From Microbacterium oxydans (GTDB taxonomy: Bacteria > Actinomycetota > Actinomycetes > Actinomycetales > Microbacteriaceae): a stretch of 64,000 nt of DNA. Within the stretch, counting starts at the first letter, position 1. Every line of letters begins with the position of its first letter. A model generated the notes under the pieces. It was not told the origin of the DNA, searched no databases, and saw nothing but the letters and a program-made list of their open reading frames with translations. The stretch is taken from positions 124,001-188,000 of the forward strand of contig NZ_JYIW01000021.1 of assembly GCF_000956525.1 (NCBI RefSeq). The letters are read 5' to 3'. Both the position numbers and the translations under genes were made by a program. Positions 1 through 64,000 of this stretch are shown piece by piece.

Positions 1-257
1 GCGAGTTCGGCGAAGTAGGGGTTGCGCAGATCGGGGACGATCAGTCCGATCATGTCCGTGCGTCCGGAGCGCAGGCTTCGCGCGGCTCGGTTCGGCTTGT
101 ACTGCAGCAGCTCGATCGCCGCCTCGACCCGCCCGCGTGTCTCAGGACGGATGTGCTGATAGCCGTTGATGACGTTCGAGACCGTCTTGATCGACACGCC
201 CGCCGCCCGAGCGACGTCGTGCAGAGTCGCCGTCGCCTCTGCCCCTGCTGGTTTCAT
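1..257 (-). CDS. LacI-family regulator, N-terminal part (runs off window)
   Basis: The minus strand reads from an ATG at 257 into a typical LacI helix-turn-helix (LHDVARAAGVSIKTVSNVIN at about residues 12-31), a hinge with the RAARSLRSGRTDMIGLIVP block, and the start of the sugar-binding core (PDLRNPYFAEL). About 85 residues are visible; the rest lies left of the window. LacI proteins usually repress adjacent sugar-use genes until a ligand binds the core domain. This gene is divergent from the secreted hydrolase at 480, and two CTACAACGTT-type sites lie between them, so it probably controls that hydrolase and itself. Family assignment is secure; ligand unknown. Confidence 0.93.
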   Translation of the reverse strand, partial: MKPAGAEATATLHDVARAAGVSIKTVSNVINGYQHIRPETRGRVEAAIELLQYKPNRAARSLRSGRTDMIGLIVPDLRNPYFAEL

Positions 258-267
258 TCTGGGCACT

Positions 268-278
268 CTACAACGTTT
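268..278. promoter_or_regulatory. Putative LacI operator, near the regulator start
   Basis: CTACAACGTTT, with the AACGTT core common to actinobacterial LacI sites. It shares CTACAACGTT with the better palindrome at 362-375. It lies 10 bases upstream of the LacI start, so it would serve autoregulation. Inferred from sequence only. Confidence 0.5.
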
Positions 279-361
279 CCCCTGCGGCCCAGGGAGACGA
301 GCGGATCCCGAACCGGATGCTTGACGCCGGAGCGACGGCACCATACTGTTGCCGCGGGTCT

Positions 362-375
362 CTACAACGTTGCAG
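362..375. promoter_or_regulatory. Putative LacI operator upstream of the secreted hydrolase
   Basis: CTACAACGTTGCAG is a near-perfect 14-base palindrome with one mismatched pair and a central AACGTT, the usual centre of LacI-family operators. It lies about 105 bases before the hydrolase start and 95 bases from the partner site at 268, which would allow looping or separate control of the divergent genes. Confidence 0.6.
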
Positions 376-479
376 AACCCGCAATGTCGAGGCTTGCATC
401 ACCAGACAGAGTGCAAGGGCACGCGCTACGTGGGCGCGCGCACGCTCTCGCCCCCCGGAGAACTGAGGAGCAGGAGAAC

Positions 480-2576
480 ATGCAAGATTCCCAACCACCG
501 CGCGGCCGTACGGCCAGGAGAGTCGCAGCCGCCCTGGCAGGCCTCGCCCTGATCGCAGGCGCCGTCATCGCCCCGAGCGCAGCATCCGCCGTGACCACCG
601 GCAACGGCGCACTCGTGTATTCGCCAGCCGCCGGATCGTCGTTCAATCCCGAGGGCGGTGCCCCAGCCGGCACCACCTACGCCAAGATCATCGTGCTGAA
701 GAACAACGGATCGAACAACGGCACCCAGCTCGTGACCTTCGATCAGCTGGTGCTGCAGAACGGGGTGCAGGTCTACCCGATCTACCGCAGCACCAACGAC
801 GGAGCATCGTGGACCAAGGTCGCCGACGTCAACCCGAGCGCGACCTTCCCGACATTCACGCGCACCGCGCAGCCGTTCCTGTACGAAGTGACGCAGACCA
901 CCGGCAATCTCGCAGCGGGAACCATCCTCCTCACCGGCATGATCATGCCGGAGGACCGGTCGAGCAGCAGGCTCGTGGTCTACAAGAGCACTGACCGGGG
1001 ATCGACCTGGAGCTTCCTGAGCACCATCGATTCCGGTGGCCCTGCCGTCTACGACCCCTCGCCGTCATCCACGACCACCACGGTGTGGGAGCCGTCGCTC
1101 GCCATCGACGCCAACGGCGGTCTCGTCGCGTACTACTCCGACGAACGGCAGAAGGCGAACGGGGTGCTGCAGGCGGTCTCGTATCGGCGGTCGACGGACG
1201 GCGGGCAGACCTGGGGTTCGCTGGTGAACGTCTCGGCGCCCACCAATCAGAGCGACAGGCCGGGCATGATCACGGTCGCCAAGCTCCCGGACGGTCGGTA
1301 CATCGCCACCTTCGAGGTCGTGAACCGGCCGAGCCAGACGCAGAACACCGCTCCGGTCTACTTCAAGATCTCGAACGACGGACTCAACTGGGGCACGACC
1401 ACCAGCATCGGCACGCCGATCCAACTCGCGGACGGTCGCGGGATCGGATCCTCGCCGTTCGTGAAGTGGGTGCCGTCCGGCGGCCCGAAGGGCGCGTTGA
1501 TCGTCGCCTCGAAGTGGTCGTTGACTCCATCCGGAGCCATCGACGGCGGCCAGAACTTCTTCGTCAACTACAACCTCGGCGCCGGTCCCTGGGAGCGACT
1601 GCCGATGGCCGTGACGTATGACGCGACCGACACGCAGGGCGGGAACTTCAGCGGGTTCGCGCAGGGCATCGACGTCGGTGCAGACGGGCGCACGCTCTAT
1701 CAGGCGACGAACGTCGAGAACACCGTGACCGGCCTCAACGATGTGCGCGTCGGCTCCATCCCCCTCGACGCGCAGCAGTACGAGGCCGAGAAGGCGACGC
1801 TCAACGATGCAGCGGTCGTCACGCATCCGCAGGCCAGCAACGGACAGAAGATCGGGAACATCAACAACGCCGGAAGCTTCGTGCAGTTCACGGTGCGGGT
1901 CCCCGCGGCAGGCACCTACACGCTGAATGCGCGATACGACAACGGGTTCGGTTCTGCGGCGACCCACAACGTGAGCGTCAACGGCGGCACGGCATCCTCC
2001 ATCAGCTATCCGGCGACGGTCGACTGGGGGCGGTACGGGTGGGCGCAGAAGTCGGTCACCCTCAACGCCGGGACGAACACGATCCGGTTCACCAAGGGCA
2101 CCAACTTCGCGGAGCTCGATGCGATCCACCTGTATCGCAGCACGGCATTGGACCCGCAGTTCCAGGTGGTGAACCGCAACAGCGGCAAGCTCCTGGAAGT
2201 CCTCAGCGCTCTCACGACGGACGGTGCAGCGGTCGGGCAGTGGGGATCGACGGGCAACGCCACTCAGCGTTGGAATCTGAAAGCGTCAGGGACGTCGACA
2301 CAGCTCGTGAACGTCAACAGCGGGAAGCTGCTCGAGATCCCGTCGGCGGCGACCGCTGATGGCGTCGATGCGGTGCAGTGGGGCTCGACCGGTTCCGCGA
2401 CCCAGAACTGGAACGCGGCCACCAGTGGCGGCTGGTGGACCTTCACCAATGCCAACAGCGGGAAGCTGCTCGAGATCGACGGATGCTCGGCCGCCGACGG
2501 CGCAGTCGCTCAGCAGTGGGGCTCGACCGGGGCGACCTGTCAGCAGTGGCGGCTCGTGAAGGAGGGCATCCAGTAA
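480..2576 (+). CDS. Secreted sialidase-fold glycoside hydrolase with CBM and ricin-type lectin domain
   Basis: Signal peptide at residues 1-37 (twin Arg region, hydrophobic stretch, ASA-V cleavage). Residues about 40-425 form a BNR propeller with four Asp boxes (STNDGASW, STDRGSTW, STDGGQTW, SNDGLNW). A CBM6/35-like module starting at QYEAEK (about 432-558) follows, then a ricin-type beta-trefoil (about 561-698) with three repeats each holding NSGKLLE and QWGSTG. The ATG at 480 has GAGGAGCAGGAG upstream; the frame is open to 153 but the signal peptide fixes the start. Sialidase or GH93 exo-arabinanase are both possible: the WEPSLAIDANGG and YYSDER blocks look GH93-like to me. Likely exported for plant or glycan polysaccharide breakdown and repressed by the divergent LacI. 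Confidence 0.85.
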   Translation: MQDSQPPRGRTARRVAAALAGLALIAGAVIAPSAASAVTTGNGALVYSPAAGSSFNPEGGAPAGTTYAKIIVLKNNGSNNGTQLVTFDQLVLQNGVQVYPIYRSTNDGASWTKVADVNPSATFPTFTRTAQPFLYEVTQTTGNLAAGTILLTGMIMPEDRSSSRLVVYKSTDRGSTWSFLSTIDSGGPAVYDPSPSSTTTTVWEPSLAIDANGGLVAYYSDERQKANGVLQAVSYRRSTDGGQTWGSLVNVSAPTNQSDRPGMITVAKLPDGRYIATFEVVNRPSQTQNTAPVYFKISNDGLNWGTTTSIGTPIQLADGRGIGSSPFVKWVPSGGPKGALIVASKWSLTPSGAIDGGQNFFVNYNLGAGPWERLPMAVTYDATDTQGGNFSGFAQGIDVGADGRTLYQATNVENTVTGLNDVRVGSIPLDAQQYEAEKATLNDAAVVTHPQASNGQKIGNINNAGSFVQFTVRVPAAGTYTLNARYDNGFGSAATHNVSVNGGTASSISYPATVDWGRYGWAQKSVTLNAGTNTIRFTKGTNFAELDAIHLYRSTALDPQFQVVNRNSGKLLEVLSALTTDGAAVGQWGSTGNATQRWNLKASGTSTQLVNVNSGKLLEIPSAATADGVDAVQWGSTGSATQNWNAATSGGWWTFTNANSGKLLEIDGCSAADGAVAQQWGSTGATCQQWRLVKEGIQ

Positions 2577-2583
2577 GAGTGAG

Positions 2584-2629
2584 CGCGCGGATGGCGACGG
2601 GTTCCCTGGAGCCCGTCGCCATCCGTGCG
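2584..2629 (+). terminator. Terminator hairpin after the secreted hydrolase
   Basis: Arms at 2584-2601 and 2612-2629 (core GGATGGCGACGGG / CCCGTCGCCATCC) pair over about 18 bases with one G-T and a 10-base loop, directly after the hydrolase stop. There is no clear T run, as is common in high-GC actinobacteria. Confidence 0.8.
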
Positions 2630-2688
2630 TTTCGAGGAGAATGGGCCAAGGCGACCGGCGCCCGCACGACCGACGCGACAGGACGACG

Positions 2689-3153
2689 ATGACCGACGAC
2701 GCATGGCTGACCCGACTCGAAGACGAGCACCGGGACCTGGAGCTGAGCCGCTTCGACAGGGCCGACGCCTGGCGTCTCGGCAGTTCCATCGCGGAGCGCG
2801 CACTGGCCGCGTCGTACCCGGTCGCGATCGATGTGCGCACGGCATCCGGCATCCTGTTCCATGCCTCGATGCCGGGCGCGACCGCCGACAACGACGAGTG
2901 GGTGCGACGCAAAGCCGCCACCGCGTTCCGCTTCGAGACGAGCACGGCGCTGCTCGAAGCGCGCGTCGCCGCCGGGGGCCGCGACTTCTTCGAGCCAGGG
3001 TGGCTCGATGCCGCCGAGTACGCGGTCGCCGGCGGCGCGGTGCCCATCCGGGTGACGGGCGTCGGGGTCGTGGCCGTCGTGACCGTCTCCGGTCTGCCAT
3101 CGGCCGATGACCACGCCCTCGTCGTGCAGGCGATCGAGCAGCTGCGGGGCTAG
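2689..3153 (+). CDS. UPF0303 family protein (heme-binding/degrading-like)
   Basis: 154 residues matching the UPF0303 family (related to yeast Ybr137w): N-terminal helix LEDEHRDLELSRFD, the PVAIDVRTASGILFHASMPG strand block, the family hallmark ADNDEWVRRKA, and C-terminal GVGVVAVVTVSGLPSADDHALV. Members are small cytosolic proteins often annotated as heme-degrading domain proteins; a firm reaction is not established. I use the ATG at 2689 (CAGGACGACG ahead) because it fits the family length; an in-frame ATG at 2641 has GAGGAGA too close to it. It meets nhaA tail to tail with a 4-base overlap. Confidence 0.88.
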   Translation: MTDDAWLTRLEDEHRDLELSRFDRADAWRLGSSIAERALAASYPVAIDVRTASGILFHASMPGATADNDEWVRRKAATAFRFETSTALLEARVAAGGRDFFEPGWLDAAEYAVAGGAVPIRVTGVGVVAVVTVSGLPSADDHALVVQAIEQLRG

Positions 3154-4394
3154 CCGCGCAGTCGCGCTCGTCGGTTCCGCGCGCCCAGCAGCATCCCGCC
3201 GATGATCGCCGCGATCAGGGATCCGAGCAGCACCCCGATCTTCACGTGCTCGTCGGCGATCGAGCGCTGCCCGAACGCGAGCTCGCCGACGAGCAGTGAC
3301 ACCGTGAAGCCGATCCCGGCAAGGAACGACACTCCCACGAGGTCGGGCCAACGCAGCGTCTCGTCCATGCGAATCGCTGGGATGCGGCTGAGTGCGAAGG
3401 TCGTCGACAGGATGCCGATGGGCTTGCCGAGGACGAGTCCGACGATGATCCCGAGGGTGATCGGGTCGCGCACCGCCGAGACCAGACCGTCGACACCGCC
3501 GATCGAGACGCCGGCGGCGAAGAAGGCGAACACCGGCACGGCGACGAGCGTCGCGACCGGGCTCCAACGGTCGGCGAAGTGCGCCGCGAGACCCTCATAT
3601 GCCCCGCCGGGCATGCGTACCCTCGCGCGCACCGTCGGCAGCACCGGCACGAGGAAGCCGAGCAGCACACCGGCGACGGTCGCGTGCACTCCTGACGCGT
3701 GCACGCACACCCAGGTGGCGACCGCGAGCGGCAGCAGTGCCCACCACTGGCGGACTCCTCGCTGCACCAGCGCACCGAATCCCGCGAGGGGGAGGAGTGC
3801 GAGCGTGAGCCACGGCAGGCTGATCGACTCGGTGTAGAACGTGGCAATCACGGTGATCGCGATGAGGTCGTCGACGATCGCGAGCGTCAGCAGGAAGACC
3901 CGCAGGGCCGGAGGGAGGAAACGACCGACGACCGCGATCACCGCCACAGCGAACGCGATGTCCGTCGCGGTCGGGATCGCCCAGCCGCGCATGGCGTCGG
4001 GGTTCCCGAGATTCACGAGCACGAAGCACAGGGCCGGCACGATGACGCCGCCGATGGCCGCGGCGATCGGCAGCGCAGCGGCACGCGGGTCGCGGAGGCG
4101 CCCTGACACGAACTCCTCCTTGAGCTCGAGGCCGACGACGAAGAAGAAGATCGCGAGCAGGCCGTCTGACGCCCAGGCGCCGAGGCTCAGCTCCAGGTGC
4201 AGTTCGGGGATGCCGAACGTGAAGTCGCGCAGCGACGTGTACCAGCCGGCGGCCGGACTGTTGGCGAGGACGAGCGCCGTCGCGGTCGCGAGCAGCAGCA
4301 GCGCGCCACCGAAGACGTCGCTGCGGACGGTGGTGCGGATGCCGCGCCACAGCTCGTGCGGCGCGACGGAGAACAAGGGACGAGAAGAAGACAT
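3150..4394 (-). CDS. nhaA: Na+/H+ antiporter NhaA
   Basis: 414 residues, the normal NhaA length, with about 12 membrane segments. The family signatures are present: FFFVVGLELKEEFVSG after the first helices, the TATDIAFAVAVIA segment (the Asp corresponding to D133 of E. coli) and LAIVDDLIAITVIA with the Asp pair that carries H+ and Na+ (D163/D164). The C-terminal GKPIGI and FLAGIGFTVSLLV blocks also fit. It exports Na+ in exchange for protons in the cytoplasmic membrane for salt and alkaline tolerance. It overlaps the UPF0303 gene tail to tail. The upstream small gene ends in a hairpin, so nhaA is probably transcribed on its own. Confidence 0.97.
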   Translation of the reverse strand: MSSSRPLFSVAPHELWRGIRTTVRSDVFGGALLLLATATALVLANSPAAGWYTSLRDFTFGIPELHLELSLGAWASDGLLAIFFFVVGLELKEEFVSGRLRDPRAAALPIAAAIGGVIVPALCFVLVNLGNPDAMRGWAIPTATDIAFAVAVIAVVGRFLPPALRVFLLTLAIVDDLIAITVIATFYTESISLPWLTLALLPLAGFGALVQRGVRQWWALLPLAVATWVCVHASGVHATVAGVLLGFLVPVLPTVRARVRMPGGAYEGLAAHFADRWSPVATLVAVPVFAFFAAGVSIGGVDGLVSAVRDPITLGIIVGLVLGKPIGILSTTFALSRIPAIRMDETLRWPDLVGVSFLAGIGFTVSLLVGELAFGQRSIADEHVKIGVLLGSLIAAIIGGMLLGARNRRARLRG

Positions 4395-4433
4395 AGATAT
4401 ACCCCGATGGTGGGCGAGCGCGGATGCAGAGGA

Positions 4434-4457
4434 GCCACGCCGCCCGAAGGGCGTGGC
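4434..4457 (-). terminator. Hairpin directly after the small gene upstream of nhaA
   Basis: Perfect 8-base stem GCCACGCC/GGCGTGGC with an 8-base loop, beginning at the base after the TAG stop of the small minus-strand frame at 4458-4628. Its exact position after that stop supports both a terminator role and the reality of the small gene. Confidence 0.6.
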
Positions 4458-4628
4458 CTAGCGCGCTGGCGGCGGGCAGCCGGCGATCTCGCCGTGCGAC
4501 AGGGTGCCCCACACGCTCGTCCACCCGTTCGTCCCAGGATGCAGCAGCACGCGCATCCACTCGACGAACGGCGTCGCGGACGCCAGCAGTCGAGGGGCGC
4601 GGGATGCACCGAGCACAGGGGAGAGCAT
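4458..4628 (-). CDS. Small hypothetical protein (56 aa)
   Basis: I do not recognise this protein. The frame starts at an ATG at 4628 with GGGAG five bases upstream and encodes 56 residues rich in aromatic and small residues (ATPFVEWMRVLLHPGTNGWT, ending GCPPPAR), without a clear signal peptide. The stop is followed at once by a perfect 8-base hairpin, as expected of a real short transcript. The frame stays open upstream to 4814, but the part before 4628 looks less protein-like. It precedes nhaA on the same strand. A shadow frame cannot be excluded. Confidence 0.45.
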   Translation of the reverse strand: MLSPVLGASRAPRLLASATPFVEWMRVLLHPGTNGWTSVWGTLSHGEIAGCPPPAR

Positions 4629-4999
4629 GTCTCCCAGCGTATCGGGGGTGCCTGACACGAAACCAGGAGCGGGTGCGGTGGTCCGTTTGCCCACCCACCG
4701 CACCCGCGGAGAGGACCGGAGCGCTCGTGACGGTGTCGCCGCGGGTGCATACCCCCCGGTAAGCGGTTCCGCGACAGCCGAGCACGGCGCGCTGGGACTG
4801 ATCCTCTGACCCATTCGTCACCCGATGACGGTGGGTTCTTCGAGCCTATGAGCCTCGCGCGCGAACCCCACTACAGAATCCGCGCCAGCATCCGTCGGAC
4901 ATCCGGCGGATTCCCGCCGAACGACCCTCGAACGACCGGAACCCACCGACAGGGCTTGGACATACCGAAGCGAATCCAACCCCTATCGGAGGAGCTTCC

Positions 5000-5578
5000 A
5001 TGTCTCTACGTCTCTGGTCTGCAACGGCCGCTCTGGTCACCGCGCTGGTGGTCATCCCGTCGGCGTCCGTCGCCGCTGACACCGCACCCGAACCGCCCGC
5101 GGCCTGCACGGTCGGCGGTGTGAGCGTTCCAGACGGATCGCCGCTGCCGACCGACATCCCGACCGTCGTCTCCTGCTTCGACTCGGTCGAGGAAGCCGAG
5201 CAGTTCATCGAGGCCGGTGCGCCCGGCGACCTCGAACAACTGCAGCCGGCGCAGGATGCCGCACGTGGGACGACCGCGCGCGCAGCGGCATCCACCGTCA
5301 TCGTCGGAAAGGCGTGGACGGGCGCATCCCGCAGCGGCACCGCGTTGCTCCACTGGGGAGCGGGGGCCGGGTGCTTCGGGACGACCTTCGGGTTCCCGAG
5401 CCTCGCCTCGGGCTGGAACAACACCATCCGCTCGGCAGAGGGGCTGGTGAACTGCTGGTCAGTGCAGTACGACCTCTCCAACTACGGAGGCACCTTCGTG
5501 ACCTGCTCGTCCTACTGCTCGGGACTGGGCACCATGGCTGCGCGGACGTCATCCATCGTCTACCGGCCGGCAGGCTGA
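5000..5578 (+). CDS. Secreted small protein, possible beta/gamma-crystallin-like fold
   Basis: 192 residues with a clear signal peptide (residues 1-26, LWSATAALVTALVVIPSASVAA) and GGAGGAG at ideal spacing before the ATG. The mature part has an acidic N-terminal half and a cysteine- and aromatic-rich C-terminal half. The end (NYGGTFVTCSSYCSGLGTM, then RTSSIVYR) resembles the last strand pair of peptidase-inhibitor I36 or crystallin-type proteins, where a conserved N-R-x-S-S closes the motif. That is pattern memory, not a search result. Exported, function unknown. It ends overlapping the converging membrane gene by 19 bases. Confidence 0.7.
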   Translation: MSLRLWSATAALVTALVVIPSASVAADTAPEPPAACTVGGVSVPDGSPLPTDIPTVVSCFDSVEEAEQFIEAGAPGDLEQLQPAQDAARGTTARAAASTVIVGKAWTGASRSGTALLHWGAGAGCFGTTFGFPSLASGWNNTIRSAEGLVNCWSVQYDLSNYGGTFVTCSSYCSGLGTMAARTSSIVYRPAG

Positions 5579-6063
5579 TAGGGATGCAGCTTCAGCACTG
5601 AGCACTCGACGCGCCCGGGGACGAGCGCCGGTTCCCCATGTTCGGTCACGCAGGTCGTGTACTCGGACGGAGCCACCCCGGGCGCGGGCGAGGGGTCGAG
5701 CGGATCGGTCGACTCCATCTGTCCCGACTCCCACACGATGTCGCACATCGCCTCGGCGTCGGTGATCTCGACGACGCCGTCGGGTGTGGCGACGCTCGAG
5801 CCGGGACCGGGCAGCGAGCCGTCGGGGTTCAGATACGCGCCCTTGAGGCACCAGACGATGGCGGTCTCGCTCACGGGACGTTCTTCGAGCAGTATCACAG
5901 CGGCGATCCCGGATCCGGCGAGGGTGAGCACGCCACCGGCGATCGCCAGGCGACCCCAGATCGTCTTCCACCACTTCGGGCGCGTCAGATCACGGCGCAT
6001 CCGCTCGATGAGCAGGTCCTGCACCTCGGCGCGGTGCGGCATGCCGTCGAACTCGGGACTCAT
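5560..6063 (-). CDS. Single-pass membrane protein coupled to an ECF sigma factor (putative anti-sigma)
   Basis: 167 residues: a cytosolic N-terminus of about 40 residues (RAEVQDLLIERMRRDL, then WWKTIWGR), one membrane helix (about 41-62, LAIAGGVLTLAGSGIAAVIL) and an extracytoplasmic tail of about 100 residues with four Cys (WCLKGAYLNPDG, AMCDIVWESG, TTCVTEHG, VECSVLKL). The ATG overlaps the sigma factor stop as ATGA, so the two are translationally coupled. An anti-sigma factor is the natural guess from layout and topology, but the usual HxxxCxxC zinc motif is absent. It is the last gene of the pair. Confidence 0.7.
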   Translation of the reverse strand: MSPEFDGMPHRAEVQDLLIERMRRDLTRPKWWKTIWGRLAIAGGVLTLAGSGIAAVILLEERPVSETAIVWCLKGAYLNPDGSLPGPGSSVATPDGVVEITDAEAMCDIVWESGQMESTDPLDPSPAPGVAPSEYTTCVTEHGEPALVPGRVECSVLKLHPYQPAGR

Positions 6064-6656
6064 GCCTTCACCTCCTCGATCATCGGATCGTATTGCTGCA
6101 GCGTGCCGCGCAGACGTGCTTTGACCCGTGACAGGCGCGATTTCACCGTACCCTCCGGGATGCCGAGGGCGACAGCGGCCTCGTGCATGGGCAGCTCGTG
6201 CACGACGCAGAGGATCACGACGCTGGCTTCCTTCGGATGCAGCTGCATGAGCGCCGCCCGCACATCGGCAGAGATCTTCAGCGTGTCCATCGCGCGGGCC
6301 ACCTCGTCTGCATGGTCCGGAACATCACCATCGTGGGGGATGCGGCTGAGCAGGCGGTGATAGCGACGGCTCGAGCGCAGCTTGTTCTTGGCCGCATACG
6401 AGGTCGTGGCGAGGAGCCAGGGCAGCACCGAATCGTCGACGAGCCGGACGCTGTCGCGCTTGCGCCACAGTTCGAAGAACGCGGTCGCCGCGACCTCCTC
6501 GGCATCCCAGGTCGTGCGCATCAGCACCAGTGCGACCCGGTAGACAGAGGCCTGGTGGCGGTCGTGGAGGAGCCGGTATGCGGGTTCGTCGCCGCGCGAG
6601 AGTCGGAACAGGAGCTCGCCATCGCTCGACGCAGGCTGCGCGTTGAACTCCGGCAC
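6060..6656 (-). CDS. ECF-type RNA polymerase sigma factor
   Basis: 198 residues starting at GTG (6656) with GAGGTGAG at good spacing. Region 2 (about 20-90) contains YRLLHDRHQASVYRVALVL and the aromatic TAFFELWRK core. Region 4 (about 130-190) has LPMHEAAVALGIPEGTVKSR, the classic recognition helix of sigma-70 group 4 proteins. It would direct RNA polymerase to a small regulon. The downstream gene overlaps by ATGA and encodes a membrane protein that probably holds it inactive until a signal arrives. Regulon not visible here. Confidence 0.93.
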   Translation of the reverse strand: MPEFNAQPASSDGELLFRLSRGDEPAYRLLHDRHQASVYRVALVLMRTTWDAEEVAATAFFELWRKRDSVRLVDDSVLPWLLATTSYAAKNKLRSSRRYHRLLSRIPHDGDVPDHADEVARAMDTLKISADVRAALMQLHPKEASVVILCVVHELPMHEAAVALGIPEGTVKSRLSRVKARLRGTLQQYDPMIEEVKA

Positions 6657-6756
6657 GATCTCACCTCGAACGTCATCGCCGGGTCCATGCTCCCGACTGA
6701 GTCGAGTCTATGCGTCTCGTGACCACAGAATCTGAGACCGTTGCGCTCCGTTGCGA

Positions 6757-7170
6757 TCAGCTCGCCTCGGCGAGTCGACGGTGCGACGACCGGAGTGCGT
6801 GCTTCCGGTCGAAGCGCGCCTCGCGGGGTGTGCAGCGCAGGTATCGGTGGCACTGCGCACGGAACGTCTCGTAGGTGCCGTAGCCGCAGCTCTTCGCGAT
6901 CTCGGACATCGGAACGGCCGGGTGGACCGCAGCCAGAGCCACGGCCTGCTTGAGTCGACGCTTCGCCAGCACTTCGGCGACGCCCACCTGGCAGGTGAAC
7001 GCCCGGTCGAGTTGGCGTCGTGACACGAAGAGTTCACGAGCGAGCCAGTGCGGGTCGACGCGGGGGTCGCGATAGTGCTCGTCGATGAGTGCGAGGCATC
7101 GGGTGCGCAGTTCGACGAGGTCAGTGCCGTCCATATAGGGATATGTCCGGATCCGTGGATTCGGTTCCAT
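6757..7170 (-). CDS. Short AraC-family regulator (DNA-binding domain only)
   Basis: About 137 residues, almost only the AraC-type double helix-turn-helix: WLARELFVSRRQLDRAF for the first motif and MSEIAKSCGYGTYETFRAQC plus a PREAR-like end for the second. No ligand-binding domain is present, so it responds to its own level or to a partner. Possible starts are the ATG at 7170 (used here) or the ATG at 7134; neither has a strong ribosome site. A 9-base inverted repeat brackets the first start. It is divergent from the membrane protein at 7255, its most likely target besides itself. Confidence 0.88.
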   Translation of the reverse strand: MEPNPRIRTYPYMDGTDLVELRTRCLALIDEHYRDPRVDPHWLARELFVSRRQLDRAFTCQVGVAEVLAKRRLKQAVALAAVHPAVPMSEIAKSCGYGTYETFRAQCHRYLRCTPREARFDRKHALRSSHRRLAEAS

Positions 7171-7186
7171 CTTTTTTCGAATCCAC
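7155..7186. promoter_or_regulatory. Inverted repeat bracketing the AraC-type start
   Basis: GTGGATTCG at 7155-7163 and CGAATCCAC at 7178-7186 form a perfect 9-base inverted repeat with a 14-base spacer containing the ATG at 7168-7170. It could be an operator for autoregulation or an RNA hairpin hiding the start. Confidence 0.5.
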
Positions 7187-7254
7187 ACTCTTGTATCTGA
7201 GGAATGACACAACTTGTGATAGACAGGTGGCACAACGTATCGATCGGAGATCGC

Positions 7255-8301
7255 ATGACACGGAGCGGTGCAACCTCGCTCAGCCTGTCGGAGCTCATGG
7301 GTGCCGCGTTCTGGACGCCCCTGTTCTCCCTGCTCCTGGCAGTGGTGGTCTGCGGGTTCCTGCTCATCGCGCTGTCACGCCCGGGTCGTGCGGAGCGCCG
7401 CGCTGCCCCGTTGTCCGACGGTGCCGCCATGTCGGTCAGGGCCCGGTATCGTCCGGCGCAGCGCACGCTCGGCATCGTCGCGATCGTCGTCACCGTGCTC
7501 TTCATCGCGGAACACCTCATTCGCGGGTACGTGCTCGATGTCGCAGCTGTCGTGGCGTGGTGGCGCGTCGCCGCGGTGCTGTGGTTCGCGCTGCTCGGCC
7601 TCGGCGTGGTGCTCGGCATGATCCTGCGTCGGCGGACTGCGTCGTCCGAGCAACCTGTCGTCCCGGCCGCGCGACGGACGTGGACGACGTTCGGCCCTCG
7701 ACGCGGCCTGCTGCTCGCAGGTGCAGTCGCGCTCATCCTGCTGGTGACGACGGTCGTGGCCGGACTGGCGTCGTCTCCTGACCGGGAAGGGCAGTACGCC
7801 GGACTCGACATCCCGATCCCCAACAAGCCCGAGATCGATCCGATCCGGGTGCCGTTCTTCGGCTGGGCATATGGAGTGCCGGTGATCATCGGGCTGACTG
7901 CGCTCGCGCTCGTGACGTGGGCGGTGCTCCACGTGAATGCGGCGCGGCCCTATATCCGCCCGGAGACCGTCGCGGCGGAACGCCTCCTCCGACGGGAGAT
8001 CGCCGGGGATGCCGTCGGCATCATGATCGCGGGGATGCTGTTGGCCACGGCGAGTGCGTGGCGATTCGTCGCCCGTGCAGGGTCGGTGTCATCGCTGGAG
8101 ATCATGGGCGAGAACGACGGCAGTCCGTATGACGCGACGTGGCGATACGCAGAGGCGGCGCTCGCCGCAGGATGGGCCGCTCCGATCCTGGAGATCAGCG
8201 CATTCGTGCTCCTCATGCTGGTCGCCAGTCGACTTCGGCGGCGTGACGGCGCGTCGGCGGGGAGCGCGGACCGTGCACCGGACGCGGCGGTCACCCGGTG
8301 A
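7255..8301 (+). CDS. Multi-pass membrane protein coupled to a GntR/YtrA regulator
   Basis: 348 residues from the ATG at 7255 (GGAG five bases ahead). Hydrophobic segments near residues 17-40, 72-90, 98-125, 155-180, 210-232, 258-280 and 305-325 suggest about seven membrane helices with Arg-rich loops. I do not recognise a transport or catalytic motif. The TGA stop overlaps the GTG of a small GntR regulator, so the two are co-translated. Membrane protein/YtrA-type pairs usually respond to cell-envelope stress or lipid-targeting antibiotics. That function is inference; topology and coupling are direct observations. Confidence 0.75.
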   Translation: MTRSGATSLSLSELMGAAFWTPLFSLLLAVVVCGFLLIALSRPGRAERRAAPLSDGAAMSVRARYRPAQRTLGIVAIVVTVLFIAEHLIRGYVLDVAAVVAWWRVAAVLWFALLGLGVVLGMILRRRTASSEQPVVPAARRTWTTFGPRRGLLLAGAVALILLVTTVVAGLASSPDREGQYAGLDIPIPNKPEIDPIRVPFFGWAYGVPVIIGLTALALVTWAVLHVNAARPYIRPETVAAERLLRREIAGDAVGIMIAGMLLATASAWRFVARAGSVSSLEIMGENDGSPYDATWRYAEAALAAGWAAPILEISAFVLLMLVASRLRRRDGASAGSADRAPDAAVTR

Positions 8302-8705
8302 CGTCGTCGCCGATCCTCGCCAGCGCGGATGAGGCGAGCCCCACGATGGACATCTATCGGCAACTGCGCGGACTCATCGTCTCAGGGCAGCTCGGTGCGA
8401 ACGAGCGGCTGCCCACCGTCCGCCAGACCGCAAGCGACCTCGGTGTGGCGGCAGGCACCGTCGCGAAGGCGTACAAGATGCTCGAACACGAGGGTCTCGT
8501 CGTCACCAGGACGGCCGCGGGCACCCGTGTCGCCGAGTCCGCGGCGGTGCTCCCGTCGTCCGTGATGCGCCGCATTCGAGAGCTGGTCGCCGAATCGTCG
8601 GCATCCGGCGCGGACGCCGACGATGTGGTCAATGTGCTCCGTGTGGTCTGGCGGACGGAGGTCGGCGGCGCCGGCGGCGCAGCACGTCAGAGCGACGCCG
8701 ACTGA
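8298..8705 (+). CDS. GntR-family regulator, YtrA subtype
   Basis: 135 residues: a winged helix at the N-terminus (DIYRQLRGLIVSGQLGANER, LPTVRQTASDLGVAAGTVAK, LEHEGLVVTRTAAGTRV) and only a short helical tail of about 50 residues. This is the hallmark of the small YtrA subfamily, which lacks a ligand-binding domain and often represses its own membrane-protein operon. Start GTG at 8298 overlaps the preceding stop (GTGA). It most likely controls the membrane protein upstream. No obvious operator was found ahead of 7255. Confidence 0.9.
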   Translation: MTSSPILASADEASPTMDIYRQLRGLIVSGQLGANERLPTVRQTASDLGVAAGTVAKAYKMLEHEGLVVTRTAAGTRVAESAAVLPSSVMRRIRELVAESSASGADADDVVNVLRVVWRTEVGGAGGAARQSDAD

Positions 8706-8777
8706 CCTTTCGGGCCCCGCGCCTCTCAGGCCGGGCAGACTGGAGGGGACCGTGCACGCAGAGACTTCGGAGAAGTG

Positions 8778-9577
8778 ATGACGCAGGAGCAGCCCCGGAG
8801 GACGCCGACCCAGGCAGTACTCGCCGTGCAGGAGGTGGAGCAGGTCAGCCCGGACCTCATCCGCATCACTGCCGGCGGTGACGGGTATGAGGCGTTCAAC
8901 GACAACGACTTCACCGACAAGTACGTGAAGGTCCTGTTCGCCGACCCGAGGCATGGACTCACTCCGCCGTACGACCTGGCGCAGCTGCGCCAGGAGAGCC
9001 CCGAGAAGCTCCCGACCCCGCGCACCTACACGATCCGCTCGGCCGATCCGGTGCAGCGACGACTCGTGATCGACTTCGTCGTGCACGGCGACGAGGGGGT
9101 CGCAGGGCCATGGGCGCGCGGCGCGCGCGTCGGCGACACGATCGTCGTCAGCGGCGCCGGTGGCGGCTACCGTCCCGACCCCGCTGCCGCCTGGCACCTT
9201 TTGGTCGGCGACCACACGGCGCTGCCGGCGATCTCCTCAGCGGTCGAGGCGATGGATCCCGCCGCTCGCGGACACGTGCTGCTCACGGTCGCGGATGCCG
9301 ATGACCGCATCCTTCCCGAAACGCCTGCCGGTGTCACGGTCGCCTGGACGCAGACCGACGACGAGCTGCTCGCAGTGCTCGGCGAGCTGCCGTGGGCAGA
9401 GGGGCACCCGCACGTCTTCGCGCACGGAGAGCGCGGCACGATCAAGCAGGTGCGGGCCTTCCTGAAACAGCACGACGTGCCGCGGGAGTCGCTGTCGATC
9501 TCGGCATACTGGGCACGCGGTCGCGCCGAGGACCAGTTCCAGGCCGAGAAGCGCGAGCCGATCGGGCAGATCGACTG

Positions 9578-9578
<1 letters not shown>
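8778..9578 (+). CDS. Siderophore-interacting protein (FAD-dependent ferric-siderophore reductase)
   Basis: 266 residues. The FAD-binding barrel carries the family motif TPRTYTIR, followed by VIDFVVHGDEGVAGPWA. The NAD(P)H-binding half holds LLVGDHTALPAI and ends in the diagnostic SAYWARGRAEDQF block of the SIP family. Such enzymes reduce ferric iron bound to imported siderophores, releasing iron inside the cell. The ATG at 8778 has GGAG at good spacing. The stop overlaps the start of the aldo/keto reductase (TGATG). No siderophore uptake genes lie nearby, and no iron-regulator box was evident. Confidence 0.93.
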
Positions 9579-10570
<992 letters not shown>

Positions 10571-10578
10571 CTCGGCGG

Positions 10579-11067
10579 TCAGACGGACGGCGCCCAGCCG
10601 CCCTCGTCGCGGATCGCGCTCGTGATGCGGTGGCTCGCGGTGCGCAGCTGCCTCGCCTGGGTCGGGGTGAGTGCTTCGAAGACGAGTCTCCGCACGAGGG
10701 CGACGTGTCCGGGGGCCGCGGCGCGCGCAGCATCCGCCCCATCGTCCGTGAGCGTCGCGAGGGTGATGCGGCCGTCGCGCGGATCAGGCGCGCGCCGCGC
10801 CCAGTCGCGTGCTTCGAGTCGGGCGACGGCGCGAGAGAGCCGCGACAGGGTGCTGTTCGCATAGCTCGCGAGCTGGGTCATCTGCAGCGTGCGATCGTCT
10901 GCCTGCGAGAGTGCGAAGAGGATGCCGTAGTCGAAGTGGCTGATGCCGGAGTCGCGGTGCAGCTGACCGTCGAGCGCTGCCGGCAACCACTCGAGCAGCG
11001 TCGCGAGTGCGGACCACGTCTCGAGCTCGTCCTGATCGAGTGATTCCGCCGACTCCGGTCCTGTCAT
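10579..11067 (-). CDS. MarR-family regulator
   Basis: 162 residues with the MarR winged helix: dimer helices at both ends, LQMTQLASYANSTLSRLSRA as the recognition region, and the wing ARRAPDPRDGRITLATLTDDG with the conserved DxR. MarR proteins bind palindromes in divergent promoters and release them on binding small phenolic or toxic compounds. It is divergent from the SDR gene at 11157, and two copies of an ACTTGCTCA-GAAAGT site lie between them, so it very likely represses itself and the SDR. Confidence 0.93.
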   Translation of the reverse strand: MTGPESAESLDQDELETWSALATLLEWLPAALDGQLHRDSGISHFDYGILFALSQADDRTLQMTQLASYANSTLSRLSRAVARLEARDWARRAPDPRDGRITLATLTDDGADAARAAAPGHVALVRRLVFEALTPTQARQLRTASHRITSAIRDEGGWAPSV

Positions 11068-11085
11068 GCTTCCACCCTAGATCAT

Positions 11086-11103
11086 CACTTGCTCAGGAAA
11101 GTG
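11086..11103. promoter_or_regulatory. MarR operator copy 1
   Basis: CACTTGCTCAGGAAAGTG: CACTT/AAGTG arms around an 8-base centre. It is repeated almost exactly 28 bases downstream. Located in the divergent promoter between the MarR gene and the SDR gene. Confidence 0.65.
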
Positions 11104-11113
11104 ATGTTACTTT

Positions 11114-11131
11114 TACTTGCTCAAGAAAGTA
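11114..11131. promoter_or_regulatory. MarR operator copy 2
   Basis: TACTTGCTCAAGAAAGTA, matching copy 1 at 15 of 18 bases with palindromic outer arms. It ends 25 bases before the SDR start, where it would block that promoter. Confidence 0.65.
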
Positions 11132-11156
11132 AATCGACAGCAAGGACAGACACGCA

Positions 11157-11942
11157 ATGAATCTCGAACTGGCGGACAAGAAGGTCTTCATCAGCGGCTC
11201 GACGCAGGGCATCGGCTTCGCGGTGGCCGCCCTCTGCGCGGCGGAAGGGGCCGCGGTGGTGCTGAACGGACGCACGCAGCACGGGGTCGCGGATGCCGTC
11301 GGACGGCTGCGCGCCGAGGTGCCGGATGCCGAGGTCTCGGGCATCGCCGCTGATCTGTCCGACGCCGCTGAGGTCAGCGCGTTGCTCGAGACGCTCGGCG
11401 AGGTTGACGTGCTGGTGAACAACACCGGCGTCTTCGACGTGGTGGCGTTCGAGGAGATCGGTGACGCGGAGTGGACTCGCTACTTCGAGACCAACGTGAT
11501 GGGTGCCGTCCGCCTGTCGAGGGCCCTGCTGCCGGCGATGCTCGAGAACGACTGGGGTCGGATCGTCTTCATCGGCACCGAGTCGGCGGTCGACGTGCCG
11601 GCTGGGATGATCCACTACGGCGCGACGAAGGCTGCGGCACTCGCTCTCGCGAACGGACTCGCGAAGCTGACTCGGGGCACCGGTGTCACGGTGAACACCG
11701 TGCTCGGCGGCCCGACGTACTCAGACGGGGTCGCGCGCCAGGTCGAACACATCGCCGCCGCGAACTCGATGACTGCCGACGAGTTGAAGGGGTCGCTGAT
11801 CCGCGAGACCTCGCTGCTGCAGCGCTTCATCGAGCCGGACGAGATCGCGCACCTCGTCGCGTACCTCGCGAGTCCGCTCTCGTCGGCGACGAACGGCGCG
11901 GCGCTGCGGGCGGACGGTGGCGTGCTGACGACGATCCTGTAG
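11157..11942 (+). CDS. Short-chain dehydrogenase/reductase under MarR control
   Basis: 261 residues, classical SDR: SGSTQGIGFAVA dinucleotide-binding loop, LVNNTG, catalytic Ser in GTESAVDVP and the YGATK Tyr/Lys pair, and a C-terminal RADGG end. The C-terminal half has a longer helical substrate loop (HIAAANSMTADELKGSLIRE) seen in oxidoreductases annotated as quinone- or 3-oxoacyl-ACP reductase-like; the substrate is unknown. The divergent MarR gene and double operator suggest induction by a xenobiotic or phenolic compound. Confidence 0.92.
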   Translation: MNLELADKKVFISGSTQGIGFAVAALCAAEGAAVVLNGRTQHGVADAVGRLRAEVPDAEVSGIAADLSDAAEVSALLETLGEVDVLVNNTGVFDVVAFEEIGDAEWTRYFETNVMGAVRLSRALLPAMLENDWGRIVFIGTESAVDVPAGMIHYGATKAAALALANGLAKLTRGTGVTVNTVLGGPTYSDGVARQVEHIAAANSMTADELKGSLIRETSLLQRFIEPDEIAHLVAYLASPLSSATNGAALRADGGVLTTIL

Positions 11943-12085
11943 GCCGGTCGCCTGTGCCGAGCGGCCCCTTTCTGCGCGAGCGGCCCCCCTTCCCTCGGTG
12001 CTCAACGGGCCGGGTCGCGGGAAAAGGGGTGGCTCGACAGGGGGGGGGCGGATGCGTCACGAACAGCGGCCGCGCCTGACCAGGC

Positions 12086-12685
12086 TCAGACCGGGGGACG
12101 GGTGTAGGGCACGGTGACGACGCCGTCGCCGTAGCCGGGAGCAGAGAAGCGGATCGTGATGATGCCGTCGTACTCGAGCGTGCCTCCGACGAACGACTCG
12201 ACGCCGAACATGAAGCCGTTCAGGGTGCTGCCGCCGTAGCTCGAGACGGTGGTCGCCTGTGTCACGCCGGTCGGCACCGTGGTCTGGAAGATATACGTCT
12301 CGTGCGCGGCGTCATCGGCCGCGCCCTGCACGAGGGTCCAACCGAGGATGCTGCCGGCCTCGCTCGGCACCGCGCTCGCATAGAGATACAACCCGGTGCT
12401 TCCCGAGTTCGCCCCGGTACCGGCCCACGTGATGGTCGCCGAAACCGTGACCGGCGACGCAGAAGGAGCAGGGAGTGCGACCTGGCCGCTGAGTCGGAAC
12501 TCCGAGCTCCCGCTGCCGAACTCGTCGGTGAAGGTGATCACGACCCCGCTTGCGTCGAGTGCCGCGACGCTCGCGGCGGCGAGCGGCGCTGCGACTGCGG
12601 TGGCGATGACGGGCACGGACCAGGCGGCCGCCCCGAGCAGTGTGCGGCGCGAGAGCGAGGTGCGGGTGGCGGAATCGTCGGTCAC
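12086..12685 (-). CDS. Tat-exported hypothetical protein
   Basis: 199 residues from a GTG at 12685 with AAGGA six bases ahead (the open frame continues to 12754). The N-terminus has a twin-arginine signal: TSLSRRTLLGAAAWSVPVIA followed by an Ala-rich h-region ending near residue 45. The mature part is Ser/Thr/Gly-rich, beta-strand-like, with alternating hydrophobics (SATITWAGTG, TGLYLYASAV), suggesting an Ig-like secreted domain. No catalytic motif or wall anchor. Folded before export if Tat-dependent. Function unknown. Confidence 0.75.
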   Translation of the reverse strand: MTDDSATRTSLSRRTLLGAAAWSVPVIATAVAAPLAAASVAALDASGVVITFTDEFGSGSSEFRLSGQVALPAPSASPVTVSATITWAGTGANSGSTGLYLYASAVPSEAGSILGWTLVQGAADDAAHETYIFQTTVPTGVTQATTVSSYGGSTLNGFMFGVESFVGGTLEYDGIITIRFSAPGYGDGVVTVPYTRPPV

Positions 12686-12909
12686 GGAGCGTCCTTCACG
12701 ATGGGGGACCACCGGAGGGGATCCGCACCGGGCGATTCGGTGCGGGGCCAGCATATCGGTGGGTCGGAGGCGAGCGTGGACGCATGACGATCAGACGACG
12801 TGCGCGAACGGCACGATCGTGATCGACGCCAGGGCCGGGGGCTGTCAGCCGCCGGGGCATGGCCCGCTGCGCCGACTGCAGCATGGAGCCGCCGTCGTGG
12901 CTCGACTGC

Positions 12910-15450
12910 TCAGCGCGCCAGGCGTGCGGCGAGATACGGCGCGGTGCGGCTCGCGGGATCGCTCGCGACGGCATCCGGAGTCCCGGTCGCGATGATCCGC
13001 CCGCCGGCATCCCCGCCGGATGGTCCGAGGTCGATCACCCAGTCGGCAGCCGCGACGACATCCATCTCGTGCTCGACGACCACGACCGTGTCACCCGAGT
13101 CGACGAGCGCGTGCAGCTGCGCGAGCAGCAGTCGCACGTCGGCAGGATGCAGCCCGGTCGTCGGCTCGTCGAGCAGATAGAGGGTGTGCCCGCGTCGCAC
13201 CCGCTGCAGCTCCGTCGCCAGCTTGATGCGCTGCGCCTCGCCGCCGGACAACTCGGTCGCGGGCTGCCCGAGGCGCAGATAGCCGAGTCCGACGTCGAGG
13301 AGGGTCTGCAGGCTGCGTGCGGCGGCCGGAACCGACGCGAGGAACTCGGATGCCTGCTCGACCGTGAGCGCCAGGACATCGGCGATCGTCTTGCCCTCAT
13401 AGGTGACTTCGAGTGTCTCGGCGTTGTACCGCGCGCCGTGGCAGGCGGGGCACCGGCCGTAGCTGCCGGGCAGGAAGAGGAGCTCGACCGACACGAACCC
13501 TTCGCCGAGGCAGGTCTCGCAGCGCCCACCGGCGACGTTGAACGAGAAGCGTCCGGCGGTGTAGCCGCGCTCCCTGGCGAGGTCGGTCTTCGCGAACGTG
13601 GCCCGCACCGCGTCGAACAGACCGGTGTACGTCGCGAGGTTCGATCGAGGCGTGCGGCCGATCGGCTTCTGGTCGACGCGCACGAGCCGGTCGATGTGCT
13701 CCAGACCCCTCGCCCGGCGGACGGTGAGGGTGTCGGCATCCGCGTCCGGCACGGTCGCCTCAGCGAGGTCGGCGGTGGTCTCCTCGTCGAGATCGTCGGT
13801 GCTGCCCTCGTCGTCGGAGCGCAGATGCTCACGCACCACATCGCGGAGCACCCTGCTCACGAGCGTCGACTTCCCCGATCCGGAGACCCCGGTGACGGCG
13901 ACGAAGGTGCCGAGCGGAATCGACGCGTCGACGCCTCGGAGGTTGTGCAGCGTGATGCCCTCGACCGTGAGCCAGTCCGACGGTGCACGGGGTTCGCGAC
14001 GGTCGTCGGCCGAGGTGCGCTGATCGGGGAACAGGAACGGCCGGGTGACGGATGCCTCGACCGCGGCGAGTCCATCGACGGAGCCGCTGTAGAGCACCTC
14101 GCCGCCGCCCTCGCCCGCGCCGGGACCGACGTCGACGATCCAGTCGGCGTGCCGCACGACATCCATGTTGTGCTCGACCACGAACACCGAGTTGCCGGAG
14201 CGTTTCAGCTGCTCGAGCACCTCGAGCAGTGGTTCAGCGTCAGCAGGATGCAGGCCGGCTGACGGCTCGTCGAGCACGTAGATGACGCCGAAGAGCCCCG
14301 ACCGCAGCTGGGTCGCGAGCCGCAGCCGCTGCATCTCGCCCGGGGAGAGCGTGGTGGTGACTCGGCCGAGCCCGAGGTAGCCGAGGCCGAGATCCGTGAG
14401 CACCGTGATGCGCGCCAGCAGGTCGGTGGTGATCGCGACGGCGACGTCGGTGCGCTCGCCGGAGAGCGTGGTCGGCAGTGCCGGCTCGGCATCCGTCAGC
14501 TGTGTCGTCGGGCGGATGATCTCGGCGAGCTCGGTCATCGGGAGGGCGTTGAGCTCGGCGATCGAGCGTCCGGCGAACGTGACCGCCAGGGCCTCACGGC
14601 GGAGGCCGGTGCCGTGGCAGAGCGGGCACGGACCCGAGCGGACGAACTGCAGCACCTTCGTGCGCATCATCTGGCTCTTCGAGTCGGCGAGCGTGTGGAA
14701 CACGTACTTCTTCGCGCTCCAGAACATGCCGTTGTACGGCTTCGCGACGCGATCGCGCTGTGGGGTGATCTGCACCACCGGCTGCTCGTCGGTGAACAGG
14801 ATCCAGTCGCGGTCGGCCTGATCGAGGTCGCGCCACGGACGGTCGACGTCGTAGCCGAGCTTGATCGTGATGTCGCGCAGGTTCTTCGCCTGCCAGGCTC
14901 CCGGCCAGGCGGCGATCGCGCCGTCGCGGATGCTCAGCGAGGGGTCGGGCACGAGCGACTCCTCGGTGACGGTGTGCGCGATGCCGATGCCGTGGCACTC
15001 GGGGCAGGCGCCGGCCACGGTGTTCGGCGAGAACGCGTCGGAGTCGAGCCGGGTGGTGAAGCCCTCGGGGAAGGTGCCGGCGCGCGAGAACAGCATCCGG
15101 AGCGAATTCGACAGCGTGGTGACGGTGCCGACGCTGGAGCGCGAACTGGGTGCGCCGCGGCGCTGCTGCAGCGCGACGGCCGGCGGCAGTCCCGAGATCG
15201 ACTCGACGTGCGGATCATGCCCCTGCTGGATGAGTCGTCGTGCGTACGGCGCGACCGACTCGAGGTACCGGCGCTGGGCCTCGGTGAAGATCGTGCCGAA
15301 CGCGAGCGAGGACTTGCCCGATCCGGAGACGCCGGTGAACGCGACGATCCGGTCGCGCGGCACGTCGACGTCGACGTTGCGGAGGTTGTTCTCGTTGGCG
15401 CCGCGAACGCGGACGAACGGGTCGGTCGGGTCGTTCGGGAGTGCGGGCAT
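12910..15450 (-). CDS. UvrA-like ABC ATPase (UvrA2/DrrC type)
   Basis: 846 residues, about 100 shorter than housekeeping UvrA. It has two ABC modules: Walker A GVSGSGKSSLAFGT and GVSGSGKSTLVSR, signatures LSPGEMQRLRLA and LSGGEAQRIKLA, Walker B VIYVLDEPSAGLH and LYLLDEPTTGLH. Zinc-ribbon pairs remain (CPECHG, CPLCHG, CETC with CPACHG). The length deficit fits UvrA2 proteins that lack the UvrB-binding region. Such paralogues bind DNA and protect against DNA-binding drugs (DrrC) or radiation damage. Start ATG at 15450. It stands alone, with no UvrB or transporter nearby. Confidence 0.92.
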   Translation of the reverse strand: MPALPNDPTDPFVRVRGANENNLRNVDVDVPRDRIVAFTGVSGSGKSSLAFGTIFTEAQRRYLESVAPYARRLIQQGHDPHVESISGLPPAVALQQRRGAPSSRSSVGTVTTLSNSLRMLFSRAGTFPEGFTTRLDSDAFSPNTVAGACPECHGIGIAHTVTEESLVPDPSLSIRDGAIAAWPGAWQAKNLRDITIKLGYDVDRPWRDLDQADRDWILFTDEQPVVQITPQRDRVAKPYNGMFWSAKKYVFHTLADSKSQMMRTKVLQFVRSGPCPLCHGTGLRREALAVTFAGRSIAELNALPMTELAEIIRPTTQLTDAEPALPTTLSGERTDVAVAITTDLLARITVLTDLGLGYLGLGRVTTTLSPGEMQRLRLATQLRSGLFGVIYVLDEPSAGLHPADAEPLLEVLEQLKRSGNSVFVVEHNMDVVRHADWIVDVGPGAGEGGGEVLYSGSVDGLAAVEASVTRPFLFPDQRTSADDRREPRAPSDWLTVEGITLHNLRGVDASIPLGTFVAVTGVSGSGKSTLVSRVLRDVVREHLRSDDEGSTDDLDEETTADLAEATVPDADADTLTVRRARGLEHIDRLVRVDQKPIGRTPRSNLATYTGLFDAVRATFAKTDLARERGYTAGRFSFNVAGGRCETCLGEGFVSVELLFLPGSYGRCPACHGARYNAETLEVTYEGKTIADVLALTVEQASEFLASVPAAARSLQTLLDVGLGYLRLGQPATELSGGEAQRIKLATELQRVRRGHTLYLLDEPTTGLHPADVRLLLAQLHALVDSGDTVVVVEHEMDVVAAADWVIDLGPSGGDAGGRIIATGTPDAVASDPASRTAPYLAARLAR

Positions 15451-15561
15451 CGGTCGAGTGTATGTGGGTGGTGGGGTGCATCGCGAAGCCTTGACGGCCC
15501 GGTGCACGGTGTGCAGCGATGCCGGTCAGGCACGCCTCGCACAGGTGATGCAGGGGCCGGA

Positions 15562-16188
15562 CTACCGGAGGATGCCGCGTCGGCGGGCAGCGGACACGGC
15601 GGCAGTGCGGGAGCTGACGTCGAGCTTCGAGAAGATGTGGGCGAGGTGCGACTTCACGGTCGTGTCGCTGATGAACAGCTCGTTCGCGACGTCGGTGTTG
15701 GACTTTCCGGCGGCGACGAGCTCGAGGACTTCGATCTCGCGGCTGCTCAGACTGATCTGCGGAGCGCGCATCCGGTCGAGCAGGCGGGTGGCGATCACCG
15801 GGGCGAGTGCGCTCTCGCCCGCGGCTGCCGCGCGGACGGCCGCGATGAGCTCATGCGGCGGCGCATCCTTCAGGAGATAGCCGCTGGCTCCTGCCTCGAC
15901 GGCGCTGAGGATGTCGGCATCGGAGTCGTAGTTCGTCAGCACCAGCACATACGGGGCTGCGTCGAGCGCCCGGATGCTCCGGGTGGCATCTGCGCCGGTG
16001 GCGGTCTCGTTCGCGCCGAACTGCAGGTCCATGAGCACGACGTCGGGGCTCAAACGCTCGGCGAGTTCGACGGCTTCCTGTGGCGTGCTCGCCTCGGCGA
16101 CGATCTCGACATCGGACTCCAGGCTGAACAGGGCGACGAGCCCGGCGCGGACGATGGGATGGTCGTCGGCGATCACGAGCCGGATCAT
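15562..16188 (-). CDS. NarL/LuxR-type response regulator
   Basis: 208 residues: receiver domain (1-125) with the acidic pair IADDHP, phospho-acceptor Asp in PDVVLMDLQFG, Thr in VLVLTNYD and Lys in GYLLKDAPP; then a LuxR-type helix-turn-helix (about 142-205) with LSSREIEVLELVAAGKSNTD and TVKSHLAHIFSKL. The start ATG at 16188 overlaps the kinase stop (ATGA). It would activate or repress after phosphorylation by the kinase. The divergent ABC pair across the 164-base gap is the probable target. Confidence 0.96.
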   Translation of the reverse strand: MIRLVIADDHPIVRAGLVALFSLESDVEIVAEASTPQEAVELAERLSPDVVLMDLQFGANETATGADATRSIRALDAAPYVLVLTNYDSDADILSAVEAGASGYLLKDAPPHELIAAVRAAAAGESALAPVIATRLLDRMRAPQISLSSREIEVLELVAAGKSNTDVANELFISDTTVKSHLAHIFSKLDVSSRTAAVSAARRRGILR

Positions 16189-17369
16189 GCGAGCTCCGTC
16201 ACTCGCAGGTCGACGGTCAGGGTGGTTCCCCGGCCCGGCGTGGAATCGACCGTGAGCGTGCCGCCGAGCTGCTGCACCCGCTCGGCCGTCGCCTGCAGCC
16301 CGAACGAGTCGGACTTCTCCGCGGCATCCTTCGAGGTCGCCAGCGGATCGAATCCGGTCCCGTCGTCGGTGACCGTGAAGTGCAGCCGGTCGGCTTCGAC
16401 GGCGATCGAGATCGTCGCGGTGGTGGCCTGCGCATGCTGGATCACGTTCGCGATCGCCCCCTGAGCGATGCGGAGCAGTGCAGTCTGCAGATGCATCGGC
16501 AGGGTGATCGTGTCGGAGACCCGCACCTGCACGTCGAGCCCTTGGCTGGCCCACTGGGTGGCGGCGAGGCGGCGCAGCGCTCCGCCGAGCGTCTGGTCAT
16601 CGAGCTGCGGCGGGGTGAGCTCGCGGATGAACCTGCGAGCTTCGACGAGGTTCGCGGCGGCGGTCTCGCGGGCGAGTCGGATGTGCTCGACGCCGGGGCG
16701 GTCAGGGTCGGCGCGCTCGGCCGCGTGCAGGAGCATCTGGATGCTGGAGAGTCCTTGGGCGAGCGTGTCGTGGATCTCGCGGGCGAGGCGGGCTCGTTCG
16801 GCGAGTACCCCCGATTCGTGCTCGGTCGCGGCGAGCTGTCCCTGCGTGGCGATGAGCTCTCGCACGAGCGCTTCGCGCTGCTCGGCCTCGCGGGCGAGCG
16901 CCTGGTAACCGAGGCCGATCAGGAGCGCGACGCCCGCGCCGACCAGGGGCCCGACGACGCCGCCGACGGTCCAGCCGCTGTGCACGCCGAGGGCGCAGAT
17001 CGCGACGATCGTGGAGGCCAGGATCGCCGCCGAGCCCCACCAGCGGCCGAGCAGATGGAGATCGAGGAAGAACAGCGGGAACACGAGGTACGCGGCATCC
17101 GGGATCAACCACAGCAGCACGGCCCATTCGACCGTCAGGATCGCCAACCACGCCAGTGGGGCGATGCCGCGCGCCCGGGTGGTCCTGGTGAGCACCGCAC
17201 CGAACGCGTAGGTCACCACGAGGACGACCGTGAGGGCGATCACGGTGCCGCTCGCATCGGTGGGGACGAGCAGTGCCCGCACGATCACGAGGCCGGCGAG
17301 CGCGAGGAAGAGCACGTGCAGGCCGGTGCGCAGACCCACGAAGACGGGGGTCAGTGCGGTGTGTGCCAT
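16185..17369 (-). CDS. DesK/LiaS-type sensor histidine kinase
   Basis: 394 residues. Five or six membrane helices fill residues 10-150; then comes a coiled segment, the HisKA_3 phospho-acceptor in LAREIHDTLAQGLSSIQ (His near residue 205), and an HATPase domain (NVIQHAQAT N-box, DDGTGFDP G1-box, FGLQATAERVQQLGG G2-box). The almost fully buried sensor suggests it senses membrane or transporter state rather than a soluble ligand. Start ATG at 17369. It is co-translated with the response regulator and divergent from an ABC exporter, as in antimicrobial-peptide sensing modules. Confidence 0.95.
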   Translation of the reverse strand: MAHTALTPVFVGLRTGLHVLFLALAGLVIVRALLVPTDASGTVIALTVVLVVTYAFGAVLTRTTRARGIAPLAWLAILTVEWAVLLWLIPDAAYLVFPLFFLDLHLLGRWWGSAAILASTIVAICALGVHSGWTVGGVVGPLVGAGVALLIGLGYQALAREAEQREALVRELIATQGQLAATEHESGVLAERARLAREIHDTLAQGLSSIQMLLHAAERADPDRPGVEHIRLARETAAANLVEARRFIRELTPPQLDDQTLGGALRRLAATQWASQGLDVQVRVSDTITLPMHLQTALLRIAQGAIANVIQHAQATTATISIAVEADRLHFTVTDDGTGFDPLATSKDAAEKSDSFGLQATAERVQQLGGTLTVDSTPGRGTTLTVDLRVTELA

Positions 17370-17533
17370 GGGCTGAACTCTACGCGGCGGCCCGAGGCAG
17401 GTCATCGTCGGAAAGGAGGATCTGCGGGTGCACACTGCGGGCGCGGAACAGCGTTCCGGTGGCCGATGACCACGCCGCCGCGGCGCACGAGAGTGGAATG
17501 GTCGTCGCGTTCGGCGGCAGGAAAGGCACACAC

Positions 17534-18604
17534 ATGTTCGTCGCACTCCGCGAGCTCCGGTTCGCCAGAGGTCGATTCATCCTCATCGGCGCCGTCGTCG
17601 CGCTCATCACCGTGCTCGTCGGCTTCCTCAGCGGCCTGACCGGTGGCCTCGCGACCCAGAACATCTCGGCCGTGGTCGGTCTGCCGGCCGACCGCATCGT
17701 GTTCTCCGCCCCCACCGCGGGCGAGACCTCCGCCAGCTTCGCCGACTCGACGATCACCGAGCAGCAGGCGACGGACTGGGCGGCGACCGACGGGGTCGCG
17801 AGCGCCCGGCCGGTCGGGATCAGCCAGACCCGCGGCGAAGCGGGAGACATCCGTGCCGCGATCGCCGTGTTCGGTGTGGAGCCTGGGTTCGACGCCACCG
17901 CCCCCTCTGCCGATGGGCGACTCGGCCTGTCCGATCCCGCCGCCGAGGCCCTCGGGGCGCAGACCGGCGACGACGTGACGATCGGGGGCACGACGTACAC
18001 GGTCGAGACCATCGGCGGCGACGGCTGGTACAGCCACACCCCGGTCGTGCAGATGACGCTCCACGACTGGCAGGCCTACTCCGCGGCCACCGGCAATCCC
18101 GATGCGTATGCGACGGTGCTCGCGGTGACCGGGAGCCCGGAATGGGATGCTGCCGATGCGTCCAACGACACGGTGTCGGAGTCGACGCTGGGGTCGCTCA
18201 TGGCGCTGAGCGCATTCCGATCCGAGATCGGATCGCTGCTGCTGATGGTGGGGATGCTGTTCGGCATCTCCGGACTCGTGATCGGGGCGTTCTTCACCGT
18301 CTGGACGATGCAGCGGAAGGGCGACATCGCCGTGCTCAAGGCGCTGGGTGCGAGCACGCCGTCGCTGGTGCGCGATGCCCTCGGTCAGGCGCTGGTCGTG
18401 CTGCTCGTCGGCATCGGCCTCGGGTTGGGCGCGGTCGTCGCGCTCGGCACGCTCGCCGGCACTGCGCTGCCGTTCCTGCTCAGCCCGATCACGACCGTGC
18501 TCCCGGGCGCGATCATGATCGTCCTCGGACTCGCCGGAGCCGCGTTCGCGCTCCGTTCCGTCACCTCCGCAGACCCACTCACAGCCCTCGGGAGCAACCG
18601 ATGA
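17534..18604 (+). CDS. FtsX/MacB-type ABC transporter permease
   Basis: 356 residues with the one-plus-three helix layout of type VII ABC permeases: helix at about 15-37, an extracytoplasmic domain of about 190 residues, then three C-terminal helices (LLLMVGMLFGISGLVIGAFF; VVLLVGIGLGLGAVVALG; IMIVLGLAGAAFAL). KGDIAVLKALGAS is the conserved loop that contacts the ATPase. Start ATG at 17534 with AGGAAAGG ahead. Its stop overlaps the ATPase start (ATGA). These pumps use ATP to drive motion in the periplasmic domain, often for lipoprotein or antibiotic handling. Confidence 0.94.
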   Translation: MFVALRELRFARGRFILIGAVVALITVLVGFLSGLTGGLATQNISAVVGLPADRIVFSAPTAGETSASFADSTITEQQATDWAATDGVASARPVGISQTRGEAGDIRAAIAVFGVEPGFDATAPSADGRLGLSDPAAEALGAQTGDDVTIGGTTYTVETIGGDGWYSHTPVVQMTLHDWQAYSAATGNPDAYATVLAVTGSPEWDAADASNDTVSESTLGSLMALSAFRSEIGSLLLMVGMLFGISGLVIGAFFTVWTMQRKGDIAVLKALGASTPSLVRDALGQALVVLLVGIGLGLGAVVALGTLAGTALPFLLSPITTVLPGAIMIVLGLAGAAFALRSVTSADPLTALGSNR

Positions 18605-19293
18605 TCCGCCTGAACACCATCACCCTGACGTTCCCTGACGGAGACAGTCGTGTCACCGCCGTCGACGGCGTCTCCCTCACCGCCCACCCCGGCACCGTCA
18701 CCGGCATCACCGGACCCAGCGGGTCAGGCAAGTCGAGCCTGCTCGCGGTCGCTGCCACGCTGATCCGGCCGGACGCCGGACAGGTGTTCATCGACGACAT
18801 CGATGCCACCGGGCTGAACGCCCGCGAAGCGACGGAACTGCGACGCGACCGGATCGGGATCGTGTTCCAGCAGTCCAACCTGATCCCCGCACTCACGGCC
18901 CGCGAGCAGCTCACGGTCATGAACGAGCTCGGCGCCACGGGCAGTCGCCGCCGGCGCGCGGCCACCTCGAGCCGCGCCGACGCGCTGCTCGACGCCGTCG
19001 GACTCGGCGACCACGGCGACAAGCGGCCGCACCAGCTCTCCGGCGGGCAGCGTCAGCGCGTCAACATCGCCCGCGCGCTGATGAACGACCCGAGCGTGCT
19101 CCTGGTCGATGAGCCCACCAGCGCCCTCGACCAGGAACGCGGAGCGAGCATCATCGACCTCATCCTGCGCCTCACCGACGAGCTGAACACCTCGACCCTG
19201 CTCGTGACACACGACCTGGTGCACCTGCCGCGCATGCACGGCGTCGTCCAGCTCGTCGACGGCCGCCTCGTCGAGACTCCCGTCGCGGTGTGA
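18601..19293 (+). CDS. ABC transporter ATP-binding protein (MacB/LolD type)
   Basis: 230 residues: Walker A GPSGSGKSSLLA, Q-loop VFQQSNLIPALTA, signature LSGGQRQRVNIARAL, Walker B VLLVDEPTSALD, and switch His in LLVTHDLVHL. The LIPALTARE sequence after the Q-loop is typical of LolD/MacB ATPases that pair with FtsX-like permeases. It overlaps the permease stop by ATGA. With the divergent kinase/regulator pair it forms a sense-and-export unit, perhaps for a membrane-active compound. Confidence 0.95.
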   Translation: MIRLNTITLTFPDGDSRVTAVDGVSLTAHPGTVTGITGPSGSGKSSLLAVAATLIRPDAGQVFIDDIDATGLNAREATELRRDRIGIVFQQSNLIPALTAREQLTVMNELGATGSRRRRAATSSRADALLDAVGLGDHGDKRPHQLSGGQRQRVNIARALMNDPSVLLVDEPTSALDQERGASIIDLILRLTDELNTSTLLVTHDLVHLPRMHGVVQLVDGRLVETPVAV

Positions 19294-19315
19294 GGTCGCG
19301 TCGCGGCATCCGACC

Positions 19316-20200
19316 TCAGTCCTGATCGAGCGCGGCCAGTTCGTCGCGCGTCAGCTCGAGGTCGGCAGCCGCGGCGGAGTCCAGGACCGACTGCGGACGC
19401 TTGGCCCCAGGGATCGGGATGACCACGGGCGACTGCGCCAGCTCCCAGGCCAGCGCCACCTGCTGGGCGCTCACGCCGTGGGCCTCGGCCACCTGCTGGA
19501 ACGCCGGGTGGTGGGTGGCGAGCTCCTTGGCGTCCGACAGACCGCCGAGTGGACTCCAGGGCAGGAACGCCAGGCCCAGCTCGGCGCAGACGTCGATCTC
19601 GGGCCTGCTGCTGCGGAACTTCGGGCTGAACTGGTTCTGCACGCTCACGAGGCTGTCGCCGAGCGCCGCATGCGCGGCACGGATCTGCTCTGGGTCGACG
19701 TTCGACAGTCCGATCATCCGCACCTTCCCGCTGCCGGCGATCTCGACCAGCGCGCCGATGGTCTCCGCGAAATCGACCTTCGGGTCGGGGCGGTGGTGCT
19801 GCCACAGCGCGATCTGCTCGACGCCGAGCCGGGACAGGCTCGCCTCGACCGCCCGGTGCAGGTGTTCGGGGCGTCCATCGATGTCCCAGCCGCCGCCGTC
19901 GATGCGGAACGCACCGCCCTTCGTGGCAAGGAACACGCGGTCTCGTACGCCCAGCTCGTCGAGGATCGAGGCGATGAGCTTCTCGTTCTCTCCCTGCGCG
20001 TCGGCCCCCAGTTCTGTCCCGGGCCCATAGGCGTCGGCGGTGTCGAACAGGGTGATGCCGGCGTCGAGCGCGGCGCGGACCGTGTCGAGCAGCTGCTCGC
20101 GGGGCTGATGTCCGGTCTGGTCGAAGGTCATCAGGCCGAGCCCGATCGCTCCGACCTCGACGCGGCCGACGGTGTCATTGCCGAGTGTGCGTGTGTGCAT
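19316..20200 (-). CDS. Aldo/keto reductase
   Basis: 294 residues. AKR landmarks: GAIGLGLMTFD, catalytic Asp/Tyr in LFDTADAYGPGTE, Lys in FLATKGGA, His-containing LWQHHRPDPKV, SVQNQFSP, FLPWSPLGG and the C-terminal IPIPGAKRPQSVLDS. It is distinct from the AKR at 9578 and belongs to the branch often annotated as pyridoxal reductase-like or general oxidoreductase. Uses NADPH on an unknown carbonyl. It converges with the ABC ATPase gene 22 bases away and is transcribed alone. Confidence 0.92.
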   Translation of the reverse strand: MHTRTLGNDTVGRVEVGAIGLGLMTFDQTGHQPREQLLDTVRAALDAGITLFDTADAYGPGTELGADAQGENEKLIASILDELGVRDRVFLATKGGAFRIDGGGWDIDGRPEHLHRAVEASLSRLGVEQIALWQHHRPDPKVDFAETIGALVEIAGSGKVRMIGLSNVDPEQIRAAHAALGDSLVSVQNQFSPKFRSSRPEIDVCAELGLAFLPWSPLGGLSDAKELATHHPAFQQVAEAHGVSAQQVALAWELAQSPVVIPIPGAKRPQSVLDSAAAADLELTRDELAALDQD

Positions 20201-20294
20201 GGGTCGACCATAGGTGCGGCGGGCGGGCGCCGAGAGGGGGTGGACACCGTGGTGGGGGCGCGCGAAGATGCCGAGACGCCTCTCATCCCCCTTC

Positions 20295-20318
20295 TGTACA
20301 TAACGGGTATTATGGACA
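20295..20318 (+). promoter_or_regulatory. Toxin-antitoxin operator overlapping the promoter
   Basis: TGTACATAA (20295-20303) and TTATGGACA (20310-20318) form an inverted repeat with 8 of 9 pairs. A TATTAT -10-like hexamer at 20308-20313 sits inside it, 7 bases from the antitoxin ATG at 20320. Antitoxin binding here would shut off its own promoter. Confidence 0.6.
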
Positions 20319-20319
20319 T

Positions 20320-20580
20320 ATGAACTCGATCAGCCGCAGCGTCGCATCGAAGGATCTCCGAGACGGCCTTGCCGACATCCTCGGCGGCGTCGCCTACGGG
20401 TCCGAGCGAGTCGGCGTCACCAGGCACGGCAAACTCACGGCCGTCGTGATCAGCGTCGATGACCTCGAGTTGCTCGAAGAGCTCGAAGCCGCCCGCGACG
20501 CTGCCGAGTTCGCCGCTGCTCGAGCCGTCGATGACGGGCAGCGCGTGTCTCTCGATGACCTGCGAGCGGAAGTCGCTTGA
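20320..20580 (+). CDS. Phd/YefM-type antitoxin
   Basis: 86 residues. The N-terminal DNA-binding fold begins SISRSVASKDLRDGLADILG, and GSERVGVTRHGKLTAVVISVDDLELLEEL is the central Phd/YefM signature. The acidic helical tail should wrap the toxin. No ribosome site precedes the ATG at 20320 and a -10 lies 7 bases upstream, so the mRNA is probably leaderless. It neutralises the toxin encoded next and represses the operon through the inverted repeat. The toxin's TTG start overlaps its stop. Confidence 0.93.
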   Translation: MNSISRSVASKDLRDGLADILGGVAYGSERVGVTRHGKLTAVVISVDDLELLEELEAARDAAEFAAARAVDDGQRVSLDDLRAEVA

Positions 20581-20840
20581 CGCGCTACCGGGTCGAGTTC
20601 ACCGCGGCGGCCGCCGAAGAGATCCGCAAGCTGGATCCGCAGATCCGACGTCGGATCCTGGCCGGGGTGTCGGAGCTCGAGCGTGAACCGCGTCCACACG
20701 GGGTGCGCAAGCTCGCGGGCTACGACAACGCATGGCGCGTTCGGATCGGCGACTACCGCGTCCTGTACGAGGTGATCGACGACCAGGTACTCGTGACTGT
20801 GGTCCGGGTCGCGCACCGACGTGACGTGTACGAGATCTGA
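20577..20840 (+). CDS. RelE/ParE-superfamily toxin
   Basis: 87 residues starting at TTG (20577) inside the antitoxin stop. The RelE fold is clear: YRVEFTAAAAEEIRKLD, then ILAGVSELEREPRPHGVRKL, WRVRIGDYRVLYEVID, and the C-terminal VVRVAHRRDVYE with basic and Tyr residues where RelE-type mRNA interferases act. It would cleave mRNA on the ribosome when free of antitoxin. It converges with the glycolipid-binding gene across a hairpin. Confidence 0.93.
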   Translation: MTRYRVEFTAAAAEEIRKLDPQIRRRILAGVSELEREPRPHGVRKLAGYDNAWRVRIGDYRVLYEVIDDQVLVTVVRVAHRRDVYEI

Positions 20841-20859
20841 TCGCGCGCGCTGGCAAGGT

Positions 20860-20886
20860 GGGGAGCACCGTCGAGGTGCCTTCCCC
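20860..20886 (+). terminator. Hairpin between the converging toxin and glycolipid-binding genes
   Basis: GGGGAGCACC pairs with GGTGCCTTCCCC across a 5-base loop (one bulge). It lies 20 bases after the toxin stop and just before the converging gene's end, so it may terminate both. Confidence 0.55.
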
Positions 20887-20895
20887 CGCCGGGCG

Positions 20896-21477
20896 CTACG
20901 ACGCTCTCCTCGCAATTCCCGGGTAGTCCACGACGAGTCCGGCGCGGTCGTACTGCAGATCGCAGGCGAAGTCGAACGTCGACGATTCGTAGTGGAACAC
21001 GAGCCGTTCCGCGGTGTCGTCGATCAGGGTGTATCGCTGTTCGAGACGTTCCACGCTCCGACCATCCGCTCGCACGAACGCCGCAGGCACCTCGACCCCC
21101 GTGCCCACGACGAAGTCGAGCCGATGGATCGGAAGCATGTTGGTGACAGCCGACGACTCGAAGTCCACGTCGACGCAGCCGTCGAGCTCGGGTCGAAGCT
21201 CGCCGTCCACGCTCCACCTGCCATCCGAGGTCCGCACGAGCGCCAGTTGTCTTCTGCCTGCGACCGCCAGGGTGGATGCCTGAGCCTCGAGCGTCGTCCA
21301 GGAATCGTCGACGGTCACGTCGTAGCCGGCGGACCAGGCAGCACCTGCTTCGTGTGCCGTGGTGTGACCGGTCAGGCGGTGCCCTTGGGGGAGGGCGGCG
21401 AAGAAGACGGCTTCGAAGCCGACGCGTGCCCCGCGATGCTGCCAGCTGGCGGACGTCGGTGGGGGTGTCAGCCTCAT
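20896..21477 (-). CDS. Putative glycolipid-binding family protein
   Basis: 193 residues matching the PA1994-like putative glycolipid-binding family (formerly a DUF). Visible blocks are the start SASWQHRGARVGFEAVFF, VDDSWTTLEAQ, RTSDGRWSVDGEL, LDGCVDVDFESSAVTNMLPI, and the C-terminal FACDLQYDRAGLVVDYPGI. Family members have a LolA/LppX-like half-barrel and may bind lipid tails; a cellular role is unproven. There is no signal peptide, so it acts in the cytosol. It stands as a single gene between the toxin module and the FAD oxidoreductase. Confidence 0.85.
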   Translation of the reverse strand: MRLTPPPTSASWQHRGARVGFEAVFFAALPQGHRLTGHTTAHEAGAAWSAGYDVTVDDSWTTLEAQASTLAVAGRRQLALVRTSDGRWSVDGELRPELDGCVDVDFESSAVTNMLPIHRLDFVVGTGVEVPAAFVRADGRSVERLEQRYTLIDDTAERLVFHYESSTFDFACDLQYDRAGLVVDYPGIARRAS

Positions 21478-21540
21478 GCGTCGAATCCTACGAGGCCCGG
21501 CCGGCGATCGCCGCCGACCTCGGCCGCGAGATGGAGGTCG

Positions 21541-22806
21541 TCACCCGACCGTGCTTTTCGGTGACCCCGCGTCCGTCAGAACGGCCCGGGCGGTGCGCTC
21601 GCCGGACGCCAGCGCGCCCTGGATCGAGGCGGTGTCTCGATGGTCGCCGGCGACGTACAGACGGTCGCCGAAGCGCGGCGATCGCGGTGCGCTCAGCGGT
21701 GCCCGCTGGGCGGGGAGTGCGTCGACGATGTCGTCGCGCCGGATCGTTTCCCACGCGGTGACGTCGACATCCCAGATCTCGCTCAGATGGTGGCGGACGT
21801 CGCTCTCGTCGGCGGGAGTGCTGCCGTTCGGCAGGAGGCAGGTCGCGGCGATGAGGTGACGCCCGGCCGGAGCGTACGAGGGCACGGTGTGCGTCATCAC
21901 GACGGTGTTCACCACCGGTCCGCGACCGCGTCCGTCGACCGTGAGCAACGCGGATGCGGTCGGGGGCGAGGCGGCGGCGAACCACCAGGTCTGCAACCCG
22001 TTCGTCGATGGTCGAGGCAACCCGGTGAGATCGGCGACAGCATCGGGACCCACCGCGACGACCACCCGAGCGGCGCGCATGGAGTCGCCGCCGGCAACCT
22101 CCACCTCGACACCGTCGCCGATCGTCGAGACGCGCTCGACCCTGGCCTCGAGACGGATGTCGGCGCCGGCCCCTCGAGCATTCGCGGCGAGCTGCGCCGG
22201 CACCGCGGCGATCCCCTGTGCGGGCAGGCCGGGTCGGCCGAGCGCGAAGTACCGGACGAGCCGTTGCGCGAACGCGTTCGAGGTCTCGCCGTGCCGCTCC
22301 GCCAGCACTCCGGCGAGGAACGGCTCGAGCACGGCGGTGCGGAGGGGGCCACGCAGCCCTGCGGCATCCCAGCCCTCGCGCAGCGACACATCGTTCTGGG
22401 CGAGACGCGAGATCGGTTGCAGCAACGCCGGCGCGGCCCAGCGCGCCAGCGCGACGGCATCCGCTCCGGTCACCAGGCCGCTGCGCAGCGAGGCGATGAT
22501 CGAGAACGGATGCCGGATCGGATGCCGCAACTCGGCCATCCCGGTCTCGGTGCGCACCCGCACACCGACCGGGAAGCTCCCCAGCGCGAGGGAATCGAGA
22601 TCGAGGGCTCGGCGGAGCGCCGGGTAGGCCGGATTGAGCACCTGGAAGCCGCGATCCAGCCGGAACCCGTTGACGATGTCGGTGCGCTGGCGTCCGCCGA
22701 CGGCATCCGCCGCTTCGAGCACGACGACATCGAGTCCCTGTGCGGCCAGCAGTCCGGCGCAGCGGAGGCCCGAGAGCCCGGCACCGATCACGATCACGTC
22801 ATGCAT
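21541..22806 (-). CDS. FAD-dependent oxidoreductase (amine oxidase/phytoene desaturase-like)
   Basis: 421 residues. The N-terminus has the Rossmann motif VIGAGLSGLRCAGLLAAQG and the GG loop EAADAVGGRQRTD of the amine-oxidase superfamily; FRLDRGFQVLNPAYPAL follows; the C-terminal FAD block is LYVAGDHRDTASIQGALASGE. Substrate unknown; close groups include protoporphyrinogen oxidase- and carotenoid-desaturase-like flavoproteins. The start overlaps the photolyase end by 8 bases, so the two are one transcript. Pairing with a photolyase hints at a role in handling light or oxidative damage. Confidence 0.88.
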   Translation of the reverse strand: MHDVIVIGAGLSGLRCAGLLAAQGLDVVVLEAADAVGGRQRTDIVNGFRLDRGFQVLNPAYPALRRALDLDSLALGSFPVGVRVRTETGMAELRHPIRHPFSIIASLRSGLVTGADAVALARWAAPALLQPISRLAQNDVSLREGWDAAGLRGPLRTAVLEPFLAGVLAERHGETSNAFAQRLVRYFALGRPGLPAQGIAAVPAQLAANARGAGADIRLEARVERVSTIGDGVEVEVAGGDSMRAARVVVAVGPDAVADLTGLPRPSTNGLQTWWFAAASPPTASALLTVDGRGRGPVVNTVVMTHTVPSYAPAGRHLIAATCLLPNGSTPADESDVRHHLSEIWDVDVTAWETIRRDDIVDALPAQRAPLSAPRSPRFGDRLYVAGDHRDTASIQGALASGERTARAVLTDAGSPKSTVG

Positions 22807-24355
22807 CCGTCACCACTTCCCCTCGGCGGATCGCCGCCGCGCGCAGGCTGATCTCCGCGCGTTCGTCGTCGTCGATCCGATCGATGTTGCGCACCTGCAG
22901 CACCATGCGCGGGTTCGCCGCGAGAGCCGTCCGGTGACGCATCAGAAAGTCCCAGTAGAGCGTGGTGATCGGGCAGGCATCCGCCCCGACACGCTGCTTC
23001 GGGTCGAACCGACAGGTGCGACAGTGCGGGCTCATGCGTGAGATATAGGCACCGGATGCCGCATAGGGCTTGCTGCCCATCAGCCCACCGTCGGCGAACT
23101 GGCTCATCCCCAGGGTGTTGGGCAGCTCCACCCACTCGACCGCGTCGACGTAGACCGCGAGGTACCAGGCGTGCACTTCCGTCGGTTCGACGCCGAGCAG
23201 CAGGGCGTAGAGGCCCGTCACCATCAGCCGCTGGATGTGGTGCGCGTAGCCGTTCTCCAGCGTGGTGCTGATCGCGTCGGCCATGCATGCCATCGAGGTC
23301 TCGCCCGTCCAGTACCAGTCCGGCAGCGGTTCGTGGGCGTCCAGGGCGTTGCGAGCGGCGTACCCCGGCATCTGCGTCCAGTAGACCCCGCGGACGTACT
23401 CGCGCCACCCGAGGATCTGCCGGATGAAGCCCTCGACGGATGCCAGCGGTGCATGCCCGTCGCGGTAGGCGGCCTCGGCCGCGGTGACGACCTCACGCGG
23501 GTGGAGGAGCTTCAGATTCATGGCGGCAGACAGGTGGGCGTGCCAGAGCCAGGGTTCGCCGGGCCACATTGCGTCCTGCGCGTCGCCGAACCACGGCAGG
23601 CGCTCGTCGATGAACAGCGCGAGCGATTCGAGGGCCTGCGAGCGGGTCACGGGCCACGCGAACGTGTCGAGCCGACCGGGATGGTCGGCGAAGCGTTCGG
23701 TGACGAGCGCGAGCACGTCGCGGGTCATCGCATCCGGTTCGAAGACGGCTCTCGGCGGCACCATTCCCGGCCCCTGCGCGGGAAACGGCTTGCGATTGGC
23801 GGCGTCGAAGTTCCACGCACCGCCTTCGGGCTTCCCGTCCGGCGTCATCAGGATCCCGAATCGCTGGCGTTGCTCTCGGTAGAAGTACTCCATCCGCAGC
23901 GTGCTGCGCTCGTTCATGTGCGCTGCGAAGTCGCGCACTGTGCAGAAGAAGTGGCGATCCTCGCGGATCTCGAGAGGGATACCGGCATCCGCAGCCACCT
24001 GACGCACGGACTCCAGCACCCGCCAGTCCCCGGGGGCGGTCATCAGCAGCGATGCGGGAGCAAGTCGCGCGATGTCTGCGGTGAGCTGGTCGGCGAGCGT
24101 GCCGCGGTTCTCCGGATCATCGAGTGCCGTGTAGTGGACCGTCCGGCCGGCACCGCGCATCTCGGCCGCGCAATGGCGCATGGCCGACAGGAACAGCGCG
24201 GTCCGCGGCCTGCTGCTCCACACGTGCGTGGATTCTTCGGCGACCTCGGCCATCCACACCGCATCGAGACGCGGATCGAACCCGTCGAACCCACTGGCGT
24301 CGGGGTCGAGTTGGTCCCCGAGCACGACCACCAGCGTGCGCAGGGTCGGCTCCAT
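22799..24355 (-). CDS. Iron-sulfur bacterial photolyase/cryptochrome (PhrB-like)
   Basis: 518 residues from the ATG at 24355. The N-terminal antenna domain begins LRTLVVVLGDQLDPDAS. The C-terminal half has the FAD cavity (EGFIRQILGWREYVRGVYW, MVTGLYALLLGVEPTEVHAW, DAVEWVELPNTLGMSQFADGG). Four Cys have the exact PhrB spacing for a 4Fe-4S cluster: one in SMACMAD, then HCRTC and ADAC with intervals of 3 and 13. Such enzymes repair (6-4) photoproducts using blue light. It overlaps the FAD oxidoreductase gene downstream. Confidence 0.94.
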   Translation of the reverse strand: MEPTLRTLVVVLGDQLDPDASGFDGFDPRLDAVWMAEVAEESTHVWSSRPRTALFLSAMRHCAAEMRGAGRTVHYTALDDPENRGTLADQLTADIARLAPASLLMTAPGDWRVLESVRQVAADAGIPLEIREDRHFFCTVRDFAAHMNERSTLRMEYFYREQRQRFGILMTPDGKPEGGAWNFDAANRKPFPAQGPGMVPPRAVFEPDAMTRDVLALVTERFADHPGRLDTFAWPVTRSQALESLALFIDERLPWFGDAQDAMWPGEPWLWHAHLSAAMNLKLLHPREVVTAAEAAYRDGHAPLASVEGFIRQILGWREYVRGVYWTQMPGYAARNALDAHEPLPDWYWTGETSMACMADAISTTLENGYAHHIQRLMVTGLYALLLGVEPTEVHAWYLAVYVDAVEWVELPNTLGMSQFADGGLMGSKPYAASGAYISRMSPHCRTCRFDPKQRVGADACPITTLYWDFLMRHRTALAANPRMVLQVRNIDRIDDDERAEISLRAAAIRRGEVVTDA

Positions 24356-24399
24356 GGCACCAGCGTACGTCGGGGTTCCGGGAAGCGGGCGCGATGCCC

Positions 24400-25227
24400 T
24401 CACCCCGCCGCGATCCACCCCCGGGTGACGCCGAGCACGCGGCTGCCGTCGGTGTCGGCCAGCGAGGCGCTGACGAACGCGGTCGCCCCGTCGGAGGTCT
24501 GCCACCGGAAGCGGTACTCGTCGGACAGCACTGCTGCGGCGATGGCGGTGCCCGCCGACTCCGACGTCTGCGCGTTCGCGAACGCTCCCGCCGTGCGGGC
24601 GATGTACGCGTCGAGCAGAGCGCTGTACGGGCCGCCGTCATCCGGTCGCTCGGCGTTGCTCACGAAGTCGCTCGCGACCGCGGCCGGTTCGATCACGCTG
24701 ACGCGGATGCCGAACTGCTCCGCCACGGGCGCCAACGACTGCATGAATCCCTCGACGGCGAACTTCGCACCGCAGTAGGTGTCGGCGAAGGGCTGTCCGA
24801 CCGCGCCGCCGACACTCGTGATCGTGAAGATCCGTCCGTTGCCGCGCTCACGCATGCCGGGCAGCACCAGCTTGGTGAGGTTGACCGGGGCGAGGTAGTT
24901 GACCTCGAGCTGATCGCGGACGAGCTCCATGCTCGCCTGCTCGGCCGTGGCGACTCCGCCGCGACCGGCGTTGTTCAGCAGCACGTCGATCCCGCCGAGC
25001 TCGGCCTCGATCTCGGCGACCAGCGTGGCGGCCGCCGCGTGGTCGACCACGTCGAGGGCTCGCACGTCGACCTCCACCCCGGCAGCCGACGCCGCGGCTC
25101 GGAGCCGGTCGGCCTTGCCCACATCGCGCATCGTGGCGACGACGTGGAGTCCGTGCCGTGCCAGTTCGATGGCGGCGTGCAGGCCCATGCCCGAGGAGGT
25201 TCCGGTGATCAATGCGACTTCAGTCAT
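24400..25227 (-). CDS. Short-chain dehydrogenase/reductase
   Basis: 275 residues: TGTSSGMGLHAAIELARHG dinucleotide loop, LLNNAGRGG, catalytic Ser in TITSVGG and Tyr/Lys in YCGAKFAVEG. The PGM..GRIF and IEPAAVASDF segments match the broad SDR group of retinol-dehydrogenase-like enzymes. Substrate unknown. It precedes the photolyase on the same strand with a 44-base gap and could share its transcript. Confidence 0.92.
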   Translation of the reverse strand: MTEVALITGTSSGMGLHAAIELARHGLHVVATMRDVGKADRLRAAASAAGVEVDVRALDVVDHAAAATLVAEIEAELGGIDVLLNNAGRGGVATAEQASMELVRDQLEVNYLAPVNLTKLVLPGMRERGNGRIFTITSVGGAVGQPFADTYCGAKFAVEGFMQSLAPVAEQFGIRVSVIEPAAVASDFVSNAERPDDGGPYSALLDAYIARTAGAFANAQTSESAGTAIAAAVLSDEYRFRWQTSDGATAFVSASLADTDGSRVLGVTRGWIAAG

Positions 25228-25354
25228 GAGGGCACAGTACGCCGCTTCCTGATGTCGCCACCGAGAGGATGTCGCCGCACGGCCCGGCCGGACGAGGTCG
25301 CGACTCGCGACTGGGGAGGACGCCCGTCACAGCAGTGCCGAACGTGCGGAAAAA

Positions 25355-25378
25355 GAATCTCGACAACTCGCGTCACGA
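25355..25378 (+). promoter_or_regulatory. Shared upstream block, pilus operon copy
   Basis: GAAT, 12 bases, then CGTCACGA, ending 104 bases before the pilin start. The same layout (GAAC, 12 bases, CGTCACGA) occurs 68 bases before the giant repeat protein at 50715; TCGCGTCACGA is identical in both. The GAAY/CGTC arrangement resembles an ECF-type promoter. The 254-base gap around it has no gene. Confidence 0.4.
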
Positions 25379-25481
25379 TTTCCCTCGACGTGGGTCCGGA
25401 ATGGCGAAGAGGTCACTGCTGGCGAAAACCCGCGGTGCGCCATAGGGGGCCATGTGGCCATACAGGGAGGGAGACGTTCAG

Positions 25482-27002
25482 GTGGCTGAACGCAACACGA
25501 CACAGAGAATGCTGTCCATCATCGGGGTGACGGCACTCGGCCTGGGCGCAGTGATGAGCGCAGGCACAGCCGCATACGCGGCTCCGCAGGACTACGGCAA
25601 CATCGACTTCGATCGCACCGGTTCGCTCACGGTGCACAAGTACCTGCACCAGGACGGCGATGTCGAGGGCGACATCAGTCAGGCCCCGGCTGCCGGTGAA
25701 TTCACCGATCCGGTCGCGGGCGTCGTCTTCACCGCGTACCCGCTGCTCGAGACCGGTACGCCGATCGACCTGAGTGTTCCCGAGAACTGGAACGACCTCA
25801 GCGGCCTCGCCGCCGGCGCCGGATGCACGGCACCTGCCGGATACACGCTCGGAGCGCCGATTCAGCTTCCCGCGACCGACGCGCAGGGCGCCGCGAGCAT
25901 CGAGCTCGCGATCGGCGTCTACCAGGTGTGCGAGACCGCCGCTCCGGCGATCATCGTCGATCGGGCGACTCCGTTCATCCTCACCGTCCCGATGCCGCAC
26001 GAGAGCGGGTGGGTGTACGACGTGCACGCCTACCCCAAGAACGGTGAGGGCGCTATCGAGAAGACGGTCGACCCGCAGCAGGACACCGGACTCGGAGCGG
26101 TGGTCCGCTTCCCCGTGACGGTGCCGGTGCCCACCATGCAGCAGCAGTGGACGGGCTTCGCGATCCGCGACACGCTGGACGACCGGCTCGAGCCGATCGC
26201 ACCGGCTGATGTCGAGGTCACCGCGGGCGGCACGGTGCTCGACCCGTCGTTCTACGAGGTCACGGTCGTCGGCCAGCAGGTCACGATGAACTTCACCGCC
26301 GCCGGCCTCGCCTGGTTGAACGAGGGCCCGAACGCCCACGTCGGCACCCCGATCCAGGTCGTGTTCGCGGGAACCGTCGTCGCGGTCGGCGATGGCACGA
26401 TCTCGAACCAGGCCGAGCTCTGGCCGAACAACCCGGGCTTCGACCCGGACGGGCAGCCTCCGCTGCCCTCCAACGAGGTGAACACCTACTGGGGAAACCT
26501 CGAGGTGCAGAAGCGCAGCGCAGGGACCACCGGCTCTGAGGGGCGCCTGAACGGCGCGACCTTCGAGGTGTACAACGCCGCAGACCCGTACGCAGACGAC
26601 TGCACGGCTGCCGTCGCTGCCGGCGACCCCGTCGTCGTCGACGGCAAGACCGAGTTCACCTCGGCCGGCACCGGAGTCATCTCCATCGCCGGACTGTTCG
26701 TGAGCGACAGCGTCAACCCTGCCATCGACGCCACCAAGCGCTGCTACGTGCTCAAGGAGATCGCCGCACCGTCCGGGTACGTGCTGCCCGCTGACCCGTT
26801 CACCTCGGTGGCGGTCCAGGTCGGTGCGACCACGACCTCCGACAACGTCGAGATCGTGAACACCCAGCAGGAGGTGCCGCCGCTGCCCCTGACCGGTGCG
26901 AACGGTCAGCTCATCCTGATCACCGCTGGTGCGGGCGCGCTCATCGTGGCGGTCGGACTGCTGCTGATGAAGCACCGCCGTCGCGTGGCCGCCGGCGAGT
27001 AA
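25482..27002 (+). CDS. SpaA-type pilus backbone pilin (LPLTG)
   Basis: 506 residues from a GTG at 25482 with AGGGAGGGAG eight bases ahead. Signal peptide about 1-35 (ending AAYAAPQ). The pilin motif is YPKN near residue 184, whose Lys is the likely polymerisation site. A Cna-B-like domain carries the E-box YVLKEIAAPSGY (about 419-430). LPLTG begins at about 468, followed by a membrane helix and a KHRRR tail. Class C sortase should link the Thr of one subunit to the YPKN Lys of the next. It is first in the operon; a hairpin after it may raise its level over the sortase. Confidence 0.95.
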   Translation: MAERNTTQRMLSIIGVTALGLGAVMSAGTAAYAAPQDYGNIDFDRTGSLTVHKYLHQDGDVEGDISQAPAAGEFTDPVAGVVFTAYPLLETGTPIDLSVPENWNDLSGLAAGAGCTAPAGYTLGAPIQLPATDAQGAASIELAIGVYQVCETAAPAIIVDRATPFILTVPMPHESGWVYDVHAYPKNGEGAIEKTVDPQQDTGLGAVVRFPVTVPVPTMQQQWTGFAIRDTLDDRLEPIAPADVEVTAGGTVLDPSFYEVTVVGQQVTMNFTAAGLAWLNEGPNAHVGTPIQVVFAGTVVAVGDGTISNQAELWPNNPGFDPDGQPPLPSNEVNTYWGNLEVQKRSAGTTGSEGRLNGATFEVYNAADPYADDCTAAVAAGDPVVVDGKTEFTSAGTGVISIAGLFVSDSVNPAIDATKRCYVLKEIAAPSGYVLPADPFTSVAVQVGATTTSDNVEIVNTQQEVPPLPLTGANGQLILITAGAGALIVAVGLLLMKHRRRVAAGE

Positions 27003-27012
27003 CGACGAGAGG

Positions 27013-27047
27013 TTCCGGGCTGAGGGGCGCTGCGCCTCGGCCCGGAA
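27013..27047 (+). terminator. Intercistronic hairpin between backbone pilin and sortase
   Basis: TTCCGGGCTGAGG pairs with CCTCGGCCCGGAA (13 pairs, one G-T) around a 9-base loop, 10 bases after the pilin stop. As the sortase follows on the same strand with its own ribosome site, this looks like a partial terminator or mRNA-end stabiliser. Confidence 0.7.
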
Positions 27048-27082
27048 TACCTCCGTATCAGCACACCAGGGGAGAGAGCGGC

Positions 27083-28069
27083 ATGCAGACACGTGATGCG
27101 CCTGAGACGGCGGCACCGGCCGTGGGCACGGCACTGCGCGGCGACCGTCGCGCGGCGGCAGCAGCGCGACGGTGGAAGCCTGGCGGGCTGACCATCGTCA
27201 TCGCCGTCCTCGCCCTCGGTGGGCTCGGTGCCGGTCTCTACCCGATGACGGCGGCGTGGATCACGTCGTACAACCAATCGCGGGTGCTGGTCGGCTACGA
27301 GTCGGCGATCGCCGATGTCGAGCCCAGCGCCGATGACCAGCTGCGGCAGGCTCGGGAGTACAACGATGCCCTGAGTGCCGGTGTCGTGCTGGGTGAGAAT
27401 GCGAACATCCCGGTCGGTGACGGCACGCTCTCGGACGACTCGCTGGACTACACGAAGATCCTCAGCGCGAACGGGGCCGGCCTGATGGCCAGGGTGAAGA
27501 TCCCGCGCATCGATGTGGATCTTCCGGTCTATCACGGCACCAGCGATGCCGTCCTGAATCGTGGCGCCGGCCACCTCGAAGGATCCCATCTGCCCGTCGG
27601 CGGGATCGGGACGCGCTCGGTGATCACCGCGCATCGCGGTCTCGCCAACGCGACGATGTTCACCGACCTCGACCGGGTCGAGGTCGGCGACACCATCACC
27701 GTGGAGACCTTCGGACGGGTGCTGACCTATCGGGTCAGGGAGACGAAGGTGATCGAGCCCGACGAGACCGACACCTTGCGCGCCGAGCCGGGGGCTGACC
27801 TGGTGACGTTGATCACCTGCACGCCGCTGGGGATCAACACGCACCGCATCGTCGTCACGGGAGAGCGGATCACGCCCACACCGGAGGCTGACCTCACGGC
27901 GGCGGGACAGGAGCCGGTGATCCCCGGCTTCCCCTGGTGGGCGGTGCTGGGCGGCGGAGGGACTCTCCTCGTCGCGGCATACGTGTTCCGGCAGGGCTTC
28001 GCCGATGCACGGATGCGGATGCCGGCGCAGCACACCGGCACACAGGACACCACGAAGACGACGTCATGA
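27083..28069 (+). CDS. Class C (pilin-polymerising) sortase
   Basis: 328 residues: cytosolic N-terminus, membrane helix near 34-56, catalytic domain, and a second helix near 280-300, the usual class C arrangement. Catalytic His184 lies in VITAHRGL, Cys246 in TLITCTPLG and Arg255 in NTHRIVVTG. It should cut the LPLTG and IPLTG signals of the flanking pilins and join them into a covalent fibre. ATG at 27083 with GGGGAGAG ahead. The stop overlaps the next ATG (ATGA). Confidence 0.96.
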   Translation: MQTRDAPETAAPAVGTALRGDRRAAAAARRWKPGGLTIVIAVLALGGLGAGLYPMTAAWITSYNQSRVLVGYESAIADVEPSADDQLRQAREYNDALSAGVVLGENANIPVGDGTLSDDSLDYTKILSANGAGLMARVKIPRIDVDLPVYHGTSDAVLNRGAGHLEGSHLPVGGIGTRSVITAHRGLANATMFTDLDRVEVGDTITVETFGRVLTYRVRETKVIEPDETDTLRAEPGADLVTLITCTPLGINTHRIVVTGERITPTPEADLTAAGQEPVIPGFPWWAVLGGGGTLLVAAYVFRQGFADARMRMPAQHTGTQDTTKTTS

Positions 28070-31000
28070 CGACACACACCACAGGGGGAGAGATGCGGGA
28101 GAACAACACATTCGGACCGCGGCGTTCGCGCCGAGGGCCGGGAGGATGGATGCGAAGAGCCGGAGCGGTCTTGGCCACTCTGGCGGTCGTCGGAAGTCTG
28201 GGCATCGTCTACGGCGATGCCGCGCAGGCAGCGACGGTGTACGAGATCGAAGGGCAGTGGCAGAACCCGGTGCCCACCGAGGTGTCATCCGGAGACGCGC
28301 TCGTCTCGGAGTGGCGGTTCAACATCAACGACGATTCGGCCGCGCCCACCAACGAACCGGTCGACAACGTCACGGTCACGTTCACCGCGAAGAACGCGAA
28401 GTTCACCGCGGTCCCATCCGTCTGCCTGGTCTCGGGCGTCGATCCGATCTCGTCGATCTCGGCCGACGGCCACACACTCGTCTGCAACCTGGGTACGCGC
28501 GACCAGGGGACGGCGGAGCTGATGCTGGCCGGCCTCGAGGTCGACGGCTCCACCGGCTCCGGGGTGACGATCTCGGGATCCATCGGCGGTGTGCAGGCGG
28601 TGCTCCCTGAGATCCCGATCATGAACACGTTCGCGATGGATATGAAGTTCGACGGCGGTCGTCCTTCGAACTCGAACGCGGGCGCTCGTCAGGAGCTCTC
28701 CTTCCCGTGGTCGCTGCGTCACGCGCCGGGCTCGGCGGCAGGCCCGAACAGCGTCACCTACGACCTCACGTTCTCGTCGGCAGCGGGTAACACGATCACC
28801 GCGATGGCGCCGGGCTGCGTGGCCCAGAACACCACCCAGGCGGGGCATCCGCATTCGGGAGCCGGCCATCCGGCGGCCGAGACGGCGCCGTTCCCGGCGA
28901 CCTGCACGCTCACCGCGAACGGCACCAACCGGATGCGTCTCACTCTGACGGGCATCGACTACTCGAAGACCCTGAACCCGAGCCTCGACTCCGGCGGCAG
29001 CGCTCTTCCGGTCGAATGGGACGTGGTCGCTGCCGGCCTGATCAAGGTGCAGTTCACCTACACCGACGCCACCGTCACCTCGTTCCAGGCGACGACGACG
29101 CCCTACACGTCGCAGGCGGGAACGACGTCGGTCGATGACACCGCGAACAACTCCAACAGCGTCTCCTCGACGCGAGGGATCTGGACGGGCGGATGGAGCC
29201 TGAACACCCTCAACCCTCCCGCCAAGGGGTCGATCTGGACGGACACGTTCCGCACGCTCGCCGGACAGCCCGCCATGTCCGTGTCCGGTATCCGCCTCCC
29301 GTTGGCCGGGGCGACGCAGAGCACGCAGGTGTGCACGATCGTCGACTCCCGCTACGTCGACGTCACGGATGCCGGCATGGGAACGGTGTCGGGTGGCCAG
29401 GTCACCACCTATCCGGGCGTGCAGTACATGTACTACACGGGCACCGGAACCTCGAACAACCTGAACCCCGCGCACGCCAACTACAACCCGAACACCTTCA
29501 CGTGCAACGGGACGGGGTGGACGAGCACTCGCCCCACCGACATGAGCACGGTGCGCGCGGTCAAGGCGATCATCACCCCGGCCGTGGGCCTCACCATTCC
29601 CGAAGCGGTGGCGCGGCTGTACGTGAAGTCCGTGGTCAAGCCGACCGTGGCTGTCGGACAGGACATCTGGACCTGGACCTCCTACACCCTCGACGGCGGA
29701 ACGACCTGGGCAAACCCGAACCGTGAACTGACACCGGCCAATGCCCCCGTCTCCGGTGTCCTGACGCCGGGGTCGCGGTATCCCTTCACCGGCGGTGGTC
29801 GCGACGTGCTGCGCATCATCGCTGCGACCCCGCAGATCCACAAGACGGTCGATCAGCAGGAGTCGATTCCCGGGGCCACCCTGAATTACACGCTCACCTA
29901 TCGCGCGGAGGCACCGGCGAACGCCACCATCGGTCAGATGGTCGTGCGCGATCTGCTGCCGGCGGGCCTGGAGTACGTCGTGGGCAGTGCCTCGACAGCG
30001 CCGACGTCGATCACGGGTCAGAACATCGAGTGGGCTCTGACCAACGTGCCGACGAACACGGAGTTCATCATCACGTTCAGCGCGCGCATCCCCGCTGATG
30101 CGAAGCCGGGAGACGTGTTCGCGAACAAGGCGACGGCTTCGACCGGGGGTGTCGTGGTCGATTCGAGCGTCTCGACGAAGATCCGAGACGGCGGATACAC
30201 GATGCTCACCAAGACCGCGGCTCAGGCGAAGGTCCCCCACCAGAACGGCGTCGCGCAGGATTCCTGGACCGTGCGCATCTCCTCCAAGGACACCCGCACG
30301 CAGTCGTTCACCGACGCCGTCGACATCCTCCCGTACAACGGCGACGGACGCGGCACCGACTTCACCGGCGACTACGTGCTCAGCGCACCGGTGCAGGCGG
30401 TCGCTGGAGCCACGGTGTACTACACGACCGCCGACCCCGCGACCCTCGTCGACGATCCCGCTGACGCGTCGAACGGCGCGGCCGGCACCGTCACGGGGAA
30501 CACGGTCGGATGGTCCACGACGTACGCCGCGAACGCCACGGCTGTGCGCGTGATCGGACCCGCCCTCGCCCCCTCGGCGATGCAGGAGTTCACGATCGCC
30601 GTCGTCACGAGCGGCGCGACGTTCGAGGATGTCTACGTCAACCGGGCCGAGGCGCGATCCGACCGTACGAAGCTCGTCATGCGCACCTCGAGCCGCTTCG
30701 AGATCGGCGCGGTGAACTCCGTCGCGCTGAAGAAGTACGTGCAGGACGCGGACGGGGAGTGGCATGACGCGAACGACGTCGACGACTACCCCCGGTTCCA
30801 CACCGGTTCGACGCTCACGTACCGTCTGGTGGTCACCAACACCGGTGACCAGCCGCTGCGCGACCTCGTGATCACGGATGACCGCGTCGATCTGGCCGCC
30901 CTCGATCCGCTGCCAGCCGGCCTCGTCGCGGGAGCGGTGCTCCCCGAGCTGCTGCCGGGCGAGGCGAACGCGGTGACCATCGAGTACCAGGTGCCCCTCG

Positions 31001-31584
31001 CCGAGCGACCGGACGGCGGCTACCTCGTCAACACCGCCTGCGTCGCGCCCGCGGATGCACCGGCACCGGCGCCGGGTGAGCCTGCCCCGGTCGAGGAGTC
31101 GTGCGATCCAGCCGGCATCGAGGTGCTGCCCTCGAGCCTGTCGTGGGAGAAGATCAGCGTCGAGAACGGTACGCGGCTCGCGGGGTCGGAGTGGGAGCTC
31201 ACCCCCGTCGCCGCGAACGATCAGCCCGCCGGAGCATCCGTCGCGGTCGTCGACTGCGTCGCGGCCGACGCGTCCGGGTGCACCGGACCGGACGTCGACC
31301 CTGAAGCGGGTCTGATCCGGGTGGCACCGCTGGAGGACGGACGTTACCGTCTGGTGGAGACCCGCGCTCCTGCCGGGTTCCAGCTCGACCCGACACCGCG
31401 ATTCGTCGATGTGCAGGGCGTGACGGCCCTGTCGGAGGCGATCGAGAACGAGCTCTCCGACGTGCCATCGATCCCGCTCACCGGCGGGGTGGGAAGCTTC
31501 AGCTTCTGGATCGGCTCCGCAGCGCTGGTCGCGCTGATGAGCGTGGGTCTGCTGTGGCAGCGGCGCCGGAGAGGCATCGTCTGA
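28066..31584 (+). CDS. Large tip or shaft pilus protein (IPLTG)
   Basis: 1,172 residues if the ATG overlapping the sortase stop is used; an ATG at 28093 with GGGGGAG just ahead would drop nine residues. Signal peptide follows a basic N-terminus (cleavage near QAATVYE). The middle holds beta-rich domains, including a DUF11-like module (QIHKTVDQQESIPGATLNYT onward) and a second one starting SVALKKYVQDADG. The C-terminus has a Cna-B domain (LSWEKISVENGTRLAGSEWE, RLVETRAPAGF), then IPLTGG at about 1136, a membrane helix and RRRR. Last in the operon, it is probably the adhesive tip of the fibre. Confidence 0.92.
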   Translation: MTTHTTGGEMRENNTFGPRRSRRGPGGWMRRAGAVLATLAVVGSLGIVYGDAAQAATVYEIEGQWQNPVPTEVSSGDALVSEWRFNINDDSAAPTNEPVDNVTVTFTAKNAKFTAVPSVCLVSGVDPISSISADGHTLVCNLGTRDQGTAELMLAGLEVDGSTGSGVTISGSIGGVQAVLPEIPIMNTFAMDMKFDGGRPSNSNAGARQELSFPWSLRHAPGSAAGPNSVTYDLTFSSAAGNTITAMAPGCVAQNTTQAGHPHSGAGHPAAETAPFPATCTLTANGTNRMRLTLTGIDYSKTLNPSLDSGGSALPVEWDVVAAGLIKVQFTYTDATVTSFQATTTPYTSQAGTTSVDDTANNSNSVSSTRGIWTGGWSLNTLNPPAKGSIWTDTFRTLAGQPAMSVSGIRLPLAGATQSTQVCTIVDSRYVDVTDAGMGTVSGGQVTTYPGVQYMYYTGTGTSNNLNPAHANYNPNTFTCNGTGWTSTRPTDMSTVRAVKAIITPAVGLTIPEAVARLYVKSVVKPTVAVGQDIWTWTSYTLDGGTTWANPNRELTPANAPVSGVLTPGSRYPFTGGGRDVLRIIAATPQIHKTVDQQESIPGATLNYTLTYRAEAPANATIGQMVVRDLLPAGLEYVVGSASTAPTSITGQNIEWALTNVPTNTEFIITFSARIPADAKPGDVFANKATASTGGVVVDSSVSTKIRDGGYTMLTKTAAQAKVPHQNGVAQDSWTVRISSKDTRTQSFTDAVDILPYNGDGRGTDFTGDYVLSAPVQAVAGATVYYTTADPATLVDDPADASNGAAGTVTGNTVGWSTTYAANATAVRVIGPALAPSAMQEFTIAVVTSGATFEDVYVNRAEARSDRTKLVMRTSSRFEIGAVNSVALKKYVQDADGEWHDANDVDDYPRFHTGSTLTYRLVVTNTGDQPLRDLVITDDRVDLAALDPLPAGLVAGAVLPELLPGEANAVTIEYQVPLAERPDGGYLVNTACVAPADAPAPAPGEPAPVEESCDPAGIEVLPSSLSWEKISVENGTRLAGSEWELTPVAANDQPAGASVAVVDCVAADASGCTGPDVDPEAGLIRVAPLEDGRYRLVETRAPAGFQLDPTPRFVDVQGVTALSEAIENELSDVPSIPLTGGVGSFSFWIGSAALVALMSVGLLWQRRRRGIV

Positions 31585-31595
31585 TACCGGTATCA
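31582..31595. promoter_or_regulatory. Perfect 14-base palindrome at the end of the pilus operon
   Basis: TGATACCGGTATCA is fully self-complementary and begins with the TGA stop of the tip protein, just ahead of a long hairpin. It could be a protein-binding site or part of the termination structure. Confidence 0.35.
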
Positions 31596-31600
31596 AGAAC

Positions 31601-31630
31601 GTGCCACCCGCCGCGCGCGGCGGGTGGCAC
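31601..31630 (+). terminator. Pilus operon terminator
   Basis: GTGCCACCCGCCG and CGGCGGGTGGCAC form a perfect 13-base stem with a CGCG loop, 16 bases after the tip-protein stop. It is strong, without a T run, and separates the pilus operon from the membrane sigma gene. Confidence 0.85.
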
Positions 31631-31676
31631 TTCCGGCATCGGGCCTCGCAAGACTCCAATATGCTCGATGAGAAGT

Positions 31677-31691
31677 CGCTCTCGGAGAGCG
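31677..31691. promoter_or_regulatory. Inverted repeat upstream of membrane sigma factor 1
   Basis: CGCTCTCGGAGAGCG: 7-base arms around a single base, 36 bases before the sigma gene start. It is a candidate operator or leader hairpin in the only gap before this gene. Confidence 0.35.
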
Positions 31692-31727
31692 GGTCAACCT
31701 GGTCGCCGACGAGAAGGAGAGCCGACG

Positions 31728-33452
31728 ATGAGTGCTGGGGAGACGCGCGACTCCCTCTCTGATCAGGAGCTCGTGCAGCGCGTCCGCGACCAGGATCGCG
31801 ACGCCTATGCGGAGTTGTGGCGGCGTCATGCCGGCCCTGCCTACTCGGTGGCGCGGACCTTCGACTCCCTCGAGGCTGACGACATCGTCTCGGAGGCGTT
31901 CGCCCGCGTCCTGCGCTCGATCAAGGCGGGCGGCGGACCCACGAGCGGATTCCGCCCGTACCTGATCATGGCCGTCCGCAACGTCGGGCGGCGATGGTAC
32001 GTCCGCGAGACCTCCATCGCCGTGGATGATTTCGGGTACGTGGCCGACCCGAGTGCTCCGGAGGGCGAGCTGTCGGCGGTGGAGAGTTTCGAGGGCGGGG
32101 CCGCGCTGGAGGCGTTCCGTGCGCTCCCTGCCCGCTGGCAGGAGGTGCTCTGGTACAGCGAGGTCGACGGCATGAAGCCGCGCGACATCAGCGTGCTGCT
32201 GGGAGTGGCGCCCAATGCCGTGTCCGCGTTGATCGTGCGCGCCAAGCGGGGACTGCGTGACGGGTGGATCAGTGCGCAGCTCTCCGGTGCGAAGACACCC
32301 GAGTGCCGCGAAGCCCTGAAGAACATGGGAACGCATACGCGCGATGGGCTGTCGGGGCGTGCGCGTGCCACGCTCGAGTCGCATCTCTCCTCCTGTCCGA
32401 CCTGTCCGCAGGCGCTCGAGGAAGCGCGGAACCTCTCGAACCTGACCATGTCGGTGCTCCCCGTCGTCGCGGGCGTCTCCGGCGCGGCCGGCTACCTCTC
32501 GACTCTGGGTCCGCCTCCGCTCTCGGCGGCTTCGGCCGCAGGCCTCGATGCCCTGGTCTCCGAGGCCGTTCCCGGCACGGCCCCTGCGGCACGGCGTCGT
32601 CGGCGCATCCTCCTCCTCGTGCTCCTGCTGCTCCTGCTGCTCGCCCTGGCGGCTCTGGGAGCGTATGCCGCGCTCACCTCGCACCCCGACACGGCGACGG
32701 ATGCCGGAACGCAGCAGCCGAACGCGCAGTCTCCGCCGTCGTCATCGCCACCGGACGCCACTGCGCCGGCATCCCCAAGCCCTGATGAGACCCTGCCGCC
32801 GAGCACGTCTCCGCAGATCTCCTCTCGTCCGCTGCTGCCTGGCGCGGGTCCGGATGCGGGTGACTCCGGCGGCACGGCAGCTGTTCGTCCGAACCCGTCC
32901 GGCCCGGGAGAGAGCCCGTCGACTCCGATGGCGCCCGGGGCCGCGGTGGCGCAGTTCGACGCACGGATGTACCCGAGGATCTCGGGCGATGACGCAGTGC
33001 CGCGTGCCGTGATCGAGATCCTCGACAGTGGAGGCGACGTGATCGCGAGCACGACGGCGCGCGCGGACGGAACCTGGACCGCACACCTGACGACCGCCGA
33101 GGCGGGCACGTACTCCGTGACCGTGCGACAGGTCGTTTCGGGGAGGACCTCGCCCGCGGTCGGACCCCTGACCTTCACGGTGTCGTCACCGCCGCCGGCG
33201 GCGACGCCGGTGTCAGGGGCGACGGTCGATGCGGCGCGATTCCGTTTCGCCTTCACGGCGGAGGCGGGAACCGTCCTCCAGCGTCAGATCGTCGGGGTGA
33301 CGCCCGTCCACACCATCCGGGTCCCGAGCAGTGGGGCCTGGAATGAGTACCTCTCTGTGGAGCCCGGGGAGCACTCGATGCGCCTCCGCTACGCCAACCC
33401 GGCGACCGGCGACTACGGGCCGTGGACGACGTGGAGCTTCACCGCCCGATGA
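31728..33452 (+). CDS. Membrane-anchored ECF sigma factor with zinc finger and extracellular domain (copy 1)
   Basis: 574 residues in one chain. Sigma region 2 lies at about 14-95 (ELWRRHAGPAYSVARTF, DDIVSEAFARVLRS, FRPYLIMAVRNVGRRW). Region 4 lies at about 125-185 (LPARWQEVLWYSEVDGMKPR, NAVSALIVRAKRGLRDGW). An anti-sigma-type zinc motif follows, H219/C223/C226 in HLSSCPTC. Next are a basic stop (RRRRR) and a Leu-rich membrane helix (293-316), a Pro/Ser linker (320-400) and two Ig-like modules (about 405-574, ending GDYGPWTTWSFTAR). It fuses sigma, anti-sigma and sensor, recalling ECF groups with C-terminal extensions such as ECF53. AAGGAGA precedes the ATG. The repeat surface protein follows. 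Confidence 0.9.
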   Translation: MSAGETRDSLSDQELVQRVRDQDRDAYAELWRRHAGPAYSVARTFDSLEADDIVSEAFARVLRSIKAGGGPTSGFRPYLIMAVRNVGRRWYVRETSIAVDDFGYVADPSAPEGELSAVESFEGGAALEAFRALPARWQEVLWYSEVDGMKPRDISVLLGVAPNAVSALIVRAKRGLRDGWISAQLSGAKTPECREALKNMGTHTRDGLSGRARATLESHLSSCPTCPQALEEARNLSNLTMSVLPVVAGVSGAAGYLSTLGPPPLSAASAAGLDALVSEAVPGTAPAARRRRRILLLVLLLLLLLALAALGAYAALTSHPDTATDAGTQQPNAQSPPSSSPPDATAPASPSPDETLPPSTSPQISSRPLLPGAGPDAGDSGGTAAVRPNPSGPGESPSTPMAPGAAVAQFDARMYPRISGDDAVPRAVIEILDSGGDVIASTTARADGTWTAHLTTAEAGTYSVTVRQVVSGRTSPAVGPLTFTVSSPPPAATPVSGATVDAARFRFAFTAEAGTVLQRQIVGVTPVHTIRVPSSGAWNEYLSVEPGEHSMRLRYANPATGDYGPWTTWSFTAR

Positions 33453-33487
33453 ACGACAGCACAGCACTCGTGAACGACAGCACAGCA
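33450..33487 (+). repeat. 17-base tandem direct repeat between sigma and surface-protein genes
   Basis: TGAACGACAGCACAGCA occurs at 33450-33466 and again at 33471-33487, perfectly, with a 4-base spacer. The first copy includes the sigma gene's TGA stop. GAAC within each copy resembles an ECF -35 element, and CGT lies 14 bases after the first GAAC. It sits 51-88 bases before the surface-protein start. Confidence 0.6.
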
Positions 33488-33537
33488 TTCCATGACGCGG
33501 ATCGCCGATTCGCCGGTTCCGGAGGGGGAGGTCGACC

Positions 33538-36054
33538 GTGGTGATCGCCCACGCGCGAAGAAGAGGTGCGCATGATTCGCGCGGCTCCCGTCGGCGCCCG
33601 GTTGCGGCCGCCGGCGCTGTCGCGGCTCTCGTCGTTGGTCTTCTGGCGGCGGTGAGCACGGTGGGAGCTCCGGTCCCTGCCGCTGCGGCTCCCGGCGACG
33701 CGTTCGATCCGGCAGCGCCGGTGGTGTTCATCGCGCAGAACAGCCCCTCGCAACTGCAGCGTGCGCAGACGATCGGGGACGGGTCCTTCGTGTTCAGCGA
33801 CGAAGGCGGGGCTGCGCCGGTCGGCTACAACGCGATCGGCTTCAATGAGGCCGACGACTTCATCTACGCCATGGTGTCGGGCAATGCGACCCCCGGGCTT
33901 CCGCTCGGCTCGCTGGTCCGTGTCGGCGAGGGGGGAACGGTCACGCGCGTGGGCACTTCGGTGTACACGCACCCCGCGACCGGGTCCACCCGGTTCTTCT
34001 CCGGGGCGTTCAATCCCGCCGACGGCCTCTATTACATCTCCGATTCCGGCCCCAACACCACGGTGCATGCGATCGATGTCGCCACCGGAGACGTGGTCGA
34101 CACGATCGACCTCGGCGTGCAGCCGGGCGTGCAGGACTTCGCGTTCGCGGACGGGTTCGCCTGGGGTGCGAACAACGCCGGTGACCTGCGCCGCATCGAT
34201 GTGCAGGCCGGGAGCGTCACCGTCTTCCCCGGAGTGATGCCGCCCACGACCGGCGGCTATGGCGGAGTGTGGAACTTCGGAAACGGGAACCTGGGCTTCT
34301 CAGCGAACGCGACCGGCGACGTCGTCCAGCTCGAGATCACCGATGGCGCCGCAGCAGTCCCCGGCTTCACGATCGTCTCGACCGTTCCCGGCCCCGGGTC
34401 CGACTTCAACGACGGCACGGCCATTCCGGGGCGTCCCGTCGACCTCGACATCGACAAGACCACTCCAGCGACGCATGAGCCTGGCGCACGCGTCAGCTAC
34501 GGGATCATGGTGACGAACAACGGGACCGGCGCCTCGAGCGGCTGGACCGTCACCGACACCCTCCCCGCCGGCCTCAGCAACCCCGCCGTGGTCGGAGACT
34601 TCACCGTCGAGCTGAGCGGGAGCACCCTGACCGTGAGCGGTGGGCGTCTGGCCCCCGGCGAGTCCGCCACCTTCCAGATCGAAGCGGATTCCGGCGCGCC
34701 CGTCGATACCTGCCTGTCGAACACCGCGACGGTGCTCGGCAACGAAGACGATCCCGTCACGGGGAACGACTCGGCGACGGCCGTCACCTGCGTCGTCGCC
34801 GTCCCGGTCGCGTCCTTCTCCCTCAAGAAGTCCGTCGAGCCGGAGATGGCCGCCCCCGGTGACGTCGTCACCTACGACATCGCGGTCGCGAACACCGGAG
34901 AAATCGCCTACACCGACGACGACCCGGCGTCGTTCATCGATGACCTCTCGGGTGTGCTCGACGACGCGGTGTACAACGACGATGTCTCCGCCGGCGGGGC
35001 GATCGACGGTGACCTGCTGACATGGTCGGGCCCGCTCGAGGTGGGGGAGACGCTCCAGGTGACCTACTCCGTGACGGTCGACGATCCGGTCGGCGGCGAC
35101 TTCTCGCTGCGGAACACGGTCGCCCCCGCGGCCACGGGCGGAGTGTGCGTCGATGGTGGTTGCGGCACCGACACCGCCGTCTCGGCGTACTCGGTCGAGA
35201 AGCGGGCCGATGTGCAGAGCGTGGTGGGCGGAGGCGTGGTCACGTACCAGGTGACGGTGACCAACACCGGACGGAGCGCGTACACCGCGGAGGCCCCGGC
35301 ATCCTTCGTCGATGACCTCTCCGGCGTGCTCGATGACGCGACCTACAATGGTGACGCCACCGCAGGGGCCGTCGTGATCGGTGACGAGCTGTCGTGGAGC
35401 GGAGCGCTCGGCGTCGGCGAGTCCGTCACCGTGACGTACTCGGTGACCGTCGATCGGCCGGAGAACGGCGACCGGATGCTGCGCAACACTGTGGCCGCCG
35501 ATGGACCGGGCGGCGCCTGTGCGGATCCGGCGGCGTGTCTCGTCGAGACGCCGGTGGCGGACTTCCAGGTGCGCAAACAGGTGTCCGCCGAGCGCGCGTC
35601 CGTCGGCGACACCGTGCACTTCACGGTCACGGTGACCAACACCGGTGCGGTGCCGTTCACGAGCGACGTCCCGGCGTCGTTCACCGACGATCTGACCGAC
35701 GCACTCCGCTTCGGCACCTACGACGGCTTCGCCAGCGGCGGCGCCACCTACGACGAGCCCGTCCTGTCGTGGTCCGGCGCGCTGGGCGTGGGCGAGACGG
35801 CGACAGTGAGCTACTCGGTGACCCTGAACCGTGTCGGAGAGTTCCGCAACGTCGTGACGACTCCGAGTGGATCGGGCGGCAACTGCGTGCTCGGTTCGAC
35901 CGACGAGGACTGCGGCACCGTGACGACGGTGTCTCCGCCAGGCCTCGCCGTGACCGGCGGCCCCCTGTGGATGGGCGGCGGGCTCTGTGGAGCGCTGCTC
36001 ATGGGGGCGGGGCTGTGGCTCGCCGTCCGTCGACGCGTGGGGCAGAAGGAGTAG
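33538..36054 (+). CDS. DUF11-type repeat surface protein with LAVTG wall anchor (copy 1)
   Basis: 838 residues from a GTG at 33538 with GGAGGGGGAGG six bases ahead. Signal peptide about 1-48. Residues 50-300 look like a beta-propeller-type domain (YNAIGFNEADDFIYAM, GAFNPADGLYYISD, GVWNFGNGNLGF). One DUF11 module (about 300-420) and three closely related repeats follow, each with TYxVTVTNTG, PASFxDDL and GVGExVTVTYSVT motifs. LAVTGG at about 803, a helix and RRRVGQKE end the chain. LAxTG is the motif favoured by class E sortases. It follows the membrane sigma factor and may be its target or ligand. Confidence 0.9.
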   Translation: MVIAHARRRGAHDSRGSRRRPVAAAGAVAALVVGLLAAVSTVGAPVPAAAAPGDAFDPAAPVVFIAQNSPSQLQRAQTIGDGSFVFSDEGGAAPVGYNAIGFNEADDFIYAMVSGNATPGLPLGSLVRVGEGGTVTRVGTSVYTHPATGSTRFFSGAFNPADGLYYISDSGPNTTVHAIDVATGDVVDTIDLGVQPGVQDFAFADGFAWGANNAGDLRRIDVQAGSVTVFPGVMPPTTGGYGGVWNFGNGNLGFSANATGDVVQLEITDGAAAVPGFTIVSTVPGPGSDFNDGTAIPGRPVDLDIDKTTPATHEPGARVSYGIMVTNNGTGASSGWTVTDTLPAGLSNPAVVGDFTVELSGSTLTVSGGRLAPGESATFQIEADSGAPVDTCLSNTATVLGNEDDPVTGNDSATAVTCVVAVPVASFSLKKSVEPEMAAPGDVVTYDIAVANTGEIAYTDDDPASFIDDLSGVLDDAVYNDDVSAGGAIDGDLLTWSGPLEVGETLQVTYSVTVDDPVGGDFSLRNTVAPAATGGVCVDGGCGTDTAVSAYSVEKRADVQSVVGGGVVTYQVTVTNTGRSAYTAEAPASFVDDLSGVLDDATYNGDATAGAVVIGDELSWSGALGVGESVTVTYSVTVDRPENGDRMLRNTVAADGPGGACADPAACLVETPVADFQVRKQVSAERASVGDTVHFTVTVTNTGAVPFTSDVPASFTDDLTDALRFGTYDGFASGGATYDEPVLSWSGALGVGETATVSYSVTLNRVGEFRNVVTTPSGSGGNCVLGSTDEDCGTVTTVSPPGLAVTGGPLWMGGGLCGALLMGAGLWLAVRRRVGQKE

Positions 36055-36147
36055 CGGCTCGGCGGATCACTTCGGCCGTCGGTGGCAGCGGGTTCGGATG
36101 CCGGTGACGTGCCGCAGCATCGTCGAGACGCTACTCCGCGGTGCCGG

Positions 36148-36435
36148 TCAGCTCACAGTGAAGCGGTGCTCTTCGACGCTATTGAACGTCAGACCGAACC
36201 AGAACAGGAGCAGCGGCAGCAGGTTGTACAGGGTGAGGGCTGCAGCGATGCCCCACAGCCAGATCTGTTTGCGCCGGGATTTCCTCAGACGGGTGAGCCG
36301 TGACGCGAGAGCAACAAGCAACGGGGCGCCGATGAAGAGCCACGCGGAGGCGATGACGAGCAGGAGCCACAGTGCGAAGAACCAGTCGGCTGCCTGTTGC
36401 AGGTACCTTCGCCTCGCAGTCTGTTCGTGTCTCAT
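36148..36435 (-). CDS. Small two-helix membrane protein
   Basis: About 95 residues. Two hydrophobic segments (FFALWLLLVIASAWLFIG near 20-45 and IWLWGIAAALTLYNLLPLLL near 58-82) are separated by a basic loop (RLTRLRKSRRKQ). The second of two adjacent ATGs (36435) is six bases from GGAGG and is preferred. I do not recognise a family. It lies in a less GC-rich stretch that also carries secreted proteins and IS remnants, so it is probably an accessory gene. Confidence 0.7.
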   Translation of the reverse strand: MRHEQTARRRYLQQAADWFFALWLLLVIASAWLFIGAPLLVALASRLTRLRKSRRKQIWLWGIAAALTLYNLLPLLLFWFGLTFNSVEEHRFTVS

Positions 36436-36477
36436 CATCGCCCTCCGCGAAATCTCATCGTCTGGGTCGGTTTCAGC

Positions 36478-37143
36478 CTAGCCACCGACCTGCCACGTCG
36501 ACCGGACGCCGCCCTTGGTGTATGCGTTATGCAGGCCGACGGTGAAATTGGCGGGGATCGGTGTGGCCAGTGCAAGGTTGAACGTCTCAACTGAGTCCGC
36601 CTTCGACGATGCTCCCGGCTTCGGGCACTTTCGGTCGGATACGGTCGCGCCAACGGCATAAGAGCCTGGCTTGCCGCAAGTGTGTTCCCCCGTCAGGCCC
36701 CGGTAAGTGCCAACCCAGGCATAGGAGCCATCCCAGTACGTAGTACCGGCGTGGACTTCCTTGACGGTGCCCGCCCAGTAGCTGTGGGTCCACGTTGCGC
36801 CCTGCACGGCGCCCGCTGCGGCTTTCGCGACGAACGAAGAAGTCTCAGCGCGGTTCATGCCGAGCTCGTCGGCGGCCTTCGTGGCCTGATCGGTCCCGAG
36901 CGTGAACCGCTGTTCAGTCACGATCTCAATCCCGTCGCACAACCCTGCTTGGGATGCGGCGCTCGGGTCACACCCTTCCAACGCCACATCCTCGGTGGTC
37001 GTCGTCACTGATTGGTACCGCGTCGTAGAAGCGTCCTGCATGGCCGCGGCGCTTGCTGGGAGGGGGAACGCGAGAGCAGCGAGAAGTGCGACAGCCGCCC
37101 CCGCGGCTACGCGAGTGGTCCGGCGGTCGGTTTCATTCAACAT
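36478..37143 (-). CDS. Secreted hypothetical protein
   Basis: 221 residues from an ATG at 37143. The signal peptide is clear (TTRVAAGAAVALLAALAFPL then ASAAAMQ, cleavage near residue 33). The mature domain has four Cys (ALEGCDPS, AGLCDGIE, EHTCGKPG, DRKCPKPG) and aromatic-rich strands (WTHSYWAGTVKEV, YWDGSYAWVGTYRG), suggesting a small disulfide-bonded beta domain. No catalytic or anchoring motif. Unrecognised. Together with the membrane protein downstream and the secreted protein at 37598 it forms a small accessory group; base composition is lower in GC than the flanks. Confidence 0.72.
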   Translation of the reverse strand: MLNETDRRTTRVAAGAAVALLAALAFPLPASAAAMQDASTTRYQSVTTTTEDVALEGCDPSAASQAGLCDGIEIVTEQRFTLGTDQATKAADELGMNRAETSSFVAKAAAGAVQGATWTHSYWAGTVKEVHAGTTYWDGSYAWVGTYRGLTGEHTCGKPGSYAVGATVSDRKCPKPGASSKADSVETFNLALATPIPANFTVGLHNAYTKGGVRSTWQVGG

Positions 37144-37255
37144 TCGAGAGTCTCCAGTCTGTGCAAGCGGTACTTGCAAGCGACTTACAATACGCACAGA
37201 TGGGCTAGTTAATACCTCATATGACTACAGAGAATGAGACAAGAAGTGAGTATCG

Positions 37256-37463
37256 TTGACGGTTCGGTTGAGCCCAACGCGACGCACGATGATCGCAGAG
37301 CTGGCGGTCGCGGCGCTCCGAAACGCCGTCGTGCTGCGAGAGCCCGTCGGGACGACGTTGCCCTCGCATCGAGGGTCTCAGTGTCTGTCGCGGAAGTTCG
37401 TCGATCAGCTCCGCCAAGCAGGCTTACCGGATCGATGAGACTCGTCGGCGGCTGTTCCGAGAA
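37256..37463 (+). pseudogene. IS3-type transposase (orfB) fragment, frameshifted and truncated
   Basis: The plus strand reads AELAVAALRNAVVLREPVGT, then SHRGSQCLSRKFVDQLRQAG, which is the integrase-core segment of IS3-type transposases (normally HSDRGSQFRSRKFVDxLRQAGL). One extra base near 37425 shifts the frame; the next frame continues LTGSMRLVGGCSEN, the expected GSMGRVGACxDN motif. The reading stops at about 37460, where it meets a reversed fragment of another IS. The upstream part of the gene and both IS ends are missing, so it is dead. Confidence 0.75.
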
Positions 37464-37550
37464 CTTCCGTCCCGGCCGCCCCGTCGGCTTCGGCAGCATC
37501 CCCTCGATCAGAGACCACTGACCATCCGAAAGCAACTGAAACCGCGACAC
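37460..37550 (-). pseudogene. IS5-type transposase, first ~30 codons only
   Basis: From a GTG at 37550 the minus strand reads MSRFQLLSDGQWSLIEGMLP then KPTGRPGRKFSE, the typical N-terminus of IS5-family transposases. The match breaks at about 37460 where the IS3 fragment begins on the other strand, so over 80 percent of the gene has been lost. The frame that stays open to 37209 beyond this point is a chance fusion. Confidence 0.78.
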
Positions 37551-37597
37551 AGAATCAGGTTGTCAGCCGATGTCCCCAACCATTTGTCAGACGCGCC
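37551..37597 (-). mobile_element. IS5-type element left end
   Basis: From 37597 the minus strand begins GGGCGCGTCTGACAAATGG, which looks like the terminal inverted repeat of an IS5/IS427-type element, followed by a short leader to the transposase start. The outer edge abuts the stop codon of the secreted-protein gene at 37598. The opposite end is absent. Confidence 0.55.
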
Positions 37598-38254
37598 CTA
37601 ACCGCACTGGAGCTTGTAATCGCCGGAGCTCAGTTCGGCTTCTGCAGCGATGACATCTTTTGCCCCGGAGGCTTTGAAGTACGAGACGACGCGGAACGTG
37701 TGCTGCCCGGTCCCGTTGCACGCGTACAGGACGCTCTTCTGCTCCATGTTCCACGTGCCAAAACTTTCGACGGCCTTAGTCACGGGAACCCACAGCCATC
37801 CGTTGTGCATGAACACGACTGATCTGATGTACGTCTTCTTAACCGCGCCCCAGCAGCTTGTGATGGAGGGCTTGGCGCCCACACCGCCGGACGGTAGCCC
37901 CTTCGCGGAAGATCGTTTCCACAAGTTTCCTACCGCGAAGTGGCAGTTTCCTACCACCGTCGCTCGCGCTGTCGCCCCCGGCGTCGATTCAGAAGTGCTG
38001 ACATCCGTGCCCGATCCGAGCGCATCCATCTCCGCATCCGTCATCACCACAGCGTCAGCCGGGAGGGGTGTTCCATCCGGGTAGATGAGGTACTCATCAG
38101 GTACGTCCACCGAACTTGTCGCCGTGAGCGGCGGAAGGTCGAGCTCATCGCTTCCCGCTGAGGCCGCATAGGCCGGGCTACCAGCTGCCACGGTTCCGAG
38201 GAACAGTGACCCAGCGATAAGAAGACCGATCCCGCGATAGTGAAGGTGCCTCAT
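37598..38254 (-). CDS. Secreted hypothetical protein ending at an IS junction
   Basis: 218 residues with a clear signal peptide (GIGLLIAGSLFLGTVAAG, AYAASAG; cleavage near 31). An acidic propeptide-like stretch (DELDLPPLTATSSVDVPDEY) is followed by a mature domain with four Cys (GNCHFAV, TSCWGAV, LYACNGT, LQCG) and tryptophans. I do not recognise the family. The TAG stop at 37598-37600 touches the IS5-type end, so the last residues may have been altered or cut by the insertion. Probably an accessory exported protein. Confidence 0.7.
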   Translation of the reverse strand: MRHLHYRGIGLLIAGSLFLGTVAAGSPAYAASAGSDELDLPPLTATSSVDVPDEYLIYPDGTPLPADAVVMTDAEMDALGSGTDVSTSESTPGATARATVVGNCHFAVGNLWKRSSAKGLPSGGVGAKPSITSCWGAVKKTYIRSVVFMHNGWLWVPVTKAVESFGTWNMEQKSVLYACNGTGQHTFRVVSYFKASGAKDVIAAEAELSSGDYKLQCG

Positions 38255-38335
38255 CGCGAATTACCTCATTCTGATCAATGGCAGCGTGCTTCACGATGGC
38301 CAATGCCAATCGAATCGAGCTACGCACTCTCAGTC

Positions 38336-38518
38336 CTACTGAGAGTAGAGATCCATGTTCAGGCCTGTTGCCCGATACGGAACCGTGACTGGTGTCAGCA
38401 AGACGGACAGGCCACTGTCCGCTGCGTACTTCTCCTGAAACTCGTACGCGTCATCTTCGACGTCGAACACTCCGAGGAAACCAGGAGCATCCTCCAAGTA
38501 CACGATCCACACCATCAT
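38336..38518 (-). CDS. Small hypothetical protein (60 aa)
   Basis: 60 residues, acidic and aromatic (VWIVYLEDAPGFLGVFDVED, DAYEFQEKYAADSG, ending NMDLYSQ), with a residue mix typical of real small alpha/beta proteins and of accessory or phage-like genes. No signal peptide or membrane segment. Two adjacent ATGs (38518, 38515) lack a clear ribosome site. It lies upstream of the secreted protein on the same strand in the less GC-rich patch. Confidence 0.5.
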   Translation of the reverse strand: MMVWIVYLEDAPGFLGVFDVEDDAYEFQEKYAADSGLSVLLTPVTVPYRATGLNMDLYSQ

Positions 38519-38683
38519 GAAGGGAACGTAGCAGTTCCGGCCCAGTGATGAGAACTTGGCTGCGCTGCGGAGGGATCCGCGTGCAGCAGACCCGTCACAT
38601 CACCCTCGGGCTGCACCGACGAAAGTGGGTAACACTGCCCCGGGAGGGGGCCCGCACCGCCAGAGTCGACCTAAGTTGACATA

Positions 38684-38701
38684 GGTACTGCTATCAGTAC
38701 C
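38684..38701. terminator. Small hairpin downstream of the sugar-acid operon
   Basis: GGTACTG and CAGTACC pair perfectly around a CTAT loop, about 90 bases after the kdgK stop on the minus strand. It could end the operon. The rest of the 38519-38788 gap shows no gene. Confidence 0.4.
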
Positions 38702-38788
38702 GCAGCGCCCGTCGCATCTCGAACACGTTCACCGAGCGAAGACCGTCGTGCGGCATCCGCGCCGCGCCTCGCCTGCACCCCCAACCCC

Positions 38789-39742
38789 TCAGCGCCGAAC
38801 CGGGTCCGAATCGCCGTCGAGAAAGCGAGCGAGGTCGCGCAGCGTTGGCGCGGCCTCCCAGTCGCCGGGGGTGAGGCAGGCCATGGCGCCGCAGGCGTTC
38901 GCGCGGCGCAGGGTCGTGTCGACATCGAGTCCTTCGAGCAGCGCGCTCAGGTAGCCGGCGACGAACGCGTCTCCGGCGCCGACCGTATCGATCGCGTCGA
39001 TCACGAATCCGGATGACTCGACGACCGCATCGCCCGCGAACACCGTCGCACCGGCCGGGCCCTGCTTCAGAACGGTGGTCGCGCATCCGGCGTCCCGCAG
39101 CAGCGCAGCCGCCTCGGCGGACGACGCCTCCGGGTACAGGATGCCGAACTCGTCCGCACCGCCGAACACGATGTCGGCGAGTTCCGCGATCTCGCGCAGC
39201 ACGGGGCCGGCGACGGTCGCAGCTGCCAGCGCCGAGCGGTAGTTGATGTCGAAGCTCACCCGCACCCCGGCGGATCGAGCGCGAGCGACCGCAGCGAGCA
39301 CCGCGGAACGGGCCGTCGACGACAGCAGCGGCGTGATGCCGGTGACGTGCAGCAGCGAAGCATCCTCGATCCACCCATCGGGCAGATCCGCATCGGCGAT
39401 GCGAGAGCCGGCCGACCCGGCCCGGTAGTAGTGCACGGCGGTGGATGCGGCGGACGGCCGCTCCTTCACCATCAGGCCGGTCGGAGCATCCGTATCGACC
39501 ACGGTGCGGACGTCGACACCCTCGGCGCGGATCTCGCGCGCCACCCGCTCGCCGAGCGAGTCGTCGCCGACCCGGCCCAGCCACGACACAGCGACGCCGA
39601 GGCGGGCCAGCCCGATCGCGACGTTCGTCTCGGCGCCGCCGATGCCGAGGGCCATGCCGTGGGCGTGCCGCAATGAGCCGATCTCGGTCGTGCGCACGAG
39701 CGCCATGGTCTCGCCGAACGTGACGACGGATGCAGCGGTCAC
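38789..39742 (-). CDS. kdgK: 2-dehydro-3-deoxygluconokinase (PfkB family)
   Basis: 317 residues of the ribokinase/PfkB family: N-terminal GIGGAETNVAIGLARLGVAV, mid-chain VSFDINYRSALA, and the C-terminal DTVGAGDAFVAGYLSALLEG with the catalytic Asp in GAGDAF. KDG kinase is chosen over other sugar kinases because it is co-translated with a KDPG aldolase (GTGA overlap) and lies after mannonate dehydratase. It phosphorylates 2-keto-3-deoxygluconate at the 6-OH to KDPG. Last gene of the operon. Confidence 0.92.
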   Translation of the reverse strand: MTAASVVTFGETMALVRTTEIGSLRHAHGMALGIGGAETNVAIGLARLGVAVSWLGRVGDDSLGERVAREIRAEGVDVRTVVDTDAPTGLMVKERPSAASTAVHYYRAGSAGSRIADADLPDGWIEDASLLHVTGITPLLSSTARSAVLAAVARARSAGVRVSFDINYRSALAAATVAGPVLREIAELADIVFGGADEFGILYPEASSAEAAALLRDAGCATTVLKQGPAGATVFAGDAVVESSGFVIDAIDTVGAGDAFVAGYLSALLEGLDVDTTLRRANACGAMACLTPGDWEAAPTLRDLARFLDGDSDPVRR

Positions 39743-40383
39743 CGCGCGCAGACCTCGACGAAGGCCTGGGCGCGGTCACGCAGCGCCACCAGGTCGCCGC
39801 CAGCGAACGCGTCGCCGAGCAGCGGCCCGCCAACGCTCACGGCGACAGCGCCCGCGGCGAGCCATGCGGCTGCTCCGTCGAGATCGACACCGCCGGACGG
39901 CACCGCGACGAGGTCGGGGAACGGCCCCCGCAGATCCTTCAGATACGCGGGGCCGACCTGCCCAGCGGGGAAGATCTTCACGGCGGATGCTCCGGCCGAC
40001 CACGACGCGAACAGCTCGGTCGGGGTGAGGCCTCCGGGGACGATCGGCACACCGGCATCCGTCGCCTGCTGCACGAACTCGGCGGAGGTGATCGGGGTCA
40101 CGAGGTAGTGCGCCCCGGCATCCACCGCCCGCGACAGCTGATCGGACGACGTCACCGTGCCGATCCCGAGATCGGCCGCGCCACCGAACTGGGCGAGCAG
40201 TCGAGGGAAGTGGTCGAACGTGCCTGGTGTGGTGAGCGTCAGCTCGACGCTGCGGATGCCGGCATCGATCAGCACATCGAGCACGGCGTCGTAGTCCTCG
40301 GCACGCTGCGCCCTGGCGACGACGATGAGCCGCGAGTCGACGCTGCGCGATGGCAGCGCGACCCGGGCGACCTCACCAGTCAT
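39739..40383 (-). CDS. eda: KDPG/KHG aldolase
   Basis: 214 residues, the normal Eda length. Motifs: [12 protein letters not shown] (variant of the usual PVI start), Glu in [33 protein letters not shown]-like [19 protein letters not shown], and the Schiff-base Lys in [14 protein letters not shown]. It splits KDPG into pyruvate and glyceraldehyde 3-phosphate. Starts within the last 11 bases of manD and overlaps kdgK, so three genes are translated in a chain. Confidence 0.95.
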
Positions 40384-41599
40384 GAACAGTGCCGTCGAGC
40401 AGGCGGTTCACGGGCAGGTACGCCTTCGTGTAGTCGTACCCGGCTGCTGCATCCTCATCGAGCTCGACACCCAGACCCGGGTTCTCGCCGGGGTGCAGGA
40501 AGCCCTTGTCGAAGGTGAACGAGGTCTGGAACACCTCGAGCGTCTGCTCGTTGTGCGGCATGTACTCCTGGATGCCGAAGTTGTGGATCGCGAGGTCGAG
40601 GTGCAGGGCTGCGGCCATGCCGACCGGCGAGATGTCGGTCGGACCGTGGATGCCGGACTTGATGCCGTAGATCGCGGCGAAGTCGAGCAGCTTCTTCATG
40701 GCCGTGATGCCACCGGTGTGGGTGACCGCCGAGCGGACGTAGTCGATCAGGCGCTCGGTGATGAGGGTCTGGTAGTCGTACACCGAGTTGAAGACCTCGC
40801 CGATCGCGAGCGGCGTCGTGGAGTGCTGGCGCACGAGGCGCAGCGCGGTCTGGTCCTCGCCGGGGGTGCAGTCCTCGAGCCAGAACAGGTCGTAGGGCTC
40901 GATGTCCTTCGCGAAGCGCGCGGCTTCGATCGGCGTCATCCGGTGGTGGCCGTCGTGCAGGATGCGCAGGTCGGTGCCGAAGTCCTCGCGGATCTGCGAG
41001 AAGATCCCCGGCATGTGGTTCAGGTAGTTGCGGGTGTCCCACCGCTCCTCGCTCGGACGGTCGCCTGAGCGCTTGGCGGGCTCGTAGTCGTAGCGCACCC
41101 CGGGGCCGGCGTTCGAGACGCCGTAGATCTGGCCGAGGCCGGGAACACCGGTCTGCACGCGCACCGCGGTGTAGCCGAGCTCCTCGTAGCCGGTGATCGC
41201 GTTCTTGAGGGCGGCGTAGTCGGTGCCGGAGGCGTGCGCGTAGACGCGGACGCCCTCGCGGCTGGCCCCGCCGAGCAGCTGGTACAGCGGCATGCCGGCC
41301 TTCTTGGCCTTGATGTCCCACAGCGCCATGTCGACGGCGGCGATCGCGGCCATCGTGACCGGGCCGCGGCGCCAGTACGGTCCGCGGTAGAGGTACTGCC
41401 AGGTGTCTTCGATCCGGTCCTCGTCGCGACCGATGAGCATCGATGCGACGTGATCGGCGAGGTAGGAGGCGACCGCGAGCTCGCGGCCGTTCAGGGTGGC
41501 GTCGCCGAGCCCGGTGATGCCGTCGGAGGTCGTGATCTTCAGCGTCACGAAGTTGCGGCCGGGGCTGGTGATGTTGACGTCGACGAGCTCGATGGTCAT
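40373..41599 (-). CDS. manD: D-mannonate dehydratase, enolase superfamily
   Basis: 408 residues typical of ManD/RspA: start [45 protein letters not shown], the catalytic DGHHR (metal Asp and His in [11 protein letters not shown]), Glu in [10 protein letters not shown], Glu in LAIGEVFNS, His in [10 protein letters not shown], and the conserved GIQEYMPH end. It dehydrates D-mannonate (or slowly D-gluconate) to KDG. The operon context of uxuB and kdgK supports mannonate. Separated from the MFS gene by a long hairpin. Confidence 0.95.
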
Positions 41600-41630
41600 G
41601 GCAGGGGTTCCTCAGCAGTGGGGGTGGTGC

Positions 41631-41661
41631 GGGGTGCGGCCGTTCGGGTCGGCCGCACCCC
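41631..41661 (-). terminator. Intercistronic hairpin between MFS and manD
   Basis: GGGGTGCGGCC and GGCCGCACCCC form a perfect 11-base stem around a 9-base loop in the 79-base gap. Since manD follows with its own ribosome site, it may reduce read-through or protect the manD mRNA end. Confidence 0.6.
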
Positions 41662-41678
41662 GAGTGGGGGTGGTTCGA

Positions 41679-43073
41679 TCAGATCGCGTCGCGCGGATCC
41701 GTCAGATCGCGTCCGGCGACCTCCGGCATCCAGATCGACGCGATGAGCGCGCTCAGCGTGAAGATGAAGAGCATGATGATGATCGGGATGAACGAGCCGG
41801 TCACGGCCGACACCCACGCGGCGGCGATGACGGGGCCCGCACCGGTCGCGATGATGGCGGCGATCTCGCGTGCCATCGCCGTGAACGTGTAGCGGTTGCG
41901 GGCGCCGAACAGCTCGGGCAGCGTGAGGTTCTCGAGCGATGCGAAGCTCATCACCGCGAGGTTGTGCAGCACGACGTAGCCGATGAAGACCTGCAGCGTG
42001 ACGCCGCTGCTGATCATGAGCATCGTCGGGATGATGATGATGAGCGCGATGACCGCCCAGATCATGTACATGCGCTTGCGGCCGAACCGGTCACCGAGCC
42101 AGCCCGAGAGCGGAACGGTGATGAACGCGACGAGCGACGAGACGATCACGGCGTTGACGCCGATCGAGCGGTCGAGCAGCAGCACGACGGTGATGTAGCT
42201 GATCAGGTACGTCTGGATCATGCCGGAGTTGCCGGCCTGGCCGAACCGCAGCAGCAGGGCGATCGAGAACGCCTTCCAGGGCTTGCGGTTCATGGCCTCG
42301 AGCGTGCGCACGTCGCCGGTCTCGGTGGCGAGCTGGATCGTCTCCTCGCGGGAGAGCGCCTTGCCGTCGACGACATCCTCGCGCTCCTCGAAGACCGGGG
42401 TCTCCTTGAGGTTGAAGCGCACCCAGATCGCGAAGAGCATGATGATCGCGCTGCCGATGAAGGGGATGCGCCATGCCCAGTCGATGACCTCCTGCTCGCT
42501 GTACGCGACGAGGAGGATCGCCCAGATGCCGGAGGCGAGCAGGGTTCCGCAGTTGGTGCCGAGTGCGACGAGCGAGGCGATGATGCCGCGGCGCTTCGCC
42601 GGTGCGTACTCGGCGAGCATGACGCCGGCGCCCGAGATCTCAGCGCCCGCGCCGAAGCCCTGCGCGATGCGCAGCAGCACGAGCAGGATCGGCGCGAGGA
42701 CGCCGACCTGGTTGTACGTCGGCAGGAAGCCGATGAGGGTGGTCGCGAGCCCCATCAGGAGGATCGTGTAGAACAGCACCTTCGTGCGGCCGGTCCGGTC
42801 GCCGAGGCGGGCGAAGAAGAACGCGCCGACCGGGCGGGCGACGTAGCCGACGCCGTAGGTGGCCATCGCGGCGACGACCGCCACTGCGGGGTTCTCGGAG
42901 GAGAAGAACAGGTCGGCGAACACGAGCGCGGCTGCCAGCGAGTAGAGCTGGTAGTCCATGAACTCGAGGGCGGTGCCGAGCCAGCCGGAGACGGCGGCGC
43001 GGACGAGGTCTTTGACCGACCTCTTCGCGGTGGGGTCGTCGACGGACGGTGCCGTCGTCTGGGGTTCGGACAT
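41679..43073 (-). CDS. MFS transporter of the sugar-acid operon (MHS type)
   Basis: 464 residues with 12 membrane segments. Family signs are GWLGTALEFMDYQLYSLAAA at the first helix, the ARLGDRTGRTKVL loop, GYVARPVGAFFF, RIAQGFGAGAEISGAGVMLA, and a second GWLGDRFGRKRMY loop, as in metabolite:H+ symporters (KgtP/ShiA/ProP relatives). Placed between gulonate dehydrogenase and mannonate dehydratase, it probably imports a hexonate or hexuronate with protons. AAAGGAG precedes the ATG at 8 bases. The exact substrate cannot be read from sequence. Confidence 0.9.
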   Translation of the reverse strand: MSEPQTTAPSVDDPTAKRSVKDLVRAAVSGWLGTALEFMDYQLYSLAAALVFADLFFSSENPAVAVVAAMATYGVGYVARPVGAFFFARLGDRTGRTKVLFYTILLMGLATTLIGFLPTYNQVGVLAPILLVLLRIAQGFGAGAEISGAGVMLAEYAPAKRRGIIASLVALGTNCGTLLASGIWAILLVAYSEQEVIDWAWRIPFIGSAIIMLFAIWVRFNLKETPVFEEREDVVDGKALSREETIQLATETGDVRTLEAMNRKPWKAFSIALLLRFGQAGNSGMIQTYLISYITVVLLLDRSIGVNAVIVSSLVAFITVPLSGWLGDRFGRKRMYMIWAVIALIIIIPTMLMISSGVTLQVFIGYVVLHNLAVMSFASLENLTLPELFGARNRYTFTAMAREIAAIIATGAGPVIAAAWVSAVTGSFIPIIIMLFIFTLSALIASIWMPEVAGRDLTDPRDAI

Positions 43074-43112
43074 GGAAGGTACTCCTTTGGACCAGGAACA
43101 GGGGGGGTATCG

Positions 43113-44117
43113 CTAGAGGGAGAGCAGGACCTTGGCTGAAGCGGACGAGTCGCGAGCGAGCGCGAACGCCTGCACGGCGTCGGATGCCGGGATGACGTGC
43201 GAGACGACGGAGTCGAGCGCATCCGACTCGGCCAGCATGCTGACCGCGTCGTCGATCTCGGTGGAGAAGCGGAAGGCGCCGCGGATCGTGAGCTCCTTCG
43301 CGAGCATGGGCGCGAGGTTCACCCCGATCTCGGCGTTCGGCAGCATGCCGACCTGCACGATCGTGCCGGCTCGACGCGCGGCGCGGACGGACTGCGTGAG
43401 GGAGACCCCGACGCCGGAGCACTCGAACACGACGTCGAACGATTCGTCGTCGATCGTGTCGGTGCCGACGAGGAACGCCTCGGTGGCACCGAGCGACCGG
43501 GCGCGGTCGAGGGGCTCGGGGCGCAGGTCGCTCGCGCCGACGACCTCGGCTCCGGCGTGCACGGCAGCGGCGACGACGAGCAGGCCGATGGGGCCGGATC
43601 CGATCACGAGCGCGCGCTTGCCGGTGATGTCGCCCGCGAGGCTCACGGCGTGGATCGCGACCGCGAGCGGCTCGGCGAGCGCTGCACGTTCGAGCGGCAG
43701 CGACGCTGGCAGCACGCGGATCATCTGCTCCTCGACCACCAGGTATTCGGATGCTCCGCCCTGACGGTGCGGGTTCGCCGCGGCGCTGCCGAAGTAGTCG
43801 CCGCCGGGGCGCAGGTGCGGGCGGTCCTCGAGGCCGGGGATGCTGGGGCCGTAGCGGGCGGGGTGCACGGTCACCGGGGTGCCCGGCGCCAGGCGGCCGG
43901 AGGGGTCGAGGTCGACCACGCCGGACAGCTCGTGTCCGGGGGTCAACGGTTCACGGATCGTGTACTCGCCGTTCGCGCCGTGGAAGTAGTAGTGCAGGTC
44001 GGATCCGCAGATGCCGACGTAGTTCACCCGAAGGCGCACCTCGCCGTCACCGGGCGTCGGGACCTCGCGGTCCTCCCAGCGGATGTCTTCCTTGCCGTGG
44101 ATGGCGAGAGCCTTCAT
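43113..44117 (-). CDS. Zinc-type alcohol dehydrogenase: L-idonate/L-gulonate 5-dehydrogenase
   Basis: 334 residues of the medium-chain dehydrogenase family. Catalytic zinc ligands appear in GICGSDLHYY and GHELSGVV; the cofactor site is ALVIGSGPIGLLVVAAAVHAG. CGSDLHYYFHGANGEY matches L-idonate 5-dehydrogenases (IdnD/RspB type). The usual four-Cys structural zinc loop is replaced by a Pro/Gly-rich segment (YGPSIPGLEDRPHLRPGGDY). It would oxidise L-gulonate or L-idonate at C5; gulonate gives D-fructuronate, the substrate of the UxuB-like neighbour, with which it overlaps by ATGA. Confidence 0.88.
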   Translation of the reverse strand: MKALAIHGKEDIRWEDREVPTPGDGEVRLRVNYVGICGSDLHYYFHGANGEYTIREPLTPGHELSGVVDLDPSGRLAPGTPVTVHPARYGPSIPGLEDRPHLRPGGDYFGSAAANPHRQGGASEYLVVEEQMIRVLPASLPLERAALAEPLAVAIHAVSLAGDITGKRALVIGSGPIGLLVVAAAVHAGAEVVGASDLRPEPLDRARSLGATEAFLVGTDTIDDESFDVVFECSGVGVSLTQSVRAARRAGTIVQVGMLPNAEIGVNLAPMLAKELTIRGAFRFSTEIDDAVSMLAESDALDSVVSHVIPASDAVQAFALARDSSASAKVLLSL

Positions 44118-45592
44118 GGCTGCATCTCCTTCGTGGTGGTCTGGGATGCCGAGAGGGCATCGGCGATCGCTGCGTCGACGCTGCGACGGCGGATCGTGTC
44201 GATGAGCTCCCCGACGCGATCGATGAACGAGTCCTGTGCTGCGAGTTCATCACCGAACAGCTGCTGCTCGGCGATCACACGCTCGGCGAGCTCACGGCCG
44301 TCGCGCGCGGTCGCGGCGAGGGCCTGGAGGCGGTCGCGCGCGGCATCCGTCATCGCTGCCGCATGCGCTCCGGGGTCGAAGCCGGGCAGCGGGGCGATGC
44401 ACGAGAGGTACCCGGCGACGGTCAGGGCGATCAGGTGCGGCATCTCGCCGGCGCGGAGGGCGAGCATCGCCGGCTCCGGGATGCGCTGGCGCAACTTGAC
44501 CGAACCGTCGGTGCCGACCTGGCTGGTGCGGTGGCCGAGTGCGCTGTTGCCCCAGCGTTCGAAGAGCTCGCGCTCGTAGGCGCGGATGTCGACGCCCGAC
44601 GGCACCTCGATCGAGGGCTCGTATTCGCCGCGCAGGACCGCGAGTGCGGCATCCGCGATCTCGCCGAGACCGATGGCCTCGGGGATCGTGCCGACACCGC
44701 GGAGCGCGCCGAGGTACGCGATCAGGGAGTGCGTGCCGTTGAGCAGGCGCACCTTCATCTGCTCGTAGCGGCCCACTTCATCGGTGAACACCGCGCCGCC
44801 GGCCTCCCAGGCGGGGCGCCCGCCGGCGAAGCTGTCTTCGATGGCCCACATCGTGAACGGTTCGGCCGGCACGGGGATCTCGTCGTGCGTCCCCAGGAGC
44901 GCGCTGACGCGGGCTCGCAGCTCGGGGGTGGTCGCCGGCACGATGCGGTCGACCATGCTCGAGGGGAACGTGACGGCGCGGTCGAGGAACGCGAGTGCGT
45001 CGGCGCCCTCGGCCTGCGGCAGCGCCTGCAGGAATTCGCGCACGAGCTTCTCGGTGTGCTTGCCGTTGGCGGCGAGGTTGTCGCAGCTGAGGATCGAGAT
45101 CGGTTCGCCGCCGGCTGCCGCACGAGCCTGCAGGCCGCGGGCGAGCTGACCGATCGTCGAGCGGGGGTCGCTGCCGCCGAGGTCGGCGCGCACGGTGGCG
45201 TCGTCGAGGTCGAGCGCCTGCGACGAGGGGGAGTAGCTGTAGCCCTTCTCGGTGACCGTCAGGGTGACGATGCGGATGCCGGCGTCGGCGATCTGCGACA
45301 CGACGCGGCCGGGCTCTTCGGCGCCGACGAAGGCGTCGGTGTGCACGCCGGGGATCATGAGCGAGGTGCTGTCGGGGGCGATGGTCGCGACCGTGTAGAG
45401 GTGGTCCTGCGCGTGCATCGCGTCGACGACCGTGCGCGAACGGGAGGCGACGCCGACGATGCCCCAGTCGCCGCCGGCGTGCTGGATCGCTGCTGCCGTG
45501 TAGACGGCCTGGTGCGCGCGGTGGAAGCTGCCGAGTCCGAGGTGCAGGATGCCCGCGCGGCTCGGTCGAGGGTGATCGGCGATGATCGTCAT
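44114..45592 (-). CDS. uxuB: Mannitol dehydrogenase family: D-fructuronate reductase
   Basis: 492 residues from the ATG at 45592. Polyol-specific long-chain dehydrogenase marks: ILHLGLGSFHRAHQAVYT at the N-terminus, SCDNLAANGKHTEKLVREF, DRIVPATTP, VRLLNGTHSLIAYLG with the catalytic Lys upstream (YEQMKVRLLNG). It should reduce D-fructuronate to D-mannonate with NADH. It is first in the operon; a TTGACA -35 and CATCAT -10 place the transcript start at or within a base of this ATG, and there is no ribosome site, so it is likely leaderless. Confidence 0.92.
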   Translation of the reverse strand: MTIIADHPRPSRAGILHLGLGSFHRAHQAVYTAAAIQHAGGDWGIVGVASRSRTVVDAMHAQDHLYTVATIAPDSTSLMIPGVHTDAFVGAEEPGRVVSQIADAGIRIVTLTVTEKGYSYSPSSQALDLDDATVRADLGGSDPRSTIGQLARGLQARAAAGGEPISILSCDNLAANGKHTEKLVREFLQALPQAEGADALAFLDRAVTFPSSMVDRIVPATTPELRARVSALLGTHDEIPVPAEPFTMWAIEDSFAGGRPAWEAGGAVFTDEVGRYEQMKVRLLNGTHSLIAYLGALRGVGTIPEAIGLGEIADAALAVLRGEYEPSIEVPSGVDIRAYERELFERWGNSALGHRTSQVGTDGSVKLRQRIPEPAMLALRAGEMPHLIALTVAGYLSCIAPLPGFDPGAHAAAMTDAARDRLQALAATARDGRELAERVIAEQQLFGDELAAQDSFIDRVGELIDTIRRRSVDAAIADALSASQTTTKEMQP

Positions 45593-45599
45593 GTAAATG

Positions 45600-45628
45600 A
45601 TGATGTATGAGTTGTACAAACTTGTCAA
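45600..45628 (-). promoter_or_regulatory. Promoter and operator region of the sugar-acid operon
   Basis: On the minus strand: TTGACA (45623-45628), a 17-base spacer, then CATCAT (45600-45605), 7 bases from the uxuB ATG. The spacer contains the perfect palindrome TTGTACAA (45612-45619), a possible operator for the divergent LacI regulator or another repressor. Confidence 0.6.
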
Positions 45629-45684
45629 CCCGTTTCACATCGGGATGCACGATCATAGGATGACGGGGGAAGGTGAAGGCGATA

Positions 45685-46650
45685 GTGGCAGCGACATTGA
45701 CAGACGTGGCACGGCGCGCAGGCGTCTCGATCGCCACGGCATCACGCGCCTTCGGTGAGCCCGATCGACTTGCCGGCAGCACGCTCGAGCGGGTCCTGCA
45801 GGCCGCGACCGACCTCGGCTACGCCACGACGCAGTCGGCCACCGCGACCCGCACCTTCGGTGTCGTCGTGCCCGACGTCGCGAACCCCGTCTACGCCACG
45901 CTGCTCAAGGCGATCCAGGGTCAGGCGTGGCACGGGCGTCACCGCATCGTGCTGTTCGATGCCGATGAGGATCTCCGCCGCGAACGGGAGCAGATCGAGC
46001 AGGCCCGCAAGCTCGACGGCATGCTGCTGTGCTCGCCCCGACTGCCGGATGCCGAGGTGCTGGCGCTCGTCGGCGACACCCCCTACGTCGTGGTGAACCG
46101 CCAGATCGACGGCGCGCCCTGCGTGCTCATGGACACCGAGAACGGCCCGAGCCAGGCCATCGAGCACCTGGCCGCGCTCGGCCACACCCACATCGCCTAC
46201 GCCGCGGGACCGCGCGGATCCTGGGCCGATGTCCGTCGCGCCGACACGATCGCGCGGGCCTGCGAGCGTCACGGCATCCGGCTCACCCCGCTCAGTCACC
46301 ATGCCGCGTCGATCCAGGGCGGCCGCGCGGCCGCAGCACCCGCAGCGGCGAGCGGTGCCACGGCCGTCGTCGCCTACAACGACCTCGTCGCGCTCGGCCT
46401 CGAGGCCGGCCTGCTCGAGCTCGGTCGACGCTGCCCCGCCGACATCAGCATCGTCGGCATCGACGACATCGACCTCGCCGGCGCCGTGACACCGGCGCTC
46501 ACGACCGTGCGGATGCCGATCGAGCGCAGCGGCGCCCTCGCAGTGGACCTGCTGCTGCAGGCGATGGCCGGCGGCGTGATCGAGGCCGTCGCCACGCTCG
46601 GCTCGCAGCTGATCGTGCGGGGCTCGACGGCCGCGCCGCGAACCGCCTGA
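45685..46650 (+). CDS. LacI-family regulator of the sugar-acid operon
   Basis: 321 residues. The helix-turn-helix is LTDVARRAGVSIATASRAFG, followed by the hinge-like TATRTFGVVVPDVANPVYA and a periplasmic-binding-type core (HIAYAAGPRGSWADVRRADT, AVVAYNDLVALGLEAG, ISIVGIDDIDLAGAVTPALT). GTG at 45685 has GAAGG at good spacing; a GTG at 45673 is also possible. It diverges from the uxuB operon 92 bases away and most likely represses it until a hexonate or its breakdown product binds. Confidence 0.94.
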   Translation: MAATLTDVARRAGVSIATASRAFGEPDRLAGSTLERVLQAATDLGYATTQSATATRTFGVVVPDVANPVYATLLKAIQGQAWHGRHRIVLFDADEDLRREREQIEQARKLDGMLLCSPRLPDAEVLALVGDTPYVVVNRQIDGAPCVLMDTENGPSQAIEHLAALGHTHIAYAAGPRGSWADVRRADTIARACERHGIRLTPLSHHAASIQGGRAAAAPAAASGATAVVAYNDLVALGLEAGLLELGRRCPADISIVGIDDIDLAGAVTPALTTVRMPIERSGALAVDLLLQAMAGGVIEAVATLGSQLIVRGSTAAPRTA

Positions 46651-46662
46651 CCTGCCGCCCGC

Positions 46663-47481
46663 TCAGCCGACGGACGCCCGGGACTGCCCGAGACGAACAT
46701 CGCCGAGAAGGCGGGCGCTCGTCTGCGCGAGTGCGCGTCGCGACAGCAGACGGGTGCCGAGTGCGAGCAGGTGGTTCCTGATGCCCGAGACGACGCTCGG
46801 CTTTCCGTTCGCGCGGTCGAGTTCGCGGAAGGCCGTGTCGATCACCTCTCCAGCGGTCTGCTGGCGGCCGACGGATGCCGCGTCGGTGCCGACCACCTCG
46901 AAGAACTCGGTCTTGGTCGAGCCGGGGCTCACGGCGAGCACCCGCAGCCCGGTGCCGCGGGCCTCGGCCCAGAGCGCCTCGGTGAAGCTCAGCACGAATG
47001 CCTTGGTCGCGCCGTAGACCGCCATTCCAGGGGTCGGCTGGTACGCCGCGGTGCTCGCGACCGTGACGAGTGCGCCGTGACCCTGCAGGAGCTGCGGCAG
47101 GAACGCGCGGGACAGCTCGACGAGGGTGAGCACGTTCAGCTGCATCTCGCTGGTCATGCGTGCGGGGTCGACCTGATCGAAGGCGACGTGGGATCCGAAG
47201 CCCGCGTTGTTGACGAGTGAGGTGATGCGGATGCCCCGGTCGGTGACCTCCTGCAGGAGGGCGGATGCCGCGCCGGGGACGCCGAGGTCTGCCGGCACGA
47301 CTTCGACCTCGACCCCTGCGGTCGTCCGGAGTTCGGCGGCGAGCTGCTCGAGGCGCTCGACGCGGCGGGCGACGAGCACGAGGTTCGAGCCGCGTGCGGC
47401 GAAACGTCTGGCGAACTCGACGCCGAGTCCAGAGCTCGCTCCGGTGATGAGTGCGGTGCCTCCGCGCAGGTCCAGCGCCAT
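46663..47481 (-). CDS. Short-chain dehydrogenase/reductase divergent from TetR
   Basis: 272 residues: ITGASSGLGVEFARRFAARG, LVARRVERLEQLA, SLVNNAGFGSH, Ser in TVASTAAYQ, Tyr/Lys in YGATKAFVLSF and PGSTKTEFFEV. The last 60 residues (GKPSVVSGIRNHLLALGTRL) match the DltE/YqjQ-like SDR group. Substrate unknown. It converges with the LacI gene 12 bases away and shares a divergent promoter with a TetR gene. Confidence 0.92.
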   Translation of the reverse strand: MALDLRGGTALITGASSGLGVEFARRFAARGSNLVLVARRVERLEQLAAELRTTAGVEVEVVPADLGVPGAASALLQEVTDRGIRITSLVNNAGFGSHVAFDQVDPARMTSEMQLNVLTLVELSRAFLPQLLQGHGALVTVASTAAYQPTPGMAVYGATKAFVLSFTEALWAEARGTGLRVLAVSPGSTKTEFFEVVGTDAASVGRQQTAGEVIDTAFRELDRANGKPSVVSGIRNHLLALGTRLLSRRALAQTSARLLGDVRLGQSRASVG

Positions 47482-47496
47482 GATGCTGCCTTTCGT

Positions 47497-47515
47497 ATGT
47501 TGTCAGTGACATCAT
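47497..47515. promoter_or_regulatory. TetR operator
   Basis: A 19-base near-palindrome (8 of 9 pairs) centred on TGTCAGTGACA, 16 bases from the SDR start and 27 bases before the TetR start. A similar half site (TTGTCAATG) lies at about 47536. Confidence 0.6.
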
Positions 47516-47541
47516 TGTGCGCGCATCGCGAGGTGTTGTCA

Positions 47542-48180
47542 ATGTCTACATCAAATCGCTACGATGGACCCGTGCCCGAACAGCGCTACCACCACGGCGA
47601 TCTGCGCCGCACGCTCCTCGAAGCCGCACGGTCGAGCATCGAGGTCGACGGCGTCGATGCCCTGTCGCTGCGCCAACTCGCGCGCGACGCCGGCGTGAGC
47701 CATGCCGCGCCAGGTCGGCACTTCCGCGACAAGCAGGCGCTGCTCGACGCGCTCGCCGAGGACGGCTTCCACCGCCTGACCGCCGCACTCGACGAGGTGA
47801 CGCGGGGTGAGGTCGCGACCTCGGAGGAGGTGCGGCGTCGATTCGACGAGCTCGCCGGCGGATACGTCGCGTTCGCACTCGCGCAGCCCACGCTCCTGAC
47901 GCTCATGTTCGGACTCAAGCACGCGCCGGATGCTCGGGCGGAGCTCATCGCGGCCGGGCATGCCTCGATGGAGGTCACCATGCGCGTGGTCGATGCCGCG
48001 CAGCGGATCGGCGCGATCGGACCCGGTGACCCGCAGCGGATCGCCCTCACCGCGTTCGCGACCTTCCATGGCGTCGCGACGCTGGCCTCAGGTGGGCTGC
48101 TCGATGGAGTGCCGGCCAGCGATCTCGTCGAGACCGCGAGCGAGATCTTCTGGCACGGGCTGCAGCCGACGAGTCCCTGA
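47542..48180 (+). CDS. TetR-family regulator
   Basis: 212 residues from the ATG at 47542 (a GTG at 47572 is an alternative). N-terminal TetR helix-turn-helix: YHHGDLRRTLLEAARSSIEV, LSLRQLARDAGVSHAAPGRHF, the RDKQALLDALAEDGF block. The C-terminal domain (FALAQPTLLTLMFGLKH, FATFHGVATLASGGLLDG) resembles the WHG-type ligand domain. It should repress the divergent SDR gene and itself through the palindrome between them. Confidence 0.94.
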   Translation: MSTSNRYDGPVPEQRYHHGDLRRTLLEAARSSIEVDGVDALSLRQLARDAGVSHAAPGRHFRDKQALLDALAEDGFHRLTAALDEVTRGEVATSEEVRRRFDELAGGYVAFALAQPTLLTLMFGLKHAPDARAELIAAGHASMEVTMRVVDAAQRIGAIGPGDPQRIALTAFATFHGVATLASGGLLDGVPASDLVETASEIFWHGLQPTSP

Positions 48181-48212
48181 CGACCGAGATCCGGCGCCCG
48201 ACGAAGCCTGAA

Positions 48213-48252
48213 CTATGCACATTCTTTGTTGTAATATAAAGAATATGCATAG
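48213..48252 (+). promoter_or_regulatory. 15-base inverted repeat containing the start codon of the HTH-nucleotidyltransferase
   Basis: CTATGCACATTCTTT and AAAGAATATGCATAG pair at 14 of 15 positions around a 10-base spacer. A TAATAT -10-like hexamer at 48232-48237 lies inside, and the ATG at 48245 is in the right arm. Likely the module's autoregulatory operator. Confidence 0.65.
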
Positions 48253-48808
48253 CTCGTCTCTCCCGATCTTCCGTTCAGATTCTCAACTGGCGGTGCTGGA
48301 GGCTGTGTTCAGTGCGGAAGGGGCCATCTCGACGTCTGAGATCGTCCGGCGGGCCCGGATATCTCAGCCACTCGCCAACCGTGAGCTGCGACGCCTGGCC
48401 GATGCCGGGATATTCACCGCCTCTCGGATCGGACGCTCGGCGCTTTTCGTGGCTGACGAGAAGAACCCGGCCACGCCTCACCTGAGGGCGCTTGTGTCGA
48501 TCGCGACCGGTCCGCAACGACTTCTCGCGCAGGTGCTCCGAGGCGTTCCGGGGATCGATCGCGCCCTGATCTTCGGTTCCTTCGCGGCGAGAAGTCACGG
48601 CCTTCCTGGCGCGAACCCGAACGACATCGATCTCCTGGTCGTCGGCGATCCGGTGCGTGCGGCCGTGTACGAGGCGATCGAGTCGGTCGAGCAGGAGGTC
48701 GCACGGGAGATTCACGTCACTTTCCTCAGCCGGGCCCGGTGGGAGCGGGGAGACGAAGAGCTCGTATATCGGGTGCGAAGCAGTCCTGTGCTTGACTTGC
48801 TGCCATGA
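48245..48808 (+). CDS. Winged-helix/nucleotidyltransferase protein (MNT-type antitoxin)
   Basis: 187 residues. The N-terminal winged helix (SQLAVLEAVFSAEGAISTSE, LANRELRRLADAGIF) is fused to a minimal nucleotidyltransferase with GSFAARSHG and NDIDLLVVGD, the GS-DxD pattern; the gap between GS and DxD is a little longer than usual. MNT proteins paired with HEPN toxins add AMP to and silence the toxin. Here the fused helix-turn-helix gives it a way to bind the 15-base repeat at its own start. A second ATG at 48215 is less likely as it would span the promoter. Co-translated with the HEPN gene (ATGA). Confidence 0.82.
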   Translation: MHSSSLPIFRSDSQLAVLEAVFSAEGAISTSEIVRRARISQPLANRELRRLADAGIFTASRIGRSALFVADEKNPATPHLRALVSIATGPQRLLAQVLRGVPGIDRALIFGSFAARSHGLPGANPNDIDLLVVGDPVRAAVYEAIESVEQEVAREIHVTFLSRARWERGDEELVYRVRSSPVLDLLP

Positions 48809-49269
48809 GTTTCGGGCAACGCGAGCTGGAAGGCATGATCGCGAGGGGAGAGCTCGAAGAGTGTCCGCCAGACGCCGCCGGCGCTGACAAGCTGATCGCA
48901 AAGGCGCGGGTGCACCACGCGACGGCCGCGGCCGTGGTCGGAACCGATCCGGAGACGGCAGCTGACGCGTTGCACGCCGGAAATCGGAAGGCCCTCGAGG
49001 CCGTTCTGCTCGCCCGCGGACTTCGACCCACGAAGTCGGGCGGGCATATCGCCGCCCGTGACGGTGTCAAGGTCACGATCGGCGGCGGGAGGACTCTGCG
49101 GGTGTATGACGTGGTCCGTCGGGTCCGCCACGAGGGTGACTACCTCAGTGCCGACTCCGATGTCGACCCCGAGGATGTCACGGCGAACCTCGGAGATTCT
49201 GAAGCGCTCGTCGACAGCTGTGCGGCGGCGAAGGATGCCGTTCCGGTCTTCGTCCGCGGCCGTCGCTAG
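48805..49269 (+). CDS. HEPN-domain protein (putative RNase toxin)
   Basis: 154 residues. A helical first half (ADKLIAKARVHHATAAAVVG, AADALHAGNRKALEAVLLAR) is followed by GLRPTKSGGH, which gives the R-x6-H catalytic pattern of HEPN ribonucleases (SAV_6107-like group). The start ATG overlaps the stop of the nucleotidyltransferase gene, the classical MNT/HEPN order. The second half (IGGGRTLRVYDVVRRVRHEG, YLSADSDVDPEDV) is acidic and ends RGRR. Probably cleaves RNA when not modified. Toxicity is inferred, not shown. Confidence 0.75.
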   Translation: MSFGQRELEGMIARGELEECPPDAAGADKLIAKARVHHATAAAVVGTDPETAADALHAGNRKALEAVLLARGLRPTKSGGHIAARDGVKVTIGGGRTLRVYDVVRRVRHEGDYLSADSDVDPEDVTANLGDSEALVDSCAAAKDAVPVFVRGRR

Positions 49270-49287
49270 TCGGATCGCTCGCCTCGC

Positions 49288-49460
49288 TCAGCCCCTGATC
49301 GCGGCGAGTCTCGCCCGCAGGCTCTCCACGAGCAGGCCGACCCCCAGCTCGAAGGTGCGGTCGGAGCGGGCGTCGCCGCGTTCGGAACCGTCGAGGATCC
49401 GACCCAGGGTGCGGGTGTCGTCCTCGGGGCGCCACACGTCCGCGGGTGATCGGCATACAG
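49288..49460 (-). pseudogene. TetR-family regulator, C-terminal fragment
   Basis: The last ~55 codons of a TetR/AcrR regulator remain: DVWRPEDDTRTLGRIL, then FELGVGLLVESLRARLAAIR before the stop at 49288, typical of the final helices of actinobacterial TetR proteins. Upstream of about 49460 the frame makes no sense and runs antisense to the amidohydrolase fragment, so the DNA-binding half is gone. Confidence 0.65.
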
Positions 49461-49466
49461 CGATGA

Positions 49467-49892
49467 CGGACGGCGATCTTCTCGAACTGGGCGGCTCAGC
49501 TCGGCGGCGACGAGCGCACGCAGCGGGCATTCGCGTGGCCGGAGTACGAGGAGGCCGGTGCGCTGCTCGCCTTCTCGACGGATGCGCCGACGGCGCCGTT
49601 CGAGGCGCTCGCGAACATGTACGTCGCCACGACCAGGGCATCCGCGCTCGACCCCGCGGTGCCGGCCGTGCACCCGCAGTTCGCACTGCCGCTGGAGCGC
49701 GCGATCACGCATGCCACCGCAGATGCCGCCGCATCCGTCGGCGACGGCTCGTGGCTCGGACGGATCGCGCTCGGCTATGCGGCCGACTTCGCCGTGCTCG
49801 ACACGGATCCGTTCGACGCCGACCCGGAGCTGCTGCTCGTCGCACGGGTGGTGCGGACCGTGATCGACGGGCGCACGGTGTTCGAGGTCTGA
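49467..49892 (+). pseudogene. Amidohydrolase, C-terminal fragment
   Basis: After a stop at 49464 the plus strand reads FSNWAAQLGGDERTQRAFAW, AFSTDAPTAPFEALANMYVA, LPLERAITHATADAA, IALGYAADFAVLDTDPF and VVRTVIDGRTVFEV. This is the C-terminal third of an amidohydrolase-3/YtcJ-type enzyme, including the Asp of the metal site in STDAP. No start codon or N-terminal domain exists. It sits head to head with the TetR fragment, as if one deletion removed the 5' parts of a divergent gene pair. Confidence 0.75.
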
Positions 49893-49995
49893 CGAGCGCT
49901 GGCTACTCGCACCGTCCGCTGCTGTCAACGGCCGTGTGCTGTACCGGTATCCGCATGATCCTGGAGCTCGGAATTCCCGATGAGCGGAGGACACC

Positions 49996-50268
49996 ATGTC
50001 GAATCCCGATGCACTCGCGAACAGCCAGGCGCCGTTGCCCGACCTTCCCCACGTTCCCGAAGAGCCGCTCCTGCCAGAGGAGGAGGAGACCGTCGAAGCG
50101 CGCGAAGCGGCAGCGGCCCCCGTCGGCGGCGAGCAGCCCGAGACCCAGGGCGATGAGCCGCTCGACGCGGAACTCGGTGAGAACGGCGAGGGCGACCTCG
50201 CGCCGGGCGATGAGCCCGACACATCCGGCGCAGACCAGCCGACCGACCTCAGGAGCGCGGACGAGTGA
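49996..50268 (+). CDS. Small acidic hypothetical protein
   Basis: 90 residues, very rich in Glu, Asp, Pro and Ala and poor in hydrophobics (LPDLPHVPEEPLLPEEEETV, then LDAELGENGEGDLAPGDEPD), so probably disordered. GGAGG lies at good spacing before the ATG. It overlaps the next small gene by GTGA. I do not recognise a family. The two-gene unit looks real from its ribosome site and coupling. Confidence 0.6.
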   Translation: MSNPDALANSQAPLPDLPHVPEEPLLPEEEETVEAREAAAAPVGGEQPETQGDEPLDAELGENGEGDLAPGDEPDTSGADQPTDLRSADE

Positions 50269-50498
50269 GCGTCCCGGCATACGGCGACGACGAACGAGGA
50301 TCGGGCCCGGCGAACGTCGCGACACCGGCCGAGTCGGATGCTGCTGCCCGCATCCGAGAACACCTCGAGGCGCGTGAAGGCGAGGGTGACGGCGAGCTCC
50401 TGTACGTCGGAGACACCCCGGCCGGCGGTGGCGGTGCGGACTCGGGCGGCGGTGCCACCGTGCGCGTGGATCCGTCGTCCGACGGCCCCCGTCCCTGA
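50265..50498 (+). CDS. Small hypothetical protein, coupled
   Basis: 77 residues from a GTG overlapping the previous stop. The centre (ESDAAARIREHLEAREGEGD) could form an amphipathic helix; the rest is Gly/Asp/Pro-rich and likely disordered (DTPAGGGGADSGGG, DPSSDGPRP). No known domain. It is tied to the acidic protein upstream by translational overlap and shares its character. Confidence 0.55.
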   Translation: MSVPAYGDDERGSGPANVATPAESDAAARIREHLEAREGEGDGELLYVGDTPAGGGGADSGGGATVRVDPSSDGPRP

Positions 50499-50623
50499 CA
50501 GACCCGCGTCGATCCGCCCGCGTCCTCGAGGCGCGGGCGGATTCTGTCGCGCCTCCACGCGATCGGATCCAGTCCTGAGGCCCGACTGATCGGCGCCCCG
50601 CGAGAGCGCCGAGACGTTCTGAC

Positions 50624-50647
50624 GAACTTCCTGATTTCGCGTCACGA
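50624..50647 (+). promoter_or_regulatory. Shared upstream block, giant surface protein copy
   Basis: GAAC, 12 bases, CGTCACGA, matching the layout upstream of the pilin at 25355-25378. It ends 68 bases before the surface-protein start. A possible ECF-type promoter. Confidence 0.4.
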
Positions 50648-50714
50648 AACGGGGAGCGCGTAATCGGGTATGTGTTGGACGAACGTCCGACCGGTGGCTG
50701 TCGGGAGGATGGCG

Positions 50715-53700
50715 ATGTTGCGTGCACGGGGTTCCGGTAGACGGAAGACGAAGAGACGGGGAGCGACCGTCTCCATGACGTCGGGAGGGGCCCTTCGAGC
50801 GCCGCGGACGCGGTTCTGCCTGAGCGTGGTGCTCTCATTCGTGCTCGCTGGCGGCGCGCTCACCGCGATCCCGATCGTCTTCGACGCAGAGGCCGCGCAT
50901 GCGGAGTATGCAGCCGGCGGCTCCGGTCGACTCCTCGACTCCCTCGACTGGTTCGAGTGGGGCGAGCCAGACGCAGCGATCCCCGCAGAAGGTGCGACTC
51001 GCACGAACACCCGCGTCATCGACGGGCAGACACTCGCGACCACATGCACGGTGAGCAACATCACCGGGGGGCCGCTGTCGGCCTACCGCCCCGGAGACTG
51101 GGCCGGAGATGCCCTCGACGACCTGTACAACGTCGGTGGCACCGATGGCGCCAACCAGCTGGTCGCCGGACTGTCGAACCTGGACAGCGGAGACACCATC
51201 GACTTCCGGTTCTCCTGCGCGGTGACGCTCGACGGGGTGGCAGTCCCGCTGCGGGGTCTCGTCGTCGCTGACGCGGAAGCGAGCAACTGGCCGAACGGGG
51301 CCGAGCCCGGCACCTTCCCGGAATACATCCAGGCGACCCCGCGGCAGCCTGCGGTCTGGCGGATCATCGACCGGCACACGGCTGCTGATTGCGCGACCGA
51401 CGGTCTCGGCCTGCTCAGCGCCGACAACACGCTGAGGCTGCGTCCTGACGGCCGCGAGTGCTTCTTCTCGACCGGCGAACCGGGTCCGATGGCCGTCGGT
51501 TTCATGGACGGCGCGACCAGTGCCGACATTCAGATCAAGGGGGCAAGACGCAGTGCGATCGCGCTCGGCGTGATGCTCCAGACCGACTTCGGCGACGCTC
51601 CTTCGAGCTACGGCGAGGCCGGCGCGCTGTTCGAGCCGACGTGGCAGGGTGGCACGATGCCCGTGGGCGAGACCGTGATCTCCTCGGATTCGTTCGGACT
51701 CGCGACGCAGGGACAGCCCAACACGCGACTCGGCGCGACCGTCGACGCTGAGTCTGTGTACCAGGGCAGCCCGGACGCACTGGGTGACGACGTCAACGGG
51801 AACGCGGCGTCCGATGAAGACGCGATCGATCCGATCGGCCTGCTCTCGGTGACGCCGGGAGACACCCACACCCTCCCAGGAGTGCGCTGTACCGGACCGG
51901 GATTCGTCTCGGGGTGGATCGATTGGAACGGCAATGGAGTGTTCGATACCGGTGAACGGTCCGACGTCGTGCCGTGCGTCGGGACCACGGAGGTCGCTCT
52001 GACATGGACCGTGCCGATGGACACGGTCGACTCGCTCGGCGACGACTCCACCTTTCTGCGCCTGCGCATCGCAGACACGGCAGAAAGCGCAGGTGAACCG
52101 CGCGGACTCGCGACATCCGGCGAGGTCGAAGACCACGCGCTGAATGTCCAGATCCCCCAGCTCTCGGTCGACAAGCCGTCGGACGCCACGGCCGACACCC
52201 GCGTCGGCGACGTCGTGACCTACAGCGTCACCGCGACGAACACGGGCGCCTCGGCGTTCACCGATGAATACCCTGCCATCGTCTTCGACGATCTGGCGGG
52301 AGTGCTCGACGACGCGACCTACAACGACGACGCGACCGCGAGCGTCGCGGGAGCCCTCTCGTACGCTCAGCCGCTGATCGCATGGTCCGGTTCCTTGGAC
52401 GCAGGAGCGTCGGTCACCATCACCTACACCGTCACCATCCGCGCAGGGGGAGACAGGGACGTCCGCAACGTCGCATGGCGCCCGGTCGACCCCGAGAACC
52501 CGGTGACACCGGCGTGCGACGCCGACGGTGGCACCGACCCGAGCACGGGTGAGCCCTGCGCCGTCGAGCAGTATCCGCTGCCCGCGCTGACGATCGACAA
52601 GTCCGCGGATCAGACTGCGCTCCCTGCGGTCGGCGCCGAGGTCGAGTACAGCATCACCGTCACCAACGTCGGCCCCGGTGCGTACACCGCTTCGGCGCCC
52701 GCCTCGGCGACCGACGATCTGACCTCGGTCCTCGACGACGCGACGTTCGATGATGCGTCGCTGACCGCAGACGTCGGATCAGCCTCACGCAACGGAAACA
52801 CCCTCTCGTGGAACGGCGCGCTCGCCGCCGGCGCGTCGGCGACCATCACCTACTCCGTCACGTACACGGGCGAGGGCGACAACACGCTGACCAACCTGGC
52901 GTGCGTCCCCACCGATGAGGTCGGCGTCGGTCTCGTGCGATGCGACACCGTCACGATCCCGGGCGCTGGTCTCACGCAATGGAAGACGGCCAGCCCGTCC
53001 TCCGACCCCGTGGTCGCCGGATCGACGATCACCTACACGCTGTTCTTCGACAACGACGGACAGAGCGCGGCCGACGTCGACGCGATCGATGACCTGACCC
53101 ACGTGCTCGACGACGCGACCGTCACCACCGAGCCGGCGTCGGCCGACGGCCTCGCCGTCGTCCGCGACGGAGCACGGATCTCGGTGACCGGTTCGGTGCC
53201 AGCAGGCGAGCGGTACACCGTCACCTACACGGTCACCGCGCTCCCCGACGCGGATCGCGGAGACAGTATCGCGGCGAACTTCCTGCTCGCACCGGGGGAG
53301 ACCCCTCCGACCGGCCCGGTCTGCGAGCCGACGAACCCGGCTCGTCCTGACTGCACCGTCACACCGATCACGGGTGTGACGTACGCCAAGACCGTCGAGG
53401 CATCCGAGACGCCTGTCGTCGAGGGAACGGAACTGGCCTACACGATCACCGTGCGGAACACCGGAGCGACGGTCGTCGACGTCGATCGCGACGACAGCCT
53501 CGTCGATGTGCTCGACGACGCGACGTTGACGGTGGACCCGGAGTCCGACACTTCTTCCGTGACCGTCGACGGCCCGACGGACGACATCCTGGCCATCCGA
53601 GGGACGCTCGCAGCGGGCGAGACCGCTCGGATCACGTACACGGTGACCGTGAAGGCGGTGTCCGATCGGGGCGACAGCAGCGCGGACAACTTCCTCGTCG

Positions 53701-56537
53701 TCCCGGGAACCACCCCGCCCGCTGAGTGCGACCCGGCGACCGTGCAGTGCACCGTCACCCCCATCGCGTCGTTCACCGTGTCCAAGACGGCTGACGTGGC
53801 GACCACGGCTCCGGGCGGCGTCGTCACGTACACGGTCACGCTGACCAACACCGGTCAGTTCCCGTACACCGACGCCGTGCCGGCGTCGTTCTCCGACGAT
53901 CTGTCCGCCGTGCTCGACGACGCCACCTACAACGGTGACATCACGGCTGGCGGCGCTGTCGCCGGCGACGAGCTCACCTGGACGGGCGCCCTGGCGGTCG
54001 GTGCGACCGTCACGGTCACCTATTCGGTCACCGTGAACGCCCCCGCGACCGGTGACGGCACGCTCGCCAACGCGGTCGTTCCCACGGCCCCCGGTGGCGA
54101 GTGCGACCCGGATGGCGAGTGCATCGTCGAGACGCCGATGGCGTCGTTCACCGTCGCCAAGTCCGCCGACGCCACGACCGCGATGCCGGGCGATGTCGTC
54201 GAGTACACCGTCACGGTGACGAACACCGGAGACGTCGACTACACGGATGCCGCCCCGGCATCCTTCACGGATGACCTCTCGGGTGTGCTCGATGACGCCG
54301 CCTACAACGGCGACGCCTCTGCAGGCGCCTCCGTCACCGGCACCACGCTGACCTGGTCGGGCGAGCTCGCGGCCGGAGAGGCGATCGAGGTGACCTACTC
54401 CGTCACGGTCAACGACCCCATCACCGGCGACCAGGACCTGCTCAACACCGTCGTGCCGACGGCACCTGGCGGAACCTGCGACGCCGAGGGTGGCTGCGCC
54501 ACGACCACGCCGGTCGCGTCGTACACGGTCGACAAGTCGGTGGACACGACCAGCACCCTCCCCGGAGGCGTCGTGACGTACACGGTCACGGTGACCAACA
54601 CCAGCAGCGTCGACTACACCGACACCGCACCGGCGTCCGTCACCGACGACCTGTCCGGTGTGCTCGACGATGCGGTCTACAACGACGACGCGTCCTCGGG
54701 AGCGACGGTCACCGGCAGCACCCTGACCTGGTCCGGCGCACTTCCCGCAGGGGAGAGCCTCGACATCACGTACTCGGTGACGGTCGACGACCCCGTCACG
54801 GGTGACTTCCTCCTCCACAACGCCGTCAGCCCGACGGGCCCCGGCGGAACGTGCGCTGACGTCTGTGAGACGGTCACTCCGATCGGATCCTTCCATGTGG
54901 TCAAGTCCACCGACAGCACCGAGGTCGTCCCGGGTCAGACCGTGACGTACACGATCACGGTGACCAACATCGGTCAGGCCGCGTACACCGACGTCGCACC
55001 GGCGGCGTTCTCCGACGACCTTTCCGCTGTGCTCGACGACGCCACCTACAACGGTGACGTCGCCAGCAGCACGGGAGCGGGCGTCGTGTATGCGGCACCG
55101 AGCCTCGGCTGGTCGGGAGCGCTCGGCATCGGCGAGGTCGTGACGATCACCTATTCGGTGACCGTGAACGACCCGGCCTCCGGTGACCGTTCGCTCGAGA
55201 ACGCGGTCGTGACTCCTCCCGGAACGGGCGGCAACTGCGAGTCGGGATCCACCGATCCCGACTGCGTCGCCAACGTGCCGGCCGGATCGTTCACGGTCGA
55301 GAAGACGGTCAGCCCCGGCGCTGTCCTCCCGGGCGACGTCGTCACCTACACGATCACCGTGACCAACACGGGCAAGGTCGCGTACACCGCCGACCAGCCC
55401 GCCGCGTTCGCCGACGACCTGTCCCGCGTGCTCGACGACGCCACCTACAACGACGACGTGTCGCTCGGCGGCTCGGTCGCCGGCACGACGCTCACCTGGT
55501 CGCGTCCTCTCGCGGTCGGCGAGATCGTGCAGGTGACGTACTCGGTCACGGTGAACGACCCGGTCACCGGAGACTTCATCCTCCGGAACGTCGTCGCACC
55601 GTCGGCACCCGGCGGAGCGTGCGGTGAGGCAGGCTGCGTGACGAACACTCCGATCGCGTCGTTCACGGTGCAGAAGAGCGCAGATACCGACAGTGTCGTG
55701 CTCGGTGGCGTCGTGACCTACGCCATCACGGTGACGAACACCGGCAAGGTCCCGTACACCGATGCCGACCCGGCGTCGTTCTCGGACGACCTGACGGGCG
55801 TGCTCGACGACGCCACCTACAACGGCGACGTCACGAACGGCGCCACGGTGTTCGGCGGCACAGTGGACTGGTCGGGCCCGCTCCAGGTCGGGGAGGAGAC
55901 CACGGTCACCTACTCGGTGACGGTGAATCAGCCAGCCACCGGCGACCGGTTGCTGCGCAACGTCGTCGTGCCGGACGGCCCCGGCGGGACGTGCTCCGAG
56001 GACTGTGTCGTCGAGACGCCCATCGCAGCCTTCACTGTCGCGAAGCAGGTGTCGCGCGCGAGCGCCGCCGTCGGTGACACGATCACCTACACGATCACCG
56101 TCGCCAACACCGGACGCGTGCCGTACACGGAGGATGAGCCGGCGTCGTTCACCGAGGACCTGACATCCGCCCTCAAGATCGCGACCTACAACGGCGACGC
56201 CACGAACGGCGCCACCTACGACCGTCCCGTGCTGTCGTGGCAGGGTGCCGTCGACGTCGGTGGCACCGTGAGCGTCACGTACTCGGTGACGCTTCGCGAC
56301 GTCGGCGCGATCCGCAACGTCGTCATCACTCCGGTCGAGTCCGGCGCGAACTGCGCTCCGGAGTCGATGGACCCGGATTGCGTCACGGTCACGACGGCGG
56401 TGCCTCCGGGCCTCGCGAACACCGGCGGGGCCGCGTGGATCGGAGGAGGTGTGGCCGGTGCACTCCTGCTGGTCCTCGGCTTCCTGTTCCTCGCGCGCCG
56501 CCGCCGTGAGACACAGCTCGACCCCGGCGAGCTGTGA
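50715..56537 (+). CDS. Giant repeat surface protein with LANTG wall anchor (copy 2)
   Basis: 1,940 residues from the ATG at 50715 (GGGAGG six bases ahead). A basic N-terminus and signal helix (LSVVLSFVLAGGALTAIPIV) end near AAHAEY. Residues about 50-270 are unrecognised; 280-490 form a GEVED-type domain (TDFGDAPSSYGEAG, WIDWNGNGVFDTGE, TSGEVEDHAL). Then come eleven DUF11-like repeats of 100-130 residues, most with TYTVTVTNTG, YTDxxPASFxDDL, VLDDATYN and VTYSVTVN. LANTGG begins near 1900, then a membrane helix and RRRR. LAxTG suggests class E sortase anchoring. The membrane sigma paralogue follows after a strong terminator. Confidence 0.92.
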   Translation: MLRARGSGRRKTKRRGATVSMTSGGALRAPRTRFCLSVVLSFVLAGGALTAIPIVFDAEAAHAEYAAGGSGRLLDSLDWFEWGEPDAAIPAEGATRTNTRVIDGQTLATTCTVSNITGGPLSAYRPGDWAGDALDDLYNVGGTDGANQLVAGLSNLDSGDTIDFRFSCAVTLDGVAVPLRGLVVADAEASNWPNGAEPGTFPEYIQATPRQPAVWRIIDRHTAADCATDGLGLLSADNTLRLRPDGRECFFSTGEPGPMAVGFMDGATSADIQIKGARRSAIALGVMLQTDFGDAPSSYGEAGALFEPTWQGGTMPVGETVISSDSFGLATQGQPNTRLGATVDAESVYQGSPDALGDDVNGNAASDEDAIDPIGLLSVTPGDTHTLPGVRCTGPGFVSGWIDWNGNGVFDTGERSDVVPCVGTTEVALTWTVPMDTVDSLGDDSTFLRLRIADTAESAGEPRGLATSGEVEDHALNVQIPQLSVDKPSDATADTRVGDVVTYSVTATNTGASAFTDEYPAIVFDDLAGVLDDATYNDDATASVAGALSYAQPLIAWSGSLDAGASVTITYTVTIRAGGDRDVRNVAWRPVDPENPVTPACDADGGTDPSTGEPCAVEQYPLPALTIDKSADQTALPAVGAEVEYSITVTNVGPGAYTASAPASATDDLTSVLDDATFDDASLTADVGSASRNGNTLSWNGALAAGASATITYSVTYTGEGDNTLTNLACVPTDEVGVGLVRCDTVTIPGAGLTQWKTASPSSDPVVAGSTITYTLFFDNDGQSAADVDAIDDLTHVLDDATVTTEPASADGLAVVRDGARISVTGSVPAGERYTVTYTVTALPDADRGDSIAANFLLAPGETPPTGPVCEPTNPARPDCTVTPITGVTYAKTVEASETPVVEGTELAYTITVRNTGATVVDVDRDDSLVDVLDDATLTVDPESDTSSVTVDGPTDDILAIRGTLAAGETARITYTVTVKAVSDRGDSSADNFLVVPGTTPPAECDPATVQCTVTPIASFTVSKTADVATTAPGGVVTYTVTLTNTGQFPYTDAVPASFSDDLSAVLDDATYNGDITAGGAVAGDELTWTGALAVGATVTVTYSVTVNAPATGDGTLANAVVPTAPGGECDPDGECIVETPMASFTVAKSADATTAMPGDVVEYTVTVTNTGDVDYTDAAPASFTDDLSGVLDDAAYNGDASAGASVTGTTLTWSGELAAGEAIEVTYSVTVNDPITGDQDLLNTVVPTAPGGTCDAEGGCATTTPVASYTVDKSVDTTSTLPGGVVTYTVTVTNTSSVDYTDTAPASVTDDLSGVLDDAVYNDDASSGATVTGSTLTWSGALPAGESLDITYSVTVDDPVTGDFLLHNAVSPTGPGGTCADVCETVTPIGSFHVVKSTDSTEVVPGQTVTYTITVTNIGQAAYTDVAPAAFSDDLSAVLDDATYNGDVASSTGAGVVYAAPSLGWSGALGIGEVVTITYSVTVNDPASGDRSLENAVVTPPGTGGNCESGSTDPDCVANVPAGSFTVEKTVSPGAVLPGDVVTYTITVTNTGKVAYTADQPAAFADDLSRVLDDATYNDDVSLGGSVAGTTLTWSRPLAVGEIVQVTYSVTVNDPVTGDFILRNVVAPSAPGGACGEAGCVTNTPIASFTVQKSADTDSVVLGGVVTYAITVTNTGKVPYTDADPASFSDDLTGVLDDATYNGDVTNGATVFGGTVDWSGPLQVGEETTVTYSVTVNQPATGDRLLRNVVVPDGPGGTCSEDCVVETPIAAFTVAKQVSRASAAVGDTITYTITVANTGRVPYTEDEPASFTEDLTSALKIATYNGDATNGATYDRPVLSWQGAVDVGGTVSVTYSVTLRDVGAIRNVVITPVESGANCAPESMDPDCVTVTTAVPPGLANTGGAAWIGGGVAGALLLVLGFLFLARRRRETQLDPGEL
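52160..56395 (+). repeat. Eleven tandem coding repeats in the giant surface protein
   Basis: Each unit is about 330-400 bases and encodes one DUF11-like domain. The last seven are the most alike, sharing the VLDDATYN, TWSGALxxGE and VTYSVTVNDP segments. Three related units occur in the protein at 33538. Such arrays expand and contract by recombination, so length may vary between strains. Confidence 0.85.
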
Positions 56538-56540
56538 CAT

Positions 56541-56582
56541 GTGGTTCCTCGAACACTGCACACGCAGTGTCCGGGGAACCAC
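56541..56582 (+). terminator. Terminator after the giant surface protein
   Basis: 18-base arms at 56541-56558 and 56565-56582 (GTGGTTCC / GGGAACCAC outside, ACACTG / CAGTGT inside) pair with one G-T and one mismatch around a 6-base loop, 4 bases after the stop codon. Confidence 0.85.
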
Positions 56583-56635
56583 TGGGCACCGCATTCAGCG
56601 GGCCCACCGGTATCGGGCCAATCGGTCCGACCGTG

Positions 56636-56684
56636 TAGGGCCGTCAGTGGCACACCCCACTCCCCTCCGCCCCTGACGGCTCTA
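56636..56684. promoter_or_regulatory. Inverted repeat upstream of membrane sigma factor 2
   Basis: GCCGTCAG (56640-56647) and CTGACGGC (56673-56680) pair perfectly and extend to TAG/CTA outside, around a 25-base C-rich spacer. It lies about 50 bases before the sigma start, so it could be an operator or leader structure. Confidence 0.4.
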
Positions 56685-56730
56685 CTTCCCCTGTGTCTGC
56701 AGCTACCCCACTACCGCAAGGCCCGAGTTG

Positions 56731-58479
56731 ATGAACACCACCCCTCAGAGCATCGAGATGCACGGACTCTCCGACGAGGAGCTGCTGGAGCAGGCGCAAC
56801 GCGGCTCCCCCGACGCCTTCGCGGCGCTCTGGCGTCGGCACGCGGGCGTCGCGTATTCGGTCGCGCGGACCTTTCGGCACCTCGACGCGGATGACATCGT
56901 CTCCGAAGCCTTCACTCGTGTCCTCGAGGCGATGAAGGACGGGAAAGGACCCAGAATAGCGTTCCGTCCCTACCTCGTCACAGCGGTGCGCAACGTCGGC
57001 CGCTACCAGTTCAACAGGCAGTCGGCACTCGCCGAGCGGGAGCACGAGGCGACGGTCGAAGTCGCCGCCCCCAGTGGGGAGGACGTCGTGATCGAGGCCT
57101 CCGAACGCAGCCACGTGGCCGCGGCGTTCCTGTCCCTCCCCACCAGGTGGCAGGAGGTTCTCTGGTATCGCGAGGTCGACGGACTCAAGCCCCGCGTCAT
57201 CAGCGAGTACGTCGGCATCCCTGCGAACGCCGTCTCCGCTCTCGTGGTGCGAGCCAAACGAGCGCTGCGTGACGCGTGGATCACCGCCCAGCTCGCCGAC
57301 GCGCCGACACCCGGGTGCGCCGACGCGATCACGCATCTCGCAGGCCACGCCCGTGGGGCGTTGTCCCCGCGCACGGAGCGGAAGCTCACCGCTCATCTCG
57401 CCACCTGTGAGACGTGTCCGGCCGCACTCGAGGAAGCCGAGCGTCTCTCGAACCTGACGCTCGCGCTCCTTCCTGTCCTGGCGGGGGTTGTCGGTGCCAC
57501 CGCGTACTCCACGCTCCGCGCCGCACCCGCACCGCCGCAAGCAGCGCTCCCACCGGTCGAGGCAGCCCCGGTGTCGACCGGGGTCGCCGCTGCCGGAAAG
57601 CACGATCTCCGACGTCCCCAGGTCGCGGCCGCCGGGCTGGGCGTCGCAGCTCTCGTCGTCGGCGTCGTCATCGCAGCGAACACGATCACCGCCTCCCCGG
57701 ACCCGCGTCGCGCCGCGGGAGCCGCGTATTCCAGCAGCGTCGCAGCAGCGCCGTCGAGTCCGGCGCTCGCTCCCGCGCCGAGTGCCAGCCCGAGCGCGAG
57801 CCCGAGTCCGAGTGACAGCGCGGATCCGATCTCGACGCCGCTGGCCGAAGACACCGGAGTCCAGACGCGCCCGCCGCGTGGCCCGTCGGATCAGACGCCG
57901 CCCGGGGCCGGCTCACCGCCCCCGTCTCGGGAGCGACCTCCCCGGCCGCCGCTCGAGGCTCCGATCGCCGCTCTGCAGCAGCCCGACGCACGACTCTATC
58001 CGCGTGCGGGTGGCAGCCAGGCGCGGCCTGGGGCGAAGGTCGAACTCGTCGACGAGAGCGGGGCGGTCGTCGGCACCGCGACCGCGAACAGCACCGGAGC
58101 CTGGACCGCGCGGGTCACCACCGGAACCGTCGGCACGCATTCGGTCCGGGCTCGTCAGACGGCCGACTCGGAGACCTCGCCCACATCCGCGCCGATGGCG
58201 TACACGGTGTCGGCGCCTCCCGAGCTGCTCTCACCCCGTCCTCTTCAGAGAGTCTCGGCGGCGGAGTTCCTCTTCTCGTTCTGTGCGCCGGCTGGGACGG
58301 TGCTGCAACGGGAGATCGAGGGTGCGACCGCGTTGCAGACGATCACCACCCCCGCGAACGGTCTCTGGCGGGAGTACTTCGCCGTCAGACCTGGGAGGCA
58401 TACGGTCAAGGTGCGTCACTACGACCCGCACAGCGGGGACTACGGCCCGAGCAACATCTACAACTTCATCGCGCATTGA
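56731..58479 (+). CDS. Membrane-anchored ECF sigma factor with zinc finger and extracellular domain (copy 2)
   Basis: 582 residues, same design as the protein at 31728. Region 2 has LWRRHAGVAYSVARTF and DDIVSEAFTRVLEAM; region 4 has LPTRWQEVLWYREVDGLKPR and NAVSALVVRAKRALRDAW. Zinc motif H222/C226/C229 lies in HLATCETCPAALEEAERLSN. A membrane helix lies near 298-317 (AAAGLGVAALVVGVVIAANT), then a long Pro/Ser linker to about 405 and two Ig-like modules to 582 (ending SGDYGPSNIYNFIAH). The linker differs most from copy 1. It follows the giant repeat protein, the reverse of the order in copy 1, and may sense that protein or the wall. Confidence 0.9.
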   Translation: MNTTPQSIEMHGLSDEELLEQAQRGSPDAFAALWRRHAGVAYSVARTFRHLDADDIVSEAFTRVLEAMKDGKGPRIAFRPYLVTAVRNVGRYQFNRQSALAEREHEATVEVAAPSGEDVVIEASERSHVAAAFLSLPTRWQEVLWYREVDGLKPRVISEYVGIPANAVSALVVRAKRALRDAWITAQLADAPTPGCADAITHLAGHARGALSPRTERKLTAHLATCETCPAALEEAERLSNLTLALLPVLAGVVGATAYSTLRAAPAPPQAALPPVEAAPVSTGVAAAGKHDLRRPQVAAAGLGVAALVVGVVIAANTITASPDPRRAAGAAYSSSVAAAPSSPALAPAPSASPSASPSPSDSADPISTPLAEDTGVQTRPPRGPSDQTPPGAGSPPPSRERPPRPPLEAPIAALQQPDARLYPRAGGSQARPGAKVELVDESGAVVGTATANSTGAWTARVTTGTVGTHSVRARQTADSETSPTSAPMAYTVSAPPELLSPRPLQRVSAAEFLFSFCAPAGTVLQREIEGATALQTITTPANGLWREYFAVRPGRHTVKVRHYDPHSGDYGPSNIYNFIAH

Positions 58480-58487
58480 GGCGGCAA

Positions 58488-58526
58488 CGTCGGGTGGGAA
58501 CCGCCCCCCGCGGTTCCCACCCGACG
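58488..58526 (+). terminator. Terminator after membrane sigma factor 2
   Basis: Perfect 17-base stem (58488-58504 with 58510-58526, core GGGTGGGAACCGC) around a CCCCC loop, 8 bases after the stop codon. Confidence 0.88.
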
Positions 58527-58712
58527 ATTCCGACACGCACGAGGCTGTCCGGTCGGGGAGGTGGCGCCCCCCACGCATCCCTCATCGACGTCCAACTTCG
58601 AGATGTCCACAGGAAGCGCCCCCTTCCGCTCCCTGTCTCAACTAGATCGAGTGAACCGCGGAACGTGACGGAGAAGCGCTCGTCGGGGATGCCGACTGCG
58701 CGGGTGCGGCCC

Positions 58713-59525
58713 TCACTGCGCCCGCATGAACTCCTCGGCAGCCTGCACCTGCTCGGCAGTGGGACGGATGCCGGTGTAGAGCACGAACTGCTCGAGCGCC
58801 TGCAGCGTCGCGACCTCGGCCCCCGTGATGACCGTCGTGCCGGCAGCCCGTGCCGCGGCGATCAGCGGCGTCTCGGCGGGGAGGGCGACCACATCGAAGG
58901 CCACCGAGGCGGCGGCGATCTGCGCGTCCGTGAACGACAAGGCGTGCTCGTCTGCGCCTCCGGCCATGCCGATCGGGGTGATGTTGACGATCACGTCCGC
59001 GGTGACCGACTCGGCATCCGCTGTCCAGTCGAAGCCGTACAGATCGGCCAGTGCGCGACCGCGGCTCTCGTTGCGCGCGGCGATCGTGACCTGCGCGAAC
59101 CCGGCGTCGCGGAAGGCGGCGGCGGTGGCCTTGGCCATGCCGCCCGACCCGCGCAGCAGCACGGTCGAGGCGGGATCCAGCGCGTTCCGCTCGATCAGCT
59201 GCGCGATCGCGGAGTAGTCGGTGTTGTATGCCGTGAGCACGCCGTCGTCGTTGACGATCGTGTTCACCGAGGCGATGGCGGTCGCCGACGCGTCCATGCG
59301 ATCGACGAGATCGATCACATCCTCCTTGTACGGCATCGAGATCGCGCAGCCCCGGATACCGAGACCGCGCACGCCGGCGATGGCCTGACCGAGGTCGGTG
59401 GGCGCGAACGCCTTGTAGATCCAGTTGAGGTCGAGCGCCTCGTAGAGGAAGTTGTGGAAGCGGGTGCCGTTGTTGCTCGGTCTCGCCGACAGCGAGATGC
59501 AGAGCGTCATGTCCTTGTTCAGCAT
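58713..59525 (-). CDS. aroE: Shikimate dehydrogenase family protein
   Basis: 270 residues from the ATG at 59525. N-terminal substrate domain: LCISLSARPSNNGTRFHNFL (the Ser/Arg pocket), CAISMPYKEDVIDLVD with the catalytic Lys, VNTIVNDDG, and the Asp in AYNTDYSAI. Cofactor domain: LLRGSGGMAKATAAAFRDAG and TIAARNESRGRALADL. It reduces 3-dehydroshikimate to shikimate, or quinate in related enzymes. GSGGMAKA varies from the common GAGGAxxA, so it may be the second, catabolic-type AroE of the genome. No aromatic-pathway neighbours. The gap before it (58527-58712) has nothing I can identify. Confidence 0.85.
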   Translation of the reverse strand: MLNKDMTLCISLSARPSNNGTRFHNFLYEALDLNWIYKAFAPTDLGQAIAGVRGLGIRGCAISMPYKEDVIDLVDRMDASATAIASVNTIVNDDGVLTAYNTDYSAIAQLIERNALDPASTVLLRGSGGMAKATAAAFRDAGFAQVTIAARNESRGRALADLYGFDWTADAESVTADVIVNITPIGMAGGADEHALSFTDAQIAAASVAFDVVALPAETPLIAAARAAGTTVITGAEVATLQALEQFVLYTGIRPTAEQVQAAEEFMRAQ

Positions 59526-59804
59526 GGTCACCGCTTCAGGGTACCGGCGGGCCTCGCGGATTCGAGGGAGACAGGACGACGGAGGTGCCTCCGTGCTGTT
59601 CGCCCTGCCTCCTCCCGAAACCTGCGATCCTCGCGGATCAGTTCCCCACCTTCCACGGCCCGCCGTCTGGAACAAGATTCCATAGCGTGATCGTGCTTAC
59701 TCCCCTATGGTGAAGGTGCATGCACAAGGGGAATTGATCGTCTCCGTCATCCCCAGAAGACGGGAAGCCTTCCCCAGAGGCAGGACGATCCGTGCATGCG
59801 ATTG

Positions 59805-59905
59805 GGCCCTCTCGAGTAGTTCAGTCCCCAATGGACTATTCGAGGGGGCCGCTATCGACCATCCTCGCATCTTTTTTTCGTTTTGTCCCCCATTTGGGGG
59901 ACAAA
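59805..59905 (+). promoter_or_regulatory. Structured leader upstream of the cold-shock gene
   Basis: Two hairpins lie in the 647-base region without a credible gene (59526-60172). The first is bulged: GGCCCTCTCGAGTAGT region (59805-59826) with GGACTATTCGAGGGGGCC (59833-59850). The second is perfect: TTTGTCCCCC with GGGGGACAAA (59882-59891/59896-59905), after a T-rich run. Cold-shock mRNAs often have long structured 5' ends that act as thermosensors. I could not place the promoter. Confidence 0.45.
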
Positions 59906-60172
59906 GATCGAAAAGAGGGGTTATGCTGGAACCTGACGCACCCTCCGGTCGTCTTCGGCCCCCATCGCTCCCCCCGCGGTGGGGGCCACACCATTTTCTG
60001 GGGCAGGTCGACGTCGCTGTCGGCCGGTCCGAGGGATGACGACCAGATTCCGCTCATGCAACATTTGGGTTACCTTCTCGATGGGGGTGTTCCCCTCGGG
60101 GCCTCCTCCACTAGCGTTAGCGTTGTCGGGGCATACCTGCGTCGGCTTCTTCATCAGCAGAACAGGCAGTAC

Positions 60173-60379
60173 ATGAGCACCCAGGGCACGGTCAAGTGGT
60201 TCAACTCGGAGAAGGGCTTCGGCTTCATCTCCCCCGACGACGGCGGCGCTGACGTTTTCGCGCACTACTCCGCCATCGAGTCATCCGGCTACCGGTCTCT
60301 CGAAGAGAACCAGCGAGTCGAGTTCGACGTGGCGCAGGGCCCCAAGGGCCTGCAGGCTGAGAACATCCGCCCCCTCTGA
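60173..60379 (+). CDS. Cold-shock protein (CspA family)
   Basis: 68 residues, a single OB-fold cold-shock domain: [20 protein letters not shown] contains RNP1 (KGFGFI), and [20 protein letters not shown] contains RNP2 (DVFAHY), ending [14 protein letters not shown]. It binds single-stranded RNA and DNA and melts mRNA structure in the cold or in stationary phase. ATG at 60173 with a weak AGGCAG ahead. It ends before a 14-base inverted repeat and is preceded by a long structured leader. Confidence 0.97.
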
Positions 60380-60389
60380 GGCGGCGATT

Positions 60390-60448
60390 GCACAGAACTC
60401 CCCGACGGGATTCGCGCGAAAGCGTGGTTCCGGTGGGGAGTTCTGTGC
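60390..60448. terminator. Bidirectional terminator between csp and the HAD gene
   Basis: GCACAGAACTCCCC (60390-60403) and GGGGAGTTCTGTGC (60435-60448) are perfectly complementary around a 31-base loop that can fold further. It sits between two converging genes. Confidence 0.75.
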
Positions 60449-60483
60449 GTTCGGACGTGATTCCTCCCGCTGTCCGCCCGTGA

Positions 60484-61149
60484 TCAGGCGAGCAGCAGCG
60501 CCCGCAGATCCTCGACCGTCGCTGCGCGGAACGCCGCCTCGTCGCCTTCGCTCGGCTCGCTGAAGCCCCACTCCACGAAGATGACCGGCACGCCGTTCGC
60601 GTTGCCGCCTTCGACATCGTGGTGGCGATCTCCGATGAGCACGGGTCGCGAGACATCGGCACCGAGCACGGTCAGGCGGCGCAGTGCCTCCGCGACGATG
60701 TCGGTCTTCGACGCGAGCGTCGACTCGTCGGGCGTTGCGCCGACGGTGGTGAGGAAGGCGGGGCGCAGTTCGAAGTGATCGATGAGTGCGTCGACCTGGT
60801 TCTCGGGCTTCGAGCTCGCGGTGGCCTGCGGCACTCCGGCGGCGTGCAGGTCGTGGATGAGTTCGGTGACTCCCGGGTACGTGCGCACGTCGGTCGTGTA
60901 CCCGTCGGCCTTGCCGAGGGCGCGGTAGAACGAGACCGCCTCGGCGGACTGCTCCGGCGTCATGCCTGCCTGGTCCTGGAAGGACTGGAACATCGGCGGA
61001 CCGATCCAGTGCACCAGCTCCTCGCGGGTCGGAGCCGGGTGCCCGAAGTGTGTGAGGGCGACGTTCAGGCGACGGAGGATGCCGACCGATGCGTCGACGA
61101 TGGTGCCGTCGACGTCCCAGAGCACGCAGGAGTACGGAGAAGAGGCCAT
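60484..61149 (-). CDS. HAD-family phosphatase (phosphoglycolate phosphatase-like)
   Basis: 221 residues from the ATG at 61149. HAD motifs: I VLWDVDGTIVDAS (nucleophile and acid Asp), II in ATASSKPENQVD (Ser), III Lys in TLASKTDIVAEAL, and IV in VLIGDRHHDVEGG. The helical cap lies between motifs I and II (HWIGPPMFQSFQDQAGMT). GDRHHDVEGG is typical of the Gph/PGMB branch that removes phosphate from phosphoglycolate or small sugars. It converges with the cold-shock gene and is transcribed alone. Confidence 0.92.
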   Translation of the reverse strand: MASSPYSCVLWDVDGTIVDASVGILRRLNVALTHFGHPAPTREELVHWIGPPMFQSFQDQAGMTPEQSAEAVSFYRALGKADGYTTDVRTYPGVTELIHDLHAAGVPQATASSKPENQVDALIDHFELRPAFLTTVGATPDESTLASKTDIVAEALRRLTVLGADVSRPVLIGDRHHDVEGGNANGVPVIFVEWGFSEPSEGDEAAFRAATVEDLRALLLA

Positions 61150-61304
61150 GCCTTCCAGCCTATGGGCTTCGGGTGGTCGACTTCGTCCGGCCGACTGTTC
61201 CTGCACAGGTGTGCAGAGAGCGGCACACTCCGCCATCCGTGCGCGTGTGAAGACCCCCATTCCCGGGGCATGACAGGCTCGGTCGACCGGATCAGAATGG
61301 AGGG

Positions 61305-61649
61305 ATGTTCGTGTCGATGGAAGTGATCACCATGATCGGAAGCGTCGTGACGATCGTCATCGCGATGTTCGGCTGCTTCGGCTGGTTCGCCAATCAGATG
61401 GACACGCGGATCGCGCAGCTGGAAGTGAAGATGGACGCACGGTTCGCTGCGGTCGACGAGCGATTCGTTGCGGTCGACGCACGGTTCGTCGCGTTCGATG
61501 CGCGGTTCGATGCGCAGGACGAGAAGCTCGGAGCGCGACTCGACCGCGTCGGCGATCGCCTGCTCGCGGTGGAGCATGCGGTCACCGAGGTCAAGGTCGC
61601 GATCGCGCGACTGGAAGGCCCACCGCGGCACCTGATCCCGGTGCGCTGA
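61305..61649 (+). CDS. Small membrane-anchored coiled-coil protein
   Basis: 114 residues. One N-terminal membrane helix (MIGSVVTIVIAMFGCFGWFA, about 10-30) is followed by a heptad-like repeat: ARFAAVDERFVAVDARFVAF and DARFDAQDEKLGARLDRVGD, a run of seven-residue units of the AVDxRF type, then LLAVEHAVTEVKVAIARLEG. It should form a membrane-tethered coiled coil facing the cytosol or outside. GGAGGG touches the ATG at 61305; a GTG at 61311 has better spacing. Similar short proteins are common near response genes but have no set function. The heptads repeat at DNA level too. Confidence 0.75.
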   Translation: MFVSMEVITMIGSVVTIVIAMFGCFGWFANQMDTRIAQLEVKMDARFAAVDERFVAVDARFVAFDARFDAQDEKLGARLDRVGDRLLAVEHAVTEVKVAIARLEGPPRHLIPVR

Positions 61650-61679
61650 GGCGCACGGGCAGCCGACGATCGCCGATGC

Positions 61680-62375
61680 TCAGAACAGTCGGGGGATGCC
61701 GGACTCGATGCCCTTCATGTCGTCATAGTCGAGCACAAGGCAGCGGATGCCGCGGTCCTCGGCGAGCACGCGGGCCTGCGGCTTGATCTCCTGCGCGGCG
61801 AAGACGCCCTGCACGGGGGAGAGGTGCGGATCGCGACCGAGCAGTTCGAGGTAGCGGGTGAGCTGCTCCACGCCGTCGATGTCGCCACGGCGCTTGATCT
61901 CGACCGCGATCGCGGCGCCGTCGGCATCCCGAACCAGCAGATCGACGGGGCCGATCGCCGTGGGGTACTCGCGACGGACCAGCGTCGCCCCCTCGGAGAT
62001 GCGATCCACCTGCTCGGCGAGGAGTCGCTGCAGATCTGCCTCGACGCCGTCCTTCTGCAGGCCGGGATCGATGCCCAGCTCGTGCGAGGTGTCGTGGAGG
62101 ATCTCGTAGATCTGCACGCGCAGCGCGTCGCCGGTCTTCTTGTGCGTGACGCGCCAGACCTCGACGACGCCAGCGCTCGACTCCTCCTCGCCCGGCTCCT
62201 CACTGGAGAGCGAGCACGGCGGGCTCATCCAGTTCAGAGGCTTGTAGCTGCCGCCGTCGGAGTGCACGAGCAGACTCCCGTCTCCCTTGTGCACGAGCAG
62301 ACGCGTGGCAAGCGGAAGATGGGCATTGAGCCGGCCCGTGTAGTCCACGGAGCAGCGGGCGATGACGAGACGCAC
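61680..62375 (-). CDS. nucS: Mismatch-specific endonuclease NucS/EndoMS
   Basis: 231 residues starting at GTG (62375). N-terminal dimer domain [39 protein letters not shown]-terminal nuclease domain with the RecB-like catalytic set: Asp in GPVDLLVRD, Glu-x-Lys in [20 protein letters not shown], then [20 protein letters not shown]. The last residues IPRLF look like the sliding-clamp binding tail. NucS cuts both strands at G-T, G-G and T-T mismatches and replaces MutS/MutL in most actinobacteria. This is one of the best taxonomic markers in the window. Confidence 0.96.
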
Positions 62376-62422
62376 CCGTCGAGCCTAACGGCATCCGACG
62401 CCGTGACCGCCGCCTTCGCCGA

Positions 62423-63658
62423 TCACGCGCGCGTCGCCGGCACGACGGTCTTCTCGTCCTCGCGCAGCGGGCGGGCAGCTCCCGAGAACAGACCGGATGC
62501 CACGACGAGGGCGACCAGGATGAACAGCGTGTTCAGCAGGCCGATGTGCTCGCTGATGAAGCCGAGCACCGGCGGTCCGCCGAGGAAAGCGACGTAGCCG
62601 ATCGTCGCAGCGGCGCTGACCCGCGCGGCTGCCTTCGCGGGGTCATCCGCTGCGGCCGACATACCGAGCGGGAACCCGAGCGAGGCGCCGATGCCCCAGA
62701 GCGCGGCGCCGACGAGGACGAGCGGCAGGGAGGGGCCGAGGATGAAAAGCAGGATGCCGGATGCCGCCGCCACCGCGAGGATACGAAGCACGGCGACCCG
62801 GCCGAATCGATCGACGAGCGGACCACCGAAGATGCGGACCACGGTCATGCCGACCGAGAACACCGCGAGCGCGATCGCCCCGGTGCCTGACGTGAAGCCG
62901 TGACCCTGCTCGGTGCCGAGGGCGATCCAGTCGTTCGCACCACCTTCCGCGAACGACATACCGAGCATGACGACGCCGATCAGGTAGGTGCGGGGTTCGC
63001 GCCACGCCTCGAGCGCCACGTGCATGCGGGCCCGCCACGACTGCTTCTCGCCCGGAGTAGGGTCGAGAGCAGCCTCGCGCGACGGCACCTGGAAGAAGCA
63101 GACCACCGCGACGACGACGATGAGCGCGCCCATGATCGATGCGTGCACGGCCACGGTCGCGGCGAGGTGCGCGGCGAGAGCCCCGACGCCGGCTCCGATG
63201 ACCGTGCCGAAGCTGAAGAACGCGTGGAACACGGGCAGCACGGTCTTCCCCATCTGCTGCTCGATCGCCGTCGCCTCGACGTTCATCATGACGTCGAGGC
63301 TGCCGTTGCCGAAGCCGAACAGCACCATGCCGACGAGCACCAGGGGGACCGAGGCGAACAGCGTGGCACCCAGCCCGACGAGCGTGATGCCGACCGCGAA
63401 GAGCAGCATCGTGACGAGCATCCCCCGCCGAGCGCCAGTGCGGGCGACGACTGCAGGGCTCGTCGAGATGCCGATGATCGATGCGATTCCCATGCCGAGC
63501 AGAATCAATCCCACCTGCGCATTGTCGAGACCGAGATCTGCCTTGATGCTCGGCACACGAGACGCCCAGGTCGCGATCGAGAGCCCACTGGCGAAGAAGA
63601 TCGCGAAGATCGCTGCACGCCAGCGGACGAACTGGGAACGGGTGAGGACGGATTCCAT
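62423..63658 (-). CDS. MFS transporter (YbjJ/fucose permease-like)
   Basis: 411 residues with about 12 membrane segments. RWRAAIFAIFFASGLSIATW, SRVPSIKADLGLDNAQVGLI and FGFGNGSLDVMMNVEATAIE are typical of YbjJ-type and sugar-permease-like MFS proteins; VDRFGRVAVLRILA is the second-half loop. ATG at 63658; a TAGGCT -10-like hexamer lies 7 bases upstream and no ribosome site exists, so it may be leaderless. It diverges from a LacI regulator across a perfect TCGAATCGATTCGA palindrome, so the substrate is probably a sugar. Confidence 0.9.
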   Translation of the reverse strand: MESVLTRSQFVRWRAAIFAIFFASGLSIATWASRVPSIKADLGLDNAQVGLILLGMGIASIIGISTSPAVVARTGARRGMLVTMLLFAVGITLVGLGATLFASVPLVLVGMVLFGFGNGSLDVMMNVEATAIEQQMGKTVLPVFHAFFSFGTVIGAGVGALAAHLAATVAVHASIMGALIVVVAVVCFFQVPSREAALDPTPGEKQSWRARMHVALEAWREPRTYLIGVVMLGMSFAEGGANDWIALGTEQGHGFTSGTGAIALAVFSVGMTVVRIFGGPLVDRFGRVAVLRILAVAAASGILLFILGPSLPLVLVGAALWGIGASLGFPLGMSAAADDPAKAAARVSAAATIGYVAFLGGPPVLGFISEHIGLLNTLFILVALVVASGLFSGAARPLREDEKTVVPATRA

Positions 63659-63671
63659 GTCGCACAGCCTA

Positions 63672-63685
63672 TCGAATCGATTCGA
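63672..63685. promoter_or_regulatory. LacI operator between MFS and LacI genes
   Basis: TCGAATCGATTCGA is a perfect 14-base palindrome with a central CG, the form expected of LacI-family operators. It overlaps the probable promoters of both divergent genes. Confidence 0.7.
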
Positions 63686-63718
63686 CCCGTGGGAACGGAA
63701 GACGGCTATCCTCGAAGG

Positions 63719-64000
63719 ATGACCAGTCACGAGACGCCGCGTCGAGCGACCATCGCAGACGTCGCGCGCCAGGCGGGAGTGGCCACCTCGACCGCATCCG
63801 TGGTGTTCAGCGGCAAGGCCAAGGTCGCCGAGGCGACGCGGGAGCGCGTGCTGGCAGCGGCGTCCGATCTCGGCTATACCGGACCCGATCCCCGAGCGGC
63901 GTCGCTGCGCCGAGGGCGGAGCGGCATCGTCGCGGTCGTGCTCGAGGGGCATCTCCGCGCCGCGTTCCTCGACCCGGTGACGACAGCGATGATGGACGGC
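63719..64000 (+). CDS. LacI-family regulator, N-terminal part (runs off window)
   Basis: 94 codons are visible. The helix-turn-helix is TIADVARQAGVATSTASVVF, followed by ATRERVLAAASDLGYTGPDP, the hinge (RAASLRRGRSGIVAVVLEGH), and the start of the ligand core. The ATG at 63719 follows AAGG directly, with a TATCCT -10-like hexamer 7 bases upstream, so translation may be leaderless. Controls the divergent MFS gene, most likely through the palindrome at 63672. Confidence 0.93.
   Translation, partial: MTSHETPRRATIADVARQAGVATSTASVVFSGKAKVAEATRERVLAAASDLGYTGPDPRAASLRRGRSGIVAVVLEGHLRAAFLDPVTTAMMDG

What the first reader, a model, noticed from the sequence alone, without database searches (positions are those of the whole stretch)
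31728..36054. Membrane-spanning sigma factor next to a wall-anchored repeat protein (pair 1): a possible surface-sensing transcription system
One chain joins an ECF sigma factor, a zinc-finger anti-sigma-like segment (H219/C223/C226), a membrane helix and two extracellular Ig-like modules. Directly downstream is a wall-anchored protein of DUF11-like repeats. A paralogous pair occurs 20 kb away in reversed order. The repeated linkage suggests the extracellular end monitors a surface protein or the wall and the sigma end sets its production. Fusion and linkage are seen directly; ECF groups with C-terminal extensions (such as ECF53, from memory) are known; pairing with DUF11 wall proteins as a functional unit is my inference.
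Basis: partly seen in the sequence, partly recalled or inferred. Interest (0 to 1): 0.82.

Follow-up and report, generated by a model that had tools for sequence, protein, structure and literature searches.

The report
Membrane-tethered sigma factor for surface pili
A bacterial gene switch that appears to be tethered across the cell membrane sits beside genes for sticky surface proteins and pili, and a shared promoter-like sequence in front of those genes suggests the switch turns them on.

Summary
P0003 (31728-33452) is one chain: ECF sigma domains, a zf-HC2 zinc motif (H219/C223/C226), a membrane helix, a Pro/Ser/Thr linker and two Ig/FnIII-like domains. A wall-anchored DUF11 protein follows; a paralogous pair lies at 50.7-58.5 kb. 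All 9 membrane-spanning members of one supported clade (genus most likely Microbacterium) sit beside a DUF11 wall protein or this pilus cluster; 2 of 40 random 20-kb regions hold any anchored protein. The 9-mer CGCGTCACG lies upstream of a surface gene at all nine; in 6 of 9 an RTC follows at ECF-promoter spacing. The full pattern occurs 4 times in this 3.8-Mb genome, 2 of them before the two surface operons here. Relatives outside the clade sometimes carry it, a few before the sigma gene itself; two pilus loci in genomes without a detected fusion carry it too. Most likely the sigma is freed by cleavage and transcribes its neighbouring surface genes. Linkage and motif are shown; cleavage, signal and direct binding are inferred. 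Fused sigma/zinc/membrane proteins are known (ECF48/52/53), so this is a new variant, with Ig ectodomain and pilus/DUF11 partners.

The parts
25369..25396 (+). ECF-like promoter element CGCGTCACGA-N15-GTC upstream of the pilus operon
   Evidence: Conserved in 5 of 5 aligned pilin upstream regions; one of 4 genome-wide matches to the extended pattern
25452..27002 (+). P0001, SpaH/EbpB-family LPxTG major pilin (LPLTG); start between 25452 and 25509 uncertain
   Evidence: NF033902 348 bits against cut-off 95; anchor
27083..28069 (+). P0008, class C (pilus) sortase
   Evidence: NF033745 244 bits against cut-off 160
28066..31584 (+). P0007, large LPxTG protein (IPLTG) with DUF11 and SpaA domains, probable second or tip pilin; start uncertain (caller: 28150)
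   Evidence: anchor
31601..31630 (.). 13-bp perfect hairpin between P0007 and the sigma gene, possible attenuating terminator
31728..33452 (+). P0003, ECF sigma - zf-HC2 - membrane helix - Pro/Ser/Thr linker - two Ig/FnIII-like domains
33538..36054 (+). P0005, DUF6923 plus four DUF11 stretches, LAVTG wall-anchored protein
50638..50665 (+). ECF-like promoter element CGCGTCACGA-N15-ATC upstream of P0006
50670..56537 (+). P0006, 12-repeat DUF11 protein with LANTG anchor; the real start is probably downstream of 50670 (caller: 50826), since the promoter element ends at 50665
56541..56582 (.). imperfect strong hairpin between P0006 and the second sigma gene
56731..58479 (+). P0004, paralogous membrane-spanning sigma factor

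Best explanation
P0003 and P0004 are membrane-tethered ECF sigma factors that carry their own zinc-type anti-sigma segment and an Ig-like ectodomain, and they are dedicated regulators of the neighbouring surface genes: the sortase pilus operon plus P0005 for pair 1, the DUF11 protein P0006 for pair 2. Proposed working: the zinc segment holds the sigma inactive at the membrane; an event at the wall alters the ectodomain or the Pro/Ser/Thr stalk; successive proteolysis (ending with the one Peptidase_M50 found in the genome) frees the sigma; it transcribes from CGTCACG-N16-RTC promoters in front of the pilin and P0006 genes; read-through past a hairpin may top up the sigma. Shown: architecture, linkage, shared motif and its rarity in this genome. 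Inferred: zinc inhibition, cleavage, the signal, direct binding, read-through.
For: Nine of 9 membrane-spanning clade members lie beside a DUF11 wall protein or the last gene of the pilus cluster on the same strand, nearest gap under 200 bp; 2 of 40 random 20-kb regions hold any anchored protein, 0 of 40 a DUF11 or class C sortase gene (Fisher 9/9 against 2/40, 2.7e-8). Three of the four DUF11 genes found in this genome lie in the two clusters. CGCGTCACG is in 9 of 9 300-bp upstream regions; the best shared 9-mer in 500 mononucleotide shuffles reached at most 4. The exact 10-mer is in 7 of 139 upstream regions at 8 clade loci, each before a surface gene, against 2 of 853 at 58 other class C sortase loci and 1 of 665 random. 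The extended pattern has 4 matches in 3.81 Mb, 2 of them these promoters, none for the reversed control. Outside the clade it stands directly before a sigma gene in L131, L039 and, in L040-L042, before the first sigma gene beside sortase pili. Core and spacing resemble the tested ECF41 promoter TGTCACA-N16-CGTC (PMC3426412, passages). A clade member truncated after the zinc motif (L049/L155, one protein) has no surface neighbour. One Peptidase_M50 match in the genome.
Against: The RTC fits 6 of 9 sites; L036, L037 and L114 differ; G061 has no match to the extended pattern and none of G125's 4 matches is at its clade loci. Of 28 extended matches in eight genomes 9 lie at sigma loci; the other 19, two of them in G000, were not examined. 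Only 21 of 101 sigma-fusion loci have an intergenic match, 0.083 per kb against 0.027 random. Two class C sortase loci carry the motif before an LPxTG gene although their genomes (G016, G138) gave no sigma-fusion match at 1e-20: L058 and, weaker, L082. P0005 has no motif in its gap; the DUF11 genes heading the G001 and G021 clusters have none (L233/L234). Hairpins separate surface and sigma genes, so one operon is not assured. 85 of 94 rows outside the clade lack surface neighbours; 55 of 65 class C sortase loci lack the fusion in the stretch seen. The nine loci are related and five upstream regions are orthologous, so the statistics overstate independence. A hydrophobic stretch at about 236-258 in most aligned members leaves topology open. 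The full-length model is poor (pLDDT 58.6).
Confidence: 0.6

Rival explanations
1. The conserved upstream element is read by another regulator, and the sigma fusion is only a hitch-hiking neighbour with another regulon.
For: No direct binding shown; the -10 varies; two pilus loci in genomes without a detected fusion carry the motif; an outgroup LuxR-type gene also carries it.
Against: The motif accompanies some sigma fusions outside the clade that have quite different neighbours, and stands directly before sigma genes in L131, L039 and L040-L042; it is bipartite with ECF-type spacing; the exact 10-mer is rare at 58 other sortase loci (2 of 853 upstream regions).
Confidence: 0.19
2. The sigma factor is a general wall-stress sensor in the manner of ECF52; pilus and DUF11 genes are only part of a wide regulon.
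For: Like architecture to ECF52; SCO4117 is pleiotropic and its mutant loses expression of rdl and chp genes (PMC5826349, abstract and passages); profile matches at 1e-30 occur in 84 of 246 sampled genomes of the class, 19 of 103 genera, some over the sigma part only.
Against: Only 4 extended motif matches in the genome, 2 at the surface operons; each of the two paralogues sits beside its own surface genes.
Confidence: 0.16
3. The linkage is an accident of descent from one ancestral cluster without functional tie.
For: The clade is monophyletic (100/99), and L035 has a DUF11-pilin-sortase-tip-sigma cluster ahead of the same two genes that follow pair 2.
Against: The surface-neighbour label needs at least 6 changes on the tree; the linkage survives in pilus-only, DUF11-only and mixed forms with the -35-like block kept.
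Confidence: 0.05

Closest known systems
ECF52 (SCO4117) and ECF48/ECF53 sigma factors of Actinobacteria
   Same: Fused sigma, zinc-finger anti-sigma-like segment, membrane helix, Pro-rich extension; expected release by proteolysis (PMC8999054 and PMC5826349, abstract and passages)
   Different: ECF52 ends in a carbohydrate-binding module, here two Ig/FnIII-like domains; no sortase-pilus or DUF11 link in the passages read; ECF group not assigned by ECF models
IutY of Pseudomonas putida (ECF243)
   Same: Sigma and anti-sigma in one membrane chain; activation by Prc then RseP (PMC5411451, abstract)
   Different: Works with a siderophore receptor in the outer membrane and a periplasmic anti-sigma domain of another family; no such family was found in P0003 or P0004
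ECF41 sigma factors
   Same: Promoter core GTCAC with 16 +/- 1 bp spacer; where the target gene lies upstream of the sigma gene (about a third of cases) it usually carries the motif and the sigma gene lacks it (PMC3426412, passages)
   Different: SnoaL-like extension, no membrane part
BldN-RsbN of Streptomyces
   Same: ECF sigma held by a membrane anti-sigma (PMC8103513, passages); that it controls chaplin and rodlin surface proteins is recalled
   Different: Two separate proteins, other anti-sigma class, other targets
Sortase-assembled pilus clusters of Gram-positive bacteria
   Same: SpaH/EbpB pilin, class C sortase and large LPxTG subunit in a row
   Different: Titles and abstract starts in the literature searches show no regulator of this kind

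Membership tests
ECF sigma factor | sigma2 and sigma4 domains | tested here: met
   Sigma70_r2 and r4_2 above cut-off in P0003 and P0004, no region 3 family listed; TIGR02937 above cut-off
Zinc-binding anti-sigma (ZAS) segment | H-x3-C-x2-C | tested here: met
   H219/C223/C226 in P0003, invariant in 8 of 8; zf-HC2 above cut-off. Zinc binding and inhibition not tested
ECF52 | membrane helix and Pro-rich extension after the zinc finger | tested here: met
   Hydropathy and sequence only
ECF52 | C-terminal carbohydrate-binding module | tested here: not met
   No carbohydrate-binding family among the Pfam rows for P0003 and P0004 at E 0.1, Ig families instead; fold matches shown are Ig/FnIII-like
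ECF48/ECF52/ECF53 as phylogenetic groups | match to the group model of the ECF classification | not testable with these tools
   Models not among the libraries; classification paper not held
ECF41 | SnoaL-like C-terminal extension | tested here: not met
   No such family listed for P0003 or P0004 at E 0.1
IutY-type cell-surface signalling | FecR-like periplasmic anti-sigma domain (name recalled) | tested here: not met
   No such family listed for P0003 or P0004 at E 0.1
Sortase-assembled pilus cluster | LPxTG major pilin plus class C sortase | tested here: met
   NF033902 and NF033745 above cut-off
Regulation by intramembrane proteolysis | cleavage by a site-2 protease | not testable with these tools
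   Only the presence of one Peptidase_M50 match was tested

The most novel reading that the evidence does not exclude
A one-protein feedback loop for surface fibres: the Ig-like ectodomain of the tethered sigma factor contacts the pilus or DUF11 fibre (or its unassembled subunits) in the wall, and the state of assembly decides whether the sigma is cut free to make more. This would be a sigma factor that reads the product it controls, in a Gram-positive cell, without a separate anti-sigma factor or receptor.
Probability: 0.26. Interest if true: 0.82.

Novelty: new variant of a known kind. Interest (0 to 1): 0.62.

Why it matters
How sortase pili and giant DUF11 wall proteins are switched on in environmental Actinobacteria is, to my knowledge, open. 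Here a candidate regulator, its likely target genes and a concrete promoter sequence come together, so the question becomes testable with one reporter plasmid. Membrane-fused ECF groups have few characterised members (the review calls IutY the only ECF sigma factor in which the proteolytic mechanism has been characterised experimentally), and this clade offers one with a possibly narrow target set, easier to dissect than the pleiotropic SCO4117.

Tried and rejected
Ruled out: the pair as a coding artefact (Pfam, conservation and fold agree). A general law that all sigma fusions sit by surface genes (9 of 94 outside the clade do). A general law that pilus clusters carry the sigma (10 of 65 class C sortase loci in the genus sample: 4 with the close clade, and 6 of the 61 sortases in the 60 further loci; several stretches were cut by contig ends). 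A consensus sigma-70 promoter in 25-37 kb: none found, 0.6 expected by chance.

Led nowhere: a first loose pattern CGTCACG-N16-18-TCSGG was only 22 against 12 for its reversed control, and CGTCACGW-N15-RTC 27 against 7. The 9-mer GCGTCACGA alone is not rare in the window (4 found, 3.7 expected); the evidence rests on position, conservation and the bipartite form. The full-length structure was too poor to show sigma-zinc contact. Sequence search of solved structures with the ectodomain gave nothing solid (best 0.014). The short loci L245-L263 of the class-wide search show no match to the pattern in their first 1.8 kb, so the promoter is not shown outside the window's family except in one unclassified MAG (L115). 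BAP and SiiE head the fold list but over two domains with rmsd above 10; single domains align at 2-3 A to many Ig/FnIII domains, so no function is read from it. One listed paper with an ECF sigma factor and filaments (PMC13082335, passages) concerns a sortase-independent system of Bacillus cereus with a separate sigma factor.

L049 and L155 are one protein held twice in the tree. Some loci end at contig ends, for example L115, L128 and L192, so neighbours there may be missed. Gene calls come from my own codon-usage caller and anchors from a regular expression; the caller missed some sigma genes (such as in L036, L038 and L047), recovered by six-frame search. The surface label means any anchored, DUF11 or class C sortase gene within about 8 kb. 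On rechecking I lowered the main odds slightly because of the motif at two pilus loci without a detected fusion.

Full report
What is there. P0003 (31728-33452) and P0004 (56731-58479) share one layout: ECF sigma2/sigma4, a zf-HC2 segment with H-x3-C-x2-C, a membrane helix, a long Pro/Ser/Thr linker and two beta-sandwich domains. In P0003 the helix follows an Arg run. Their sigma halves are 56% identical. The ectodomain model is confident (mean pLDDT 95.9, 21-row alignment) and resembles Ig/FnIII domains in general. P0005 and P0006 are DUF11 wall proteins with LAVTG and LANTG anchors. Beyond the finding's left edge lies a sortase-pilus operon: SpaH/EbpB pilin, class C sortase, and a large IPLTG protein with DUF11 and SpaA domains. 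Pair 1 is therefore pilin - sortase - LPxTG protein - sigma - DUF11 protein, all on one strand.

Origin. The window is G000:C21:124001-188000 of a 3.81-Mb genome. A same-genus genome, G061, has a contig of the same length (2007344) as a named Microbacterium nymphoidis contig, so the genus is most likely Microbacterium. The genome holds a third sigma fusion at C24:369856 without surface neighbours (L048). It has two sortase matches and one Peptidase_M50 match.

Linkage. Of 198 genomes in the genus sample, 144 have a sigma-fusion match at 1e-20. All nine lie directly beside a DUF11 wall protein or the last gene of the pilus cluster, same strand, nearest gap under 200 bp; L034 and L035 have the pilus cluster next and a DUF11 gene at the cluster's head. 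On a tree of 105 rows the clade is supported at 100/99; its other two rows are one 281-aa protein seen twice (L049/L155) that ends soon after the zinc motif and has no surface neighbour. Outside the clade 9 of 94 rows have a surface neighbour within about 8 kb: L118 (a 2914-aa protein with 11 DUF11 stretches) and its like L119, L039 (a Rib-domain protein), L122, and five rows of L040-L042, sigma fusions near another pilus type. The label needs 7 changes on the tree (at least 6 forced by well-supported branches) against a mean of 16.9 with shuffled labels, so the linkage is clustered yet appears more than once. Control: 2 of 40 random 20-kb regions hold an anchored protein, none a DUF11 or class C sortase gene. 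Reverse view: of 65 class C sortase loci in the genus sample, 10 have the sigma fusion in the stretch seen (4 of the close clade, 6 of the other kind), including the four sortases most like P0008.

Promoter. Aligning the five pilin upstream regions showed a block CGCGTCACG...TCCGG. The -35-like part also stands before the four DUF11 genes of the DUF11-sigma form. Counting all 9-mers in nine 300-bp upstream regions makes CGCGTCACG the most shared, 9 of 9; 500 mononucleotide shuffles gave at most 4 (the regions were chosen after the motif had been seen, and five are orthologous). Sixteen bases after CGTCACG comes RTC in 6 of 9 and ATG or ACT in three. Exact 10-mer in upstream regions: clade loci 7 of 139, other class C sortase loci 2 of 853, random 1 of 665, other sigma-fusion loci 12 of 1469, further DUF11 and flanking loci 0 of 100; L035 has one mismatch and L114 was missed there through a wrong start call. 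Among the other sigma-fusion loci several have a cleaner -10 (CATCTCTC, CGTCTCTC), one directly before a sigma gene (L131), others before a gene next to the sigma gene, LuxR-type in L046. L040-L042 have CGTCACGATTCG before a sigma gene. With the fuller pattern 21 of 101 sigma loci have an intergenic match (0.083 per kb) against 6 of 54 other sortase loci (0.033) and 4 of 40 random (0.027). Against the reading: two of the sortase-locus matches precede LPxTG genes (L058, L082) in genomes (G016, G138) that gave no sigma-fusion match. CGCGTCACGW-N15-RTC occurs 28 times in eight genomes against 3 for the reversed control; 9 of the 28 are at sigma loci, the rest were not examined; in G000 there are 4, of which 2 are 25369 and 50638. 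The tested ECF41 promoter TGTCACA-N16-CGTC has the same core and like spacing, and where the target gene lies upstream it usually carries the motif while the sigma gene lacks it (PMC3426412, passages).

Between the genes. The gap before the sigma gene folds more stably than 60 mononucleotide shuffles in 8 of 9 clade loci (z -3.2 to -7.2; L034 -0.9). A stem of 12 or more pairs is found in 6 of 9 gaps against 12 of 94 control gaps. It may be a leaky terminator that keeps sigma below its target; this is inference and also counts against a simple operon.

Mechanism. Shown: architecture, linkage, motif. From known systems: membrane anti-sigma factors hold ECF sigmas (PMC8103513 passages); IutY, with sigma and anti-sigma in one membrane chain, is freed by Prc and RseP (PMC5411451 abstract), and ECF48/52/53 are expected to be regulated likewise (PMC8999054 passages). 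Inferred: that P0003 and P0004 do so, that the free sigma uses these promoters, and that the ectodomain senses wall or fibre. Topology is argued from the Arg run before 293 and the extracellular look of the C-terminal part; a further hydrophobic stretch at about 236-258 is taken as part of the anti-sigma helix, not proved.

Ancestry. In L035 a DUF11-pilin-sortase-tip-sigma cluster is followed, after one intervening gene, by the same two genes (judged by their first residues) that follow pair 2 here. Yet the tree places L035's sigma with pair 1, not pair 2, so the two genomes share a site but not the same sigma lineage; loss, exchange or duplication at that site are all possible.

Literature. 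Searches for ECF/sigma factor with sortase, pilus/pilin/LPXTG, DUF11 or fused extensions listed, by title and abstract start, nothing on such a pairing; the main ECF classification paper was not held, so absence from print is not claimed.

Noticed in passing
L046:11098-12672, L118:12136-13647, L119:12015-13526, L116:6015-7502: In sister lineages the same promoter motif stands before a roughly 500-aa gene near the sigma fusion; L046's has a LuxR-type GerE domain, those of L118 and L116 have a like C-terminus: a possible sigma-LuxR cascade.
   Followed up: partly
L117:506-1027, L120:9397-9930, L046:9092-9400: A short called gene with the conserved stretch HLRNFE.IGD lies between the motif and the sigma gene; function unknown.
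   Followed up: no
L040:9842-13613, L041:8186-11567, L102:3116-8686: Two sigma fusions in a row beside a different class C sortase pilus cluster, with the motif before the first in L040 and L041.
   Followed up: partly
L058:11196 and L082:4449: The motif before an LPxTG gene at pilus loci of genomes without a detected sigma fusion: orphan promoters, another sigma, or chance.
   Followed up: no
L049:9439-10284: A close-clade sigma factor cut short soon after the zinc motif, without membrane part or surface neighbour: a natural soluble form.
   Followed up: partly
L037 (reverse strand) 1110 and 10388: Two more copies of CGTCACGA with a TGTA element at the same spacing flank the DUF11-sigma pair of G125, one before a 271-aa gene: possible further targets.
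   Followed up: no
window 33538-36054, residues 64-298: P0005 starts with a DUF6923 domain; like N-termini appear in the DUF11 proteins of L113 and L037, while P0006 begins differently.
   Followed up: no
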